Shown here piece after piece: positions 1 through 64,000 of a stretch of 64,000 nt of DNA. The first letter of the stretch is position 1. Each line of letters opens with the position of its first letter. The stretch spans positions 248,001 through 312,000 of the forward strand of contig CATOSZ010000003.1 of NCBI GenBank assembly GCA_951812805.1. Direction: 5' to 3'. The notes beneath the pieces were generated by a model, which worked only from the letters and a program-made list of their open reading frames with translations, did no database searches and was not told where the DNA came from. This DNA is from an uncultured Alphaproteobacteria bacterium. Lineage in GTDB: Bacteria; Pseudomonadota; Alphaproteobacteria; GCA-2731375. A program made the translations under genes and the position numbers.

Positions 1-12
1 ACGACCCCCCTC

Positions 13-1014
13 TCACGGCAACGCGTCGACGAGGGTCTCGACGCCGAAGCGCAGGGAATCCGTCGCCGGCATGCCGTGGCTTGAGGACAGGTCGTCGAGA
101 TAGCGACGCGCTGCGTCCTCCGCGAGCGCTTCCGTATTGACCGATATCCCGACCACCCGGCAATCGGGATTGGTCAAGCGCCCACTGGCGTTATAGGCCG
201 CAATCGCATCGCCAACGTCCGGCATCGGAAAATGTGGCAGCGCGCGGACGTGGGTGCGCGTCGGCTCGTGGCACAGCACCAGGGCATCGGCCTGGGCGCC
301 GTGTAGCAATCCCAAGGTGACGCCGGAAAACGCCGGATGGAAGAGCGAGCCCTGCCCCTCGACCACGTCCCAGTGGTCCGCGTCGTTCTCGGGCGTCAGC
401 CATTCCGCCGCGCCCGAAATAAAGTCGGCGATCACCGCATCGATCGCCACGCCGCGCTCGGCGATGAGGACGCCGGTCTGGCCGGTGGCGCGAAAATCGG
501 CGTTCAGCCCCAGCGCGCGCATGGCCTTTTCCAACGCCAGCGCCGTGTATTTCTTGCCGCAGGAACAGTCCGTGCCGACGGTCAGCAGGCGTTTGCCGCT
601 GCGCCGCTGGCCCTTGCCGGTGGCGAAACTCTGCTCGGAATGGCGCACGTTGACCAGGCGCCGGCCGTGCTCGGCGGCAGCGGCGGCGACCTCGGGAAAA
701 TCCTCCAACCGGGCGTGCATACCGCTCGCCAAATCCATGCCGCGCGCGAGGGCTTCGGTCAGGCTCGCCGTCCAGCTCTCCGGCATGAAGCCGCCCGAAT
801 TCACCACGCCCAGCACCATCGTCTTGGCGCCGCGGGCCTGAGCTTCTTCGATCGTGATGTCTTCCAGTCCGACATCGGCGACGCAGCCCGGCAGGCGAAA
901 TTGCCCGACGCACCATTCCGGTCGCCAGTAGGCGATGCCGTCGGCGGTCTTCGCCGCCAGCTGATCCTTCGCATCGCCCAGAAACATCAAATAGGGCTTG
1001 GCCAGTGCTTCCAT
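13..1014 (-). CDS. DUF1611 family protein (DgcN-like)
   Basis: A 333-aa cytoplasmic protein of the DUF1611 family. Recent work names one branch DgcN, an acetyltransferase of D-amino-acid (D-glutamate) catabolism usually paired with an enolase-superfamily epimerase; that partner would lie beyond the window edge, so this role is inference. A P-loop-like stretch GTDCSCGKKYT sits near residue 149 and a second conserved patch, VEGQGSLFHPAFSGV, near residue 218, as expected for the P-loop NTPase-like half of the family. The ATG at 1014 is preceded by a GGAGAG ribosome-binding site. It follows the GMC oxidoreductase on the same strand with a 74-nt gap. Length is normal for the family. Confidence 0.8.
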   Translation of the reverse strand: MEALAKPYLMFLGDAKDQLAAKTADGIAYWRPEWCVGQFRLPGCVADVGLEDITIEEAQARGAKTMVLGVVNSGGFMPESWTASLTEALARGMDLASGMHARLEDFPEVAAAAAEHGRRLVNVRHSEQSFATGKGQRRSGKRLLTVGTDCSCGKKYTALALEKAMRALGLNADFRATGQTGVLIAERGVAIDAVIADFISGAAEWLTPENDADHWDVVEGQGSLFHPAFSGVTLGLLHGAQADALVLCHEPTRTHVRALPHFPMPDVGDAIAAYNASGRLTNPDCRVVGISVNTEALAEDAARRYLDDLSSSHGMPATDSLRFGVETLVDALP

Positions 1015-1088
1015 CTTATCGTCTCTCCGGGCTGCTTGCGCGGCGCATCTTCCGTCAAGCCCGCGCCCGCGTCCAGAGCGGAACGCCG

Positions 1089-2684
1089 TCAGGTCGCCGC
1101 GTCCTCGCGAATCATCGCCGCCCCCTTCTCGCCGATCATGATCGTCGGCGCATTGGTATTGCCGGTCGTCACCTCCGGCATGACGGACGCGTCGATCACC
1201 CGCAGCCCGTCGAGGCCGCGGACCCGCAGGCGCGAATCGACCACCGCCCCCGGATCCTCGCCCATGCGACAGGTGCCGACCGGGTGATAGACCGGCGTGC
1301 CCCGCGCCCGGGCGAAGTCGGTGAAGGCCGCTTCGTCCACGACATCGGCGCCCGGCTCCGTCTCGCCGAGGCTAAGGGCGCTCAAGGCGGGCGCCGCGAA
1401 AATTCGCCGGGTCATCTCGAAGCCGGCGCGGGCGACGCGCAAGTCGTCGTCGTCGGAGAAATAGTTCGGCCGGATCACCGGCGCCAGCATCGGATCGGCA
1501 CTCTCGGCCATGATCGTGCCGCGGCTCGTTGGCCGCACCGGGCAGACGGCGACGGTCATGCCGTCCTCGCGTTCCAACGTGCCGAAGCGGCCGAGATCGT
1601 AGCTCGCCGGGGTGAACAGCAGTTGCAGGTCCGGACTGGCGATGCCCTCGCGGCTGCGGCAGAACACCATGGCGCTGGTGACGCCGAAGGTCAGCGCGCC
1701 GTCGCCGCGCGCCACATACCGCGCGATCTGGCCCAGCAGCCGGCCGCCGCGCGAGAGGGTGTTGATCGACTCCAGCCCGCGGATCCGGTGCGAAACCCGC
1801 ACCGCGAAATGATCGCCGAGATTGGCCCCGACCCCGGGCGCGTCCAGCACGACGTCGATGCCGAGGCGCTGGAGATGCTCGGCCGGGCCGACGCCGGAAA
1901 CCTGCAGCAGATGCGGTGAGTTGATCGAACCGCCGGAGACGACGACCTCGCGCCGCGCCCGCACTTCGCCCGCCGCACCGTGGCGCCGGTAGCCGACACC
2001 GACGCAGCGCCGGCCCTCGAAACGCAGGCCCGTCGCCTGCGCCTCGGAGATGATCTCGAGGTTCGCCCGACCCTTGGCCTCGGCCAGGAAGGAGCGGGCG
2101 GTGGAGGCGCGAAAGCGATGCCGCCTCGACATCTGCGAATAGGCGACACCTTCCTGCCGGCGGCCGTTGTAATCGGCATTGAAAGGGAAGCCCGCCTGCT
2201 GCGCCGCCTCGACGAAACGGTGCGTCAGCGGCAAGATAGTTCGGTAGTCCTCGACCGTCATCGGCCCATCACGTCCGCGGACCGCGTCGTCGCCCTCGCC
2301 CCGGTAGGATTCCGACTTGGCGAAGAAGGGCACGACCTCGTCGTAACTCCAGCCCCGACAGCCGCGCTGGGCCCAACCGTCGTAGTCGGCCGGGTTGCCA
2401 CGCACATAGAGCATGCCGTTGATCGCGCTGGAGCCGCCGAGCGTCTTGCCCCGCGGCCAATGGATCGCCCGGTTGCCGCTGGTCGCCTCCGGCTCCGTCG
2501 CATAGTTCCAATTCAACACCGGGTGATAGAGCAGGTGCAGGATGCCGGCCGGGACATGGATCATCGGGTGATCGTCGGGCGGGCCGGCCTCCAGCAGCAC
2601 GACGCGCGCACCCGTCTCGCTCAACCGGCTTGCCACCACGCAGCCGGCCGAACCGGCGCCGACGACGACATAATCGGCCTCCAT
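1089..2684 (-). CDS. GMC-family FAD-dependent oxidoreductase (choline dehydrogenase-like)
   Basis: A 531-aa glucose-methanol-choline oxidoreductase. The N-terminal dinucleotide-binding motif VVGAGSAGCVVASRLSE is at residues 7-23, the GMC signature region with GKTLGGSSAINGMLYVRG is near residue 80, and the C-terminal part carries YHPVGTCRMG and the final NTNAPTIMIGEKGA, which includes the active-site region of the family. It should oxidise an alcohol group with FAD; the substrate cannot be read from sequence. It begins 14 nt after the MlaA-like gene stops, so the two are probably co-transcribed. The start is the ATG with GAGGGGA just upstream. There is no signal peptide, so it is cytoplasmic. 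Confidence 0.9.
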   Translation of the reverse strand: MEADYVVVGAGSAGCVVASRLSETGARVVLLEAGPPDDHPMIHVPAGILHLLYHPVLNWNYATEPEATSGNRAIHWPRGKTLGGSSAINGMLYVRGNPADYDGWAQRGCRGWSYDEVVPFFAKSESYRGEGDDAVRGRDGPMTVEDYRTILPLTHRFVEAAQQAGFPFNADYNGRRQEGVAYSQMSRRHRFRASTARSFLAEAKGRANLEIISEAQATGLRFEGRRCVGVGYRRHGAAGEVRARREVVVSGGSINSPHLLQVSGVGPAEHLQRLGIDVVLDAPGVGANLGDHFAVRVSHRIRGLESINTLSRGGRLLGQIARYVARGDGALTFGVTSAMVFCRSREGIASPDLQLLFTPASYDLGRFGTLEREDGMTVAVCPVRPTSRGTIMAESADPMLAPVIRPNYFSDDDDLRVARAGFEMTRRIFAAPALSALSLGETEPGADVVDEAAFTDFARARGTPVYHPVGTCRMGEDPGAVVDSRLRVRGLDGLRVIDASVMPEVTTGNTNAPTIMIGEKGAAMIREDAAT

Positions 2685-2698
2685 CGTCCCCTCCCCCC

Positions 2699-4183
2699 TC
2701 AGTTCGCTTCATCGAACAGCTTGTCGGTTTCCTCGCTCGAGGTCTGAACCGAGGCCTTGCCACCAACCTGCTTCGAGAGCTCGACCGCGCGGACCTGGTA
2801 GTAGGCGCCCCGGACGGCGGCGTAATAATCGATCGAGGACGCCTTCAACTCGTCGAGCGGGACCAGCAGTTCTTCGCGAATCGAGATCGCCTTGCTGCCG
2901 GTGAGCGCGAAGGACTCGGGCCGGGGGATCACATAGGTGGTGGGATCGAGAAAGATGTCGACGATGGAGCCGGTGCCGTCCCGCGCCGTCGAGGGCCCGA
3001 AGAGCGGCAGCACGACGTAAGGCCCCGGTCCGACGCCGTAGGAATGTAGCGTCTGGCCGAAATCGGCATGGTGCGCCGGCAGACCCAGCTCGCTCGCCAC
3101 ATCGAAGAAACCGAGAACGCCGGCCGTCGTGTTCACGCCGAAGCGCGCCGCGGCCACCGCCGCATCCTCGAACTCCAGCTGCAGCAGGTCGTTGGCGACG
3201 ATGACCGGCGATTCGAGATTGTCGAAGAAACGGCGCACCGCCAGGATCACCGGATCGGGCACCACCTTGTTGTAGACCCAGGCGACGGGCCGCAGCACCA
3301 GGAAATCGACGGCGTCGTTCACCGCGAAGATGATGCGGTTTATCGGCTCCAGCGGATCCCAGGCCTCCTCCGGCGCGACGCCGGGCCGGGACGGCGCGGC
3401 GGGGCTGCCCGTCGCCTCGGCACTGTCGGCCAGGTAGACCACCGGCGTCGGCCCGCCCCGGGCAACGACTTTCGGAGCGGGCGCCGATGCGGGCACAACG
3501 GTCGGCGCCGGCGCGGCCGTCTCGGCAAAACGCGGCCCGGGCGCGCCGGCCGCGGCGGCGGCGATCCGCGGCGCGAAGCCCGGAAAGGCCTCGCTCGCGG
3601 TGGCGACAAGGGCGGCCCGGTCCCCGGGCCGGCTGGCGACCGCCGTCTGGACGGCGTCTTCCAACCGGTCGGGATCGCCCGCGATGGCGCCGACCAGCCA
3701 GGCCTCGAGGCTCGCCAGCGACTCGCGCCCACCGCCTTGGCGGGGCGTTGCCAGATGTGCGGGGGTGATGCCATGGGCGGGCGGATGCGTGAACCGTACC
3801 GGCGGCGCCGCACCGATCGGTGCCGCCGCGCCCGGGAAGGCACGGGCGATGCGCCGCGAGACCTCATCCGCCACCTCCGGCGCGGCGGCGCGCGCGGCCC
3901 GCTCGACCTCCGCGCGCCGGGCCGGTTCGAGGGAGATGATGGCGATCGCGGTGGCGGAGAGCGTGGCGGCGATCCGCTCGCGATGCTGGCGGTCGACCAC
4001 CGGCTGGTATTCGGGGTTGGGCGCAACGATCCGGTCGCTCGCCCGCGTTTCGCCCGCCCGGGCGATCGCCGACAGTCGCGCGTCCTCGCTGACCTGTGCC
4101 CGGGTCACCGGGCTTGCGATCAGCACCGTCAATGAGAGCAGCGCCGCCAGAGCGACGCGGCTGGCCGAACGCCCCAAGGTCAC
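2699..4183 (-). CDS. mlaA: MlaA/VacJ-family protein with a long N-terminal extension
   Basis: The C-terminal 230 residues are a clear MlaA/VacJ domain: the start DPLEPINRIIFAVNDAVD, the core NLESPVIVANDLLQ, and GVNTTAGVLGFFDVA. MlaA removes misplaced phospholipids from the outer-membrane outer leaflet. I choose the GTG at 4183 (494 aa) because it has a GGGGGG ribosome-binding site 7 nt upstream and is followed directly by a signal peptide (ASRVALAALLSLTVLIAS then a cut near TRA-QV). Two things are odd: about 230 residues rich in Ala/Pro separate the signal from the MlaA domain, and there is no lipobox cysteine, whereas typical MlaA is a lipoprotein of about 250 aa. It lies 58 nt after pheT on the same strand. 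Confidence 0.85.
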   Translation of the reverse strand: MTLGRSASRVALAALLSLTVLIASPVTRAQVSEDARLSAIARAGETRASDRIVAPNPEYQPVVDRQHRERIAATLSATAIAIISLEPARRAEVERAARAAAPEVADEVSRRIARAFPGAAAPIGAAPPVRFTHPPAHGITPAHLATPRQGGGRESLASLEAWLVGAIAGDPDRLEDAVQTAVASRPGDRAALVATASEAFPGFAPRIAAAAAGAPGPRFAETAAPAPTVVPASAPAPKVVARGGPTPVVYLADSAEATGSPAAPSRPGVAPEEAWDPLEPINRIIFAVNDAVDFLVLRPVAWVYNKVVPDPVILAVRRFFDNLESPVIVANDLLQLEFEDAAVAAARFGVNTTAGVLGFFDVASELGLPAHHADFGQTLHSYGVGPGPYVVLPLFGPSTARDGTGSIVDIFLDPTTYVIPRPESFALTGSKAISIREELLVPLDELKASSIDYYAAVRGAYYQVRAVELSKQVGGKASVQTSSEETDKLFDEAN

Positions 4184-4241
4184 CGAAAAGCCCCCCTGCC
4201 CTGCGAATCGGGTCAGAGTTAACCAGCCGGGAGGCGTCCTG

Positions 4242-6650
4242 TCAGCCTCTGAGGCTCGCGCCCGTCGCCTTTTCCACGGCCGTGACAATTCGGCCCGCCA
4301 CCGCCTCGATCTCCTCGTCGGTCAAGGTCTGGCTGCGCGGCTGCAGCCGCACCGTGATGGCGACCGACTTCTTGCCGTCTTCCACGCCCTTGCCCGCATA
4401 GACGTCGAAAACCTCCACACCGTCCAGCAAGCTCTTCTCCGCCTTCGCCGCGGCGGCGACGATCCGGCCAGCCTCGACCTCCGCGTCGACCAGGAAGGCG
4501 AAGTCGCGCTGCACCGCCGGCAAGTCGGACGCGTCAAGCGCCGCGCGGCTGCGGCTGCGCCCGGCCTTGGGCGCGGGGGCGGCGTCGAGGAACACTTCGA
4601 AGGCAACCGCCGGCCCCTCGACATCCATCTCGGCCAGCACGCTCGGATGCAGTTCGCCGAAATAGCCGAGGGTGCGCTGCGGCCCGAGTTTCAGGGCGGC
4701 CGAGCGGCCCGGGTGGTACCAACCCGGCGCCTCCCGCACGATCTGCAAGGATTGAACCGGCGCGCCGAGCGACGCGAGGACGGCCAGGGCGTCGGCCTTG
4801 GCGTCGATCGCATCGACCGCGCGGCCTTCCCCCGACCAGTGCCGGCCCCAGCCGCGGCCCCGGCGCACGCCGCTCGCCATTGCGGCCTCGCCCGAGGGCG
4901 TCGTATCGGCGAACTGGCCGCCGACCTCGAACAGGGCGACGTCCTCGAAGCCGCGCGCCAGGTTACGCCCGACCGCGGCCAGCAGGTTCGCCACCAGCGA
5001 GGGCCGCATGGCGTCGAGCTCGCTCGAGATCGGGTTGGCCAGCAGCAGCGGCGCCTCGCCGGCGCCGAACAGCTCGGCATGGCGGCGCGGCAGGAACGAC
5101 CAGGTGACGCACTCCATCATGCCGCGCCCCGCCAGCACCCGCTTGGCCCGGGGCACGCGAAGCTGCGCCGCCGTCAACGAGGGCCGCGCGACCCCCGCCG
5201 GGCGCGGCAGCGGCACCGAGGGGATGGCGTCGAAGCCGACGATACGGGCGATGTCCTCGACGATGTCGGCCTCGCCGCCGACGTCGCTGCGCCAGCTCGG
5301 CGCCGTCACCCGCCAGGCGTCGTCACCCCGCTCGACCGCAAAGCCCAGGTCGTCGAGGATTTCCGCCTGGCGTGCCTCGTCGACCTCGAGGCCGGCCAAC
5401 CGGGCGATGCGGCTGGGGCGGAAGCGCACCTCGGTCCGCGGCACTTCCGGCGATCCGGCGACGACGACCTCACTCGCCGCGCCGCCGCAGAGATCGAGGA
5501 TCAGCCGCGTCGCGTATTCGATGCCGGGCAACACCATCTCGGGATCGAGGCCGCGCTCGAAGCGATAGCGCGCGTCGCTCTCGATGCCGAGCTTGCGGCC
5601 CGTCGTCGCCGTGCGGATCGGATCGAACAACGCCACTTCGAGGATCACGTTGGTCGTCTCGGGCGTGCAGCCGCTCGCCTCGCCGCCCATCACACCGCCA
5701 AGCCCCTCGGCCCGGGCCTCGTCGCCGACCACGGTCACCTGGTCGTCGAGGGTGTATTCCTTGCCATCGAGCGCCAGCAGCGTCTCCCCCGGCCGGCCGG
5801 GCCGGACGTGGATATCGCCGGTGACGCTGTCGGCGTCGAAGACATGCAAGGGGCGGCCGATATCGAAGGTGACATAGTTGGTGATGTCGACCAGGGCCGA
5901 GATCGGGCGCAGGCCGATGGCACGCAGGCGACGCTGCATCCACTCCGGGCTCGGCCCGTTGTTCACACCCTTGAAGTAACGCGCGGCAAAACAAGGACAG
6001 GCGTCCGCCATCTCCGGCGTGAAATCCAGATGCACTGCAACCGGACTTTCGAAGCCACCGGAAATCGTCTCGGGGCGGAACGGCTTCAGCCGGCCGAGGC
6101 CGGCCGCGGCCAGGTCACGGGCGACGCCGAAGACGCCGAGACAATCCTGGCGATTGGGCGTGATGGCGATCTCGATCATCGGATCGTCCAGACCGGCCGT
6201 GGCGGCGAACGGCGCGCCGATGACGGCATCGTCGGCGAGCTCGATAATACCGTCGTGCTCGTCGCTGAGCCCCATTTCACGCTCGGAACAGAGCATGCCG
6301 TTCGACTCTTCGCCGCGGATCTTGCCCTTCTTGAGGTCCATATCCGTGCCCGGAATGTGCGTGCCGGCCGGCGCGAAGACCCCCTTCATGCCGGTGCGCG
6401 CGTTGGGCGCGCCGCAGATCACCTGCACCGCTTCGCCCGCGCCGGTGTCGACCATGCAGACGCGCAGGCGGTCGGCGTTGGGGTGCTGGCGGGCTTCGAC
6501 CACATGGCCGACGACGAACGCGGCAAGCGCGGCGGCGGGATCGCTCACCTCCTCGACCTCGAGGCCGACGGCGGTCAGCTTCTCGACCACCTCGTCCAGC
6601 GCCGCCTCGGTCTCCAGATGGTCCTTCAGCCAGGAGAGGGTGAATTTCAT
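4242..6650 (-). CDS. pheT: phenylalanine--tRNA ligase beta subunit
   Basis: PheT (802 aa) pairs with PheS as an alpha2beta2 enzyme that charges tRNA-Phe. The N-terminal tRNA-binding OB domain shows [10 protein letters not shown] (about residues 55-65) and [10 protein letters not shown]-type continuation. The B3/B4 editing domain, the B5 domain and the C-terminal ferredoxin-fold anticodon-binding domain ([10 protein letters not shown] near residue 715) follow in the usual order. Length is normal. Its ATG overlaps the pheS stop by four bases (ATGA), which implies translational coupling. Confidence 0.98.
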
Positions 6651-7729
6651 CGGCTGAGCCCTCCCGCCAGGGTCGGCATGTCGAGCGGTACGAAACCGTA
6701 GTGCCGCAACCAGCGCAGGTCGCAGTCGAAGAAGGCGCGCAGGTCCGGGATGCCGTATTTCAGCATCGCCAGCCGGTCGATCCCCATCCCCCAGGCGAAG
6801 CCCTGATAGCGCTCACTGTCGACGCCGCAGGCCTCCAGCACCTTCGGGTGCACCATGCCGCAGCCGAGGATCTCCATCCAATCCTCGCCCTCACCGATCA
6901 GCAGGCGCCCGCCCTCGCGGCTGCAGCCGATATCGACTTCGGCCGAAGGTTCGGTGAAGGGGAAATGGCTCGGCCGGAAGCGCATCTTCACTTCGTCGAC
7001 CTCGAAGAAGGCCTGGCAGAACGCTTCGAGCGTGCCCTTGAGATGGCCCATGTGGGTCGCCTCGTCGATCACCAGCCCTTCGAGCTGGTGGAACATCGGC
7101 GTGTGGGTCTGGTCGCTATCGCAGCGATAGGTCCGCCCCGGCACGACGATGCGGTAAGGCGGCGGCCCCGCCAGCATGGTACGGATCTGCACCGGCGAGG
7201 TGTGGGTGCGCAGCAGCATCGCCTCCGCCTCGCCTTCGCCCCGTTCCATATAGAAGGTGTCGTGCATCTGCCGCGCGGGATGCTCGGGCGGGATGTTGAG
7301 GGCGGTGAAATTGTGGAAGTCGTCCTCGATATCGGGGCCTTCGGCGATCTCCAGACCCATGTCGGCGCAGATCTGGAAGATCTCCTCCATCACCTGGCTG
7401 ACGGGATGAATGCGGCCTTCCGCCTCGGGCCGGATGGGAAGCGTCACGTCGAGGCTCTCACGGGCCAGGCGATCGGCGATTTCGAGATGCTCCAGCGCAT
7501 CGCGACGAACCTCGATCGCCTCGGCCAGGCGCCCCTTCACCTGGTTCAGCGCCTGGCCGGCCGCCCGGCGCTCGTCCGGCGCCATGGCGCCGAGCCCCTT
7601 CAACAGTTGCGTAACCCGGCCCTGACGGCCGAGCGCCTGGACCCGGACCGCTTCCAATGCGTCGCGGTCGGCGGCGGCCTGCACCGCGTCGGTCAGTTCC
7701 CTCTCCAGGGTATCGATATCCTGCTGCAT
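6647..7729 (-). CDS. pheS: phenylalanine--tRNA ligase alpha subunit
   Basis: PheS (360 aa) is the catalytic subunit that activates phenylalanine with ATP. The open frame extends further upstream, but the ATG at 7729 gives the family's normal N-terminus (coiled-coil beginning [16 protein letters not shown]) and has a GAGTAGGA ribosome-binding site. Class II motif 2 ([13 protein letters not shown]) and motif 3 ([18 protein letters not shown]) are present. A strong intrinsic terminator lies immediately upstream of the ribosome-binding site, so expression depends on read-through from rplT or on attenuation. Confidence 0.98.
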
Positions 7730-7749
7730 CGTCCTACTCGACAGATATG

Positions 7750-7785
7750 AAAAAGCAAAAGGGGGCTGCCCTCGGGGCGCCCCCT
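7750..7785 (-). terminator. intrinsic terminator or attenuator between rplT and pheS
   Basis: On the minus strand a GC-rich hairpin (AGGGGGC...GCCCCCT plus an inner GGGC/GCCC stem with one bulged base, plus-strand 7760-7785) is followed by TTTTGCTTTTT (7759-7749). It ends only about 20 nt before the pheS start codon. This fits a terminator after rpmI-rplT or a regulated attenuator of pheST. I see no Phe-rich leader peptide in the 56 nt between rplT and the hairpin. Confidence 0.75.
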
Positions 7786-7841
7786 CGCCATTCTCACGAT
7801 GTGGTTCAGCGCCTTCGCGGGGGCTCCGCCAAGGCGGGTCG

Positions 7842-8207
7842 TCAGCCGGCGCTGTCCAGCGCGGCTTTAGCCCGCCCGACCAGGGCCTCGAACGCCGCCG
7901 CATCGTGCACCGCCAGATCCGCCAGGACCTTGCGATCGACCTCGATGCCGGCAACCTTGAGGCCGTTCATAAATCGCCCGTAGGGCATGCCCGAGAGCCG
8001 CGAGGCGGCGTTGATCCGCTGGATCCACAGCGCGCGGAAATCCCGCTTGCGCACGCGGCGGTCGCGATAGGCGTATTGCGCCGCCTTCTCCACCGCCTGA
8101 TTGGCGACGCGGAAGGTATTCTTGCGCCGGCCCCGATAGCCCTTGGCGGCATCGGTGACCTTCTTGTGGCGGGCGTGCGCGGTCACACCCCTCTTGACGC
8201 GAGCCAT
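7842..8207 (-). CDS. rplT: 50S ribosomal protein L20
   Basis: Complete 121-aa L20, which binds 23S rRNA early in large-subunit assembly and in many bacteria represses its own operon. The family N-terminus [17 protein letters not shown] is intact and the basic N-terminal half and globular C-terminal half have standard length. GGAGCGGAG precedes the ATG. It follows rpmI after 10 nt, the usual L35-L20 pairing. Confidence 0.99.
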
Positions 8208-8217
8208 GCTCCGCTCC

Positions 8218-8415
8218 TCAGCCGTAAGGCATCATTTTCCGGACGAACTGCGCATCGCTCTCGGCCATGATGGTGCTGCCGCGCAAGTTCCGGATCTGTT
8301 TGTTCGTTCGCTTCATCATGCCGTGCTGCTTCTTCGCCTGGGGCCGGCGAATCTTGCCGCTGGCGGTCAGGCGAAAGCGCTTTTTCACACTGCTCTTGGT
8401 CTTGAGCTTCGGCAT
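8218..8415 (-). CDS. rpmI: 50S ribosomal protein L35
   Basis: L35 of 65 aa ([20 protein letters not shown] at the N-terminus). The open frame continues upstream, but this ATG matches the family start and length. It is the first gene of the rpmI-rplT-pheS-pheT operon; infC, which often precedes it elsewhere, is not here, and the gene has its own promoter at about 8482-8510. Confidence 0.98.
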
Positions 8416-8448
8416 CTCTCGGTCTCCATCGACGGAAAACGCCGCGAG

Positions 8449-8466
8449 GGCGGGCGAAGGCCCGCC
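8449..8466 (-). promoter_or_regulatory. 5'UTR hairpin upstream of rpmI
   Basis: A perfect 7-bp stem GGCGGGC/GCCCGCC with a 4-nt loop lies in the predicted rpmI leader, about 34 nt before the start codon and just after the predicted transcription start. It may be an L20-binding autoregulatory element, but this is inference from position only. Confidence 0.4.
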
Positions 8467-8481
8467 ATCAACGGCCCGCGG

Positions 8482-8510
8482 GTTATAACGACCCCCGCCG
8501 GCGGATGCAA
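8482..8510 (-). promoter_or_regulatory. sigma70-type promoter of rpmI-rplT-pheST
   Basis: On the minus strand TTGCAT (8510-8505) and TATAAC (8487-8482) are separated by 17 nt. Both boxes are close to the sigma70 consensus and stand out in GC-rich surroundings. The predicted start of transcription is near 8475, giving a leader of about 60 nt that contains the 8449-8466 hairpin. Confidence 0.65.
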
Positions 8511-8515
8511 GCGGC

Positions 8516-9768
8516 TCAAGGCCCGAGTTCGGCCACCAGTTCGCCGAGCTCGGCGAGGTCCGCCAACCGGTCGACCAGCCCCTCGATCCGGACCCCGCGT
8601 TCCGGCCCGAACTCGTCGCGGAACCGCGCCCGCACCGCCGCCGGGTCGAGCCAGCCGACATCGTCGAGCGCCGCCTCGGCCCTCGTGCCGTCGCGGTAAC
8701 GCACCTCGATCCGTGCCGGCTGGCGCGCCGGATAGGCCGCCTGCAAGTCCGGATCACTTATCAGCGTCACCCGGCGGGCGAGATCGGTGATCGTCGCATC
8801 TTCGAACGCCCTGAAATTGTCCTCGTCCAGGGACCCCCGCGCCAGGACGGAGGCGACGGCGTATTGGATACTCATCTTGGCCTGTTGCAGGGAGGTGAAG
8901 GGGCCGGCGTGGTCGCAGCCGGGATAGGCCCGTCCCGTCTCGAAGGTGTGCAAGTTCACCGCCTCGATCTCGCCCACCGGGCGGCCGGCGACGCCGAGCG
9001 CGGCGCCCGATGCGCGGCGAGCAGGCCGCCCTCGCCCTCGACGATGTCGTCCGATGCCCGGCCGCCGAGCCGCGCCAGGTCCGCCGCGCGCACCCCGGCA
9101 CGGGCCGCCTCGCCGGCATGGAAGTAGATCTCCGTGCCGCCGCTCCACGGCCAGGCATTGAGGCCGGCACCCGCATTGCCGGCGAAGCCGAGCGCCTGCA
9201 CGGTTTCCTCGGCCGTCAGCCCCGAAAGCCGGGCCGCCGCGAGCGCCGCGCCGAAGGGACCGAACGTGCCGGTCGGGCGAAAGTGCGCGGCGAACGCCGG
9301 CGACAGCACGGCCCGTCCCAGGCGGGCCGTGATCTCGTAACCGGCGACGATCGCCGCCAGCAGGTCGGCACCGGAGGCCCCTTCCCGCTCCGCCACGGCG
9401 AGGGCGGCGGGAATGACGACGACGCCGATATGGCAGGCGCTGGCGACGTGCATGTCCTCGCGGATCAAGCCATGTCCGGTGGTGGCGTTGGCGAAGGCGG
9501 CCTCGCTCGCCGCGGCGCTGAGGTCGGTGCCGAACACCGCCGCCTCGGGGCGCGAGGCCTGGTGGCGAACCAACGCCACGGCCTGACGGCTCCAGTCCAG
9601 GTCACGGGCCCGCCGGCCGGCGGCGAGGAAGTCCAACAGGCAGAGCGCCGCCTTGGCGCGCACGACTTCGGGCAACCGCGCACCGTCGAGGCCGAGGGCG
9701 AAGTCGGCGAAACGGGTGGTGATCGTCCGGCTCTCGGGCCTGGGGGTTTCGAGCGGGGCGAGGGACAT
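8516..9768 (-). pseudogene. MmgE/PrpD family protein, broken by an internal deletion/frameshift
   Basis: Two frames together make most of an MmgE/PrpD (2-methylcitrate dehydratase-like) protein. The first (9768 to about 9020) has the family helical domain with ATTGHGLIREDMHVASACH and SGLTAEETVQALGFAGNAGAG; the second (about 9005 to 8516) resumes at VGEIEAVNLHTFETG and runs to the C-terminus. Combined length is about 417 aa against roughly 450 for the family, and the conserved block with the KPY...C.H residues that normally joins the two halves is absent. So a deletion of a length not divisible by three removed it, leaving a non-functional gene (or an assembly error). It stands alone, not in a prp operon. 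Confidence 0.75.
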
Positions 9769-10143
9769 GGCGGCTTCCGATGATTGCGCGGGTTCGGGGT
9801 CGAGGCGTCGAGAGTGTAGCGCGTCCCCGCGCGAAACTCTCCTGTATCACCAGACCTGTTCGCCCTCGTCATAAAGTTGGCGACGAATTGCCGCCGATCC
9901 CCGCCGATCCCCCCGCCGATCCCGTTGTCTTCGGGTGGGATCGAGCCGCAAATCGATTGTCCGGCGTTGGCGGCGCTTTCTCGTGCCGAGAGCCCATATC
10001 CGAAGCCGGGGGCATAGTCGCCGTTTGGCGGACATGGCTCCCACGGCCGGGATTAGCCAGGAACGGATGTGGCGTCTCGGTTGAAATCCCGCGCCCAGCG
10101 GAAAAGAATACCAATCCTTCCAAATTGGAAACGGAATGAGCTG
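9769..10143. other. intergenic region, no gene seen
   Basis: 375 nt without a convincing coding frame. The right part is less GC-rich than the core genes and contains a perfect 13-bp palindrome, TTCCAAATTGGAA (10118-10130), just upstream of the hydrolase gene; it could be an operator but nothing else supports this. Confidence 0.5.
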
Positions 10144-10953
10144 ATGCGAAACCGGGTAGACATTTTGCTTGCGGCTTTGTTCTGGTTGACTTTGACAGCG
10201 CCGGTCCATGCAACCACCGCTCCCTGCACACCGCCGAGTTCGCAAAATGTGACGTTACTCAGCAAGGACCGAGAAGGTGAGACCGTTCCGATTTCCGCCC
10301 ACTTGCTGAAACCATTGGGCAACGGTCCCTTCCCGGCCTTGGTTTTGCTGCACGGGAACCCCGGCGGCCTCCAACCCGGATATCTCTGCGTGGCAAAGAA
10401 GATGGCACATTGGGGGTATGTCACCCTCGTCATCGACAGCAACAGTGCGCCTTCGAGAAATCGTGAACTGTCGATTGGCTCATATTTGGCCACAGAACAG
10501 GCGCAAGACGCCTATCAAGGTCGAAACTACTTGGCTGGGTTGCGCGTTGTTGACAGTCGACGTGTAGGTGTTGTCGGTTGGTCCAAGGGCGGCCGGGCGG
10601 CACTTGCCGCTGTTTCAAGTCACCAATCGAGCTACAACGGAAAATCGTATGGCGTTGACAAGTACGGTCATTTCGCCGCAGTTGTGGCCATTTACCCGAG
10701 TTGCTTCGCTGAACTTAACGATCTCTCAGCCCCATTGTTGCTACTTATCGGCGCGAGAGACACGACGGTGTCCGCGAGGTATTGCCAAGAAATGTTGCGT
10801 ACCGTTTCGTCAACGCATGACGTCGAGTTGAAGGTGTATCCGGAGGCTGGACATGGTTTCGATGGGCCATGGTCTGGCTGGACGCGAGAGGGCAGTGTGG
10901 CATCTGACTCTCGGTCAAGACTCCAACGCTTTTTAGCCAAGCATCTCAGTTGA
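10144..10953 (+). CDS. secreted dienelactone-hydrolase-like alpha/beta hydrolase
   Basis: A 269-aa alpha/beta hydrolase. I start at the ATG at 10144, which opens a clean signal peptide (MRNRVDILLAALFWLTLTAP, cut after VHA). The nucleophile elbow is GWSKGG, so serine replaces the cysteine usual in dienelactone hydrolases; the acid is probably Asp in LLIGARDTTV and the base His in GHGFD. LLHGNPGG supplies the oxyanion loop. It should hydrolyse an ester or lactone in the periplasm; the substrate is unknown. Base composition and codon use are clearly less GC-biased than the neighbours and it sits between a pseudogene and a transposase, all signs of lateral transfer. Confidence 0.75.
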   Translation: MRNRVDILLAALFWLTLTAPVHATTAPCTPPSSQNVTLLSKDREGETVPISAHLLKPLGNGPFPALVLLHGNPGGLQPGYLCVAKKMAHWGYVTLVIDSNSAPSRNRELSIGSYLATEQAQDAYQGRNYLAGLRVVDSRRVGVVGWSKGGRAALAAVSSHQSSYNGKSYGVDKYGHFAAVVAIYPSCFAELNDLSAPLLLLIGARDTTVSARYCQEMLRTVSSTHDVELKVYPEAGHGFDGPWSGWTREGSVASDSRSRLQRFLAKHLS

Positions 10954-11000
10954 TCTAACCAAGTGCCCAGGGCAATTCCGTTCCGCAATTCCGGGCATGC

Positions 11001-11136
11001 AATTCCGGGGACAGTATATCAATTCTTACATGAATCCGGGGACAGTATATCAATTCTTGACGTATTGCCGATGTATGGCTAGCGGAATCCGGGGACAGTA
11101 TATCAATTCTTGACGTATTGCCGATGTATGGCTAGC
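11001..11136 (+). repeat. tandem REP-like repeats, 53-bp period, upstream of RAYT
   Basis: Two identical 52-bp copies (11032-11083 and 11085-11136) begin GAATCCGGGGACAG and end ATGTATGGCTAGC; a partial copy (11001-11028) carries AATTCCGGGGACAG and the AT-rich core. Two shorter AATTCCG fragments lie at 10973-10994. The GGGGACAGTATAT-type core is the sort of motif seen beside REP-associated tyrosine transposases, and a related GGGACAGAAATAATT sits at the transposase stop codon (about 11734-11750). Confidence 0.8.
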
Positions 11137-11144
11137 TTCGCGTG

Positions 11145-11747
11145 ATGGCCCGCATCGCTCGTCTCGTCGTCCCCGGAGAGCCGCATCACGTCACCCAGCG
11201 TGGCAATCGACGCCTGCAAACTTTCTTCGACGACGACGATTATCGCGCCTATGTCGAGCTGCTGGCCGCCGCTTGCGGGCGGACCGGCGTCGAATGCTGG
11301 GCCTATTGCCTGATGCCGAACCACGTGCACTTGATCCTGGTGCCGCCGCGCGAGGCGATCGACGACGGCCCGGCGCCGGCGGACAGCCTGCGCGCCTGTC
11401 TCGGCGAAGCGCATCGACGCTACACCCGGCGGGTCAACTTCCGAGAAGGCTGGCGGGGGCATCTCTGGCAGGAGCGGTTTCATTCCTTCGTCATGGGCGC
11501 CCCCTATCTGCTGGCCTGCGCGGCCTATGTTGAACGCAATCCCGTCAAGGCGGCGCTGGTGGCGCGGGCCGAGGCCTGGCCCTGGTCGAGCGCGGCGGCG
11601 CACCTCGCGGGACGGGACGACGACCTCTGCCGGGTGGCGCCGTTACTGGAACGGGCGAAGCGGTGGCGCGGTCTCGGTTGGAACGAGGTTGTGGCGGGGC
11701 GAGACGACGACGACGAACTGGAGCGGTTTGTAGCGGGACAGAAATAA
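11145..11747 (+). CDS. REP-associated tyrosine transposase (RAYT, Y1/IS200-like)
   Basis: A 200-aa single-domain Y1 transposase. Diagnostic motifs: HHVTQRGN near the N-terminus, the HUH-type metal site MPNHVHLILV at about residue 61, a candidate catalytic Tyr in RRYTRRVN (about residue 92), GHLWQERF and YVERNPVKAALV. These enzymes nick single-stranded REP hairpins. The GTG just before the ATG at 11145 is in frame but the ATG fits the family start. The gene abuts the tandem repeats at 11001-11136, which are its likely substrate. Confidence 0.88.
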   Translation: MARIARLVVPGEPHHVTQRGNRRLQTFFDDDDYRAYVELLAAACGRTGVECWAYCLMPNHVHLILVPPREAIDDGPAPADSLRACLGEAHRRYTRRVNFREGWRGHLWQERFHSFVMGAPYLLACAAYVERNPVKAALVARAEAWPWSSAAAHLAGRDDDLCRVAPLLERAKRWRGLGWNEVVAGRDDDDELERFVAGQK

Positions 11748-11864
11748 TTAAGAATCATGTTCGGAAATATTTTTTCACGGTCGAAACCGTCTGGAAAATC
11801 GCCGTGATTTTGGGGGCATTCCGGCCTGGAAAATCGGCCACGATGCGTTGGTGATGGAGGCCTT

Positions 11865-12274
11865 TCATGAGACCCTGTAGATTTTCCAATTGATCCACCA
11901 CCGGCCCCCGCGCACTGGTCGAATATCAGTGACCCCCTTACACCAGAGATCGAGCTTGAGGCGCAGCGTCTGACCGCCGCTCCAGCGCGTTAAAGGCAAG
12001 ACAGTGACCTGCACACCCCACAATACGTCCGGCGGGACACCTGGATTAGATATCACGTGGGCATTGGTAATCCCGCCCGTGCCGAGATAGGTGGCGTCGG
12101 TGCCATTCCAGGCGCTGATCGGCACGCCGGTCCGCTCCACGAACCAGGTGCCGGCGAGCCTAATCGCCGCGGAATGTTTGACGCCCCAGCGGGGGATGGG
12201 GAGAGATCCCTGATCGGCGACGATCTTGCGCGAGATGACGACGCCGTTGAATTCGGCGTCCCCGGACTTCTGGA
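11865..12274 (-). pseudogene. C-terminal remnant of the phage tail-tip protein
   Basis: Reading the minus strand from the left edge of the IS21 element gives an open frame RIQKSGDAEFNGVVISRK and on to KIYRVS, stop at 11865. It has no start of its own. Joined to the end of the large tail protein (…TGKSGWRIQ), it restores GWRIQ-KSGDAEFNGV, the typical phage tail 'GWRI...GDAEFNN' junction, after removal of the IS and one copy of its 7-bp duplication. So this is the last ~136 codons of the tail gene, separated by transposition. Confidence 0.88.
12268..12274 (+). repeat. left target-site duplication of the IS21 element
   Basis: TTCTGGA at 12268-12274 is repeated at 14900-14906, immediately outside the TG...CA ends of the element. 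A 7-bp duplication is within the IS21-family range. Confidence 0.85.
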
Positions 12275-12446
12275 TGCGCGTTTCGGAAAGTCCCGGACAC
12301 CGATTACGGAAAGTCCTGGCCAGAGATTTCAGTAAGTCGCGGCCAGTGATTCCGGAAAGTCCCGGACAGCATCACGGGGCGATCTGAGTTCAGCTTTCGG
12401 GTGCGCCGTCTCGGCGTCTACCTCTTGGCTTTTGCCGGGAGGGGAC

Positions 12447-14000
12447 ATGCCCAGACGGAAGCAGACGAGACGAACGACGGTGAGAGATGCACGAACGATC
12501 CTGCGGCTGACGCATGACCAAGGCCTCTCGGCGCGAGAGGTGGCGGAACGGCTGAAGGTCTCCAAGACGACAGTGTCGACCTATTTGCTGCGGGCCCGCG
12601 AGGTCGGCCTTACCGCCTGGCCGCTGCCGGCGGAATACGAGGACGACGCGGTCCTGCAAGAGACGCTGTTCCGCCGCATGGGCCGGCCCCCGCGCGACAG
12701 GTGCGAGCCGCACTGGCCGACGGTCGCGGCCGAGCTGAAGCGCAAGGGGGTGACGCTGACCCTGCTCTGGCAGGAATACCGCGCCTCACATCCCGATGGC
12801 TACGGCTACACCTGGTTCTGCGAAGCCTTCACGGCGTTCAAGCGGCGCACCGGCGCCACCTGGCGCAACCGCCACGAGGCCGGTGCGGTCATGCAGACCG
12901 ATTATGCCGGCCAGACGGTGGACATCGTCGACCCCGAGACCGGCGAGGTGCACGACGCGCAGATCTTCGTCGCCGTGCTGGGCGCTTCCTCGCTCACCTT
13001 CGCCACCGCCAGCCTGACCCAGCGCCTGCCCGACTGGGTCGCCGGACAATGCCGGGCGCTCGCCTACTTCGGCGGCGTGCCCAAGAGCATCGTCTGCGAT
13101 AACCTCAAGGCCGGCGTCGCCAAGCCGCTCTGGTTCGAGCCGACCCTCAACCCGACCTTCGCCGCGCTCGCCGAGCACTACGACACCACCGTCCTGCCGA
13201 CCCGGGTCCGCAAGCCGCGCGACAAGGCCAAGGTCGAAGTCGCCGTCCAGGTCGTCGAGCGCTGGATCCTGGCAAGACTGCGCAATACGCGCTTCTTCTC
13301 CCTCGACCAGCTCAACCGGGCGATCCGCGACCTCCTCGAGGAGCTCAACGAGCGGCCCATGCGCAACCTTGGAAAGAGCCGGCGCCAGATGTTCGAGGCC
13401 ATCGAGCGCGAGGCCCTGGCACCCCTGCCGACGACGCCCTTCGAATATGCCGAATGGAAGACCGCCAAGGTCCATTCCGACTATCACGTCGACGTCGAGC
13501 GCAGCTTCTACTCCGTGCCGCACGGCCTGATCGGCCGCAAGGTCCAAGTCCGGCTCACTCACCGCACGGTCGAGATCTTCCACAACCACAAGCGCGTCGC
13601 CAGCCATCTCCGCCGCTCACCGCATGGCGGCCATGCCACGATCCCGGCCCACATGCCCAAGGCGCACCAGCGCTATGCCGAGCGAACGCCACAAAGCCTG
13701 ATCGACCAGGCCAGCCGCATCGGCCCCAACGCCGCCCTCCTGGTCGAGCGGATGATCCGCGATCGGCCCCATCCCGAGCAAGGCTATCGCAGCGCCATGG
13801 GCGTCTTGTCGCTCGCCCGCCGATACGAACCGGAACGCGTCGAGGCCGCCTGCGCACGCGCGCTCACCATCAACACGACCAGCTACTCATCGCTCGCCGC
13901 CATCCTCAAGTCCGGCCTCGATCGCACACGCCCCGAGCGCGAACCGCTTCTGCCGCTGCCGCCACACACCAACATCCGCGGCCCCGGCTACTACCGATAA
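12447..14000 (+). CDS. istA: IS21-family transposase IstA
   Basis: IstA (517 aa) is the DDE transposase of the element. The N-terminal helix-turn-helix reads [20 protein letters not shown]; the integrase core begins at [12 protein letters not shown] (first Asp), with [10 protein letters not shown] (second Asp) and [16 protein letters not shown] (the Glu region), followed by the Mu-transposase C-terminal domain. The ATG at 12447 has GGGAGGGG just upstream; a TTG 15 nt earlier is in frame but less likely. Confidence 0.93.
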
Positions 14001-14017
14001 CCAGGAGAAGACACCTC

Positions 14018-14794
14018 ATGCTGACACACCCGACCCTCGACCAGATGCAGGCCCTCGGCTTCAAGGGCATGGCAGAGGCTTACCGCGACATGGCCGAGCG
14101 AGGCCAATCATCGGAATTGAACCGCGAGGACTGGCTCGCCCTCATGCTCGACCGCGAGGCCGCCACCCGCGCCGACAAGCGCCTCGCCAACCGCCTCAGA
14201 CAGGCCAGGCTACGCTTCCCCGAGGCCTGCATCGAGGACATCGACTTCGCCGCCGAACGAGGCCTCGACCGCCGCGCCGTCCTCTCTCTCGCCCAGGGCG
14301 TCTGGCTCAAGGCACACGAGAACCTCATCGTCACCGGCCAGACCGGAACCGGCAAGACATGGCTCGCCTGTGCCATCGCCCATCAGGCCGCCAGGCTCGA
14401 TCATTCCGTCCTCTACGTCCGCATGCCCAGGCTCTTCGAGGACCTCGCCATGGCCCGCCTCGACGGCCGGCTGCCCCGCCTGATCGACCGCCTCGCCCGG
14501 GTCCAGCTGCTCGTCCTCGACGACTGGGGAACCCATGGCCTGACCGACCGCCAGCGCCTCGATCTCCTGGAAATCTGCGAGGAACGATACCACCGACGCT
14601 CAACCCTCATCACCGCGCAGATCCCCGTGACCGCCTGGCACGACCTGATCGGCGAGGCCACCATCGCCGACGCCATCCTCGACCGCGTCATCCACAACGC
14701 CCACCGCATCGGCTTGAAAGGCGACAGCATGCGAAAGAAGAAATCGACGACCGACTTGACCCAGCCAACCACAACGGAAAACAATCCCGACTGA
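14018..14794 (+). CDS. istB: IS21-family helper ATPase IstB
   Basis: IstB (258 aa) is the AAA+ ATPase that assists IstA. Walker A is [11 protein letters not shown] at about residue 107 and Walker B is [12 protein letters not shown]. The ATG at 14018 follows an AGGAGA ribosome-binding site and lies 17 nt after istA. The C-terminus is basic (MRKKKST). The frame is open further upstream inside istA, but that part is a shadow. Confidence 0.93.
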
Positions 14795-14899
14795 CGGCAA
14801 CAAGGCACCCGAAGCCAAACTCCCGGAACCGGCCGGGACTTTATGAAATCGGTGGCCAGGACTTACTGAAACCGCCGTCCGGAACTACCGAAATCCGCA

Positions 14900-14906
14900 T
14901 TCTGGA
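14900..14906 (+). repeat. right target-site duplication of the IS21 element
   Basis: TTCTGGA, identical to 12268-12274, next to the CA end of the element; the tail-gene reading frame resumes here. Confidence 0.85.
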
Positions 14907-17900
14907 TGCGCCAGCCGGATTTACCGGTCCGAAAATTAGAACTCTGAATGACGCCAGAAAGTTTCTCGCTACCGACCGCCCCGTCCCTGATCCCCTGCGA
15001 GCCGACGACGATAGAGCCGGCGCGGATGTGAGAGCTGGTAATGGAGTTAGCCGCGATCGCGTTCGCGGTTACGCTTCCGGGCATCAGAATATTCCCGTCG
15101 AGGCGTTTATCGATGCGTAGCCACGCGCGACCCGACCAGGCGCGGGTCTCTGCCCACGAGCCGCTCGGGTAATACAGTGTGACTGTATCTGAGACTATCG
15201 GAGCACCAGGCAACGCGAGACGAGCCTCCGCGCCAGACCATGCGGCGCGAAGAGCGCGGCGATAAAAGTCCCCCCGCGCGCGCTTTCCGGACGCGCCATC
15301 CTCGCCATCCTCGCCGTCCCTGCCGGGATCGCCATCCTTGCCGTCGCGAGAGTACCGCGAGAACAGCGCGGGGGTGGAGAAATTACCCCAAGCGCCGGCG
15401 CGGCCCTGGCGGCTGGATACCCACTCGGAGGGGAGGTCGACGGTGACCCCCCGGGGATCGCGCGACCAGCCGTAGGGGAGATAGGAGTCTACGACACGGT
15501 CGCCCGTGGGCCGGGCGGGCGCGGTGGCGCCCGCCGTGCGGCGAAAGATGTATTCGGTCGACCGGGCGGCGCCGCGCGGTGGCGGCAGGGTGGCGGCGGC
15601 GTAGGCCGGTTCCGACTCCCGGCCGTGGGCGTCGACCGCCACGATGGCGAAGCGCCAGGTGCCGGCGGGCGGATCCTGGCTCTCCCAGGGACTGGCGGTG
15701 AGCAGGCCGTCGTGCAGCGGCGTCATGGCCGAGCGTGGGTCCCGCGCGCCCGGCGCGTACAGAATGCGGTATCCGACGACGGTGGGGGATGCGGCGTCGC
15801 GCCAGCCGAAGCGCCGGGTGCCGTCGGCGGCGGCCGCGACCGTGAAGGCCTCCGGCGCGGCGGGCGCCGGGCCGGCCACGCCGGCGGCCTTGAATTTGGC
15901 CACGAAGGGCGTGCCCGCCGGGGCGGCGTCGGAGCCGGGCGTCACCACCACGTCGATTTCGCCGCCGGCGCGGGCGATCCAGCTGGCGCTGGTCTCGCCG
16001 GCGGAGAGCCTGGCGACGACGCGCATCTCGCCGCCGTCGTCGGCGCGGATGGTGCCGCCACGCCAGTCGCCGGCCACGGAGAGTGTGGCGGTGATCTCCA
16101 CCAAGTGGGCGCGGCCAACCTGGACGGGCGCCTCCGAGAAGCCGATGGCGAGCACACGCGGCGTCTCGCGGCGCAGGCGGGGCAGCGGCACCGCGAGGTC
16201 GGAGGTGGCGGCCCGGTGATAGGCGTCGACCTCGTCGATCGCCTCGAAGCGGGTCGTGCCGTCGGCGCGCGGCCGGACCGAGACGATCCGGACCTTGGCC
16301 GGCGGGCTGCCGGCCGGGTAGAGCCGCCAGAGGATGTCCAGGGGATCGTCGCCCGCCGCGCCCGGGGCGGCGGGCAGCGGCGCGGCCAACAGGACCTCGT
16401 CATCGCCCCCGCCGCCAGGACGAGCGACCAGGGTGGTGTGCAGGGCGCCGTCGGCGAGACGCAGGATTATGTAATCCTCGCCGGTGAGCTCGACGGGGCG
16501 GGAGAGACGCAGGCGGCGCTCGTTGCCGCCGAGCAGACGGCCGGCGAGGCCGCCGTCGATCAGGCCGTGGGTCAGCCTGACGACGTCGCCGCGCTGGATC
16601 AGCAGGCCCTCGTCGGCCATGTCCCAGGCGATGCGGCGGCGGTGATAGATCTGCCGCGCGGCCTGCAAATTGCATTCGGTGGCCGCCTGCGCACGCTTCG
16701 TCACGCCGGGCAGCGTGACGGTCACGCTACGGGCCGGCGCGCCACGCACGCCCGGCGCCAGGCGGCGGACGCTGTTCCACTGCCAGTCCAGGTCGGGTTC
16801 GACGTAGCGGCAGACGATCTCCTCGGCGCCCGTCGCCGCGGCCCAGTCGACCTCGAGGGAGCCGGCAAGGATGTTCTCGGGCGTGATCAGCGCGGTGACC
16901 GGCGTCCCCGCGGCCTCCCAGACCACGCCGAGCTTGCCGGCGGCCCAGCTCGGGCTGGCGCGGCCACAGCGCGCGATCAGGGTGAGGACCTGGGCCTGCG
17001 TCATGGCGCGGTCGATCGCGTAATCGCAGGCCAACCCCTGGGCCTCGCACCAGGCGCCCCAGCGCTTGAGGGCCGCGTCGTCGACCCGCGCGGGCGGCAG
17101 GCCGGCGCCGGCCTTGAGCTGGCCATCAACGAACACGCCGCGGGCGAACCAGCGGTAGATCCAGGCCGGGTTCGAGGTGACCCGGGGTGCGCTCCAGCGC
17201 CGGCCGTCCCAGACCGGGACCCTCTGGCTCACCATGGCGGATATTTTCTCCAGGCGGCCGGAGACCTGGCCGGAGGCGCGGAACTTGAGGCCGAGCCGGG
17301 TCTGACCGCTGTAATCGGCGCTATCCGGCTGATAGCCGCGTAGCGCGGTCCAATGCAGCCGGTCGATGACGTATTTACTGTCTTCCGGCGCCCGGAGACG
17401 CCGCAGGCGGACATGGTGGGCTTTGTCGGCGCCGGCATTCGTCAGGGTGAGAGCGATGGTCCGGCGATAGGGTGTCCGTTTGTCCCAGGCGAGGGTACGG
17501 CGGAGTGCGACCTTGCCGACATCGCCGCCCTCAGGCCAGTGCTCGATCTCGATCTCGACGGCGCGACGCCCAGGGTCGCCCTTCTTCGATAGAGTGAACA
17601 GCTGCCCGGCGATGTCGATGGCGGCACGGGCCGTGCCGGCGGGCAGCACGCGCTCGATCCAATCGGTAGCATCGAGCGCGGCGCCCTCGACGGTGTCGAC
17701 GTTACCCGCGACCAGCGAGATCGTGCCGCCACCGCGCGCCCACTCGGTCTCGACGCCCTCGTAGACGGAGAGCGGTGTGTCGCCGTGACGGAGATCGCGG
17801 ATCTCGAGGTTGCCGAAGCCGAAGTTGAAGATCTGGAAGAGGCCCTGTTCGACCCGACCGTCCGCGCCGGCGGCGAACTCGGCGTATTCACGGGCCCCGA

Positions 17901-18498
17901 GGTCGGGGAACATCCGGTGGGTACCGAGCACGAGGGGCAGGCGGGCGTAGAGGCGCGCCCGGTTGGCGCCGCCGGCCAGCGAATAGACCGCCTCGCCCGG
18001 CGCGCCGCCGCCCGGCGCGTCGGGCGAAGGCGGCGGGACGAGGGCGTTGGCGACCAGGGTGCCGCCGATCAGCACGGCGGCGCTGGCCGCACTGGCGGCG
18101 AACTGGCTGCCGAGCAAGGCGACGCCGGCCGGACCGCCGATATAGGCGGCGCCGGCGATGATGGCGATCTGCAGGGCGATGGCGAGGGCGTTGGAGTCGC
18201 CACCGGCGGGCACGACGCGCAGGGTCACGATGTCGCCGGGGCCGAGCCTCGCCGCTGGCCAGAGTGCGCGGGCGACCGGGCAGCCATTCAGGGCGATGGC
18301 GACGTGGCCCGGGTCCGCGCCCAGACGCCGCGCCTCCTGGGCGGCGAGGCTCGCCAGGGTCTCGTGGCCCCGGAGCGCCACACGCCGTGTCTCGCGGCCC
18401 TCGGCGGTCAGCGGATGGGGCCAGAGGTCGGCGACCGCGGCCTGTTCCGGGGCGGTGCAAGGGCCGGAAACGGGCGTTTCTCGCATCTTTACAGCCAC
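14907..18498 (-). pseudogene. phage tail-tip / host-specificity protein, C-terminus displaced by IS21
   Basis: A J-like (TipJ-type) tail protein, about 1,200 residues before the interruption. The N-terminal part has a hydrophobic stretch (ALAIALQIAIIAGAAYIGG), then tail-tip domains, fibronectin-like segments around residues 880-970, and a collagen-like run GKDGDPGRDGEDGEDGASG near residue 1,090. The native frame stops matching at GWRIQ; the following residues to the stop at 14863 are translated from IS DNA. The last 136 codons lie at 11865-12274. Start is either the GTG at 18498, overlapping the peptidase gene by 10 nt, or the ATG at 18486. It would bind the host receptor in an intact phage. 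Confidence 0.85.
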
Positions 18499-18911
18499 CG
18501 GTACAGGCCTTGGATCTCGAGGCCACGGGCCGCCAGGCTGGCGGCGGGGTGCAGCACGGTGCCGACGCCCCGCTGACAGTGCAGCACCCAGGCGTCGCTT
18601 TCGATTCCGACGTGGAGGCCGATGTGGTGGCCGAGGCCGCGCCGCCGGCCGGCGGCGCGCATCAGCACGCCGTCGCCCTCTGTCGCTCTCTCGCCGTGGG
18701 CGAGGGGGCGGGCGTATTCAGTGGCGAGCGCGCCCACCTGGGCGTCGCGCCCGCGCACGCCCCGGGCGCGCGGCGGCGGCGACCAGTGCCGGGCGAAGCG
18801 CTCGGCCAGGACGAGAGCGACGAGATCGGCGCAGTCGAAGGCGCCTTCGATATAAGGTCGGCCGATGTAGGCCTCGCTCCAGTGTCGCGACGTGGCGGCG
18901 GCTTCAGACAT
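18489..18911 (-). CDS. phage NlpC/P60-family peptidase
   Basis: A 140-aa NlpC/P60 cysteine peptidase of the type encoded before the tail-tip gene in siphophages and gene transfer agents, used to cut peptidoglycan locally during DNA entry. The catalytic Cys is in EGAFDCADLVALV (about residue 26) and the His in GLGHHIGLHVG (about residue 101). The start is set at the ATG at 18911, which fits the family; the upstream open frame is a shadow of the DUF1833 gene. It overlaps that gene by 8 nt. Confidence 0.85.
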   Translation of the reverse strand: MSEAAATSRHWSEAYIGRPYIEGAFDCADLVALVLAERFARHWSPPPRARGVRGRDAQVGALATEYARPLAHGERATEGDGVLMRAAGRRRGLGHHIGLHVGIESDAWVLHCQRGVGTVLHPAASLAARGLEIQGLYRWL

Positions 18912-19575
18912 CGATCCCTCCGTCGTCGGGCGAGGCGCTATCTTCGGGGCCGTCGGGGCCGTCGGGGCCGTCGTCGCCGTGGTCGCTCTCGCCCTGATCG
19001 TCGGACGGGCCCAAGGATCCAGGCGCTGGCGACGGCGGTGGGGGTGGTGGCGGCGGGTCGACGTCGACGTCGCCACCGCCACCGGTCGGGCCGTTGGCGG
19101 CCGTCGCCGCGCCGAACAGGCCGGGCGCGGTCTCGGGGTCGTACCGCACGGCGACCGCGTCGCGGTCCAGCAGCGGATCGTAGCCGAGCGTGACCGTCAC
19201 CCGCTCGTCGTCGTAGCGCACGTGCAGGACGTCCAGCACCGCCTCCCATTCGATGGCGCGGCGCGCGGCGAGCACCAGCATTACCCGGCAGGTGGCGCCG
19301 GCGGCCCCACCCGCGCGCTCGATCCATTGCGTCAGATCGCGGCCGACGTTGTCGAGCACGAGTTCGGCCGAGGGGGCGCGGCCCTCGACGTCGTCGGCCA
19401 GGCGCAGCATGAAGCCGAGCGCATCGTAACGGTGCCGGCCGATCGTGATCGGTGTCGTGTGGGAGACCACGCGCACCGGGTCGGTTATCGCCGGGTGGCG
19501 GATCTCCAGGGCGGCCAGCACCACGTCGTCGGCGCCGAGGGTGGAGAGCGTGCGGCGGAATCGTGCTGTCGTCAT
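18904..19575 (-). CDS. DUF1833 phage protein with Pro-rich and Gly-Pro-Asp tail
   Basis: The first ~155 of 223 residues match the DUF1833 phage family (ALEIRHPAITDPVRVV, AELVLDNVGRDLTQWI, ending APGLF), a probable tail-tip baseplate component. The last ~65 residues are low-complexity: a run of prolines, then acidic GPDGPDGP-like repeats. This extension is not part of the domain and may be a flexible or collagen-like spacer, or a repeat expansion. The ATG overlaps the upstream gene by ATGA. Confidence 0.8.
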   Translation of the reverse strand: MTTARFRRTLSTLGADDVVLAALEIRHPAITDPVRVVSHTTPITIGRHRYDALGFMLRLADDVEGRAPSAELVLDNVGRDLTQWIERAGGAAGATCRVMLVLAARRAIEWEAVLDVLHVRYDDERVTVTLGYDPLLDRDAVAVRYDPETAPGLFGAATAANGPTGGGGDVDVDPPPPPPPPSPAPGSLGPSDDQGESDHGDDGPDGPDGPEDSASPDDGGIDV

Positions 19576-19943
19576 ATCCGGTCCGCCTCCAGGCCCTCGA
19601 TTTCCAGGGCGGCCGCCCAGTAGCGTCTGTCCTGGGCGGGAGAGCGCGCGGCGTAGCGGATGGAGCCGGCGCCACCGCGCACCCGCGCCCGGCGAAGGAC
19701 GCCATCGTGCGGGTCGTTCCAGGCGAACCAGCGGTGGGCGTGGCGCGCCGCCCAGACCCGGAAGCGCGCGAGATCGGCGTCGCTGTCGATATGGACCCGC
19801 ACGATGCGCACCAGCAGCGCCGAGGTCGACCGGCGGGCCTGGCGCACCGCGCCGCTCTCGAACGTCGTGCGGCGGACGTCGACGTCCTGAACGACCTCAT
19901 AGCCATCGGCCTCGACAACCGCGTATGCGGGCCACGCGGTCAT
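19572..19943 (-). CDS. small phage tail protein, unknown function
   Basis: A 123-aa protein between tape measure and DUF1833, the slot of a minor tail (M-like) protein. It has YEVVQDVDVRRTTFESGAV at the N-terminus and a Trp/Arg-rich middle (RVWAARHAHRWFAWNDPHDG), with no motif I can assign. I start at the ATG at 19943, which overlaps the tape-measure stop by ATGA; an in-frame upstream extension overlaps the tape-measure gene. Confidence 0.7.
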   Translation of the reverse strand: MTAWPAYAVVEADGYEVVQDVDVRRTTFESGAVRQARRSTSALLVRIVRVHIDSDADLARFRVWAARHAHRWFAWNDPHDGVLRRARVRGGAGSIRYAARSPAQDRRYWAAALEIEGLEADRI

Positions 19944-22087
19944 CGGGCGCCGCCACGCCTCCCGATCGTCTCGACCATGCTCGCGATGGGGCCGCCGTTC
20001 AGGCCGTCCGTGACGACCAGATCGACCACCCATTGCCCGTCTTCGAAGCGCGCGGTGCGGCTCACCTCGCGCTGTGGCGTGCCCTGATTGCTGATGTTGA
20101 TGACAGGGGCGGCCGGCGGCGGCACGGCGGGCGCGCGGGCCTTCGCTGCCGCGTTGCCGGCCGGTGCATCGCCGCGCGGCATCACTTCGTAGGCGACGGG
20201 GATCTGCTCGGGCCGCAGCCGGTCCACGAAGTGACGCCCGCGCGGCGGGGCAAACAGCCCGGCCAGATCCGCCTTCACGCTCTCGGGCAGTGTCAGCGCC
20301 ACCTCGGCCTTGACGGCGACGTCGAGGGGGAGGGCGCGCAGCATCCGGGCGAGGTTGTCGCGGTGGCGCGGGTCCCGCACCGTCAGCACCTCCTCGCCGC
20401 GCTCGAGGATCGCCGGCTCCTCGCCGCCGCGTAAGCCGACGACCCCGCCGGCGTGCCAGCGCCGGGCCTGGGCGAAGATCGCGGGCGGAACGGCACGGCG
20501 CGTGCCGCCGGGGGCGCCGACGATGCCGCCGGCGTGGAATAGCCGGAAGTCGTGTGGCCCGACGCCGCCCGGGTTGTCGAACCCGACACCGGAGTCGGCG
20601 AGGGCGTTCCCGCCGCCGAACAGATTGCCGAGCATACTACCGAACCCGCTCGCCAGCGGCCCGGTGATGTTCTGCCGGATGGCGGCCCGCGCCATCTCGG
20701 CGATGATGTGGTCGGCGAGGTCGCTGACGGAAAGCTTGCCGGTGCGCGCAAACTCGACGAGCGCGTCCTCCATGCGCTTGGCGCCGTCGCCCACGGCGTC
20801 CTCGGCCCGCTGGCCGGCGTCCGTCGCCGCTTCGCCATAGTCTTTCAAGCCCCGGATCGCGCCGTCTTGCCAGCGCCGGGAGGCGCGGAGCCGGCGTTCG
20901 GCCTCTTCCTCGGCCGCCTCGATCGCCTTCTTTCGGCGCTCCTCTTCCTCGGCCGCCAGATCGCGGCGGCGCTTGGCCTCGGCCTGGTCCAGCTCGCGGA
21001 TCTTCTCGGCCGCGATACGTTCTACCTCGGCGCGCCGGGTGGCCTGCTCTTCCCGCGCCGTGCTCACGCCGTCGAGCGCGGCGAGGGTCTCCGTCTTCCA
21101 GATCTCGATCTCGGCCAGCTCGCGCTGATAGACCGGTAGCAGGGAGAGCGCCTGGGCCTTCAGGTCCTCGAGCGCGGCCGTGCGGGCCTGCGTGGCGGCC
21201 TTGTCCTTCCGCTTGGTCTCTTCGGCCTTCCGGCCCTCCTCGGCCAGCCGATCCAACTCCCGGGCGCCCGCCAGCAGACGCTCCTTCGTCGCCTGGCTCT
21301 CGGCCTTCCAGCGGCCCTCCGCGACCTCCCAAGCGGCGATCTGCTCCTGGCTCAACTTGCCGGTGAGCGCGATTTGCCGCTCCAATTGAGCTAGCGCCTT
21401 CCCGGCCGCCTTGCTCGGCGGGGCGTCGTCGGCAGGCAGGGCGGGGCCAAGTGTCGTATCGACGGTATACTGGTCCGCCGCCGCTGCCGCCGCCTCTTTG
21501 GCGAGCTGTTCCAAGGCCGCGATCTGGCGCTGGAGCACCGCCGCCCGGCGGCGGTGGTTCCGGGCGTGGCCAGGCTCTCTAGCCCTCTCGAATCTCTTGG
21601 CGTCTGCTTCCGCAAGGGCTAGAGCCTCGCGAAACTCCTCGAGCGTTTTGGGGTCGTCCGGCGTCACGGCCCGGACCACCGCCGTGCCCGCCTTGGCCAG
21701 GCTCGCGGCAAGATCAAGCACGCCACTCTTGGCGATCGCCACGCCGAGGTCCCAAATCGCGTTCTCCAGCCGGTTGATCGCCGCGTCGGCCCCTTCCATC
21801 GCCCCCGGCAGGGCCTCGGCGACCGAGGCGCGGAGTTCCCGCGCCAGCTTGGGCAACAGATCCTCGGCGAGGACCTCGCCGCGTTGCAGCATCTCGCCGA
21901 GTTGCTTGGTGGTCACCCCCATGGCGCGCGCGGCCATCTGGAAAGCGCCCGGCAGCCGCTCGCCGAGCTGGCCACGAAGTTCCTCCGCCGCGACCGTGCC
22001 CTTGGAGATCATCTGCTCCAGGGCCAGCAACGCACCCTGCTGCTGGTCGGCGGAAAGCCCCATCGCTCGGCCCGCCTCGGCCACCGC
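19940..22087 (-). pseudogene. phage tail tape-measure protein, N-terminus deleted
   Basis: About 715 residues of a tape-measure protein. The tape-measure core domain is visible at the truncated start (LSADQQQGALLALEQMISKG, RGQLGERLPGAFQMAARAMG, GEVLAEDLLPKLARELR), followed by a long charged coiled-coil region (residues 230-420, many Glu/Lys/Arg heptads) and a glycine-rich C-terminus. The frame runs straight into the end of the second IS21-like element at 22088, so the normal N-terminus is gone; the sequence on the other side of that element (26611 on) is not tape-measure sequence. This implies an IS-linked deletion. Confidence 0.82.
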
Positions 22088-22157
22088 TGTCAATCAGCAT
22101 TTAATTCTGACCCCCTATCGGCGTGCAAAATTGACCCCCCCCCTTGCTTCGACGGAG

Positions 22158-22262
22158 GTTGTCCCGGTAGTCCACGGGAGGGCCCCGCGCGGCTTCGTGT
22201 AGCGCTTTGCGTTACGCGGAGCGAAGCCGCGTGGGAGGGGCCTGTGGGCCCACCGGGACAAC
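22158..22262. repeat. 105-bp imperfect inverted repeat inside the IS21-like element
   Basis: GTTGTCCCGGT at 22158-22168 is the exact complement of ACCGGGACAAC at 22252-22262, and the inner arms also match (GCGCGGCTTCG at about 22188 with CGAAGCCGCG at about 22222). The whole segment could fold into a long hairpin. It codes for nothing visible. Confidence 0.7.
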
Positions 22263-22377
22263 CGGGCCGGCGGCGGAACGTGGGGATCAGGTGGGGTTCT
22301 TGAAGTGGCAATGAGCTTTTGAAGTAGTGTCCAGACTGTTCTGCAAGTTTGTCATGGCTGCCGATGAGGGCCACCGG

Positions 22378-22421
22378 CATGCCTGGCGCGGAGATTTCGA
22401 TTGCTCGGAGCGCCAGGCATG
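22378..22421. repeat. perfect 12-bp inverted repeat
   Basis: CATGCCTGGCGC (22378-22389) and GCGCCAGGCATG (22410-22421) flank a 20-nt loop just downstream of the IS256-type transposase remnant; probably that gene's old terminator or element end. Confidence 0.55.
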
Positions 22422-22432
22422 CCGAGCCGCCG

Positions 22433-22560
22433 TCAGGCGGCTTTCTGGATGCGTTCGCTTTTGCTCTCCTTGAGATGGATCATGTTGAGCTAGCGGTTGG
22501 CATCCAGCCAGTCCTCATGGATTTCGATCGCGAGAGCCCGGACCAGCCGGAGGCAGCTCA
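22433..22560 (-). pseudogene. remnant of an IS256-type transposase C-terminus
   Basis: On the minus strand RALAIEIHEDWLDANR, a stop (TAG, plus-strand 22490-22492), then LNMIHLKESKSERIQKAA and the normal stop at 22433. This resembles the 'EIHE.WLEANRYLNM..L' ending of IS256/mutator transposases, with the conserved Tyr codon mutated to TAG. The rest of the gene is absent. Confidence 0.55.
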
Positions 22561-22657
22561 TCCACCCCATCGGCCCGGACTTGTGCCCCAGCTACGAAAC
22601 CCCTTTTGCAGAACAATCTGTACAGGACCCGTTTTGATTTGCCCGCCTTTGCGATGA

Positions 22658-22706
22658 AAGCCCCCAGGCTGATTGGCTCCATATAGCGGATCAGCCTGGG
22701 GCTTTG
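22658..22706. terminator. inverted repeat after istB, probable terminator
   Basis: AAGCCCCCAGGCTGATT and GATCAGCCTGGGGCTT pair around a 16-nt loop just beyond the istB stop at 22719. The long GC stem suits a terminator for istAB; the U-tract is short. Confidence 0.5.
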
Positions 22707-22718
22707 CTTACAGGGCGG

Positions 22719-23231
22719 CTACTTTTGTCGTCGCTGTTTGCTTTGTGCGAAGCGGTAAGACATGTTGCCTGTTTCGATGATTGCGCAGTGATGCGTTACA
22801 CGATCCAGCAACGCGGTTGTCATTTTTGCATCTCCGAAGACGGAGACCCATTCCCCGAACTCCAGATTGGTGGTGATGATGACGCTGGTCTTCTCATAGA
22901 GTTTGCTGATCAGGTGGAACAAGAGCGCACCGCCGGATTTGGGGAATGGGATATAGCCCAGTTCGTCGATGATGACGCAATCCATGGCCGTCAGTTGCCG
23001 GATGATCTTGCCGGCGTTGCCTTCGGCCTGTTCCTTGATCAGCGCATTGATCAGATCGACGGCGTTGAAGAAACGGACCTTCTTTCCCTGATTGATCAAC
23101 AGCGTCCCCAGAGCAATGGCGATGTGGGTTTTGCCCGTACCGGTTCCGCCCACCAGAATGAGGTTGTGGGCCTCCTGGGTGAACTGCCCTGAGCAGAAGG
23201 GGTCGATTTGCGCTTGGGTGACGGCGGCTAG
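22719..23231 (-). pseudogene. istB: IstB ATPase, C-terminal part (split by IS1182-like element)
   Basis: Carries Walker A ([10 protein letters not shown]) and Walker B ([12 protein letters not shown]) of IstB and the normal C-terminus. Reading through the CTAG duplication joins FATFDYGLA on the other side to [10 protein letters not shown] here, with no frame change, so the original protein (about 245 aa) was intact before the nested insertion. Without its N-terminal helical domain this fragment should be inactive. Confidence 0.88.
23228..23231. repeat. CTAG target duplication (left) of the nested IS
   Basis: CTAG at 23228-23231 and 24776-24779 immediately flank the CAGCCTGTCGGACT inverted repeats. 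Confidence 0.75.
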
Positions 23232-24775
23232 CAGCCTGTCGGACTTGAGCCGAGTTTCGAGATGAGATTCACTGTCACGGTCTGATTCTCTCCTGCGCGG
23301 TGATTTTGTGATGAGCAACTTTCGACAGGTTGACCGGGAGACCAGCTATCTTCTGCCGCCTTCGGTGGACGAATGGCTGCCTGATCGTCATCTGGCGCGC
23401 TTCGTGGTCGATGTGCTGGAGCAGCTGGATCTCTCTGCGTTCGTGAAGGCCTATCGTGGTTCGGGCTCGGCGGCGCATCACCCGAGCGTCCTGCTGGGCC
23501 TGCTGATCTACGGCTACGCGACGGGGGTGCATTCCAGCCGGAAGCTGGAGCGGGCGAGCTATGATTCGGTGGCCTTCCGCTTCATCGCGGCAAACGACCA
23601 CCCCGACCACGACACGATCGCCACGTTCCGCCGTCGCTTCCTGCCGCTGATCGAGGGGCTGTTCGTGCAGGTTCTGCTGCTGGCGCGGCAGGCCGGCATG
23701 CTGCAACTGGGCACGGTGGCGCTGGACGGGACGAAGATCCATGCCGACGCGAGCCGGCACAGCGCCCTGTCGTGGCAGCGTGCGGGCGAGATCGAAGCCC
23801 GGCTGCGGGCCGAGGTGGCGGAGTTGATGGCGTTGGCGGAAGCGGCGGACCGGTCCGAGGTTCCCGACGGCATGAGCGTGCCGGAGGAGCTGGCACGGCG
23901 CGAGGACCGGCTGGCGGCGATCGCCGCGGCGAAGGCGGAGATCGAGGCGCGGGCGGCCGAGCGTCATGCGCGGGAGCAGGCGGAGTACGAAGAGAAGCTG
24001 GCAGCCCGCGAGGCGAAGGAAACGCGGACCGGCCGCAAGCCGGGCGGGCGGCCACCGAAGCCGCCGGAGCCGGGGCCACGGGCGAAGGACCAGGTCAACC
24101 TGACGGACCCGGACTCGCGCATCATGCCGGTGGCCGGCGGCGGCTTCGAGCAGTGCTACAACGCCCAGGCTGCGGTGGCCGCCGGCAGCCTGCTGGTGGT
24201 CAGCGCCGACGTGGTGCAGGCGGCGAACGACAAGCAGCAGATCGAACCGACGCTCGAAGCACTCGCCGGCCTGCCGGACGGGCTTGGCGAGGTCGAGACC
24301 CTGTTGGCGGACAGCGGCTACTTCAGCCAGGCCAACGTCGAGGCCTGCGGGGAAGCGGAGATCGCGCCGCTGATCGCGCTCGGCCGGGAGCACCACCATC
24401 TTTCCTGGCGGGACCGCTTCGCCGAGGCGCCGCCAGCGCCCGAGGATCCGACGCCGCTCGAGGCGATGTGCCATCGCCTGGCCACACCCGAGGGCCGGGC
24501 GCTCTACGCGCTTCGCAAGCAGACGCCGGAGCCGGTGTTCGGCATCATCAAATCGGTGATGGGCTTGCGTCAGTTCAGCCTGCGCGGCCTCGACAAGGCG
24601 AAGGGGGAATGGACCTTGGCCACGCTCTCCTGGAACATCAAGCGGATGTTCGTCCTCAGCCACGCCTGAACGGGCGGGCCAACCCGCGTTCGCAACTTCA
24701 TGGGGGTAAATCCATGACATCGACGCCCGCCAAGCCAATCTTACCAATCCTTGCATGCCCGAGTCCGACAGGCTG
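23232..24775 (+). mobile_element. IS1182-like insertion sequence, 1544 bp
   Basis: Terminal inverted repeats CAGCCTGTCGGACT at 23232 and (reversed) at 24775; 4-bp CTAG duplication; one transposase gene. It interrupts istB of the surrounding IS21-like element, so it arrived later. Confidence 0.88.
23311..24669 (+). CDS. IS1182-family transposase
   Basis: A 452-aa DDE transposase. The N-terminal region ([20 protein letters not shown]) and [20 protein letters not shown] are family hallmarks; catalytic Asp candidates are in [13 protein letters not shown] and LLADSGYFS, and Glu in [17 protein letters not shown] charged coiled-coil insert (residues 170-255) precedes the second catalytic block. Full length with no stop, so potentially active. 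The ATG at 23311 follows an in-frame GTG; either could serve. Confidence 0.9.
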
Positions 24776-24998
24776 CTAGGCCGTAATCGAAAGTGGCGAA
24801 GTCCTTATGGTGGGGGAACTTCGAGGCCCGCATTTGGTGCTGGATAGAGCGCACCCGGCGCTCTACAGTCTCGGCGTCGATCAGTTGCTTTATCGCAGTG
24901 GTCAGACTTGGCGGCTTGCGCGCGGCCAGCAAAGCTTCGGCGCAAGCCGCCATTCCATACAGCCTCAGGGCGATCAGTTGGTCTATCAAAGCTTTCAT
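24776..24998 (-). pseudogene. istB: IstB ATPase, N-terminal part (split by IS1182-like element)
   Basis: Starts MKALIDQLIALRLYGMAACA at 24998, overlapping the istA stop by ATGA, and continues to HHKDFATFDYGLA before the nested IS. Beyond the junction the residues come from IS DNA. This is the helical domain of IstB lacking the ATPase core. Confidence 0.88.
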
Positions 24999-26494
24999 GC
25001 GACGGCCTCCCCGGCAACGCACAGCGTCTCATAGCGCTTGCAGTCCGCTTCGGGCCGCAAGGTCAGTTGCGGATAGGCGTGGCTCTCGCCCCATGGCGCG
25101 ATGACCGGCTCCACCAGTTGGTTGATCAGATTGATGATGGCCGGAAGGCGCAGCGTGTTCTGCTCCACGGCCAGTTCACAGGCTATCTCGACCACCTCGA
25201 TCCCGTGATCCTGGGCCAGCAGGAGCAGATCGACAAACTCCCGGTCCCCGCCTTTGCCGGCCATGTAATGCGCCCTGACCCGGTGCATCGCCTCAGGCAA
25301 TTGCCAACCCACAAAGGGCGCGCCATCTCTCAGCGCGCCGGGCTTGCGGTCGAGTAGGGGCAGGTAATGCCAGGGCTCGAAATAGCTGGCGTTGCGGGTA
25401 AAGCGGCGCTTGTGCTCGGCAATCACATTCTGCCCTGACACAACCACGATCCGGTCCGCATAGGCGCGCAGAGAGACAAGCTCCCCGGCGAACCGGGAGG
25501 GGACGCTATAGCGATTGGTGGCATATTGGACCAGACAGGTAGAGCGGACACGAGCGGCCTTCTCAACATAGCCGTCAAAAGCCCGGCCCAGGGGACGCAG
25601 TTCGGCGCACTCGTCTGCGAACACGTCCGAGATCTTGCGATCCGATTGTTCGGGGTGGGCGCGATTCGCCAATTCCTCGCAGCGCAGACGCAACCAGCCG
25701 TTCAGCGCATCCAGATCGTCAAAGGCGGGCTTGGGCGCAAACAGCTGTCCCCGCAGGAACCCAACCTGGTTCTCAATCTGACCCTTCTCCCACCCCGCCG
25801 CGGGTGTGCAAGCAACCGGTTCCATCACATAGTGGTTCATCAACGCCAGAAAGCGCGGATGGAACACACGGTCCTTAGAGCGCGAAACATAGGTTACCAT
25901 CGTCTTGGGGTTGTCGATGATCACCCGGCGCGGTACGCCGCCATAGAAAGACATCGCCCGTGCAAAGGCGTCCAGCACCATCTCCTGAGATTCGCTGGGA
26001 TAGGCAACAACAAAGGGCTTGCGGCTATGACATAGGCGGAAGTGGGCAACCTTTACCTTCTGCTCGACACCGCCCAGGACAGCGTATTCCGTGCTCCAGT
26101 CAAACTGGAGCGCGTCACCTGCCGTAAAGTGCAACGGAATGAACGCATCCCCCGATCCGGCGCCAGAACGCTTCAGGTCGCGGACAAACCTCTGAACCGT
26201 CGAGTAGGATCCGCTATAGCCTTCCGACACAAGCTGCTCATAAAGCTTCTTGGCCGTCCGGCGCTCACGGCGCGGGCGCCCCAGGTCCTGCTCAAAGAGC
26301 GCCCGAAGCCGGCTGGCGAAGCCATCGCTAAGCTTACGCCGGACGGGTGAAACGCGCCGCTGATAGCTCGGTGGATCGCCGTCCTTCAGATACTTCTTAA
26401 TCGTGTTCCGCGACAAACCAGTCTGACGAGATACAGATCGGATACTCCGACCCTCCCGTAATATCCAACGTCGGATCTTCAATACGCTTTCCAT
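24995..26494 (-). CDS. istA: IS21-family transposase IstA (second element)
   Basis: IstA of 499 aa with helix-turn-helix (SIRSVSRQTGLSRNTIKKYL), DDE core (ALQFDWSTEY for the first Asp, RRVIIDNPKTMV for the second, AAGWEKGQIENQVGFLRG for the Glu) and the Mu C-terminal domain. I start at the ATG at 26494, which has AGGTGG just upstream; an in-frame GTG lies 27 nt earlier. It differs from the IstA at 12447-14000, so the two elements are separate acquisitions. Its partner istB is broken, so it probably cannot transpose by itself. Confidence 0.92.
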   Translation of the reverse strand: MESVLKIRRWILREGRSIRSVSRQTGLSRNTIKKYLKDGDPPSYQRRVSPVRRKLSDGFASRLRALFEQDLGRPRRERRTAKKLYEQLVSEGYSGSYSTVQRFVRDLKRSGAGSGDAFIPLHFTAGDALQFDWSTEYAVLGGVEQKVKVAHFRLCHSRKPFVVAYPSESQEMVLDAFARAMSFYGGVPRRVIIDNPKTMVTYVSRSKDRVFHPRFLALMNHYVMEPVACTPAAGWEKGQIENQVGFLRGQLFAPKPAFDDLDALNGWLRLRCEELANRAHPEQSDRKISDVFADECAELRPLGRAFDGYVEKAARVRSTCLVQYATNRYSVPSRFAGELVSLRAYADRIVVVSGQNVIAEHKRRFTRNASYFEPWHYLPLLDRKPGALRDGAPFVGWQLPEAMHRVRAHYMAGKGGDREFVDLLLLAQDHGIEVVEIACELAVEQNTLRLPAIINLINQLVEPVIAPWGESHAYPQLTLRPEADCKRYETLCVAGEAVA

Positions 26495-26610
26495 CAATAC
26501 CACCTGCTCTTTCCTCCGCACTGTTCCGTGCGGATGCTAGCGTTCCAGGTGGGTCAATTCTTACCGCTCATAACCCACCAAAGTGGGTCAGTTTTGCATG
26601 CCGATTCACA

Positions 26611-26714
26611 GCCTGCTGGCCGCGCCGGAGCGGGCCGCCCCTCTCACCGCGCGCATTCGCGCCCGCTACCGCCTGCTGGCCGACGCGCAGGAGGTCGCGG
26701 TGGACGACGCCTGA
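26611..26714 (+). pseudogene. C-terminal fragment of an unidentified gene at the IS edge
   Basis: Directly after the IS end, a frame reads SLLAAPERAAPLTARIRARY and on to EVAVDDA, stop at 26714. It has the codon bias of a real alphaproteobacterial gene but only 34 codons survive; the 5' part was removed with the IS-linked deletion. The family cannot be told. Confidence 0.45.
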
Positions 26715-26802
26715 GTGGCCCTCTCCTTTTCCGGCGAATTGGCGCTTTTTCCAAAGCCACTTCCTGCGTAGAAGGCGGGCGACGTCGCGAGGAGACAAGA
26801 CC

Positions 26803-27522
26803 ATGAGCGAGCAGACAAACGAACTCGGCCAGCCGATCGGCTTTGCCATGGCGGATTGGCAGGCCCGGCCCCGCCCACCGCGCACGGCCATGACGGGCCG
26901 CTATTGCCGGGTCGAGGCGGTCGATGTCGCGGCACACGCCGCCGACCTGTTCGAGGCGTTTTCGGCGGACCGCGAGGGACGGATCTGGACCTATCTCGCC
27001 TACGGGCCCTTCGCCACCGAGGACGCCTTCCGCGGCTGGATGGAGAGCTATTGCACGGGCGACGACCCGCTGTTCCATGCGATTGTCGACCAGGCGAGCG
27101 GCAAGGCGCTGGGCGTCGCCAGCTTTCTTCGGATCGAGCCGACCCCCGGCGTCATCGAGGTCGGCCATATCAACTATTCGCCGGCCCTCCAGCGCAGCCG
27201 CGTCGCCACCGAGGCGATGTATTTGATGATGCGCCGGGTCTTCGTCGAGCTCGGCTACCGGCGTTACGAATGGAAGTGCGACGAGCTGAACGCCGGCAGC
27301 CAGGGCGCGGCGCGGCGCTACGGCTTCCTCTACGAGGGCCTGTTCCGCCAGGCGACGATCTACAAGGGGCGCAACCGCGACACCGCCTGGTACGCCATGA
27401 TCGACGCCGACTGGCCCGGGATCGAGGCCGCCTACGAAGCCTGGCTCGACCCGGCCAACTTCGACGATGCCGGCAACCAGAAGCAGGCGCTCGGCGCCCT
27501 CGTCGAGGCGCACCGCGGGTAG
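26803..27522 (+). CDS. GNAT-family N-acetyltransferase (RimJ/RimL-like)
   Basis: A 239-aa acetyltransferase with the GNAT core from residue 30 to 200: VIEVGHINYSPALQRSRVAT (beta4 and acetyl-CoA loop), the helix TEAMYLMMRRVF, and KCDELNAGSQGAARRYGFLYEG, the motif of RimJ/RimL-type enzymes. It probably acetylates an amine of a protein N-terminus or small molecule. AGGAGA precedes the ATG. It converges on bcrD with only 10 nt between the stop codons. Confidence 0.85.
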   Translation: MSEQTNELGQPIGFAMADWQARPRPPRTAMTGRYCRVEAVDVAAHAADLFEAFSADREGRIWTYLAYGPFATEDAFRGWMESYCTGDDPLFHAIVDQASGKALGVASFLRIEPTPGVIEVGHINYSPALQRSRVATEAMYLMMRRVFVELGYRRYEWKCDELNAGSQGAARRYGFLYEGLFRQATIYKGRNRDTAWYAMIDADWPGIEAAYEAWLDPANFDDAGNQKQALGALVEAHRG

Positions 27523-27532
27523 TGCCGGTTTC

Positions 27533-28375
27533 CTAGCTCGCCTGCGCCAACTGGCCGAGGGCCGCCAGTTTCTCGTGCCGGAACGCACCCCAAAGCGCGG
27601 CGCCGATGGCGCCGGCATAGATCGAGTCGGGATGGGCCTCCACCTCGACGTTGATCTTCTGTTCGACCACCTGCTCGCGCATCGCGGTGAGCAGGCCGGC
27701 GTCGGCCGCGAGGCCGCCGGTCATCAGCGCGCGTCCGTCCCTGAGCTTCGTCGCCTTCAACAGGCGGACCAGGCGCATCGCCATCGACAGGTGGATGCCC
27801 TTCAGGATGTTCGGAGTCGAGATGCCGCGGCTGACCATGTTGATGACGTCGGTCTCCGCCAGCACGGCGCAGATGCCGCTGACCTTCTCCGGGTCGTCCG
27901 CGGCAATCGAGAGTTCGCCGACCTCGTCGACCGCGACGCCGAGATAGCGCGAGATGTTCTCCAGGAACTGGCCGGAGCCCGAGGCGCACTGGCTCGTCAT
28001 CTTGTAGGCCAGCACCTTGCCGCGCGGGTCGATGGAGATCGCGCGGCCATGCAGCGCGCCCACGTCCAGCACCGCGCCGACACCGGGGGCGAGATGCACG
28101 CCGCCGCGGGCATGCGTGGTCATGGAATAGAAGTGGCCGGTCCGGAAGGGCACGTTCTCGCCCTCCCCCGTCGTCGCGATATAGCCGACCTCGTCGGCGG
28201 CGATACCCGCCTCCGCCAGCATCTCGCCGTAGGCGGTCTCGGCCAGGACCTGGGGGTCGCGCCGCCGAATGCGCTCGACCCGGCGGGCCAGCCATTCGGG
28301 CGTCTCGCCCTCGCTGCGAAACAGCACGGTTTTCACCGCGCCGGTGCCGATGTCGATGCCGACGGTGATGGTCAT
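27533..28375 (-). CDS. bcrD: benzoyl-CoA reductase subunit D (BcrD/BadG)
   Basis: A 280-aa ASKHA-fold ATPase subunit of ATP-dependent (class I) benzoyl-CoA reductase. With BcrA it forms the electron-activating module that couples ATP hydrolysis to reduction of the aromatic ring. ATPase motifs: GIDIGTGAVKTVLF at the N-terminus and LMTGGLAADAGL. The two cysteines expected to share one [4Fe-4S] cluster with BcrA are in KMTSQCASGSGQF and VSGICAVLAETD. Start at 28375, one base after the bcrA stop; the longer upstream frame is a bcrA shadow. Last gene of bcrCBAD. Related 2-hydroxyacyl-CoA dehydratase activators are possible but the four-gene set argues for Bcr. Confidence 0.9.
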   Translation of the reverse strand: MTITVGIDIGTGAVKTVLFRSEGETPEWLARRVERIRRRDPQVLAETAYGEMLAEAGIAADEVGYIATTGEGENVPFRTGHFYSMTTHARGGVHLAPGVGAVLDVGALHGRAISIDPRGKVLAYKMTSQCASGSGQFLENISRYLGVAVDEVGELSIAADDPEKVSGICAVLAETDVINMVSRGISTPNILKGIHLSMAMRLVRLLKATKLRDGRALMTGGLAADAGLLTAMREQVVEQKINVEVEAHPDSIYAGAIGAALWGAFRHEKLAALGQLAQAS

Positions 28376-28376
28376 G

Positions 28377-29690
28377 TCAGTCCTCCATGGCCCGGTGGGC
28401 GAAGGTCGCGGCGCCGAGCGCACCGGTGTAGATCGAGTCGGGATCGATATTGATAGCGAGGTCGCCGTAGTTCTCCGCCACCAGGTCCTGCAGCGCCACC
28501 GCAGCCGCGGCGTTCTTCGCCACGCCGCCGGTCCAGGTGAACTGGTCGCGGATGCCGCCGGAGCGGGCAAGGATCGACATCGCCCGCAGCACGATCGCCC
28601 GGTGCAGGCCGGCCAGGACGTCCTCGCGCTTTTCGCCCAGCGCCAGGCGGTCGCGCAGCTCCGCCCCGGCGAACACCGTGCAGGTCGAATTGATCCGCAC
28701 CTGCCGCGTCGCCTGCATCGCGATGGGGCCGAGTTCGTGCACTCCGACGTTCATCTCGTCCGCGATATAGCCGAGGTAGCGCCCGCAGCCGGCGGCACAG
28801 CGATCGTTCATCTGGAAGTTCTCGACGATGCCCTCGGGATCGACCTGGATCGCCTTGGTGTCCTGGCCGCCGATGTCGAGCACCGTGGCGGTGCCGGGAA
28901 ACATGACGTGGGCGCCGAGGCCATGGCAGAGGATCTCGGAGCGGATATGCTCCTTCGAGAACGGCAGGCGGGCGCGGCCGTAGCCGGTGCCGACCACATA
29001 CGCCTCCTCCAAAGGGACGGCCAGGATGCCGTCGATCGGCGCGCGGATCGCCTCGGACCGGTCTTCGATGTCGGGCAGGTCGGCGAGACTGCGCGCGAGG
29101 GCGCGGCGGAGCTTGTCGCTCACGCTCTCCGCCGAGGCCCGGTTCTCGACCTCGATAATGGACCGGTCGTAGACGTTGACGACCGTGTCGTAGGGAACGC
29201 CCGCGTCCTTGGCCACCTCCTCGCCGACCGCGAGATAGCGCGAGCCGGCGACATCGCGGAAGAAGTCCGACTTGCGCTGGGCGCCGGGCGCATAAAGGGC
29301 GGGCGCCTCGGCGCGCAGCTGCGCGAAGATTTCCTCCAGCACCTCCGGCAAGCCCGGTTGCCGGTCCGCCAGGCCGCGTTCCGCGACCTTGAGGGCTACC
29401 GTGGCCTCGAGATCGTCGAGCTGTTCGAGGAACTGCTCCAGGCGCAGGTTGCATTCCAAGCCGTCGAGGAACGCCTCGAGCCCGCCCGCAAGGACGTCGA
29501 CCTCGGCCAGCGCGCGGCGGAACAGGGTAAAGCGCGCCGTCACCAGGGCTTCCTGCTTCGCCACCTGGGCGGCGATATCGTAGTTGGAACGGGAGTTGGT
29601 AATGCCCTGGCCGAGGACGTTGCGGTTCTCGTCCAGCACCACCGCCTTGGTCGTGGTCGAGCCGAGGTCGACACCGATGAAGCACTTCAT
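28377..29690 (-). CDS. bcrA: benzoyl-CoA reductase subunit A (BcrA/BadF)
   Basis: BcrA of 437 aa, the usual Thauera/Rhodopseudomonas-type length. ATP-binding motifs are [18 protein letters not shown] at the start, [15 protein letters not shown] and [13 protein letters not shown]; cluster cysteines are in [15 protein letters not shown] and [13 protein letters not shown]. It partners with BcrD to pass electrons at low potential to BcrBC. The ATG at 29690 overlaps the bcrB stop by ATGA, so I reject the longer frame starting at 30131. Confidence 0.92.
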
Positions 29691-30982
29691 GCCGCGGGCC
29701 CCCTTCCGCTCCGTTTCTGTTCGATCATCTGGAAATAGCTCTCCAAACGGTTCTTCACGTTCGCCGGCGAGAAGTAGCGGGGATCGACCAGGTCCGACTC
29801 GATGAACGCGCCGGGCTTGCCGCTCCGCGCCTCGATCTGGCGGAGCATCAGCAGCTGGCCGGCAGAGAAGCTGTTGCAGCTCTTGATCGAGTTGATCAGC
29901 AAGCCATCGGCTTGGTAATCCTCGAGATAGCGGCACAGCATGTCGACGCGCGTCGGCAGGTTGAGATTGGTGTAGCAGCCGAGACAGTAGTCGGCGAGCG
30001 ACTCCAGCGGGTTGTCGGGATCGTGGCGGAAGCCGAAGTCGTAGACCCCGCCGACCTTGGTGTAGGTCGAGGCGACGACGACGGCGCCCTCGTCGTAGAA
30101 CATCTTCCAGAACTCGCGGAAGCTGGTCCAATTGGGCGGCCCCTCGACCACCAGGCGGTAGCGCTCGCCCGACATGTCGCCTTCCGGCGTAACGGGGCCC
30201 CGCCCCTCCGCCATGCGGGCGGCGACCTCGGCGCGGAGCAGGCGATAATACTCGCTCGCCTCGGGCGTGCCGCGAAACGCCGTGAAGATCGGCCCGATGT
30301 AGTAGACGCCGCCGAAATAGGCGTCGATCGGCGAGGGCCGGTTCTTGGCCGATTGCAGGACCCAGACCAGGTCATCCTCCGCCTTCGCCGATTCCTTCAT
30401 GTGCTGGCGCAGGCGGTCGATGTCGAACTTGATGCCGCTGACCCGTTCGAGCGTCGGGATCACCGATTCCTTCAGCTGCTTGACCACATAGTTGCGCATG
30501 TTGGGCGTAATGACGCCGTCGCCCTGATAGGGCACGTGCAGCATGATGGTCTCGCAGTCGTACTCGTTGCGGACCAGCTCGAACCACTTCATGAAGGTGA
30601 AACAGCCGGTGTAGGACAGCAGCAGCACGTCCGGCGTCGGCAGCTGCTCGCCGGTCGGTCCGATATTGCCTTGCAGCATCATCCCGAGGTCGGCCTTGAC
30701 GTAGGTGCAGACGTCCTCGGAGTGGCCGGCCCGCTCCGCCTCCTGGATCATCTTGCCGCTTTTCTTGCGCAGGCCGTTCTGCAGCGCATTGGTCTCCGGC
30801 AGGTTGCGCACCAGGTCGAAGCACATCAGCAGCTCGTTCAGGTTGCCCGGAACGAAGGTCGAGGCGACCTTCGCCCCGCGTTCGTGCGCCGTGGCCAGCG
30901 CGTGATAGTTGGCGTTGATCATCGCCTTCTGCTTCAGCATCGAGTCTTCTTTTTGGACGGGCGGTCTTTCGGTCTCGGCCAT
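29687..30982 (-). CDS. bcrB: benzoyl-CoA reductase subunit B (BcrB/BadE)
   Basis: One of the two substrate-binding subunits (431 aa from the ATG at 30982; a frame-matching ATG at 30994 is less likely). The sequence follows BcrB closely: [75 protein letters not shown] and [16 protein letters not shown]. Conserved Cys residues for the [4Fe-4S] clusters are in [12 protein letters not shown] and KSCNSFS. The start overlaps the bcrC stop as TGATG and has GGAG 7 nt before it. Confidence 0.93.
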
Positions 30983-32145
30983 CAGGCGCTCCATAGCTTG
31001 ATCGAATCGGAAAAGGTTCCGGCCTGCTCGCGGATCGGCTGCAGCTGGCCGGAGTTCTCGGCGTATTTGAACGCGGTGTAGGGGATGCCCGCCGCGTCGA
31101 GCGCACGCTGCAGCATCGGCCGGTCGAGCAGAGCGGGATCGCAGAAACTGGGGGCGACCAGGATCACCCCCTCGGCGCCCGAGTCGGCGACCTGCTGGCA
31201 GAGGAACTGGCCCTTGGCCTGCTTGTCCGGCTCGTACTTGGCCGAGGTCGCCGTCGAGTGGTGGAGGAAGGCTTGCGCCAAATTGTCCAGCGGATCGCCG
31301 TCCACCGCCACGTCCTCCAGCAGCCAGCGGGTCGACAGCATGAAGTCGTCGTTGACCACATAGCAGCCGGCGAGCTCGATCGACTTGATGAGGCCGAGCG
31401 GCGGCTGCTCGCAGAAACCGCCCGCCAGCACGATCCGGCAGTTGTCACGGAGCGGCCGGTCCGAGGCCCGGGCGGCGGCGATATAGTCGTCGACCAGCCG
31501 GGTATGCGCCTCCACCGGCAGGACCATGCCGGCCCGGACCACCAGATAGACTTCCGAGGTCGGCGCCAGCCAGGGCTGCTCGGCGCGGAAGGCGTAGAGG
31601 CGGCCGATCGCCCGGCGGTTCTCGTTATAGACGGCGATCGAGGCGCGGAGATCGTCGTCCTCGATGTCCCGGCCGGCGATCCGTCCCATGTCCTCGCGAA
31701 GGATCTCCAGTTCCCGCAGATAGTAGGTCCCGCCGATCCCGTCGTCGAAGTTCTGCGGCACGTCGAAGTAGCGCGCGTATTTGTCGGGAAACAGCAGGGT
31801 CCACATGCCCGAGAGGTTGCGGATCACGTCGCAGATGCTCGGGAACAGCATGCCGTCGAGCGCGTCGAGGCGGCCGGTCAGGCCGAGCTCCACCGTCGAG
31901 CGCGGGATGCGGCAGATGTAGCTCTGGTAATAGGCGTCGCCCTGGATCACCTCCAGGCTCTCCCCCCCGCCGAGGATGCCGACGGGCAGCATGCCGGCGG
32001 CATGGATGATCTCGCAGGGCACGTAGATCGGCATGTAGCCGATGGCCTTGCGGCCCGGCTGTTCCGCCTTCCAGTCCGACACGCTGGTGAAGCGGAGATC
32101 CTCGAACAGGGCCTGGCAGCGGTCCACGATGTGCTCGACGGTCAT
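30982..32145 (-). CDS. bcrC: benzoyl-CoA reductase subunit C (BcrC/BadD)
   Basis: BcrC (387 aa) forms with BcrB the module that binds benzoyl-CoA and reduces it to cyclohexa-1,5-diene-1-carboxyl-CoA. Diagnostic stretches: YVPCEIIHAAGMLPVGILGG, IQGDAYYQSYICRIPRS, GMLFPSICDVIRNLSGMW, GGFCEQPPLGLIKSIELAGC, and the end IREQAGTFSDSIKLWS. Cluster cysteines are visible in SYIC, SIC and GGFC. GGAGG precedes the ATG. It is the first gene of the operon and is divergent from the GNAT gene at 32399. No ferredoxin or dienoyl-CoA hydratase gene is adjacent. Confidence 0.93.
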   Translation of the reverse strand: MTVEHIVDRCQALFEDLRFTSVSDWKAEQPGRKAIGYMPIYVPCEIIHAAGMLPVGILGGGESLEVIQGDAYYQSYICRIPRSTVELGLTGRLDALDGMLFPSICDVIRNLSGMWTLLFPDKYARYFDVPQNFDDGIGGTYYLRELEILREDMGRIAGRDIEDDDLRASIAVYNENRRAIGRLYAFRAEQPWLAPTSEVYLVVRAGMVLPVEAHTRLVDDYIAAARASDRPLRDNCRIVLAGGFCEQPPLGLIKSIELAGCYVVNDDFMLSTRWLLEDVAVDGDPLDNLAQAFLHHSTATSAKYEPDKQAKGQFLCQQVADSGAEGVILVAPSFCDPALLDRPMLQRALDAAGIPYTAFKYAENSGQLQPIREQAGTFSDSIKLWSA

Positions 32146-32224
32146 AGGGTCGACCTCCTTCGGGCGCCCGTGGCGCCGTTGGACCCGATGATGCGAACTG
32201 GCGCCGATCGATCGGGCCGCCTTC

Positions 32225-32254
32225 TTTATATGTAAAATCGTACGCCAATACCAA
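32225..32254 (-). promoter_or_regulatory. probable bcrCBAD promoter in the divergent intergenic region
   Basis: On the minus strand TTGGTA (32254-32249) and TATAAA (32230-32225) are 18 nt apart, in an AT-rich patch of an otherwise GC-rich 253-bp gap between bcrC and the divergent GNAT gene. The Rrf2/BadM-like regulator encoded nearby would be expected to bind here; I see no convincing operator. Confidence 0.45.
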
Positions 32255-32398
32255 TTAAAGGATCAATGCGAAATCGACGCCCCGCTCGGGACAAACTGTC
32301 GCAGGCACCGCATCGCCCCTCGGCGACAGGCGCCCTTGGCCCGTCCGGCTGGTGTAAGCTTCCCCATTCGCATCACCGCCGCTTGCCCGAGGATCGCC

Positions 32399-32869
32399 AT
32401 GTCCACCGCCCCTGCCCCCGACCCCGGTCCCGTCCTTCGCCGCGCGCGGGCCGCCGATCTGGAGGCGGTCACCCGGCTCGACGACGTCGCCACCGGCATG
32501 GCCAAGCCCGACTACTGGCGCGACATCTTTGCCCGTTACGTGCGCCGCCGGCGCGCCGGACGCCACTTTCTGGTCGCCGAGGCGGGGGCTGAGATCATCG
32601 GCTTTGTCGTCGGCGAGGTCCGGGCCTGGGAGTTCGGCTCCCCGCCCTGCGGCTGGGTCTTCGCCGTCAACGTCGCACCCGGCTGGCGCGAGGCGGGCAT
32701 CGGCGGACGGCTGTTTCACGAAATCGGCGACCGCTTCCGCGACGAGGGCGTCGAGACGGTTCGCACCATGGTCTCGCGCGCCGACACCTTGAACCTCGCC
32801 TTCTTCCGCGCACAGGGCTTGACCTCGGGGCCCTACATCGAATTGGAGTGCCGCCTCGAGGAACGCTGA
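32399..32869 (+). CDS. GNAT acetyltransferase, in the position of BadL
   Basis: A 156-aa GNAT protein: RRARAADLEAVTRLDDVA at the N-terminus, FAVNVAPGWREAGIGGRLF (acetyl-CoA P-loop, R/Q-x-x-G-x-G/A variant) and DTLNLAFFRAQGLTSGP. In Rhodopseudomonas palustris a GNAT gene (badL) and an Rrf2 repressor gene (badM) accompany the benzoyl-CoA reductase operon; the same pair follows here divergently from bcrC, so a role in controlling or protecting the pathway by acetylating an aromatic amine is plausible but inferred. The ATG at 32399 has GAGGA upstream. Confidence 0.75.
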   Translation: MSTAPAPDPGPVLRRARAADLEAVTRLDDVATGMAKPDYWRDIFARYVRRRRAGRHFLVAEAGAEIIGFVVGEVRAWEFGSPPCGWVFAVNVAPGWREAGIGGRLFHEIGDRFRDEGVETVRTMVSRADTLNLAFFRAQGLTSGPYIELECRLEER

Positions 32870-32944
32870 CCGGGCGGCGTTGTGCGCGCCGGGCCGGCAT
32901 GCGATAGATCGGTACCGGATTGCCGATTAGGATCGAGCCTGGAC

Positions 32945-33373
32945 ATGTGGCTGCAGAAGTCGTCGCTCTTCGCCCTATATGCCGTGCTCGAGCTGGCGCG
33001 CGAGCCGGATCGTCGCCTGGCGACCGCCGACATCGCACGGACCTACGACATCTCGGCCCATCATCTGGCCAAGGTGATGCGGACGCTGGTGCGCGCCGGC
33101 CTGATCGAGAGTGTCCGCGGCGCCGGCGGCGGCTATCGCTTCGCCGGCAACATCGCCCGGGTCACCCTGTTCGACGTCATCGAGCTGTTCCAACCGCTGG
33201 AGCCGGAGGTCGACCCCTCGCTGCGGCACGCGGTCGGGGCGACCATGATCGGCGGCGCCCTGCAGGCGGTGAACGCCGAGATCAACGAGCTCTCCCTCGC
33301 CACGCTGCGCTCGATCACGTTGAAAAGCCTGCTGAAGCACGCGCCGAAGATCGACACGCCGATGGCCGGATAG
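32945..33373 (+). CDS. Rrf2-family transcriptional regulator (BadM-like)
   Basis: A 142-aa Rrf2 regulator beginning MWLQKSSLFALYAVLELARE. The winged helix-turn-helix is visible (TADIARTYDISAHHLAKVMR, then ESVRGAGGGYRFAG in the wing). There is no cysteine at all, so unlike IscR/NsrR it cannot bind an Fe-S cluster and must sense another signal. Position beside bcrCBAD and the GNAT gene points to BadM, the repressor of benzoyl-CoA reductase genes in R. palustris. The ATG at 32945 fits the family start. Confidence 0.82.
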   Translation: MWLQKSSLFALYAVLELAREPDRRLATADIARTYDISAHHLAKVMRTLVRAGLIESVRGAGGGYRFAGNIARVTLFDVIELFQPLEPEVDPSLRHAVGATMIGGALQAVNAEINELSLATLRSITLKSLLKHAPKIDTPMAG

Positions 33374-33389
33374 GGGAGGCAGCCACGGC

Positions 33390-33863
33390 ATGGATGACGT
33401 AGCCCTCGCGCGCGCGATCCATGTCGCGGCCGTCGTCCTCTGGATCGGCGGCGTCGGCTTCGTGACGACGGTCCTCCTCCCCGCGGTCCGCGCCTCGGAG
33501 ACGCCGGAAACGCGCGTCGCCCTCTTCGAGGCGCTCGAGGGACGCTTTTCCTGGCAAGCCCGCGTGACCACCCTGCTCACCGGCGCGAGCGGCCTCTACC
33601 TGGTCGAGGCCCTCGACGCCTGGGAACGGTTTGGCGATCCGACCCAGTGGTGGATGCACGCCATGGTCCTGGTCTGGCTGCTGTTCACCGTCGCCCTGTT
33701 CGTGGCCGAACCGCTGGTTCTACGGCGCTGGTACGCACGGGCCACCAAGGAAGACCCCGACCGGGCCCTGCGTTTGATCGCCCGCCTGCATGTGGTGGCC
33801 TTGACGCTCAGCCTCGTCACCGTCCTGGGCGCCGTCGCCGGCAGTCACGGCTTCTCCCCGTAG
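33390..33863 (+). CDS. four-helix membrane protein, unknown function
   Basis: A 157-aa integral membrane protein with about four transmembrane helices (AIHVAAVVLWIGGVGFVTTV; a segment around residue 62; WWMHAMVLVWLLFTVALFVA; VVALTLSLVTVLGAVAG). Histidines at the start of helices 1, 3 and 4 suggest a haem- or metal-binding bundle of the CopD/DUF2269 sort, but this is not certain. It begins 16 nt after the Rrf2 stop with GGGGAGG upstream, so it is probably co-transcribed with the regulator. Confidence 0.7.
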   Translation: MDDVALARAIHVAAVVLWIGGVGFVTTVLLPAVRASETPETRVALFEALEGRFSWQARVTTLLTGASGLYLVEALDAWERFGDPTQWWMHAMVLVWLLFTVALFVAEPLVLRRWYARATKEDPDRALRLIARLHVVALTLSLVTVLGAVAGSHGFSP

Positions 33864-33885
33864 CGGGGCCCGAACCAAACCCGGA

Positions 33886-34830
33886 TCAGTCCGCCGCGCG
33901 GGTCATGATCTCCTCGGCGAAATGATCGATCCGCTCCAGACTCTGGTTCAAGGACGGCGAGCGGATGTCGAAAATCAGTTCCGAAACGCCGAGGCCCGCA
34001 TAGGTGTGGATATCCTCGACCACCTCATCCGGGCCGCCGGAGAAGGGTTTGCGTATGCCCGGCGCCGCCGGCAGGCCCGGATCGTAGACCGGCGCCTTGA
34101 AGGAGATCGTGATGTCCTCGTAGTTCCGCCCTTCCTCCTCGCAGCGCTGTTTCAGCTCGCTCAGCAGGGGGGCGAACTCGTCGGGCGGCAGCGGCACGGC
34201 GGCGTTGGCGCCCACCGGATGCCAGCCGTCGCCCATGCGCGCGGTGCGGCGAATCGCTGGACGGCTGTGCCCGCCGATCCAGATCGGCGGATGCGGCTTC
34301 TGCACGGGATGGGGCAGGCAATGCAGGGGTGCAAAGGAATAGAACTCCCCCTCATAGGCCGCCGGGTCCTGGGTCCACACGGTCTTGAAGATATCGATGT
34401 ATTCATCGCTCGCCTTGCCGCGCTTGTGATAGTCGGGCGCGTCCAGGGCCTGGAACTCCTCCTTCATCCAGCCGACGCCGATGCCGACGGTAACCCGCCC
34501 CTTCGACAGCACGTCGATCGTCGCCAGCGTCTTGGCGCACAGCAGCGGATTGCGGTGCGGCACGACCATGACGCTGGTGACCAGGCGCAGCCGCTCGGTC
34601 TTCGCGGCGATGAAGCTCATCAATGCCAGCTGTTCCAGCGCGTCGCCCTGCCCGGGGAAGGAGCCGTCGACCGTGTAGGGATAGGGGGAATTGATCTCGA
34701 CCGGGAAGACCACGTGATCGGCAATCATCACGCTGTGGAAGCCCTTCGCCTCGGCATGGGCGACCAGGCGGGCCAGGGCCTCGGGCGTGGCGTTCTCGCC
34801 CCGCGTCGGCAGATAGAATCCATATTTCAC
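33886..34830 (-). CDS. LLM-class flavin-dependent oxidoreductase (TIGR03619-like)
   Basis: A 314-aa luciferase-like monooxygenase-fold oxidoreductase. The GTG at 34830 is chosen: it has GGGAGGG upstream and starts VKYGFYLPTRG, the family N-terminus. Conserved parts are HSVMIADHVVFP, RLVTSVMVVPHRNPLLCAKT, VTVGIGVGWMKEEF and PPIWIGGHSRPAIRRTARMG. It would use reduced flavin (FMNH2 or F420) as cosubstrate; substrate unknown. It is convergent with the membrane-protein gene. Confidence 0.85.
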   Translation of the reverse strand: MKYGFYLPTRGENATPEALARLVAHAEAKGFHSVMIADHVVFPVEINSPYPYTVDGSFPGQGDALEQLALMSFIAAKTERLRLVTSVMVVPHRNPLLCAKTLATIDVLSKGRVTVGIGVGWMKEEFQALDAPDYHKRGKASDEYIDIFKTVWTQDPAAYEGEFYSFAPLHCLPHPVQKPHPPIWIGGHSRPAIRRTARMGDGWHPVGANAAVPLPPDEFAPLLSELKQRCEEEGRNYEDITISFKAPVYDPGLPAAPGIRKPFSGGPDEVVEDIHTYAGLGVSELIFDIRSPSLNQSLERIDHFAEEIMTRAAD

Positions 34831-34958
34831 GCGCTTCCCTCCCAATTCGGCGACACTGGCGGGCAATCTACCCCCGAAGACCACCTGGGCGCGAGCAATC
34901 ACTTGCGGGCGGCGGCCGGCCGGGGCAGGTTACGGGAAATGAGGGAGGCGGCATAACG

Positions 34959-36308
34959 ATGCGACTTGATAGCCGGGGCTTGCCCCTGACGACATCCAGC
35001 GCCGAGGCGGCCGGTCACCTGGAGCGGGCGATCGAAAGTTTCAATTACTGGCGGGTCGACGTGATGGATCATCTGGGCGCGGCGCTCGCCGCCGATCCCG
35101 ACTTTCCCTTCGCGCACGCCTTCAAGGGCCTTTTCCTGGTCGGCGGCCGCAGCGCCAAGTACGCCGACATCATCGCCGAATCCCTGAATGCCGCCAAAGC
35201 CGGCATCGCCGACGTCTGCCCGCGCGAACGCAGCTACATCGAAGCGCTGGAGGCCGCCGCCGCCGGCCGGCTGATGGATGCCGCCCAGAAGTACGAAGCC
35301 GTGTTGGGCGAGCATCCGACCGACCTGCTGGGCCACCGTTTCGTCCAGCAGGAATATTTCTGGATGGGCCACGCCGACAACATGCGCGATGTCGTCGAGC
35401 GTGCGGCACCTGCCTTCGAGGACGACACACCGGACTATTCGCTCTATCTGGCCTGCCGCGCCTTCTCCAACGAGGAGGCGCTGAACTATCAGGCGGCGGA
35501 GCGGTTCGGCCGCAAGGCGCTGGAGCTGGATCCGGGCGATCCCTGGGCGGCCCACGCCATGGCCCACGTCCTGGTCATGCAGGGGCGGGTCGACGAAGGC
35601 GTCACCTTGATCGAAGGCCTCAAGGACAACTGGGCCGGCAAGAACCAGATCGTCCATCACCTCTGGTGGCACCTTTGCCTCTTCCTGCTGGAGCGCGGCG
35701 AACACGAGCGCATCCTTGAGCATTACGACGCCTGGATCCGCAATCCTGAATCGCCCCTCGTCCAGGCCGTGCCCGACGCCTATATCGACATCCAGAACTG
35801 CGCCGCCCTGCTGTTGCGCCTGGAATTGCGCGGCGTCGAGGTCGGCCCGCGCTGGGACGCGATCGCCGACGTCGCCGAGGGCCGAATCGACGATCACGCG
35901 AGCCCCTTCACCGACCCCCATGTGGCGATGATCCTCGCCGCCGCCGGCCGGGAGGAGCGGGCGCAGGCCGTGGTCGCCTCGATGCTGGCCGATGCCGAGG
36001 GCGACGAAGGTCCCCTCGGCGTCGCAATTCGCCGTGCCGCCGCGCCCTGTGCCCAGGCCTCGATCGCGCATCGGCGCGGCGAACACGACGCGGTCGTGAC
36101 CACCCTGATGGCGGCACGGCACGACTTCCCGCACATGGGCGGCAGCCATGCCCAGCGCGACATCTTCTACCAGATGCTGGTCGATTCTTGCCTGAAGTCG
36201 GGACGCGACGGCGAACTCGCCACGCTGATCCAGGAGATCAAGCAGATCGGCTTCGCCCAGGTCGAGGGCCGGACGCTCTATTCCCAAGCGGCCGAACGCG
36301 CGAACTGA
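34959..36308 (+). CDS. TTC38-like tetratricopeptide protein
   Basis: A 449-aa protein of the family that includes eukaryotic TTC38. It lacks a signal peptide and is built of helical repeats; DFPFAHAFKGLFLVGG, YFWMGHADNMRDVVERA, RFGRKALELDPGDPWAAHAM (a clear TPR) and HVLVMQGRVDEGVTLIEG are characteristic. The biochemical role of the family is not established. The start at 34959 gives the family N-terminus. It is monocistronic by spacing. Confidence 0.8.
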   Translation: MRLDSRGLPLTTSSAEAAGHLERAIESFNYWRVDVMDHLGAALAADPDFPFAHAFKGLFLVGGRSAKYADIIAESLNAAKAGIADVCPRERSYIEALEAAAAGRLMDAAQKYEAVLGEHPTDLLGHRFVQQEYFWMGHADNMRDVVERAAPAFEDDTPDYSLYLACRAFSNEEALNYQAAERFGRKALELDPGDPWAAHAMAHVLVMQGRVDEGVTLIEGLKDNWAGKNQIVHHLWWHLCLFLLERGEHERILEHYDAWIRNPESPLVQAVPDAYIDIQNCAALLLRLELRGVEVGPRWDAIADVAEGRIDDHASPFTDPHVAMILAAAGREERAQAVVASMLADAEGDEGPLGVAIRRAAAPCAQASIAHRRGEHDAVVTTLMAARHDFPHMGGSHAQRDIFYQMLVDSCLKSGRDGELATLIQEIKQIGFAQVEGRTLYSQAAERAN

Positions 36309-36315
36309 CCCTCGC

Positions 36316-36537
36316 TCAGGCCCGGGGGCAGTCCGCCCGGGCGCAGGCCGGCGCCGCGCCGTCGACGTAATCGCCGCAGACGGGGCAGGCCTCGAGGCTG
36401 AGGGTGTCGTCGGCCGGCGGCGGTTCGGCCCGCCCGCGCCCGACCTTGGCGTCGTTGCGGCGGCGCAGGAAGCGGGTGGCCAGCACCACGCCGGCGATGA
36501 TCGCCACCGTCAACAGGATCTTGGATGGGCTTAGCAT
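36316..36537 (-). CDS. small membrane-anchored zinc-ribbon protein
   Basis: A 73-aa protein: one N-terminal transmembrane helix (ILLTVAIIAGVVLATRFL), a basic stop-transfer RRRN, a short linker and a C-terminal four-cysteine knuckle (EACPVCGDYVDG then ACARADCPRA), likely zinc-binding and cytoplasmic. I favour the ATG at 36537; an ATG at 36579 would add 14 residues. Function unknown. It is convergent with the TTC38-like gene, 7 nt away. Confidence 0.6.
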   Translation of the reverse strand: MLSPSKILLTVAIIAGVVLATRFLRRRNDAKVGRGRAEPPPADDTLSLEACPVCGDYVDGAAPACARADCPRA

Positions 36538-36710
36538 GGGGGCCGTTCCCTCGTGGCGCGCTTCCGCAAGCTTACCCATTCAGGCATGCAGGTCCAGTGT
36601 GGGCCTGGCCGTACACTTTTGTGAATTGTTTTCGAGACGCCCGGGCCCAACTATGGCCCCATGGGACCGGCGTGGAGGCCGGCGATAGGAAGGCAAAAGG
36701 GGGCCGGCCG

Positions 36711-37709
36711 ATGTTTTATTTCCGACGCAAGGGATGGGAAGTGCCAGATTCCCAGGCGACCGACGAGGCCATCTTCATGAGCCGCCGTCGTTTCGCCAAG
36801 TCACTGGCCGCGGGTTCGATCCTGGCGACGGCCGCGCCCGCCGCGCTGATCGCCGGTTCGGGCGAAGCGCTGGCCAAGCGCGTGCCGCTCACCGTCGAAG
36901 GGGATCCCTCGGCCGATCTCTACCCGGTGATTCGCAATCCCCGCTACAAATTCAGCCGCGAGATCACCCCGGCCGAGATCAACGCCTCCTATAACAATTT
37001 CTATGAATTCGGCTCCCACAAGTCGGTCTGGAAGGCCGCACAAGACCTGAAGACCCGGCCTTGGATGGTGAAGGTCGACGGCATGGTCGAGAAGCCCTTC
37101 GATATCGCCATCGACGATCTGCTGAAGCAGGTCCGGCTGGAGGAACGCGTCTACCGCCACCGTTGCGTCGAGGCCTGGTCGATGGTCGTACCGTGGAGCG
37201 GTTTCCCGCTCGCCGACCTGGTGAAGCTCGCCAAGCCGCTCGGCAAGGCGAAATACGTTCGCTTCGAGAGCTTCCATGATTCCGGCATGGCGAGCGGCCA
37301 GAAAGCCTTCTGGTATCCCTGGCCCTATACCGAGGGCGTGACCATGGCGGAAGCGATGAACGAGCTGCCCTTCATGGTCACCGGCGCCTACGGGCAGCCG
37401 ATGGCCAAGCAGTTCGGCGCACCGTTGCGCCTGGCGCTGCCCTGGAAGTACGGCTTCAAGCACATCAAGTCGATCCAGCGCGTGACCTTCACCGACCAGC
37501 GCCCGGAGACCTTCTGGGAGAAGCTGGCGGCGCGGGAATACGGCTTCTGGGCCAACGTCAATCCCGAAGTGACTCACCCCCGCTGGTCGCAGGCGACCGA
37601 GCGTGTGCTGGGCAGCCAGGAACGCGTCCCGACGCAGCTCTATAACGGCTATGGCGAGTTTGTCGCCAGCCTCTACGAGGGCATGAAGGGCGAGGCCCTG
37701 TTCAAGTAG
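36711..37709 (+). CDS. msrP: methionine-sulfoxide reductase catalytic subunit MsrP (YedY)
   Basis: A 332-aa molybdopterin enzyme that repairs oxidised methionine in periplasmic proteins. A twin-arginine signal is visible (SRRRFAKSLAAG at residues 24-35), and the Mo-ligating cysteine is in YRHRCVEAWSMVVPW. The frame is open upstream, but the ATG at 36711 has GGCCGG before it and gives the family N-terminus. Its usual partner, the haem membrane subunit MsrQ, is not next to it: the following gene is on the other strand. The partner may be elsewhere. Confidence 0.93.
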   Translation: MFYFRRKGWEVPDSQATDEAIFMSRRRFAKSLAAGSILATAAPAALIAGSGEALAKRVPLTVEGDPSADLYPVIRNPRYKFSREITPAEINASYNNFYEFGSHKSVWKAAQDLKTRPWMVKVDGMVEKPFDIAIDDLLKQVRLEERVYRHRCVEAWSMVVPWSGFPLADLVKLAKPLGKAKYVRFESFHDSGMASGQKAFWYPWPYTEGVTMAEAMNELPFMVTGAYGQPMAKQFGAPLRLALPWKYGFKHIKSIQRVTFTDQRPETFWEKLAAREYGFWANVNPEVTHPRWSQATERVLGSQERVPTQLYNGYGEFVASLYEGMKGEALFK

Positions 37710-38244
37710 CCGCCGCGCGGGCCTGCCAGTGCCGCCGGCCCATGCGATAGAGGCGGAGCGTGTCACGGTAGTAGCGATCGCTCATGCCGATATAGCGCAA
37801 GCCGAGCTTCTCGATGACGGCCCGGGAGGCGTGGTTCTCCGTTCGGGCGAGCGCGATCACCGCATTCGGATCGAGGGTGGCGAAGCCCCACGCGAGGCAA
37901 GCGCCCGCCGCTTCCGTCGCTATGCCCTTGCCCCAGACCCGGGGCGACAAGGCGTACATCAATTCGAGCGAGCCGGGCTCGACCGGGACCGGGCGCAGGC
38001 CGCAATAGCCGATCGCCGTCGGGCAGGCCCGGGCGGTCACGGCAAACGCGCCGGTGCCGGCCTCGCGAAATTCGCCCCGGCTGTCGCGAATGAAGTCGGC
38101 GGCGAAGTCCCGTGCGCCGTCCCCGTCCATCGCCTCGACCGCCAGGTGGCGCAGCACATGCGAATCGGCGAACAGCGCCGCGATCTCGCGAAGGTCGCCG
38201 GTGTCGAGCCGCCGCAGGATCAGCCGTTCCGTCTCGATTTCCAC
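37702..38244 (-). CDS. GNAT-family acetyltransferase (RimJ/RimL type)
   Basis: A 180-aa acetyltransferase beginning IETERLILRRLDTGDLREIA, typical of the family. The acetyl-CoA loop is SPRVWGKGIATEAAG and the end motif RTENHASRAVIEKLGLRYIG. I choose the GTG at 38244 because GGGGAGGGG lies just upstream; the longer frame begins inside the divergent neighbour. It overlaps the msrP stop by 8 nt tail to tail. Confidence 0.87.
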   Translation of the reverse strand: MEIETERLILRRLDTGDLREIAALFADSHVLRHLAVEAMDGDGARDFAADFIRDSRGEFREAGTGAFAVTARACPTAIGYCGLRPVPVEPGSLELMYALSPRVWGKGIATEAAGACLAWGFATLDPNAVIALARTENHASRAVIEKLGLRYIGMSDRYYRDTLRLYRMGRRHWQARAAAT

Positions 38245-38287
38245 CGGCCCCTCCCCTCGCCGCGTCGATTGCTTGTAGCATGAGGCG

Positions 38288-38848
38288 ATGGACGATGCGG
38301 CGGCCCGGGGTTTCGTATTCAGCACAATTCGCGGCCAGGCCTGGATGATGGCCTGCCTGACGGCGGTACGTGCGCTGGAACTGCCCGATGCCTGGATCGG
38401 CGCCGGCTTTGTTCGCCGGGCCGTCTGGGACACCCTGCTGCGAACGCCGACGCCGAGCCCCCTCGACGACGTCGACGTGCTCTACTTCGATGCTGGCGAC
38501 CTCAGCCGCGAAGCGGAAGCCCGCCACGAGGCCCGCCTGCGGCACGCCATGACCGACGTGCCCTGGTCGGTGCGCAATCAGGCGCGCATGCATCTGAGGA
38601 ACGGCGATGCCGCCTACCGGGATTGCGAGGATGCCATCCGCCATTGGCTGGAAACGCCGACGGCGGTCGCGGTACGCCTGGACGCGGCCGGCGCGCTGGC
38701 CCTGCTGGCCCCCTTCGGCTTGGAGGACCTGCTCGCCCTGCGGATCCGCCCGACGCCGGCCGGGAAACGCCGGAAGGCCGACTACTTGGCCCGCATCGAA
38801 ACGAAGAACTGGCGGCGGACCTATCCGAGTGCCGTGATCGAGCATTGA
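38288..38848 (+). CDS. nucleotidyltransferase-fold protein (DUF925/NTP_transf_6)
   Basis: A 186-aa protein of COG3575/PF06042. Conserved points: AWIGAGFVRRAVWD, the Asp pair in PLDDVDVLYFD that would bind metal, NQARMH, and the C-terminal RKADYLARIETKNWRRTYP. The reaction is unknown. Divergent from the GNAT gene with a 43-bp gap. Confidence 0.85.
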   Translation: MDDAAARGFVFSTIRGQAWMMACLTAVRALELPDAWIGAGFVRRAVWDTLLRTPTPSPLDDVDVLYFDAGDLSREAEARHEARLRHAMTDVPWSVRNQARMHLRNGDAAYRDCEDAIRHWLETPTAVAVRLDAAGALALLAPFGLEDLLALRIRPTPAGKRRKADYLARIETKNWRRTYPSAVIEH

Positions 38849-38916
38849 GAGCGGCGCTTGCCGAGACGGAATTCGCTTCGCTATCATCCATCGGTTCCCT
38901 TCAGGGAGGCCACGCC

Positions 38917-39564
38917 ATGGCAACGACCCGAAAACGAGCCCGCGCCCGCGACACCGAGACCGACACGGCAAGGATGGTCGACGCGGCGCTCCGCCTTGCC
39001 GCCGTGCAGGGCTGGCGCGACACGACGCTGGCGGAAATCGCCGCCGAGGCGGACCTGGACCTGAACGCGGCACGCCGGGCCGCCCCCTCCAAATTCGCCC
39101 TCCTCGCGGCCTTTGTGCGGCGCATCGACGATGCGGTCCTGGAAGGCACCGACAACGCCATCGGCGAGGAGCCGGTCCGCGACCGCCTGTTCGACGTCAT
39201 CATGCGCCGCTTCGATGCCATGGCGCCGCATAAGACGGCCATCGCCGCCATCTGGCGAGACATGCGATACGACCCGCCCTTCGCCGCCTGTTTCGCGCGC
39301 GGCCCCCGGCGGCGCAGCCTGGTCTGGATGCTGGAAGCCGCCTGCATCGCCAGTTGGGGGCCCTTGCGCAACGTGCAGGTCGAAGGCCTCGGTATCGTCT
39401 ACCTGGGCGCCTTCCGGGCCTGGATCGAGGACGACAGCGAAGATCTCGGCAAAACCATGTCGGCCCTCGATAAGGGGCTGGGCCGGGCCGACTCCGTCGC
39501 CCGTTGGCTGCAGGGCCTGCGACGCGGCCGACCCGAAGCGGCCGCGGACGCCTCGGAGGCATGA
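38917..39564 (+). CDS. TetR-family transcriptional regulator
   Basis: A 215-aa regulator: N-terminal helix-turn-helix (MVDAALRLAAVQGWRDTTLA, then AEADLDLNAARRAAPSKFAL), followed by an all-helical ligand domain. The recognition region is unusual (DLNAARRAAPSKFALL rather than the common 'STGTLYYHFKSKE' type), recalling the COQ9-related TetR group of alphaproteobacteria. The ATG at 38917 follows AGGGAGG; a longer frame starting at 38623 overlaps the previous gene. It lies upstream of the phasin gene but has its own context. Confidence 0.82.
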   Translation: MATTRKRARARDTETDTARMVDAALRLAAVQGWRDTTLAEIAAEADLDLNAARRAAPSKFALLAAFVRRIDDAVLEGTDNAIGEEPVRDRLFDVIMRRFDAMAPHKTAIAAIWRDMRYDPPFAACFARGPRRRSLVWMLEAACIASWGPLRNVQVEGLGIVYLGAFRAWIEDDSEDLGKTMSALDKGLGRADSVARWLQGLRRGRPEAAADASEA

Positions 39565-39576
39565 TCCTCATAAAAT

Positions 39577-39591
39577 TTGTGCACCGCACAA
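39577..39591. promoter_or_regulatory. operator palindrome 1 upstream of the phasin promoter
   Basis: Perfect inverted repeat TTGTGC-ACC-GCACAA, ending 7 bp before the -35 box. The TGC-N3-GCA core resembles sites bound by PhaR, the PHB-responsive repressor that controls phasin genes in alphaproteobacteria. Confidence 0.65.
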
Positions 39592-39598
39592 TTTTGTC

Positions 39599-39626
39599 TT
39601 GACTTTTTTTCGCAACGCAATATATT
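39599..39626 (+). promoter_or_regulatory. sigma70-type promoter of the phasin gene
   Basis: TTGACT (39599-39604) and TATATT (39621-39626) with 16-nt spacing; an extra CGCAACGCAA half-site pair lies in the spacer. It is bracketed by two palindromes, suggesting strong but repressible transcription. Confidence 0.7.
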
Positions 39627-39637
39627 TGCCTCGGAAT

Positions 39638-39652
39638 TGTTGCATCGCAACA
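39638..39652. promoter_or_regulatory. operator palindrome 2 at the phasin transcription start
   Basis: Perfect inverted repeat TGTTGC-ATC-GCAACA, about 11 bp downstream of the -10 box, a position that would block RNA polymerase. The same arms with a different 3-bp centre recur at 48770-48784. Confidence 0.68.
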
Positions 39653-39702
39653 TCGCGCCGTCGGCCATAGGGCCCGGACGCGACAGCCGAGGAGACGACG
39701 AC

Positions 39703-40167
39703 ATGAACACGACCTTCCCCTTTGCCGACTTCGATCCGATGTCGTTCGCCAAGGCCTTTCAGCCGGCCGTCCTCGACGTCGAGGCGGTGCAGGCCGCGCA
39801 ACAGCGCAACATGGAAACCATGAAGCTGGTCGGCGAGAAGGCCGGCGAGGCGTTCCAGGCGATCGCCACCAAGCAGGCCGAAATCCTGCGCCAGGGCTAC
39901 GAGGAGGCGACCGAGGCCACCCGCGAAGTGCTGAAGGCCGCGACGCCCGAGGAGGGCGCCAAGGTCCAGGTCGAGATCACCCGCAAGGCGGTCGAGACTC
40001 AGATGGTCCAGGCCCGCGACGTGGCCGACATGGTCGCTTCGGCCAACGGTCAGCTGTTCGAGCTGCTGAACGCGCGCTTCCTGGACAGCGTCGCCGAGTT
40101 CCAGGCGATGGCCAAGACCGCCACCGCCGAGGCGCCGGCCGCCAAGCCGAAGCGCAAGGCCGCCTGA
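39703..40167 (+). CDS. phasin family protein
   Basis: A 154-aa phasin, a small amphipathic helical protein that coats polyhydroxybutyrate granules. The helix-rich sequence (QQRNMETMKLVGEKAGEAFQ; repeated EATEAT/KAVETQ stretches; SVAEFQAMAKTA) and the basic Lys/Ala tail (AAKPKRKAA) are typical. GAGGAGA precedes the ATG at 39703. Expression is probably PHB-dependent through the two palindromes around its promoter. A strong terminator and a second hairpin follow in the 3'UTR. Confidence 0.9.
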   Translation: MNTTFPFADFDPMSFAKAFQPAVLDVEAVQAAQQRNMETMKLVGEKAGEAFQAIATKQAEILRQGYEEATEATREVLKAATPEEGAKVQVEITRKAVETQMVQARDVADMVASANGQLFELLNARFLDSVAEFQAMAKTATAEAPAAKPKRKAA

Positions 40168-40210
40168 ACCGGCATTACGACGACCGGCGCCGAGGCGCCT
40201 GTAACGAACG

Positions 40211-40286
40211 AGCTTCACGACCTCCCCCTCCCAAATGGCGTGAAGCGGAGCCGCCCGGGCCCAAACCCGGGCGGCTCGTTTGTTTT
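40211..40286 (+). ncRNA. phasin 3'UTR double hairpin, candidate small RNA
   Basis: Downstream of the phasin stop, GCTTCACG (about 40212) pairs with CGTGAAGC (about 40239), leaving a 19-nt loop containing CCTCCCCCTCCC, an anti-Shine-Dalgarno sequence. This is followed at once by the terminator hairpin at 40248-40286. A hairpin with a CU-rich loop plus a terminator is the format of several alphaproteobacterial small RNAs; whether it is processed from the phasin mRNA is inference. Confidence 0.45.
40248..40286 (+). terminator. intrinsic terminator of the phasin gene
   Basis: Perfect 12-bp stem GAGCCGCCCGGG/CCCGGGCGGCTC with a 6-nt loop, then GTTTGTTTTC. One of the strongest terminators in the window. 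Confidence 0.9.
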
Positions 40287-40346
40287 CTGGAGGCCGTCTT
40301 GATGTAAACTCCGCGCCGAAACGGAACTCCGGGAGGCGAGGCGAAG

Positions 40347-41102
40347 ATGTCGTTGATCAAGGTGGAAAGCGCCGGCGCGGTGCGCACGGTGACGATGCAG
40401 CGGGCCGAAAAGCGCAATGCACTGACCCAGGAGATGCTGGACGACCTGCAGGCGGCGTTTTCCGCCGAGCCGGCCGCGGCGGAACGGGTGACCGTGCTAC
40501 GCGGCGAGGGCAAGGTGTTCTGCTCCGGCCTCGACCTCGTACAGCGGGGCGAGCGGCTCGACAAGGGCAGCCCGATCGAGGGCATGCTGCGCGCGGTGGA
40601 AACCTATCCCCTGCCCGTCGTCGCCGTGGTCCAAGGCGACGCGATCGCCGGCGGCAACGAGCTGGCGCTGCACTGCGACTTCGTCGTCGCGGCGGAAACG
40701 GCCCGCTTCGCCATGCCGCTCGCCCGCATCGGGCTGGCGCTCACCTGGTTCCTGTCGAAGAAACTGCTGGAGGTGGCGGGGCCGGTGGCGACGCGGGAAT
40801 TCCTGCTGATCGGCGACCTGATGCCGGCGGCCTGGATGCACGAGAAGGGCATCATCCACGCCGTGACACCGGCGGCGGAACTGGAGGCGCGGGCCGACCA
40901 GCTGATCCATCGGCTCTCGCAGAACGCACCCTTGTCGATGCGAACGATGAAGCAGATCCTGGTCCGCGAGATGGAATTCCGCGATCCCATCGCGCACGAA
41001 GACCTCGACGCCCTGGTCTTGCAGACCAATCAGAGCGAGGACACCCGCGAGGGCATCGCCGCCCGCCTGGAGAAGCGACCGCCGGCCTTCAAGGGACGAT
41101 AG
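40347..41102 (+). CDS. enoyl-CoA hydratase/isomerase family protein
   Basis: A 251-aa crotonase-fold protein. RAEKRNALTQEMLDDL, the oxyanion-hole region GEGKVFCSGLDL and GDAIAGGNELALHCDFVVAA are present. The position that is catalytic Glu in true hydratases (in 'GGG.EL') reads GGNEL, and the second acid is not evident in PLARIGLALT, so it may be an isomerase or another crotonase activity. GGGAGGCGAGG precedes the ATG. Probably co-transcribed with the DUF4170 gene 11 nt downstream. Confidence 0.88.
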   Translation: MSLIKVESAGAVRTVTMQRAEKRNALTQEMLDDLQAAFSAEPAAAERVTVLRGEGKVFCSGLDLVQRGERLDKGSPIEGMLRAVETYPLPVVAVVQGDAIAGGNELALHCDFVVAAETARFAMPLARIGLALTWFLSKKLLEVAGPVATREFLLIGDLMPAAWMHEKGIIHAVTPAAELEARADQLIHRLSQNAPLSMRTMKQILVREMEFRDPIAHEDLDALVLQTNQSEDTREGIAARLEKRPPAFKGR

Positions 41103-41113
41103 GGAGGAACGTC

Positions 41114-41353
41114 ATGGCCAAACAGCTATTGCATCTGGTCTTCGGCGGTGAGCTCGAGGATCCGAGCGGGATCGACTTCACGGATTGCGCCGGGCTCGAC
41201 ATCGTCGGCCTGTTTCCGAGCTACGCCCAGGCGCATACCGCCTGGGAGGCCAAGGCACGGGCGACGATCGACGATGCGCACACCCGCTACTTCATCGTCC
41301 ACATCCACCGCCTTATCGACCCCGAAACCGGCGAGCACCACGACCACGGTTGA
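41114..41353 (+). CDS. DUF4170 protein
   Basis: A 79-aa protein matching the alphaproteobacterial DUF4170 family: LLHLVFGGELED, GLDIVGLFPSYAQAHTAWEA and the end FIVHIHRLIDPE. Function unknown. GGGAGGAAC lies before the ATG. The His-rich end (GEHHDHG) is notable. Confidence 0.82.
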   Translation: MAKQLLHLVFGGELEDPSGIDFTDCAGLDIVGLFPSYAQAHTAWEAKARATIDDAHTRYFIVHIHRLIDPETGEHHDHG

Positions 41354-41410
41354 GCCCAGGGGTCGCCAGGGACACTATCGGGGCAGCAGATCCGGGGGAA
41401 TGAAAACGCC

Positions 41411-42262
41411 ATGGCCAAGGTGTTGAGCGACACGCAAATCCGCCACTACGACGAGCGGGGCTATGTCTCACCGGTGCCGGCGCTGAGCCCGGGCGAGGCG
41501 CGCGAAGCCCGCGCGGCGATCGAGGCGTTCGAGGCGCGCACCGGCAAGACGCTCGACTATCCGGAGAAGTCGAAGTCCTACCTGCTGTTCGACTGGGCCG
41601 ATCGTCTCATCCGCCATCCCCGCGTGCTGGACGCGGTCGAGGACCTGATCGGCCCCGACATCATGGTCTATCACACCACCATGTGGATCAAGGATCCGGG
41701 CACACCGCAGTACATCCTCTGGCATCAGGACGGCACCTATTTCCACCTGACGCCGCAACGCCATGTCACCGCCTGGATCGCCCTTTCGGACGCGCCGGAG
41801 GCGGCGGGCTGCATGCGGGTGCTGCCGGGCTCGCACCGCTGGGGCCAGTTCGAGCATCGCGACGACCCGGGGGAGCACAATTTGATCCTGCGCGGGCAGG
41901 CGATCCACGACCGCTTCGAGGACGAGGCCGGCGAACCGATGGCGCTGCGGGCCGGCGAGATGAGCCTGCATCACACCCGTCTCGTGCACTGCTCGCGGCC
42001 CAACCACCATCACGACCGGCGCATGGGCTTCGGCATTTCCTACGTCCCGGCGTCAGTCCGCGATATCGGCCGGCCGGCCGGCTCGGCCATGCTGGTGCGC
42101 GGCGCGGACCGCTTCGGCCACTTCGAGGCGGAACGGCGCGTCGGCGGCGAACTCAGTCCCGAAGCCTACGACAATCACCAGGGGCTGATGGAGGCGTTCC
42201 GCGCCCGCCAGGACGCTGGCGCCCGCATTGGCCGCGAGGTCGAATATTCCGAAGTGTCCTGA
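41411..42262 (+). CDS. phytanoyl-CoA dioxygenase (PhyH) family protein
   Basis: A 283-aa Fe(II)/2-oxoglutarate-dependent oxygenase. The iron-binding HxD is in ILWHQDGTYFHL, the distal His in SLHHTRLVHCS, and the 2-oxoglutarate Arg region in DRRMGFGISYVP. VLPGSHRWGQFEH is the usual PhyH loop. Substrate unknown; small-molecule hydroxylation is likely. It starts 57 nt after the DUF4170 gene. Confidence 0.88.
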   Translation: MAKVLSDTQIRHYDERGYVSPVPALSPGEAREARAAIEAFEARTGKTLDYPEKSKSYLLFDWADRLIRHPRVLDAVEDLIGPDIMVYHTTMWIKDPGTPQYILWHQDGTYFHLTPQRHVTAWIALSDAPEAAGCMRVLPGSHRWGQFEHRDDPGEHNLILRGQAIHDRFEDEAGEPMALRAGEMSLHHTRLVHCSRPNHHHDRRMGFGISYVPASVRDIGRPAGSAMLVRGADRFGHFEAERRVGGELSPEAYDNHQGLMEAFRARQDAGARIGREVEYSEVS

Positions 42263-42271
42263 GCCGCCCGG

Positions 42272-43612
42272 TCAATCCTCCTGGCGGAGAATTTCCCGCT
42301 GGGTGCGGCCCTTGTACTCGGTACGGTAGAGGCCGCGGCGCTGCAGGATCGGGATGACCTGTTCGACGAATTCCTCGATCGCGCCGGGCGAATAGATCGG
42401 CGTCAGCATGAAGCCGTCGCCGCCGGCGGTTTCCATGAAGGCTTCCATCTGGTCCGCGACGCCCTCGGCGGTGCCGACGAACTGGGGCAGGCCGACGCCC
42501 TGGCCATGGCGCTGGGCGACCTCCGCCATGGTCATGGAAGAACCGTCGGGCTTTAGAAAACGGGTCCGCATGCGGTGCAGCTGCGGCTCCTCACGCTCCG
42601 CCATCAGCGCCTCGGGCGGGATTTTCGACAGGTCGAAATCGAGATGGGCGGAGAGGATCGCCAGGCCGCCGTCGAGGGGGACCAGCTCGTTGTGGATCTG
42701 CTGCTTCTCGCGGGCGTGCGCCTCGCTCTCGCCGATGATCGGCTGGGCGCCGAAGAGGATCCGGCAATGCCCGGGCGGGCGGCCGTAATCGTCGGCCATG
42801 CGCCGCTTGATATCGGCGAGATAGGCGCCCGCGTCCTCGGCCCGCGGCTGGATGGCGAAGATGGCATCGGCGTGGCGGGCGGCGAAATCGCGCCCTTGCG
42901 GTGAGGTGCCGGCCTGCAGGATGGCGGGCCCGTTCTGCGGCGAGCGCACGACGTTCAAGGGGCCGCGCGACTTGAAGAAACGCCCTTCGTGCTCGATCCG
43001 ATGCACCTTGTCGGCATCGGCGAACACTGCGCCCGGCGCATCCATGACGACCGCGTCCGCCTCCCAGCTGTCCCACAGCTTGCGACAGACCTCCATGAAC
43101 TCGAAGGCCCGCTCGTAGCGTTGCTCGGTCGGCGCGCGTTCCTCACCATGGTTGGCGGCCTGGTTGGAATTGATCGAGGTGACCACGTTCCATCCGGCCC
43201 TCCCGCCGGTCAGATGGTCGAGGCTGGCCCACAGGCGCGCTGCATAGAAGGGATGATGGTGACTGACCGAGAACGTCGCGGCGACGCCGATATGCTTCGT
43301 CGCCGCCGCCATGAAGGAAAGCAGCGGTAACGGATCATGCTCCGGCGCCTGGGTCGCGTAACGCAGCGAGGGCTCCATCGAGCCGCGGAACGTGTCGGCG
43401 ATGTAATTGAGGTCCGCGAAGAAGGCCATGTCAAAGAGGCCGCGCTCGCAGACTTGCGCGATATGCTGGTAAAGCTCCGGCCGGGACCAGTCCCAGCCGG
43501 CGGCCTGGGTTTCCGGATGCCGCCACATGGCCAGGCTGTGATAGGTCGGGCCATGCACCAGAAACTGGGCAAAATGGATCTTCGACTTGGCCTTCTTGCG
43601 CCGCCGCGCCAT
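42272..43612 (-). CDS. FMN-dependent monooxygenase of the NtaA/DmoA type
   Basis: A 446-aa luciferase-fold monooxygenase needing a separate flavin reductase. Family landmarks: WRHPETQAAGWDWSRPELYQ, HPFYAARLWASLDHLTGGRA, GWNVVTSINSNQAANHG, QAGTSPQGRDFAARHADAIF and FVGTAEGVADQMEAFM. Such enzymes attack EDTA/NTA-like chelators, dimethylsulfide or related sulfur/nitrogen compounds; which one cannot be told. The N-terminus is basic (MARRRKKAKSK). Convergent with the PhyH gene. Confidence 0.87.
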   Translation of the reverse strand: MARRRKKAKSKIHFAQFLVHGPTYHSLAMWRHPETQAAGWDWSRPELYQHIAQVCERGLFDMAFFADLNYIADTFRGSMEPSLRYATQAPEHDPLPLLSFMAAATKHIGVAATFSVSHHHPFYAARLWASLDHLTGGRAGWNVVTSINSNQAANHGEERAPTEQRYERAFEFMEVCRKLWDSWEADAVVMDAPGAVFADADKVHRIEHEGRFFKSRGPLNVVRSPQNGPAILQAGTSPQGRDFAARHADAIFAIQPRAEDAGAYLADIKRRMADDYGRPPGHCRILFGAQPIIGESEAHAREKQQIHNELVPLDGGLAILSAHLDFDLSKIPPEALMAEREEPQLHRMRTRFLKPDGSSMTMAEVAQRHGQGVGLPQFVGTAEGVADQMEAFMETAGGDGFMLTPIYSPGAIEEFVEQVIPILQRRGLYRTEYKGRTQREILRQED

Positions 43613-43664
43613 AGCCGTCCTCCCGGTGCGATGAACCCTTTGGGCCCGTCGCGGCGACAGCTCG

Positions 43665-43853
43665 CTAGTAGCCGCTCAACCAGGCCATGATCCGCTGCTT
43701 CTTATCACCGCTGATCTTGAAGTGCAGCACCTGCGGCTTGTTTGCGACCAACCAGTCGTAATACGCCGCCTTGTCGGATGCCGCACCTGTACGTCCATCC
43801 CAGTCGGTCCAAAGGGCACGAATGACGTCGCGCGCCTGCCGCTCGCTCAGCAT
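43665..43853 (-). CDS. small hypothetical protein
   Basis: A 62-aa soluble protein (LSERQARDVIRALWTDWDGR ... AYYDWLVANKPQVLHFKI). Codon bias is that of a real gene and the composition is balanced. The ATG at 43853 is preceded by a weak GAGAA. No family recognised. Confidence 0.55.
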   Translation of the reverse strand: MLSERQARDVIRALWTDWDGRTGAASDKAAYYDWLVANKPQVLHFKISGDKKQRIMAWLSGY

Positions 43854-43943
43854 GATCAATTCTCACGTCAATCACGTTATCAGCCGGCGGCCACATCCGC
43901 CGGCTCGAGAAACCTAGGCCGCTTTACCAGCAAAGCAAAGAGA

Positions 43944-44774
43944 CTAACGATTGAGAAAAATTCGCATGTTCTCGCGTGCGATGAAGGCGCCGGGCCAGGC
44001 GAAGCGGGCCTCGGCCTCCAGCTGCTCCATGAAGGAGTCTTCGTGGTCCGGATCGTGATGGAAGATCGCCAGCCGGCCGACGTTCGCCGCCTGGCACAGC
44101 CGCACGCCCTCCTGCCAGGTCGAATGCCCCCAGCCGATCTTGTGCTTGAATTCGTTGTCGGTATAGGTCGCGTCGTAGATCACCAGATCCGCGCCTTCGA
44201 TCAGGCCGAGGATATTCTGGTCCGGCTTGCCGACGACATGCTCGGTGTCGGTGATGTAGCACATCGAGGCGCCCTGGTACTCGATGCGATAACCGGTTGC
44301 GTTGTCGGGATGATTGAGCTTGGTGGTCCGCACCCGGATCCCATCGCCGAGACTGAAATCGGTCCCCGCCTCGAAATCGACGAAATCGAGGTTCGCCGCC
44401 ATGATGTCGAGCGGTACCGGAAAGGTCGGCTTCGACATCTGGCCGGCCATCACCTCCTGGATCCCGAAGTCCTTCTCCCAGAGATGACCGGCCATGATGG
44501 TGAAGGAATTCTCGGGCAGGTAGGCCGGCGTGAAGAAGGGAAAGCCGTTGATATGGTCCCAGTGGGTATGGGTCAGCAGGATATGGGCGTGCTTCGCCCC
44601 CTTGCGGGTGAAGTATTGGCCGAGGTTGCGCAGCCCGGTCCCGCAGTCGAGGATGATGCGCTTACCGCCGAGCGCGACCTCGATGCAGCTGGTGTTGCCG
44701 CCGTAGGTCACGTATTTGGCCGAGGGGCAGGCGATGGAGCCGCGCACCCCCCAGAACTTCACTTTGAAACTCAT
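43944..44774 (-). CDS. MBL-fold metallo-hydrolase (PhnP-like)
   Basis: A 276-aa metallo-beta-lactamase-fold hydrolase. FWGVRGSIACPSAKYVTYGG at the start and the metal motif LLTHTHWDHINGFPFF mark the RNase Z/PhnP-related group acting on phosphodiesters. Further metal ligands are in ITDTEH, DATYTD and the WGHSTWQEG/ IFHHDPDHED region. Substrate unknown. Confidence 0.86.
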   Translation of the reverse strand: MSFKVKFWGVRGSIACPSAKYVTYGGNTSCIEVALGGKRIILDCGTGLRNLGQYFTRKGAKHAHILLTHTHWDHINGFPFFTPAYLPENSFTIMAGHLWEKDFGIQEVMAGQMSKPTFPVPLDIMAANLDFVDFEAGTDFSLGDGIRVRTTKLNHPDNATGYRIEYQGASMCYITDTEHVVGKPDQNILGLIEGADLVIYDATYTDNEFKHKIGWGHSTWQEGVRLCQAANVGRLAIFHHDPDHEDSFMEQLEAEARFAWPGAFIARENMRIFLNR

Positions 44775-44937
44775 GGCCGCGTATCGCCCCCACCCGCAGG
44801 TCTCACGTCTTCGCCTGGCGCATACCGCTCAACCGTTCCCGCAGCATTAGATGAGCTGTTACTCTCAAGCATCGGGAAACGTAACACATTTATCGGTCTA
44901 ACAAGGCCGTCGCCGCAAGCGTGTGGCCCGGCGAGGA

Positions 44938-45387
44938 CTACTCTGCTGCCTTTTTTGCGGCAAATTTGTCACGCAGGCGTTGCAGCTGCTCCCAGCCGAA
45001 ATAGCCCGTGAAGGCGTCCTCGCCAAAGTAGAGCACCGGTCCATCGGCGATGAACAGGTAGACGGTATCCTCCAACGCGGTGGTCGCATCGTGCACCATG
45101 CCGTTCGGCTCGTAGACATAGTCGCCCGCCTCCAAGACCCCGTCGCGAACCTGCAAGCGGCCCGACAGGACATAGGCGTGCGCGCCGGCGAGATGCTTGT
45201 GCGGCGCCGCGACATGGCCCTTCAGCCATTTCAGCAGAACCGCCCAGCGCCCGGTTTCCGCACCGATCCAGAGGACCTTCATGAAGCCGGTGCCGGGGTG
45301 CGTTTCGATCCAGGGCATCTCGCCGGTTCGCGCGAGCGTGTCCATTAATTCATCGTTGACGGGTGAAATGTCCTGGGGCAGCGGCAT
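44938..45387 (-). CDS. cupin-domain protein (dihydroxyacetophenone dioxygenase/ChrR-like)
   Basis: A 149-aa cupin. Metal ligands are in VAAPHKHLAGAHAYVLSG (cupin motif 1) and GDYVYEPNGMVHDA (motif 2). This resembles the 2,4'-dihydroxyacetophenone dioxygenase/ChrR cupin group. The ATG at 45387 is 17 nt after the folB stop, with GGAGAGC upstream, so it is the last gene of a folM-folB-cupin unit. Confidence 0.82.
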   Translation of the reverse strand: MPLPQDISPVNDELMDTLARTGEMPWIETHPGTGFMKVLWIGAETGRWAVLLKWLKGHVAAPHKHLAGAHAYVLSGRLQVRDGVLEAGDYVYEPNGMVHDATTALEDTVYLFIADGPVLYFGEDAFTGYFGWEQLQRLRDKFAAKKAAE

Positions 45388-45404
45388 GCGGGCTCTCCTT
45401 GTCG

Positions 45405-45824
45405 TCAGGTGGATTTGAAGCGGATCAATTCGAAACCGACGCCCTTGGCGTCCTCGAAGATCTCCAGCTTTTCGATGGCGATGCGCACGCCGGTGACGCC
45501 GAAATTCGCCAGGCACTCGGCGGCGACCCGCTCCGCCAGGCTTTCCAGCAGTTTGAACCGTTCGCGAAACGCGATCTGGCGCACGGCGTCGCGCACCTCC
45601 TCATAGTTCAGCACTTCCTCCAGCGCGTCGCGGCGCGGCGGCGGCACCGGCGAGAGGTACAGATCGACGTCGATCGCCACCTGCTGCGTGCGAACCTGTT
45701 CGTGGGCATGCACGCCGATGACGATGTCGAGGACCAGGCCCCGAATGAAGATCCGCCGGGCTTCCAGGGTATCGCCCGCCACGGACGGGGCGAGCATGGC
45801 GGCGAGCAGGTCGGAGTGCGTCAT
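45405..45824 (-). CDS. folB: dihydroneopterin aldolase (FolB)
   Basis: A 139-aa pterin-fold enzyme of folate synthesis. RIFIRGLVLDIVIGVHAHEQ is the family N-terminus, YEEVRDAVRQIAFRERFKLLE carries the conserved pterin-binding Glu region, and the Lys in IEKLEIFEDAKGVGFELIR is the catalytic lysine. About 20 extra residues precede the domain. It overlaps the SDR stop/start as ATGA. Confidence 0.92.
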   Translation of the reverse strand: MTHSDLLAAMLAPSVAGDTLEARRIFIRGLVLDIVIGVHAHEQVRTQQVAIDVDLYLSPVPPPRRDALEEVLNYEEVRDAVRQIAFRERFKLLESLAERVAAECLANFGVTGVRIAIEKLEIFEDAKGVGFELIRFKST

Positions 45825-46582
45825 CGATCATCGTCCGGCGGAAAGAGAACATCGAAGGGACTGGGCGACATGTGCTGGCCGCCATCCACCATCACGGTAT
45901 CCCCGTTGAGGCCGGGACTGGCAAGCGCGAATCGCACCGCGTTCACCACGTCCTCGACCGTATTGCCGCGACCGAGCGGGGTCGCGTCGTGGATATCCTC
46001 GAAGCGCTGAAGCGTTTGGCTGCCGCTCGGCAGCGTCAGGCCGGGCGCCACGCCGCAGACCCGAACCTTGGGATCGAGCGCCATCGCCATGGTTCGGGTG
46101 AGACCGAGCAGCGCCACCTTCGAGATGGTGTAGGACAGGAAGTCCGGGTTCATGTTCCAGAGCTTCTGGTCCAGCACGTTGACGACGCAGCCGACCCGTC
46201 CGGCGGGCAGGCTGTTGGCGAGGTCGCGGGTCAGCTGTGCCGGTGCGCGCGCATTGATCGCCAAGTGTGCGTCGAACAGGGCCGGGTCGAGCGTGCCGGC
46301 ATCGTCCTTCTCGAAGAGGGAGGCGTTGTTGACGACGGCGTCGAGCCGGCCGAGCGCGGAAATCGCCGCCGGCACCAGCCCGTCCGTGGCGCCCGCGTCG
46401 GCGAGATCGGCGCCGAGCGCCACGGCCCGTCCGCCCGCCGCGACGATTTCGGCCGCCAAGGCCTCCGCGCCTTCGGCGGAACGGTTGTAATGCAGCGCCA
46501 CGGCCCAACCGTCGTCGGCCAGCCCCCGGGCGATTCCCCACCCGATTCGCTTGCCGGCGCCCGTTACCAATACCGCTTCCAC
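45821..46582 (-). CDS. folM: SDR oxidoreductase, FolM/pteridine-reductase-like
   Basis: A 253-aa short-chain dehydrogenase. The cofactor loop VTGAGKRIGWGIA (rather than TGxxxGIG) is the pteridine reductase/FolM signature, and the catalytic Tyr-Lys is in FLSYTISKVALLG. ALHYNRSAEGAEAL supports NADPH preference. FolM reduces dihydromonapterin; the direct overlap with folB supports a pterin role. GTG start with GGGAGGCGGG upstream. Confidence 0.82.
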   Translation of the reverse strand: MEAVLVTGAGKRIGWGIARGLADDGWAVALHYNRSAEGAEALAAEIVAAGGRAVALGADLADAGATDGLVPAAISALGRLDAVVNNASLFEKDDAGTLDPALFDAHLAINARAPAQLTRDLANSLPAGRVGCVVNVLDQKLWNMNPDFLSYTISKVALLGLTRTMAMALDPKVRVCGVAPGLTLPSGSQTLQRFEDIHDATPLGRGNTVEDVVNAVRFALASPGLNGDTVMVDGGQHMSPSPFDVLFPPDDDR

Positions 46583-46776
46583 CCCCGCCTCCCGTACCTC
46601 GAGCTCGCCCGATCACCCACGCCCGCGCGAGACTTAGCATGCTCCGCCCCCGCCCGCATCGCTACCCCCTTGCAGGCACGGGTCCGCACTTCTAAATAAC
46701 GGGGCAGACGGCGCGTCGGACGAGACGGCGCGCCGCCGTTCGACGTTCTTGGAAATATCGCCCGGAGGCTCGCGCC

Positions 46777-47742
46777 ATGGCCCAGCACCATCACTCCCGC
46801 GTCTTGATCCTGGGCTCGGGTCCGGCCGGCCTGACCGCCGCGATCTATGCGGCCCGCGCCGGGCTGGAGCCCATGCTGGTGCACGGCCTACAGCCAGGCG
46901 GCCAGATGACGATCACGACGGATGTCGAGAACTATCCGGGCTTCGCCGACGTCGTTCAGGGCCCCTGGCTGATGGAGCAGATGGAGAAACAGGCCGCCAG
47001 CGTCGGCACCGTTTTTCACCAGGACATCATCACCGAGGTCGACCTGCAGGCCCGGCCGTTCCGCTGCCAGGGCGATACCGGCGACGTCTACACCGGCGAT
47101 ACGCTGATCATTTGCACCGGCGCCCAGGCCAAGTGGCTGGGGCTGGAATCGGAACAGAAACTGCAAGGCTTCGGCGTCTCCGCCTGCGCGACCTGCGACG
47201 GCTTCTTCTATCGCGAGCGGCCCGTGGCCGTCGTCGGCGGCGGCAATACCGCGGTCGAGGAGGCGCTGTACCTGACCAATTTCGCCAGCAAGGTGACACT
47301 GATCCATCGTCGCGACGAGCTGCGCGCTGAGAAGATCCTGCAAAAGCGCCTGTTCGCCAACGCGAAGATCGAAATGCTGTGGGATCATGTGCTGGACGAG
47401 ATTGTGGGCGACAGCGAGCCGCCCTCGGTCACCGGCGCGCGGGTGCAGAGCGTAAAAAGCGGCGCGACCCGTGATCTCGCCGTCGACGGCGTCTTCATTG
47501 CGATCGGCCATAAACCGCAGACGGAACTGTTCGCCGGCCAGCTGGAAATGGACGACGAGGGCTATCTCGCGACCCGGCCCGATTCGACCGCGACGGCGAT
47601 CCCCGGCGTCTTCGCCGCCGGCGACGTGCAGGACCATGTCTACCGCCAGGCGGTCACCGCCGCCGGTACCGGCTGCATGGCCGCGCTGGAGGCGGAGAAG
47701 TTCCTGGGCGAGCAGGCGGTCTCGGCCGAGGCCGCCGAATAG
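46777..47742 (+). CDS. trxB: thioredoxin-disulfide reductase
   Basis: A 321-aa FAD/NADPH enzyme that keeps thioredoxin reduced. FAD motif LILGSGPAGLTAAIYAA at residues 10-26, redox-active CATC at 137-140, NADPH motif VVGGGNTAVEEAL, and GVFAAGDVQDHVYRQAVTAA near the end. Normal length. GGAGGC precedes the ATG. Confidence 0.97.
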   Translation: MAQHHHSRVLILGSGPAGLTAAIYAARAGLEPMLVHGLQPGGQMTITTDVENYPGFADVVQGPWLMEQMEKQAASVGTVFHQDIITEVDLQARPFRCQGDTGDVYTGDTLIICTGAQAKWLGLESEQKLQGFGVSACATCDGFFYRERPVAVVGGGNTAVEEALYLTNFASKVTLIHRRDELRAEKILQKRLFANAKIEMLWDHVLDEIVGDSEPPSVTGARVQSVKSGATRDLAVDGVFIAIGHKPQTELFAGQLEMDDEGYLATRPDSTATAIPGVFAAGDVQDHVYRQAVTAAGTGCMAALEAEKFLGEQAVSAEAAE

Positions 47743-47790
47743 GGCGCATTTTCCGGTCCCGACGATGCGGGACCGTGCCATGGTGATGTC

Positions 47791-48681
47791 ATGGATTGGG
47801 ACAAACTCAGAACGTTTCACGCCGTCGCGGAGGCGGGCAGCTTCACGCATGCCGGCGACCAGCTGCATCTCAGCCAATCGGCGGTCAGCCGGCAGATTCA
47901 TGCGCTCGAAGAGGATCTGAAAGCGACCCTCTTCCACCGCCATGCCCGCGGCTTGCTGCTGACCGAACAGGGTGAGCTGCTGTACGGCACCGTGCACGAC
48001 GTGTTCGGCAAGCTCGCCACCGTCGAGACCATCCTGACCGATACCCGGGTGCGGCCGAGCGGCGAGCTGCGCGTGACCACGACCGTCGGGTTCGGCTCGA
48101 CCTGGCTCACGCCGCGGATTACCCGCTTCATCGAGGCCTATCCCGAAATCGATCTCTCCATCATCTGCGAGGACCGGGAACTCGACCTCGGCATGCGCGA
48201 GGCCGACGTCGCCATCCGGATGGGGATGCCGACCCAGCCGGACGTGGTGAAACTGCGGCTCTTCGCGGTGCACACGCACCTTTATGCCGCCCCCTCCTAC
48301 CTGGCCGCGCGCGGCACGCCGGAGAAGTTCACCGACCTCGACGACCACGACCTGATCGTCTACGGCGACCTGGCACCGCCGACGCTGCGCAACGTCAACT
48401 GGCCGCTGTTCATGGAACTGACCGGCCACGACCGGCGCAAGCCGAAGATGCAGGTGAACAACATCTACGGCCTGCTGCTGGCGGCCGAAGCGGGCCTGGG
48501 TGTCGCTGCCCTGCCCGACTACATGGTGCTGGACGACGCCAAGATCGTGCGCGTGCTGCCGGACATCCAAGGGCCGAATTTCGACGCCTTCTTCTGTTAC
48601 CCGGAAGAACTGAGGAATATGAAGAGAATCGCCGCATTCCGGGAATTTCTTGTCGAAGAAGGCCGCAGCTGGAAATATTAG
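47791..48681 (+). CDS. LysR-family transcriptional regulator
   Basis: A 296-aa LysR protein: helix-turn-helix within FHAVAEAGSFTHAGDQLHLS and QSAVSRQIHALEEDLKATLF, then a periplasmic-binding-like effector domain. Its place just after trxB is common in alphaproteobacteria. The target is unknown. A palindromic terminator follows at 48688. Confidence 0.92.
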   Translation: MDWDKLRTFHAVAEAGSFTHAGDQLHLSQSAVSRQIHALEEDLKATLFHRHARGLLLTEQGELLYGTVHDVFGKLATVETILTDTRVRPSGELRVTTTVGFGSTWLTPRITRFIEAYPEIDLSIICEDRELDLGMREADVAIRMGMPTQPDVVKLRLFAVHTHLYAAPSYLAARGTPEKFTDLDDHDLIVYGDLAPPTLRNVNWPLFMELTGHDRRKPKMQVNNIYGLLLAAEAGLGVAALPDYMVLDDAKIVRVLPDIQGPNFDAFFCYPEELRNMKRIAAFREFLVEEGRSWKY

Positions 48682-48687
48682 AGGGAA

Positions 48688-48722
48688 AGCTATGCGTCTG
48701 ACGCATAGCTCCATTGCTTTTT
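48688..48722 (+). terminator. intrinsic terminator after the LysR gene
   Basis: AGCTATGCGTC and GACGCATAGCT form an 11-bp inverted repeat (48688-48710) followed by CCATTGCTTTTT. Confidence 0.8.
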
Positions 48723-48751
48723 CGTGGGTAGTCCCCGCGCGGACGAGGGTC

Positions 48752-48784
48752 TAAATAGTGTTCAGCGGCTGTTGCAACGCAACA
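48752..48784 (+). promoter_or_regulatory. probable -10 box and PhaR-like operator before the candidate RNA
   Basis: TAAATA at 48752-48757 could be a -10 box (no good -35 box is seen), and TGTTGC-AAC-GCAACA at 48770-48784 is a perfect palindrome with the same arms as the phasin operator at 39638-39652. Its place at or just after the transcription start suits a repressor site. Confidence 0.5.
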
Positions 48785-48943
48785 TACCGTTTCGGTGGAG
48801 GAGCGAAAGCGACCTCCACATTGATCGGGTCGACGCACGCCCCCCAAGTTGCCCGACCCGATCGTTAGACGTCTCCGAGACGTTTAGCCTCCCTGTTAGA
48901 CTCGCCCCGGAAGCGCCATGCTTTCGGGGCTTTCTTTTTCCCG
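48765..48943 (+). ncRNA. candidate structured small RNA with intrinsic terminator
   Basis: Four hairpins follow in a row with no coding frame: GTGGAGG/CCTCCAC with an inner GC-GAAA-GC tetraloop (48795-48819); a perfect 10-bp stem GATCGGGTCG/CGACCCGATC with a C-rich 21-nt loop (48823-48863); TAGACGTCT/AGACGTTTA (48866-48886); and a terminator GCCCCGGAAG/CTTTCGGGGC followed by TTTCTTTTT (48904-48940). A single-stranded GCCTCCCTG lies between the last two. C/CU-rich loops able to pair with ribosome-binding sites are typical of regulatory small RNAs. I do not recognise it as 6S, 4.5S, tmRNA or RNase P RNA. Confidence 0.6.
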
Positions 48944-49019
48944 GACGCCCTGCCGTTTGCTGTGGCTCGTGCCCCGTCGTAGGCTGGCGAAACGTCATCC
49001 CGCCGACGAAGAGACCGAC

Positions 49020-49559
49020 ATGGTGAATTTGCCGACGCTTACCGCCGATCAGCTCGCCGATCCCGATCTCAGACGCATGATGGAGAAATCCGGCGACGAG
49101 ATGTTCGGCGTCTTTGGCCACCAGCCCGAGCTGTTCAAGGCCTTTCTCGATTTCTATCTCGACGGCAAGTTCCGCGGCGTGCTGCCGTTCGAACTGAAGG
49201 AACTGGTCCGACTGCGGATCGCCGAGCTGAACCAGTGCCATCGCTGACTGGAAAGCCGCGCGCCCTCGTCGGGGGCGAATGATCTCTACCCCGATCTGCT
49301 GGCCAAGCTGGCGGGCGAAGCGACGCCGACGGCGCGAGAGGCCGCCGCCCTCGATTTCGTCGAGCGGCTGGCGACCCGGCACCACACGATCCACGAAGGC
49401 GTCGTCGACGGGCTGCGGGACCACTTCACGGAAGCCGAAATCGTCGAGCTGGGGCTGATAAGCGGCGCCTTCATCATGTTCGGGCGCCTGCTGCGGGCCT
49501 TCGACGTGGCACCGATGGAATCGCATGCCGACTTCGACGGCGCACACGAGTCCCCGTAG
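49020..49559 (+). CDS. carboxymuconolactone decarboxylase/AhpD-like protein with in-frame TGA (candidate selenoprotein)
   Basis: One continuous frame from the ATG at 49020 to TAG at 49559 (179 residues) contains a single TGA at 49245-49247. Before it the protein reads ELVRLRIAELNQCHR and after it LESRAPSSGANDLYP, then ERLATRHHTIHEG and EIVELGLISGAFIMFGRLLR. The CMD/AhpD family has CxxC at this point ('LNQC..C...R'), so the TGA replaces exactly the second redox Cys, giving CxxU. A hairpin CGCCC/GGGCG with loop beginning in the second base with G lies about 20 nt after the TGA, the position of a bacterial SECIS element. Selenocysteine is therefore likely; a TGC-to-TGA nonsense mutation is the alternative. 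Confidence 0.7.
49248..49280 (+). promoter_or_regulatory. candidate bacterial SECIS hairpin
   Basis: Starting 13 nt after the TGA, CGCCC (about 49261-49265) can pair with GGGCG (about 49273-49277), leaving a 7-nt loop (5 nt if a T-G pair closes it) in which G is among the first bases. Distance and size fall in the range accepted for SelB-binding bSECIS elements; the stem is short, so this is suggestive only. Confidence 0.45.
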
Positions 49560-49563
49560 CGCC

Positions 49564-49599
49564 GAAAGAAAAGGGCGCCGTGGTCGAACCACGGCGCCC
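49564..49599 (-). terminator. intrinsic terminator of pnp
   Basis: Perfect 12-bp stem GGGCGCCGTGGT/ACCACGGCGCCC (49573-49599) followed on the minus strand by TTTTCTTTC. It ends the rpsO-pnp transcript and may also stop the convergent CMD gene. Confidence 0.88.
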
Positions 49600-49625
49600 C
49601 GTTCCGGCTTTCCGTCGAAGACGGC

Positions 49626-51755
49626 TCAGTCGTCGCCGCTCTCGGCCTTTTCCTCGCGCGGGATTTCCTTGCCGGTCTCCTGATCGACCACCTTCATCGA
49701 CAGGCGCACCTTGCCGCGGTCGTCGATACCCAGGCACTTCACATAGGCCATGTCGCCTTCGTTGACGACGTCGGTCACCTGCTTCACCCGGTGCGGCTTC
49801 AGCTCCGAGATATGGCAGAGGCCGTCGCGCGAGCCCATGAAGTTGATGAAGGCGCCGAAGTCCACGGTCTTTACGACCTTGCCGTGGTAAATCGCGCCGA
49901 CCTCGGGCTCCGCCACGATGCCGGTGACCCAGGCCACCGCGGCATCGATGCTCGCCTGGTCGGGCGAGGCGATGCGGACGGTGCCGTCGTCCTGGATGTC
50001 GACCTTGGCGCCGGTCGTCGCGGTGATCTCGCGGATCACCTTGCCGCCGGTGCCGATCACTTCGCGGATCTTGTCGACCGGAACCTTCATGGCGTGGATG
50101 CGCGGTGCGCTGTCGCGAAGTTCTTCGCGGGCGTCGGGCAGGGCCTTGGCCATCTCGTCCAGGATGTGATGGCGCCCGTCCTTCGCCTGGGCGAGCGCAT
50201 CCTGCATGATCGCCTCGGTAATGCCGGCGATCTTGATGTCCATCTGCAGGCTGGTGACACCGTCACGCGTACCGGCGACCTTGAAGTCCATGTCGCCCAG
50301 ATGGTCCTCGTCGCCCAGGATGTCCGAGAGGATCGCGTAACGCTCACCCTCGAGGATCAGGCCCATGGCGATACCGGCGACCGCCTTCTTGATCGGCACA
50401 CCCGCATCCATCAGCGAGAGGCTGGTGCCGCAAACGGTAGCCATCGAGGAGGAGCCGTTCGATTCCGTGATCTCCGAAACGACGCGGATCGTGTAGGGGA
50501 AGTCCTCCTTGCTCGGCATCATGGCGTTCATCGCCCGCCAGGCGAGCTTGCCGTGGCCGATTTCCCGCCGGCCGGTAAAGCCGAAGCGACCGGCCTCGCC
50601 GACGCTGTAGGGCGGGAAGTTGTAATGCAGCATGAAGTGCTGGCGATACTCACCCGCCAGCGCGTCGACGATTTGCTCGTTCTCGCCGGTGCCGAGCGTG
50701 GTGACCACCAGCGCCTGCGTCTCGCCCCGGGTAAAGAGAGCGGAGCCATGCGTGCGCGGCAGGGTGCCGACGTCACAGTCGATCTGCCGCACGGTACGGG
50801 TATCGCGCCCGTCGATGCGCTGCCCGGAATCCAGGATCTGGCCGCGGACCACATCCTTTTCCAGCGTCTTGAACAGGCCGGAGACGGCGCCCGCCGGCAC
50901 CTCGTCGCCCGCCAGGGCATCGACCGCGGCGCTCTTCACGTCGCCGATCTTGGTAACGCGGGCCTGCTTCACCGGCTCCGCATAGGCGGCTCGGAGATCG
51001 GCCTCGGCCTTGTCCTTCAGGGCCGACATCAGGGCCGAGTTGTCCTCCGCCTCGGGCAGGTTCCACGGCTCCTTCGCCGCATGCTCGGCCAACTCGATAA
51101 TCGCATCGATCACCGGCTGCATTTCCTTGTGCGCGAACATCACGGCGCCGAGCATCATCTCCTCGGACAGCTCGTCCGCTTCGGACTCGACCATCATCAC
51201 CGCGTCGGCCGTGCCGGCGATGACCATGTCGAGATCGCTCTCGGGCAGCTGGTCGAGGAACGGGTTGAGGACATATTCCCCCTCGATCACGCCGACGCGC
51301 GCGGCGGCGATCGGCCCGAGGAAGGGAATGCCGGAGATGGTCAGCGCCGCCGAGGCGCCGATCAGGGCCGGAATGTCGGAATCATTCTCCAGGTCGTGGC
51401 TCAGCACGGTGCAGATCACCTGCGTCTCGTTGCGGAACCCGCCGGCGAAGAGCGGCCGGATCGGCCGGTCGATCAGCCGCGAGGTCAGCACTTCCTTTTC
51501 GGTCGGCCGGCCTTCGCGCTTGAAAAAGCCGCCGGGGATCTTTCCGGCGGCATAGGTCTTTTCCACGTAGTGAACGGTGAGCGGGAAGAAGTCGATCCCC
51601 TCCCGCGGCGTTTTCGCCGCGACCACGGTGGCGAGCACGGTCGTCCCGTCATAACTCACCAGCACGGCGCCGTCCGATTGCCGCGCCATGCGGCCGGTCT
51701 CCAGGACCAGCGGGCGTCCGCCCCAGGTCAGTTCCTTGCGATGTACGTCAAACAT
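49626..51755 (-). CDS. pnp: polyribonucleotide nucleotidyltransferase (PNPase)
   Basis: PNPase of 709 aa, a 3'-5' exoribonuclease of the RNA degradosome. Two RNase PH domains (first with [20 protein letters not shown], second with [17 protein letters not shown] and [18 protein letters not shown]), KH ([16 protein letters not shown]) and S1 ([17 protein letters not shown]) domains are in order. The ATG at 51755 ([20 protein letters not shown]) has AGGAAGG upstream. Acidic tail EEKAESGDD. It follows rpsO as in most proteobacteria. Confidence 0.98.
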
Positions 51756-51827
51756 TTCGTTCTTCCTTCCTGGCGGCGGCACCCCCATGGCGCCCCCGCC
51801 CTACCCGACTCCGCCGCGTCGTCAAAC

Positions 51828-51912
51828 GCGCGCGATGGTGCCGCCGCGTGCGCGTAATCATCGCGCGCGCGCCGGTCCTCGTGTCGGGGATATGACCGTG
51901 CCTGTCACGGTC
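51828..51912 (-). promoter_or_regulatory. double hairpin in the rpsO-pnp spacer
   Basis: Two inverted repeats: GCGCGCGATG/CATCGCGCGC (51828-51868) and GACCGTG/CACGGTC (51894-51912). In E. coli the pnp leader forms a stem cut by RNase III, after which PNPase represses its own synthesis; the double hairpin here may serve the same control, and the latter one may be the partial rpsO terminator. Confidence 0.5.
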
Positions 51913-51938
51913 CGGTTCATGCCCGTCGACCCTGGCGT

Positions 51939-52208
51939 CTATCGCCGGAGCCCCAGGCGCTGGATGAGCGTTTGATAACGCTCCTGGTCCTTGCCCTTCA
52001 GGTAATCGAGCAAGCGACGGCGTTGACTGACCATTTTCAGCAGTCCGCGCCGTGAATGATTGTCCTTGTGATGGGTCTTGAAGTGCTCGGTCAGGTTGAC
52101 GATCCGTTCGGTCAGGATCGCCACCTGGACTTCCGGGGACCCGGTGTCGTCGTCTGCACGACGATATTCCGCTACCAACTCAGACTTACGTTCGATCGTG
52201 ATCGACAT
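51939..52208 (-). CDS. rpsO: 30S ribosomal protein S15
   Basis: Complete 89-aa S15, which binds 16S rRNA helix 22. [15 protein letters not shown] and the helical core [20 protein letters not shown] are intact. Of two adjacent ATGs the second (52208) has the better spacing to GGGAG and matches the family. Confidence 0.98.
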
Positions 52209-52225
52209 CATCTACTCCCAAGTGT

Positions 52226-53122
52226 TCAGAGGTTGAAAACCCGGACGGGTCTCAGCTCCCCGTGATCCAACTGGCCGAGCGCCAGCGGCCGATCATCGGC
52301 CATTACAAAGACGAGCCCTTGCTTGGAGCTGGGGACCCGAACCGCCTGACCGTTCTTCAGTCGGACGGCCTCCGATCCCATGACCGCCAGCGCCGGGATG
52401 TCGTCCAGCGCCGCCTGTAGCGGGATCAGAGCCTCGTCGAGCGCCTCCTTATGGCGCAACTCTTCAAGTTTATCCAGCAAAATCGCATTGTCTTCCGTGA
52501 ACGGGCCGACCCGGGTGCGGCGCAGGCGCGCCACGTGACCGAAACAGCCGAGTTGTTCGCCCAGGTCGCGGGCCAGGCTGCGGATATAGCTGCCCTTGCC
52601 ACACTCGACCAGGAACTCGGCATGGTTCGCATCCGGCGTCGCCAGCAGCTCGAAGCGGTCGATGCGCACGGGGCGGGGGGCGAGCGCCGCGGGCGTTCCC
52701 TGGCGCGCAAGGTCATAGGCGCGCGCGCCGTCGACCTTGATCGCGGAATAGGTCGGCGGGCGCTGCGCGATCTCGCCCGTGAAGGCGGGCAGGGCCGCCC
52801 GGATCGCCGCCGCATCGGGCCTTTGTTCACTGCTGGCGATCACGGCCCCTTCGCCATCGTCGGTATCGCGCGCCTCGCCCCAGCGGGCGGTGAAGGCATA
52901 TTGCTTGGCACCGTCCATCACCCGGGCGACCAGTTTGGTCGCCTCGCCGAGCGCGATCGGCAGGATACCCGTCGCCAGCGGGTCGAGCGTGCCGGCATGG
53001 CCGGCCTTCGCCGCACCGAACAGCCAGCGCACCTTGCCGACCGCCTGGGTCGAGGTTATGCCTTCGGGCTTGTCGAGGACGATCCAGCCGCTGACCGCCC
53101 GGCCGTGCCGCCTACGCGCCAT
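52226..53122 (-). CDS. truB: tRNA pseudouridine(55) synthase
   Basis: TruB, 298 aa, makes pseudouridine 55 in tRNA. The catalytic Asp is in GHAGTLDPLATGILPI; GWIVLDKPEGITSTQAV opens the domain and a C-terminal PUA-like region ends the protein. The ATG at 53122 has GGAGACGAC upstream and overlaps rbfA by 11 nt. Confidence 0.96.
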   Translation of the reverse strand: MARRRHGRAVSGWIVLDKPEGITSTQAVGKVRWLFGAAKAGHAGTLDPLATGILPIALGEATKLVARVMDGAKQYAFTARWGEARDTDDGEGAVIASSEQRPDAAAIRAALPAFTGEIAQRPPTYSAIKVDGARAYDLARQGTPAALAPRPVRIDRFELLATPDANHAEFLVECGKGSYIRSLARDLGEQLGCFGHVARLRRTRVGPFTEDNAILLDKLEELRHKEALDEALIPLQAALDDIPALAVMGSEAVRLKNGQAVRVPSSKQGLVFVMADDRPLALGQLDHGELRPVRVFNL

Positions 53123-53573
53123 CGCCGTCGTCTCCGGCCGCATCGGTCTCTTCGGGGCTCAGGTCGCGGGCGACGTCGGGCCGGCGCAACAGCGCGTCGA
53201 CCCGGCTCGCCTCGTCGTAGCTCTGGTCCAACTCGAAGCGAAGCCTGGGTGTGTATTTCATGGTAACCCGGCGCGCCACCTGGCCCGAGAGCCAGGGCGC
53301 GGAGCGGGCGAGGGCGGACATGACCTCGTCGCGCTCGGCGCCGCCAAGCGGCATGACGAAACAGGTGGCATGGCGCATATCGGGCGAGGTGCGAACCTCG
53401 CTCACCGTGATCGAAACGCCGTCGAGGGCCGGATCGCGCACCTCGCCCCGCGCCAGCACCTCGGCCAGCGCGTGACGGATCAACTCGCCGACACGGAGCT
53501 GTCGCTGGCTGCGCCCGCGAGGGCCGCTACCGCGCGCGGCGCCACCACGCGCGGTATTGCGTTGCCTGGCCAT
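53112..53573 (-). CDS. rbfA: 30S ribosome-binding factor RbfA
   Basis: RbfA, 153 aa, a late 30S maturation factor with a KH-like fold. SQRQLRVGELIRHALAEVLA and TPRLRFELDQSYDEASRVDA are characteristic. The start is the ATG at 53573; the earlier frame overlaps infB. Lies 43 nt after infB. Confidence 0.95.
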   Translation of the reverse strand: MARQRNTARGGAARGSGPRGRSQRQLRVGELIRHALAEVLARGEVRDPALDGVSITVSEVRTSPDMRHATCFVMPLGGAERDEVMSALARSAPWLSGQVARRVTMKYTPRLRFELDQSYDEASRVDALLRRPDVARDLSPEETDAAGDDGDGA

Positions 53574-53616
53574 GATCTTCCCAACGTCTTCAACAGATCG
53601 GACGCCCGCGCGTCGC

Positions 53617-56241
53617 TCAGAGCGAGCGTTCGATCTCCTCGACCTCGTAGATCTCGAGGGAGTCGCCCGGCTGGAGATCTTGATAGTTCTCCAGCGCGAC
53701 GCCGCACTCGTTGCCCTCGCGCACTTCGCGCGCATCGTCCTTGAAGCGACGCAGCGACTTGAGATTGCCGTCGTGCACCACGATCGAGTCGCGCAGCAGG
53801 CGGGCCCGCGCGCCGGCCCGCACCACGCCGTTCGAAACCCGACAACCAGCGATCCGGCCCACCTTGGTGATCGAGAACACCTCCAGGACGTCGAGCGTGC
53901 CGAGAACCTCCTCGCGCCGTTCCGGCGCCAGCATCCCGCTCAGGATCGACTTTATGTCGTCGACCAGCTCGTAAATGATCGAGTAGTAGCGAAGCTCCAC
54001 CCCGTCGCGCTTGGCCAGCGCCTGGGCCTGCGCGTTGGCACGGACGGAGAAGCCGAGGATCGGTGCGCCCGAAGCCGCCGCCAGGGTGACGTCGGATTCG
54101 GTCACACCACCGACGCCGCTGTGCAGCACCCGCACCGCGACCTCGTCCGTGCCCATCTTCTCCAACGCGCCGACGATCGCCTCGACCGAGCCCTGCACAT
54201 CGCCCTTGATGACGATGGGGAACTCCTGGCGCTCGCCCGCCGTGATCTCCTCGAACATCTGTTGTACCGAGCCGCGCGTGCCGCGGGCGGCGCGGGTATC
54301 GCGCTCCAGCGCCTGGCGATAATCGGTGATCTCCCGCGCGCGGCCCTCGCTTTCCACGGCGTTGAAGGGATCACCCGCCAGCGGCGTGCCGTTCAGGCCG
54401 AGGATCTCCACCGGCACCGAAGGTCCGGCCTCCTCGATATTGTTGCCCTGGCTGTCGATCAGCGCGCGTACCCGGCCCCACTCCTGGCCGGCGACGAAGA
54501 TGTCGCCGACGCACAGCGTGCCGCGCTGGATCAGCACCGTGGCGACGGGGCCGCGGCCCCGGTCCAGCTTGGCCTCGACGATGACGCCCTCGGCCTCGCG
54601 CTCCGCATTGGCGCCGAGTTCCAGGATCTCCGCCTGCAGGCTGATCGCCTCCTCCAGCTTGTCGAGATTGGTCCGCTCCGTCGCGGACACCTCGATCACC
54701 TGGACGTCGCCGCCGAGGGCTTCGGTAATGACCTCGTGCTGCAGCAGCTCCTGGATCACCCGGTTGGGATCGGCGCCCTTGCGGTCGATCTTGTTGACCG
54801 CGACGATGATCGGCACCTCGGCCGCCTTGGCGTGATTGATCGCTTCGACCGTCTGCGGCATCACGCCGTCGTCGGCCGCCACCACCAGGATGACGATGTC
54901 GGTGACGCCGGCGCCGCGCTGGCGCATCTGCGTGAAGGCCTCGTGGCCCGGCGTGTCGAGGAAGGTGATCTTGCCGCTCGCCGCCTCGACCTGATAGGCG
55001 CCGATATGCTGGGTGATGCCGCCGGCCTCGCCGTCCACGACGTTGCTCTGGCGCAGCGCGTCGAGCAGCGAGGTCTTGCCGTGATCTACATGGCCCATCA
55101 CGGTGACCACCGGCGGACGGGGCTGCTTGTCCTCGTCCTCGTCGGCCGCGCCGATAACGCCGATCTCGACGTCGGCCGCGCTCACCAGCCGCGGGGTATG
55201 GCCGAACTCGTTGACGATGAGTTCGGCGGTCTCGGAGTCGATCGGCTGGTTCATCGTCGCCATCACTCCCAGTTTCATCAGCGCGCGAACGACATCGATC
55301 GCCCGCTCCGTCATTCGGTTCGAGAGTTCCTGAACCGTGATCGTCTCGGGGATCACCACTTCGCGGTAGATCTTCTGCGGTGCGGCACCGCTGGCGACCC
55401 GGGCCTGGCGGGCCTGGCGCTGGCGTTCCCGCTCGCGGCGCACGGAGGCGAGCGAACGGACGCGCGCATCGCTGTCGTCGACATCCAGCGCCTGGCCGAT
55501 GGTCATCCGGCCCGAACGGCGCCGCGGATCGCCGCGCTTCGGCGCCGGCGTGCGCCGGCCGGGTGCGCGACGGGCGCGGGCGCTTTCCTCTTCCTCGATC
55601 GCCTGGCGACCGCTCAAGCCGCCCGGCAGGCTGGCGGCGGGTGCGGCGGCCGGCGTCTTGGCGGCGGCGGGCGCCTGTTCCTCGCTCTCCCGGGCCTCTT
55701 GCTCGCGCAGCTTGCGCTCCGCCTCTTCCTCGGCCCGCTGGCGCGACTCTTCCTCGGTGCGCTTGCGATCTTCTTCCGCCTTGCGGCGGATTTCGGCCGC
55801 CTCGCGCTCGGCGGCAAGACGCTTCTCCTCGAGCGCGCGGAGCTTGACCTGTTCCTCGACATGCTCGCGCGCCTGACGATCTGCCTGGCGCGCGGAATCG
55901 AGCGCGCGGGCGCGGGCCGCCTTTTCCGCCTCGCTCAGGGTCGGCAGGACGTGGCGTACGCGGGCATCTTCCGTCGCTGCCGGCTCCGGCGGTGCCTCGA
56001 CGACGGGCTTCACCTCGACCGGAGGCTCCACAACGGGGATCTCGGGTTCCGGCTCCGGCGGTGGCGCCTGAGTCTGGGCGCGCTGAGCGGCCCGATTTCG
56101 ACGCACCTCGACCTGGACCGTCTTCGAGCGACCATGACTGAAGCTCTGTCGGACCTGCGAGGTATCGCCGGTTGAGCGGAGTTCCAATTTCTTGGGCTCC
56201 CTCGCCAAACTCAGCGTCTTCTTTTCACCACTATCGCTCAC
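53617..56241 (-). CDS. infB: translation initiation factor IF-2
   Basis: IF-2 of 874 aa places fMet-tRNA on the 30S subunit. The long charged N-terminal region (residues 1-290, with Arg/Glu-rich coiled coil near 130-190) precedes the G domain: G1 [12 protein letters not shown] (about residue 380), G3 DTPGHEAF, G4 NKID. The C1/C2 domains follow, ending in [14 protein letters not shown]. The ATG overlaps the ylxR stop (ATGA). Confidence 0.98.
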
Positions 56242-56927
56242 GTGCCACCTTCCATCGACGACGCGTTACCTTCGTGCCCCGGCGCACGAAACGCACCGGA
56301 ACCCGCGTCGTATTCACGAAACCCCGCCAAACGCGCCGCCTCGGCGCGGAACCGATCGGCAAGGCCCCCACGGCAAAGGGCAGCATGTACCACATTTTGC
56401 CGGCCCAATGCCAAACTCAATTCAGACGAATCGAACAGCGCCACGATCGGCACCCCTTCGCCGCCCCTCGCCAGCTTCTCGCGTCCGGCGGGCGAACCGT
56501 CGCTCGCCTGGACGAGAACCGTCGCCCGGCCCGCCTCGACCCACGCGCGGGCCTTCTCGTAACCGCTCACCAACTCGCCGGCGCGACGCGCCAAACCGAG
56601 GTATTCCAGCGCCCGCCGGGCCAGCAATCCCGCGACCCGCTCGACCAGGTCGGGCGCGACGGCGACCCGGGCCCGCGCGGCGTGCGAGAAGCGCCCGGCG
56701 GAAACCGCCCGCTCCAGGCACGCGCGGTCCGCCCGCACCCACAGGCCCCGGCCCGGCAACCGCCCGGCCAGGTCCGGCACGATTCCATCGTCGGGACCGA
56801 CGACGAAACGGATCAGCCGCGCGCGCTCCAGCCGCTCTCCCGTGACGATGCAGCGTCTGAGGCCGCACGCGTCGCCGGCCGCGACCTCACGCGGGGGCGT
56901 CCGCTTCGCCGCCCGCCTGCGCGCCAT
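56238..56927 (-). CDS. YlxR (DUF448)-type RNA-binding protein fused to an L7Ae-like domain
   Basis: A 229-aa protein. The N-terminal YlxR domain shows [20 protein letters not shown] and [14 protein letters not shown]; the second half ([40 protein letters not shown]) is L7Ae/YlxQ-like. This fused form is usual in alphaproteobacteria between nusA and infB. The only in-frame start overlaps the nusA end by 41 nt, longer than usual but with no better option. Confidence 0.9.
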
Positions 56928-58482
56928 CGTCGTTCTCCGCCGCCGGGGCCGCCGGCACGTCTTCGTCGTCGAACCAGTGCGCCCGCGCCGCCATGATGAT
57001 CGCGTTGGCCTCGTCCTCGCTCAACTGGAAGTCCGCCAGCACACCCTCGTAGGGATCCATCAACTCGTCCGTCGCGAGGTCGCCCAGATCGTCAAGGGTC
57101 TTGATCCCGCCCGCGCCGAGCTTGACCAGCATGCCCGGCGTCAGCCCTTCGATGGCGGCGACATCGTCCTCGACGCCCATCTCGCGGCGTTCCTGGTCGT
57201 AGCCTTCGTCACGCCGGTCGAGATAGTCGTGGGCACGCTGTTGCAACGCCTCGGCCAGGTCCTCGTCGAAGCCTTCCAGGCCGCCGAGTTCGTCCAGCGT
57301 CGCGAAGGCCACGTCCTCGACCTGGGCGAAGCCCTCCGTCGCCAGCAGCTGGGCCATCATCTCGTCGATCACCAGCGTGTCCATGAACATCTGGCTGCGC
57401 TGGCGCAGCTCTTCCTGGCGCCGCTCGCTCTCGTCGGACTCGGTCAGGATGTCGATATCCCAGCCGGTCAGCTGCGAGGCCAGGCGGACGTTCTGGCCGC
57501 GCCGCCCGATCGCCAGGCTCAGCTGTTCGTCCGGCACCACGACCTCGAACTTGTGCGCGACCTCGTCCATCACGACCTTGGTCACTTCGGCGGGCGCCAG
57601 GCCGTTCACCAGGAAGGCGGCCGAGTCGTGCGACCAGGGGATGATGTCGATCTTCTCGCCCTGCAGCTCGCTCACCACCGCCTGGACACGGCTGCCCCGC
57701 ATGCCGACGCAGGCGCCGACCGGATCGATCGAGCTGTCACGCGACTGCACGGCGATCTTGGCCCGGCTGCCCGGGTCGCGGGCCACCGCCTTGATCTCGA
57801 TGATGCCGTCGTAGATCTCCGGCACCTCCTGGGCGAACAGCATGGCCATGAACTGGGGATGGGTGCGCGAGAGGAAGATCTGCGGTCCCCGCGTTTCCTG
57901 CCGCACGTCGTAGATGTAGGCGCGGACCCGGTCGCCGTTGTGGAAATTCTCCCGCGGCAACAGCTCGTCACGGCGCACGATCGCTTCGGCACGGCCGAGG
58001 TCGACCATGACGTTGCCGTATTCGACGCGCTTGACGATGCCGTTGACGATCTCGCCGACGCGATCCTTGTATTCCTCGTACTGGCGCGCGCGCTCGGCGT
58101 CGCGAACCTTCTGGAAGATCACCTGCTTGGCGGTCTGCGCCGCGATGCGGCCGAAGTCGATCGGCGGCAGCGCGTCCGAGAGCAAATCACCGACCTGGGC
58201 GTCGGGATTGCGCCGCTGCGCGAAGGGCAGCGAGATCTGGGTGGCGTCGTTCTCCACCTCCTCGACCACTTCCATCAGACGGGCCAAACGGATGTCGCCG
58301 CTACGGCGGTCGATCTCGGCGCGGATATCGTTCTCCATGCCGTATTTCGAGCGCGCGGCCCGCTGGATCGCCTCTTCCATCGCCTCGATGACGATTTCCG
58401 GGTCGATCACTTTCTCCCGCGCGACCGCGTCCGCGATCTGTAACAATTCCAATCGGTTCGCGCCGACCACCGCATCCGTCAT
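56887..58482 (-). CDS. nusA: transcription termination/antitermination factor NusA
   Basis: NusA, 531 aa: N-terminal RNA polymerase-binding domain, S1 domain (NGIVKRVEYGNVMVDLG), two KH domains (SRVQAVVSELQGEKIDII; SLAIGRRGQNVRLASQLTGW) and C-terminal acidic repeats with a helix-hairpin-helix-like segment (AIEGLTPGMLVKLGAGGIKT). The start overlaps the rimP stop as TAATG. Confidence 0.98.
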   Translation of the reverse strand: MTDAVVGANRLELLQIADAVAREKVIDPEIVIEAMEEAIQRAARSKYGMENDIRAEIDRRSGDIRLARLMEVVEEVENDATQISLPFAQRRNPDAQVGDLLSDALPPIDFGRIAAQTAKQVIFQKVRDAERARQYEEYKDRVGEIVNGIVKRVEYGNVMVDLGRAEAIVRRDELLPRENFHNGDRVRAYIYDVRQETRGPQIFLSRTHPQFMAMLFAQEVPEIYDGIIEIKAVARDPGSRAKIAVQSRDSSIDPVGACVGMRGSRVQAVVSELQGEKIDIIPWSHDSAAFLVNGLAPAEVTKVVMDEVAHKFEVVVPDEQLSLAIGRRGQNVRLASQLTGWDIDILTESDESERRQEELRQRSQMFMDTLVIDEMMAQLLATEGFAQVEDVAFATLDELGGLEGFDEDLAEALQQRAHDYLDRRDEGYDQERREMGVEDDVAAIEGLTPGMLVKLGAGGIKTLDDLGDLATDELMDPYEGVLADFQLSEDEANAIIMAARAHWFDDEDVPAAPAAENDDGAQAGGEADAPA

Positions 58483-59006
58483 TATCGTCGCTCACTTTCT
58501 TTCAGTGCGGCCCTGATCAATTCGTCGGTCAGGACCAGTTTGGCGTCCGCCACGTCGGCGAACGGCAGTTCCGCAACACTCTCGCTCTCGTCCTCGACGG
58601 CCAGACGCACGTATTCGCCCGCATTGGCGAGCAGGCGGCCGCGATACCGCTTGCGCCCGTCGATCGGTCGCGACAGTTCGACCTTGGCGACATGACCGGC
58701 GTAGCGGTCGAAGTCGGCCAGGCGGACCAGGGGCCGGTCGATGCCGGGGGAACTCACCTCGAGCTGATAGGCGTCGGGGATCGGATCCTCGACATCGAGC
58801 AGGGCCGAGATCGCCCGGCTGAGCCCGGCACAATCGTCCACGGTCATTTCCGTCGTATCCGAACGCTCCGCCATGATCTGCAGCGTCGGCCGGTTCTTGC
58901 CGCCGGTCATCCGCACGCGCACGAGATCATAGCCCATAGCCTCGATGGCGGGAGCGATCAGCGCCTCGACCCGGTCAAGGCGATCTGGCGGCGACGTTTG
59001 TTCCAT
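58482..59006 (-). CDS. rimP: ribosome maturation factor RimP
   Basis: RimP, 174 aa, needed for 30S maturation. EALIAPAIEAMGYDLVRVRM, DDCAGLSRAISALLDVEDPI and YQLEVSSPGIDRPLVRLADF are family signatures. First gene of the rimP-nusA-ylxR-infB-rbfA-truB-rpsO-pnp block; the 128 nt upstream probably hold its promoter, which I could not define. Confidence 0.96.
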   Translation of the reverse strand: MEQTSPPDRLDRVEALIAPAIEAMGYDLVRVRMTGGKNRPTLQIMAERSDTTEMTVDDCAGLSRAISALLDVEDPIPDAYQLEVSSPGIDRPLVRLADFDRYAGHVAKVELSRPIDGRKRYRGRLLANAGEYVRLAVEDESESVAELPFADVADAKLVLTDELIRAALKESERR

Positions 59007-59134
59007 GGTCCGATTACCATAAGGGTGGGCGCCGGCCCACTGTTACGCAAGCCTTCGTCCCTAAGCTTCATCGATGAGACGAGAGTCGCGCCATAATAGT
59101 CATAAGCGCCCGGTCCGCAAGGCCTATTCGCCGC

Positions 59135-59857
59135 CTATGCCGCGGCCCGCGCGCGCCGACGAAATCGCAGGTAAGCGGGCCGCCGGCCGGCCGCCAACGC
59201 CTTTTCTTCATAGCGCGTCTGCGGCCAATCTTCGGGGCGCCGACGCCAGTCCTCCGGTCCCCGGGCGCACCACTCGAAGGCCGCGTCCCCGGTCAGCAGG
59301 GCCAGCATCCATCGGCAATAGCCCATGTCGTCGGTCGCCAGGCGCAGCTCCGCCTCGTCCGCTAGGACGCGCGCGATCGCCGGAAGCGTCGAGGGCGCAA
59401 CGATGCGCCGCTTGTGATGGCGCGCCTTGGGCCAGGGATCGGGGAAGAGGATGAACATCCGCGCCACCACCCCCTCCGGCAACGCCGCCAGCAACAACCG
59501 TGCGTCGTCGACGAAGAACCGGACATTGGCGGTCCCGGCCGCCTCCAGGTAACCGATGGCACGGCCGACACCGGCGAGATACGGCTCGGCGGCGATGAAG
59601 CCGACGTCCGGGCGATGGGCGGCCTGCCAGGCGAGATGCTCGCCGTTACCGGCGCCGATCTCCAGCCAGATGCCGGACGGGGCGTGTGCGAACAGACCAG
59701 CGGTATCGAGAGTGCCCGGCGCCACGCCGTCCAGATCGACGCGGAGTTCCGGCAGGCGGCGCTCGAACGCGGCCTGGCGGGTCGGCCGCATCGGCTTGCC
59801 GCGCCGCCGGCCGTGCAGCATGCGCCGGGGGGCGCCGGCGTCGTCCGGCCCGCTCAT
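59135..59857 (-). CDS. trmB: tRNA (guanine-N7-)-methyltransferase
   Basis: TrmB, 240 aa, methylates G46 of tRNA with SAM. The SAM motif is WLEIGAGNGEHLAWQA and the catalytic region FPDPWPKARHHKRRIV. It begins 17 nt after metK, so the SAM producer and a SAM user share a transcript. Confidence 0.96.
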   Translation of the reverse strand: MSGPDDAGAPRRMLHGRRRGKPMRPTRQAAFERRLPELRVDLDGVAPGTLDTAGLFAHAPSGIWLEIGAGNGEHLAWQAAHRPDVGFIAAEPYLAGVGRAIGYLEAAGTANVRFFVDDARLLLAALPEGVVARMFILFPDPWPKARHHKRRIVAPSTLPAIARVLADEAELRLATDDMGYCRWMLALLTGDAAFEWCARGPEDWRRRPEDWPQTRYEEKALAAGRRPAYLRFRRRARAAA

Positions 59858-59874
59858 CGTGTGACGTCGGACGG

Positions 59875-61053
59875 TTAGCCGAGCAGGCCGGCCAACTCGT
59901 CGACCAGGTCCGTGCGTTCCCAGGAAAAGCCACCGTCTTCGCTCGGCGCCCGGCCGAAGTGACCGTAGGCCGCGGTCCGGCTGTAGATCGGACGCGTCAG
60001 CTGCAACTTGCGGCGGATGCCGCCCGGGCTGAGATCGACGACCTCGCCGAGCGCCTGTTCCAGCCGCGCCTCGTCACAACGCCCGGTGCCGTAGGTGTCG
60101 ACATAGATCGCCAGCGGCTTGGCGACGCCGATGGCGTAGGCGAGCTGGATGGTGCACCGGTCCGCCAGATTGGCGGCGACCACGTTCTTGGCGAGATAAC
60201 GCGCCGCATAGGCGGCGGAGCGGTCGACCTTGGAAGGGTCCTTGCCCGAAAAGGCGCCACCGCCATGCGGCGCGGCGCCGCCGTAGGTGTCGACGATGAT
60301 CTTGCGGCCGGTCAGGCCCGCGTCGCCGTCCGGGCCGCCGATGACGAAACGGCCGGTCGGATTGACGTAAAAGTCCTCCTCCGGGCACATCCAGCCCTCG
60401 GGCAGGACGTCGAGTACGTAGGGGCGAACCATCTCGCGTACATCGTCGGAGCTGAGGTTCTCGGCATGCTGGGTCGAGACGACGACGCAGGTGGCGCCGA
60501 CCGGCTTGCCGTTCTCGTAGCGGAGCGTGACCTGGCTTTTCGAATCCGGCCCGAAACCCGGCGTCTTGCCGGCATGGCGGTCCGCCGCCATGCGCTCCAG
60601 AATACGGTGTGAATAGGAGATCGGCGCCGGCATCAACTCCTCGGTTTCGCGGCAGGCGTAACCGAACATGATGCCCTGGTCGCCGGCGCCGAGGTCTTTG
60701 TTGCCGCTTTCATCGACGCCCTGGCTGATATCGACCGACTGGGGATGGAGATGAACCTGCACCTCCGCCGTCTCCCAGTGAAAGCCGTCCTGCTCGTAGC
60801 CGATATCCTTGATGCACTGGCGCGCCCGCGCCTCCATGCCGGCGACGTCGTTCGCCACCTCGGCCGGACCGCGCACTTCGCCGGCCAGAACCACCAGATT
60901 GGTCGAGCACAGCGTCTCGCAGGCGACCCGCGCGCCTTCCGGGTCCGCGGCCAGGAACATGTCGACGATCCGATCGGAAATCTGGTCGCAGACCTTGTCG
61001 GGATGGCCCTCGGATACCGACTCGCTCGTGAAAAGATAGCTGCCTCGCGCCAC
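59875..61053 (-). CDS. metK: S-adenosylmethionine synthase
   Basis: MetK, 392 aa. [20 protein letters not shown] at the start, [12 protein letters not shown] for methionine/ATP binding and [20 protein letters not shown] are diagnostic. The GTG at 61053 is chosen because AAGGAG precedes it and it gives the family N-terminus; an ATG at 61098 would be in the leader. Its own promoter at 61146-61174 survives the nearby IS insertion. Confidence 0.97.
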
Positions 61054-61085
61054 GCCGAACTCCTTTCGCGGAAGAGTAACCCTTG

Positions 61086-61128
61086 CCGGTGGAAGCACCG
61101 GATCAGTCCGATGTCACGCTCGTGCGTG
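61086..61128 (-). promoter_or_regulatory. metK leader with two hairpins
   Basis: The ~86-nt predicted leader contains CACGC/GCGTG (61115-61128, loop ACGA on the minus strand) and CCGGTG/CACCGG (61086-61101, loop CTTC), the second ending 32 nt before the start codon. It does not match the SAM-II or SAM/SAH riboswitch consensus as I know them; it could be an unrelated regulatory leader. Confidence 0.4.
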
Positions 61129-61135
61129 GCGTTTG

Positions 61136-61174
61136 GACCGCGCCTCTTTAAGCGGTTCGCTCCGGCGCGGTCAA
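61136..61174 (-). promoter_or_regulatory. metK promoter overlapped by a 9-bp palindrome
   Basis: On the minus strand TTGACC (61174-61169) and TTAAAG (61151-61146) with 17-nt spacing. GACCGCGCC/GGCGCGGTC (61136-61144 and 61164-61172) is an inverted repeat covering the -35 edge and the start region, which could be an operator. The ISAs1 element begins 20 bp beyond the -35 box. Confidence 0.6.
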
Positions 61175-61183
61175 GCGGGATTC

Positions 61184-61193
61184 GTATCAGACC
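61184..61193. repeat. target-site duplication of the ISAs1 element (left)
   Basis: GTATCAGACC at 61184-61193 is repeated at 62403-62412, directly outside the element ends; 10 bp fits ISAs1. Confidence 0.85.
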
Positions 61194-62402
61194 CAGGGGA
61201 ATCGCATTTGGAATTGCCTTGACGTGCGTGTTTGATCTTGAGGTATTGGCGCGAATCGATTCTACCCGGTCTTTTCACGGGTGGAGGTTGCGATGGAAGG
61301 CTTTCTGGAGTGCTTTGAGGGTCTCGAGGATCCGCGGACTGGCAATGCCGGGCGTCACGATCTGCTGGAGATCTTGACGATCGCCCTGTGCACGGTCCTC
61401 TCGGGCGGTCAGACGGCGGTCGACATGGCGATCTTCGCGCGTGAAAAGGAGGCGTTCCTGCGGGAATTTCTCGTACTCGAACATGGCGTGCCGAGCCACG
61501 ACACCTTCAGCCGGGTGTTCCGGTTGCTGGATCCGGAGGCGTTCGGCGCCTGCTTCCAGCGCTTCATGGCGCGCTTTTCCGAGACCTGCCAAGGGGTCAT
61601 TGCGATCGACGGCAAGGTGGTGCGGCGATCCTACGACAAGGCGAGCGGCACGTCGGCGCTGCATATGGTCTCGGCCTGGGGCTGTGATCAGCGGCTGGTG
61701 TTGGGGCAAGTCGCCACCGACGCCAAGTCCAACGAGATCACCGCCGTGCCGAAGCTGTTGAAACTATTGAGCCTCGAGGGGACGATCGTGACCGTGGACG
61801 CCCTCAATTGCCAGCGCGCCATCGCCAGCCAGATTATCGAGCAGGGGGGTGACTACGCCCTGGCGTTGAAGGGCAATCAAGGCACGCTGCATGACGACGT
61901 GAGAACCTTCCTCGACGATCCGAAAGCCGAAGCGACCACCACCGACACCACGGTCGATGGCGATCATGGCCGCATCGAGACCCGTGCCGCTCTCGTCTCC
62001 AGCCACGTCGAGTGGCTGCAAGAGCGCCATCATTGGCCGGGCCTGAAGGCGGTCGCCAAAGTCACCCGGACCCGCGAGTGCGCGGAGAAGACGTCGAGCG
62101 AAACCGCCTACTACCTGCTCAGCCAGCCGCTCGACGCCGAGCGCTTCAATCCCGTTGCCCGGGCGCACTGGGGGGTCGAAAACCGCCTGCACTGGTGCCT
62201 CGATGTCCAAATGAACGAAGACCAAGACAGAACCCGCAAGGACAATGGACCGCACAATCTCGCCGTCCTGCGCCACATGGCGCTCAATGTCATGCGAAAG
62301 GATCCACGAAAAGACTCGCTGCGCGCCAAGTTCAAAATCGCCGCTTGGAACAACGACTATCTCCTGTCACTCCTCGGCAAATTCTGAAATGCGATTGCCC
62401 TG
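61194..62402 (+). mobile_element. ISAs1-family insertion sequence, 1209 bp
   Basis: Ends CAGGGGAATCGCATTT (61194) and, reversed, CAGGGCAATCGCATTT (62402), with a 10-bp duplication. It carries one intact transposase gene and sits between the XRE regulator and metK without cutting either; the regulator's TGA lies inside the right duplication. Confidence 0.92.
61293..62387 (+). CDS. ISAs1-family transposase
   Basis: A 364-aa transposase. N-terminal DDE_Tnp_1-associated domain (EGLEDPRTGNAGRHDLLEIL), DDE residues in VIAIDGKVVRRSYD and GTIVTVDALNCQRAIASQI, Glu in ARAHWGVENRLHWCLDV, and NLAVLRHMALNVMRKD near the end. The ATG at 61293 has GGAGG 5 nt upstream. Full length, likely functional. Confidence 0.93.
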   Translation: MEGFLECFEGLEDPRTGNAGRHDLLEILTIALCTVLSGGQTAVDMAIFAREKEAFLREFLVLEHGVPSHDTFSRVFRLLDPEAFGACFQRFMARFSETCQGVIAIDGKVVRRSYDKASGTSALHMVSAWGCDQRLVLGQVATDAKSNEITAVPKLLKLLSLEGTIVTVDALNCQRAIASQIIEQGGDYALALKGNQGTLHDDVRTFLDDPKAEATTTDTTVDGDHGRIETRAALVSSHVEWLQERHHWPGLKAVAKVTRTRECAEKTSSETAYYLLSQPLDAERFNPVARAHWGVENRLHWCLDVQMNEDQDRTRKDNGPHNLAVLRHMALNVMRKDPRKDSLRAKFKIAAWNNDYLLSLLGKF

Positions 62403-62405
62403 GTA

Positions 62406-62828
62406 TCAGACCCGGTTCGGGTATCGTTCACCGGCGATCGCCTTCACCAGCTCGAACATCCGCTTGCGGATTTCCGGATCCTCGATCTGGTAATAGGCCC
62501 GCACCAGTTCCAGCGTTTCCCGCCGCGACAGCTTCTCCTGGTCGTATTCCTGTTGCCCGCTTTCGGAGAAGCCGGGGCCGGAGACCGCCACCGGCATGTC
62601 GTCGAAGAAGAAGGAAACGGGCACATCGAGAATGCGGCTCAATTGATACAACCGGCTGGAGCCGATCCTGTTCGCGCCGCGCTCGTACTTCTGCACTTGC
62701 TGGAATGTCAGGCTCAAGGCCGCGCCCAGCTTCTCCTGGCTCATGCCCAAAAGCGTTCGACGCAGCCGGACACGCCCGCCGACATGCACATCGACGGGGT
62801 CGGGATGCTCGGAAGTACGTCTTTTCAT
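62406..62828 (-). CDS. XRE-family helix-turn-helix regulator
   Basis: A 140-aa regulator: XRE helix-turn-helix at residues 15-70 (GRVRLRRTLLGMSQEKLGAA, LTFQQVQKYERGANRIGSSR), then a short helical tail. In many alphaproteobacteria this gene lies between lnt and metK. The ATG at 62828 follows AGGTG; an upstream in-frame start is less likely. Confidence 0.92.
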   Translation of the reverse strand: MKRRTSEHPDPVDVHVGGRVRLRRTLLGMSQEKLGAALSLTFQQVQKYERGANRIGSSRLYQLSRILDVPVSFFFDDMPVAVSGPGFSESGQQEYDQEKLSRRETLELVRAYYQIEDPEIRKRMFELVKAIAGERYPNRV

Positions 62829-62920
62829 GGGGCACCTGCCGGTTTGCGCCCGCAAGCACTGGGCGCCACAAGACCTACATACTGTAGTATGCCATCAAGT
62901 AGCGCAAGAGGCTTGTCAAC

Positions 62921-64000
62921 TCACCCGGATGGGTGCTCGGCAGGTGGACCACGTCGGAATAGCGCAGAGAAAAACCCAATGAAAACAACTGGAAACCAGG
63001 TCCAATCCGCGAATCGCGAATATAGCGTCGCGTCGGCGAGCGGCGGGGGCAGCATGGCATCGAGCACCCCCGCCTCGCCCAACGGCAGGGCGGCCGCGAC
63101 ACGACCGCGGGCATCGACCACGGCGGATATCCCGGTGTTCGCCGCCCGGATCAGCGGCAGCCCTTGTTCGATCGCGCGAAACCTCGCGATTTCAAAGTGT
63201 TGGCGGGGACCGATGGAATCGCCGAACCAGGCGTCGTTGGTCACGTTCAACAGCCATTGGGGGCGTTCTGCCGGCGTTTCGGTGGCGAAGATCGCCTCGT
63301 AGCAGATCAGCGGCCAAAGCGCCGGCAGGCCCGGGTGGACGAGGGTGCGCGGCCCGGGGCCCGGCGAATAGTCCACCGCGCCCGCGGCGAACTTGTCGAG
63401 GCCGAGATGGCCGAGCAGGTCACGAAACGGCAGGAATTCTCCGAACGGCACGAGATGATGCTTGTCGTAGCCGAAAGCGACCCGACCATCCGGCTGTACC
63501 GCCAGCAGGCTGTTCCGCAAGCGGAGCGGGCCGGTCGGGACGCGGCGCGGGCTGCCGATAAGCGCCAATCCGTCCGCCGGCAGCAGGGCGCCGATGCGCC
63601 GGCGCGCCGCCTCGCTTTCGTCGAGGAAGAAAGGCGTCGCCGTCTCGGGCCAGATCAGCACCGTCCCCGCCGCCGCCGGTGTCTTGGCGCTGAGCGCCAA
63701 GTGCCGTTCGAAATTCGCCTGGCGAAGCTCGCGCCGCCATTTCAGCGCCTGTGCGATATTGGGCTGCACGATTCGCAACGGGACCGAGGCGCCGTCCGCC
63801 GGCAGCGGGCGGGCGAGACGCCATTCACCGAAGCCCCAAAGCAGGCCGAGCGCGACGAAAGCGACAAGGCTGCCCCAACGCCCGCCCGGATGACGCCAGC
63901 GCGCCGGCAAGCTGGCCGCCAACAGAAGCACCGCGGACAGACCGAAAACGCCGGCGATCGACGCGCCCTGCATCAGAGGGTCCGAGAACGCCGCCGCATG
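62921..64000 (-). CDS. lnt: apolipoprotein N-acyltransferase (C-terminal part, runs off the window)
   Basis: Lnt adds the third acyl chain to outer-membrane lipoproteins. About 360 of ~530 residues are present: the last N-terminal membrane helices, then the nitrilase-fold domain with the catalytic triad Glu (LIWPETATPFF), Lys (DKHHLVPFGEFLPF) and Cys (PLICYEAIFATE), and the C-terminal helix (FPVVFIGFFSALF). The frame continues beyond 64000, so the 5' end is missing only because of the window edge. Confidence 0.94.
   Translation of the reverse strand, partial: HAAAFSDPLMQGASIAGVFGLSAVLLLAASLPARWRHPGGRWGSLVAFVALGLLWGFGEWRLARPLPADGASVPLRIVQPNIAQALKWRRELRQANFERHLALSAKTPAAAGTVLIWPETATPFFLDESEAARRRIGALLPADGLALIGSPRRVPTGPLRLRNSLLAVQPDGRVAFGYDKHHLVPFGEFLPFRDLLGHLGLDKFAAGAVDYSPGPGPRTLVHPGLPALWPLICYEAIFATETPAERPQWLLNVTNDAWFGDSIGPRQHFEIARFRAIEQGLPLIRAANTGISAVVDARGRVAAALPLGEAGVLDAMLPPPLADATLYSRFADWTWFPVVFIGFFSALFRRGPPAEHPSG

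Follow-up and report, generated by a model that had tools for sequence, protein, structure and literature searches.

A predicted CMD/AhpD-like selenoprotein gene with a CxxU motif in an alphaproteobacterial genome carrying selenocysteine machinery

The window analyzed in this study is a 64,000-nucleotide stretch of DNA from an uncultured Alphaproteobacteria bacterium. A first-pass annotation, made by a model from the sequence alone, had marked a gene in it as a candidate selenoprotein of the CMD/AhpD-like type. The features at this locus are as follows.

46777-47742: thioredoxin reductase-like gene, two genes upstream of the selenoprotein gene
47791-48681: LysR-type regulator gene, upstream of the selenoprotein gene
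48904-48930, + strand: terminator-like hairpin 3' of the LysR-type gene (consensus match only)
49020-49559, + strand: predicted CMD/AhpD-like selenoprotein gene, 179 amino acids, with the TGA at 49245 read as selenocysteine (Sec)
49236-49247, + strand: predicted redox motif C73-H74-R75-U76, nearly all homologues having Cys or TGA at the position of U76
49261-49277, + strand: predicted bacterial SECIS hairpin CGCCCUC[GUC]GGGGGCG, with its loop 20 nt after the UGA
49572-49600: strong inverted repeat between the selenoprotein gene (+) and the convergent pnp (-), terminator-like on the - strand (consensus match only)

The reading frame starts with ATG at 49020 and ends with TAG at 49557-49559, and the TGA at 49245-49247 (codon 76) is the only in-frame stop within it. 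This TGA occupies the position of the second cysteine of a CxxC motif (LNQC-H-R-TGA-LESR); both the otherwise unbroken frame and the motif were as the first-pass annotation had described them. GC3 was 0.80 upstream of the TGA and 0.85 downstream, and the codon-position GC bias was coding-like on both sides. The read-through protein scored 26.7 bits against the Pfam CMD model (PF02627), above the gathering score of 23, and the match covered residues 36-105, crossing the TGA codon. The family match, described in the first-pass annotation as continuing for more than 100 residues after the TGA, ran on in the homologue alignment for about 80-100 residues past it. Since a terminator-like hairpin follows the LysR-type gene and the downstream neighbour, pnp, lies on the opposite strand, the selenoprotein gene is probably transcribed on its own. 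The thioredoxin reductase-like gene is suggestive of a link to a reductant, as a neighbour only.

An alignment with CMD homologues had been proposed as a check. In it, nearly all Cys-form relatives had Cys at the position of the TGA, and six homologues from five other genomes had a TGA there. These are L053 from a betaproteobacterial MAG, L025 and L069 (both from G041), L083 from the single-contig genome G080, L093 from G001, and L028 from G006, which belongs to the same family as the window genome. Identity of homologues to the window protein was roughly 21-38%, and a search of 14 other genomes from the same family gave no close orthologue, so the TGA is shown to be kept among distant homologues, not near-identical strains. 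No relatives were found on viral contigs, and plasmids carried only homologues of about 25-38% identity. On the best tree, the TGA label required five changes, only two of which were forced by the starred branches. Because the deep forks of the tree are unresolved, we leave the number of Sec origins unclaimed. G041 carries two different CMD genes with a TGA, L025 and L069, together with a Cys-form paralogue, L066.

The 7.42-Mb assembly containing the window (98.5% complete) was then searched for the Sec machinery, and selA, selB, selC and selD were all found. The tRNA-Sec lies at C1:681477 (70.2 bits) and is called SeC by ARAGORN. The selB gene (446.7 bits, over the cut-off) adjoins selA (572.4 bits) on contig C17, and its product carries the C-terminal winged-helix domain (SelB-wing_3) that binds SECIS RNA in known SelB proteins. 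The selD gene (285.5 bits) is an Ndh-SelD fusion on C1, close to the tRNA-Sec. In this fusion (L070:9792-12005), SelD stands behind an FAD/NAD-dependent oxidoreductase domain in a protein of 737 amino acids, and the gene is without an internal TGA. The first-pass annotation had named two findings that would speak against Sec, and the result differed from both: the genome is not devoid of sel genes, and the genomes searched gave no close relatives with TGC or TGT at this codon and degraded downstream sequence here. Across genomes, selB was present in all six with TGA forms, the window genome included; of the 15 genomes that showed only Cys forms, 6 had it and 9 lacked it. A hypergeometric estimate by hand for this contrast gave about 0.017, for genomes that are not independent of one another.

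At least three CxxU selenoproteins were predicted in the window genome, two CMD-like and one SelW-like. The second CMD/AhpD-like gene with a TGA, L096 (G000:C5, about 220249-220776; TGA near position 1750 of L096), has its TGA in a CxxU motif, NDCFY-U-IPTH. L096 sits directly after an ilvD-like reading frame. The SelW-like gene L103 (G000:C1:503812-504003, - strand) scored over the TIGR02174 cut-off and has a TGA at its CxxU (EYCVP-U), followed by a hairpin whose loop begins 21 nt after the TGA. No formate dehydrogenase over the TIGR01553 cut-off was found in the genome, and its Sec apparatus seems to work for small redox proteins of the CxxU type, such as these three. Ten more TGA-interrupted frames with hairpins came out of a scan of the window, and several of these showed GC-by-position patterns that differed from that of the window gene.

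A short hairpin at bSECIS distance from the TGA had also been noted. The hairpin at 49261-49277 has a 7-bp stem and a 3-nt loop, GUC, with G first, and a predicted energy of -10.6 kcal/mol. It agrees with every stated point of the published bSECIS model, namely a loop of 3-9 nt, a stem of 4-16 bp, an MFE of -7.5 kcal/mol or lower, a G within the first two loop positions, and a distance of 16-37 nt from the UGA (PMC13188914). The fold energy of this stretch was no better than that of shuffled sequences (z = 0.05), and 1.5-5% of the TGAs across the window were followed by something comparable, so the hairpin alone is weak evidence in a GC-rich genome. It gains strength only through comparison with homologues. 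Six of the seven TGA genes found first shared a common form, with a 7-bp stem and a 3-4-nt loop 18-22 nt past the UGA, and their loops (GUC, GGUC, GGC, GGC, GUU and CGUG) all fit the published G[G/U] rule. In a loop-anchored comparison, all seven pair positions varied across the TGA genes yet stayed paired, changing in step as would be expected of a selected RNA hairpin. Only 1.3-1.5% of background TGAs qualified for the shared form, and the chance that six of seven TGA genes would do so is below 1e-10 if they are independent; the criterion was set after these hairpins had been seen, and the tree groups L025 with L069 as a sister pair. L096 was found after the criterion had been fixed and shows the shared form (ggcgcuc[GGUC]gggcgcu, loop 21 nt past its UGA), and as a held-out case it answers the caveat of a criterion set post hoc. 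Of ten Cys-form homologues, only L059 had anything comparable, a 9-bp stem of lower stability. L028 has a TGA at its CxxU, and by the same criterion a hairpin of the shared form was absent; it may have an atypical SECIS or be a decayed copy.

A lone stop in a frame that is without close orthologues could look like a pseudogene, in which a chance nonsense mutation turned TGC or TGT into TGA and the remainder of the frame is not yet decayed. However, the stop is a TGA at exactly the codon expected for Sec, and it recurs there in the six homologues from five other genomes and in L096 of the window genome. The frame past the TGA is also intact with coding GC3, and both a SECIS-like hairpin and the full sel machinery are present. 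A pseudogene is therefore very unlikely, and the earlier judgement that Sec is likelier than a chance nonsense mutation is supported by the machinery, the TGA and Cys homologues, and the conserved hairpin. A sequencing or assembly error at this codon, which was read from the assembly, is likewise very unlikely, since independent assemblies have TGA at the same position, the genome holds a second such gene, and an error at the codon would not produce the hairpin.

We next considered the fold of the predicted protein. An AlphaFold2 model, with residue 76 as Cys, was all-helical with a mean pLDDT of 81, and it matched solved AhpD-like structures with a Foldseek probability of 1.00 and TM-scores of about 0.6-0.74. 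Glu61, C73, U76/Cys and His121 were invariant in alignment A1, and the first three align with positions conserved in the family. An AhpD-type peroxidase would have a Glu, a CxxC or CxxU, and a His four residues past the second Cys. In the window protein, Arg80 stands at the place of this His, which is present in solved relatives such as PA0269. The His is used in classical AhpD, so the window protein need not follow classical AhpD chemistry. It scored below the cut-offs of both TIGR01926 (peroxidase-related enzyme; 34.5 bits against 81.8) and NF053654 (YciW-related (seleno)protein; 25.6 bits against 310), and by the latter model it is not an NF053654 member; all seven TGA forms matched NF053654 at E <= 0.001. 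Low-level UGA readthrough is known in bacteria, and a further alternative to Sec at residue 76 would be a true stop giving a 75-residue N-terminal product, or a UGA read by a near-cognate tRNA. Either is very improbable: the 75-residue piece would end before the second redox residue and would miss the conserved C-terminal half, the genome encodes both SelB and tRNA-Sec, and the hairpin accompanies the TGA forms.

Taken together, the position of the TGA, the Cys and TGA homologues, the sel machinery, the conserved hairpin, L096 and L103, the distribution of selB, and the AhpD-like fold model argue that gene 49020-49559 very probably encodes a selenoprotein with Sec at residue 76. In the proposed mechanism, SelA would make Sec-tRNA-Sec using the selenophosphate of SelD, and SelB carrying it would bind the hairpin 20 nt past UGA-49245. 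Sec would then be inserted at residue 76 to complete an active site, C73-x-x-U76, within the all-helical fold of the CMD/AhpD-like type. There it would most likely serve as the redox-active selenol, pairing with C73 in a selenenylsulfide. This pair may act in a peroxidase-like or reductive reaction, and we slightly favor peroxidase-like chemistry. It is possible, and in our view rather doubtful, that the window protein forms with its nearest TGA homologues, L053, L025 and L069, a CMD selenoenzyme subgroup outside the curated models, without the usual His (Arg80 here), with His121 invariant and with a reaction that is not the reduction of alkyl hydroperoxides.

AhpD-like/CMD-like CxxU selenoproteins are known from a 2005 report on the Sargasso Sea onward (PMC1088965), and the window gene joins that kind. 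The GOS data contained the families 'AhpD-like 1' (COG2128) and 'AhpD-like 2' (pfam02627), with 299 and 70 sequences, respectively (PMC2398784), so such proteins are indeed known from marine metagenomes, as the first-pass annotation had stated. Recent reviews report them too, and PMC13188914 lists them under TIGR01926 and PF02627. The sole new element of the window gene is its divergence from curated models, as seen in scores below the NCBIfam cut-offs. In annotation, selenoprotein genes such as this one are usually overlooked or entered as truncated. The finding helps to correct such entries and enlarges the known set of the CMD type, leaving the picture of selenium use unchanged.

With the published CxxU examples, the window protein has in common the CMD domain, the CxxU motif, a TGA opposite Cys, a bSECIS right after the TGA, and abundant Cys homologues; judged by its TIGR01926 score, it is divergent from them. 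With NF053654, as with NF041047 and NF041238, it shares the superfamily. The solved Cys-form relatives PA0269 (2ijc, 2o4d, 7xw1), Ralstonia 2prr and Mlr4105 (3c1l), and the debrominase Bmp8 (6ohi, 6ohj), are like the window protein in fold and in the position of the CxxC. The solved CMD/AhpD-like proteins have Cys where the window protein has its predicted Sec, and PA0269 has His where the window protein has Arg80.
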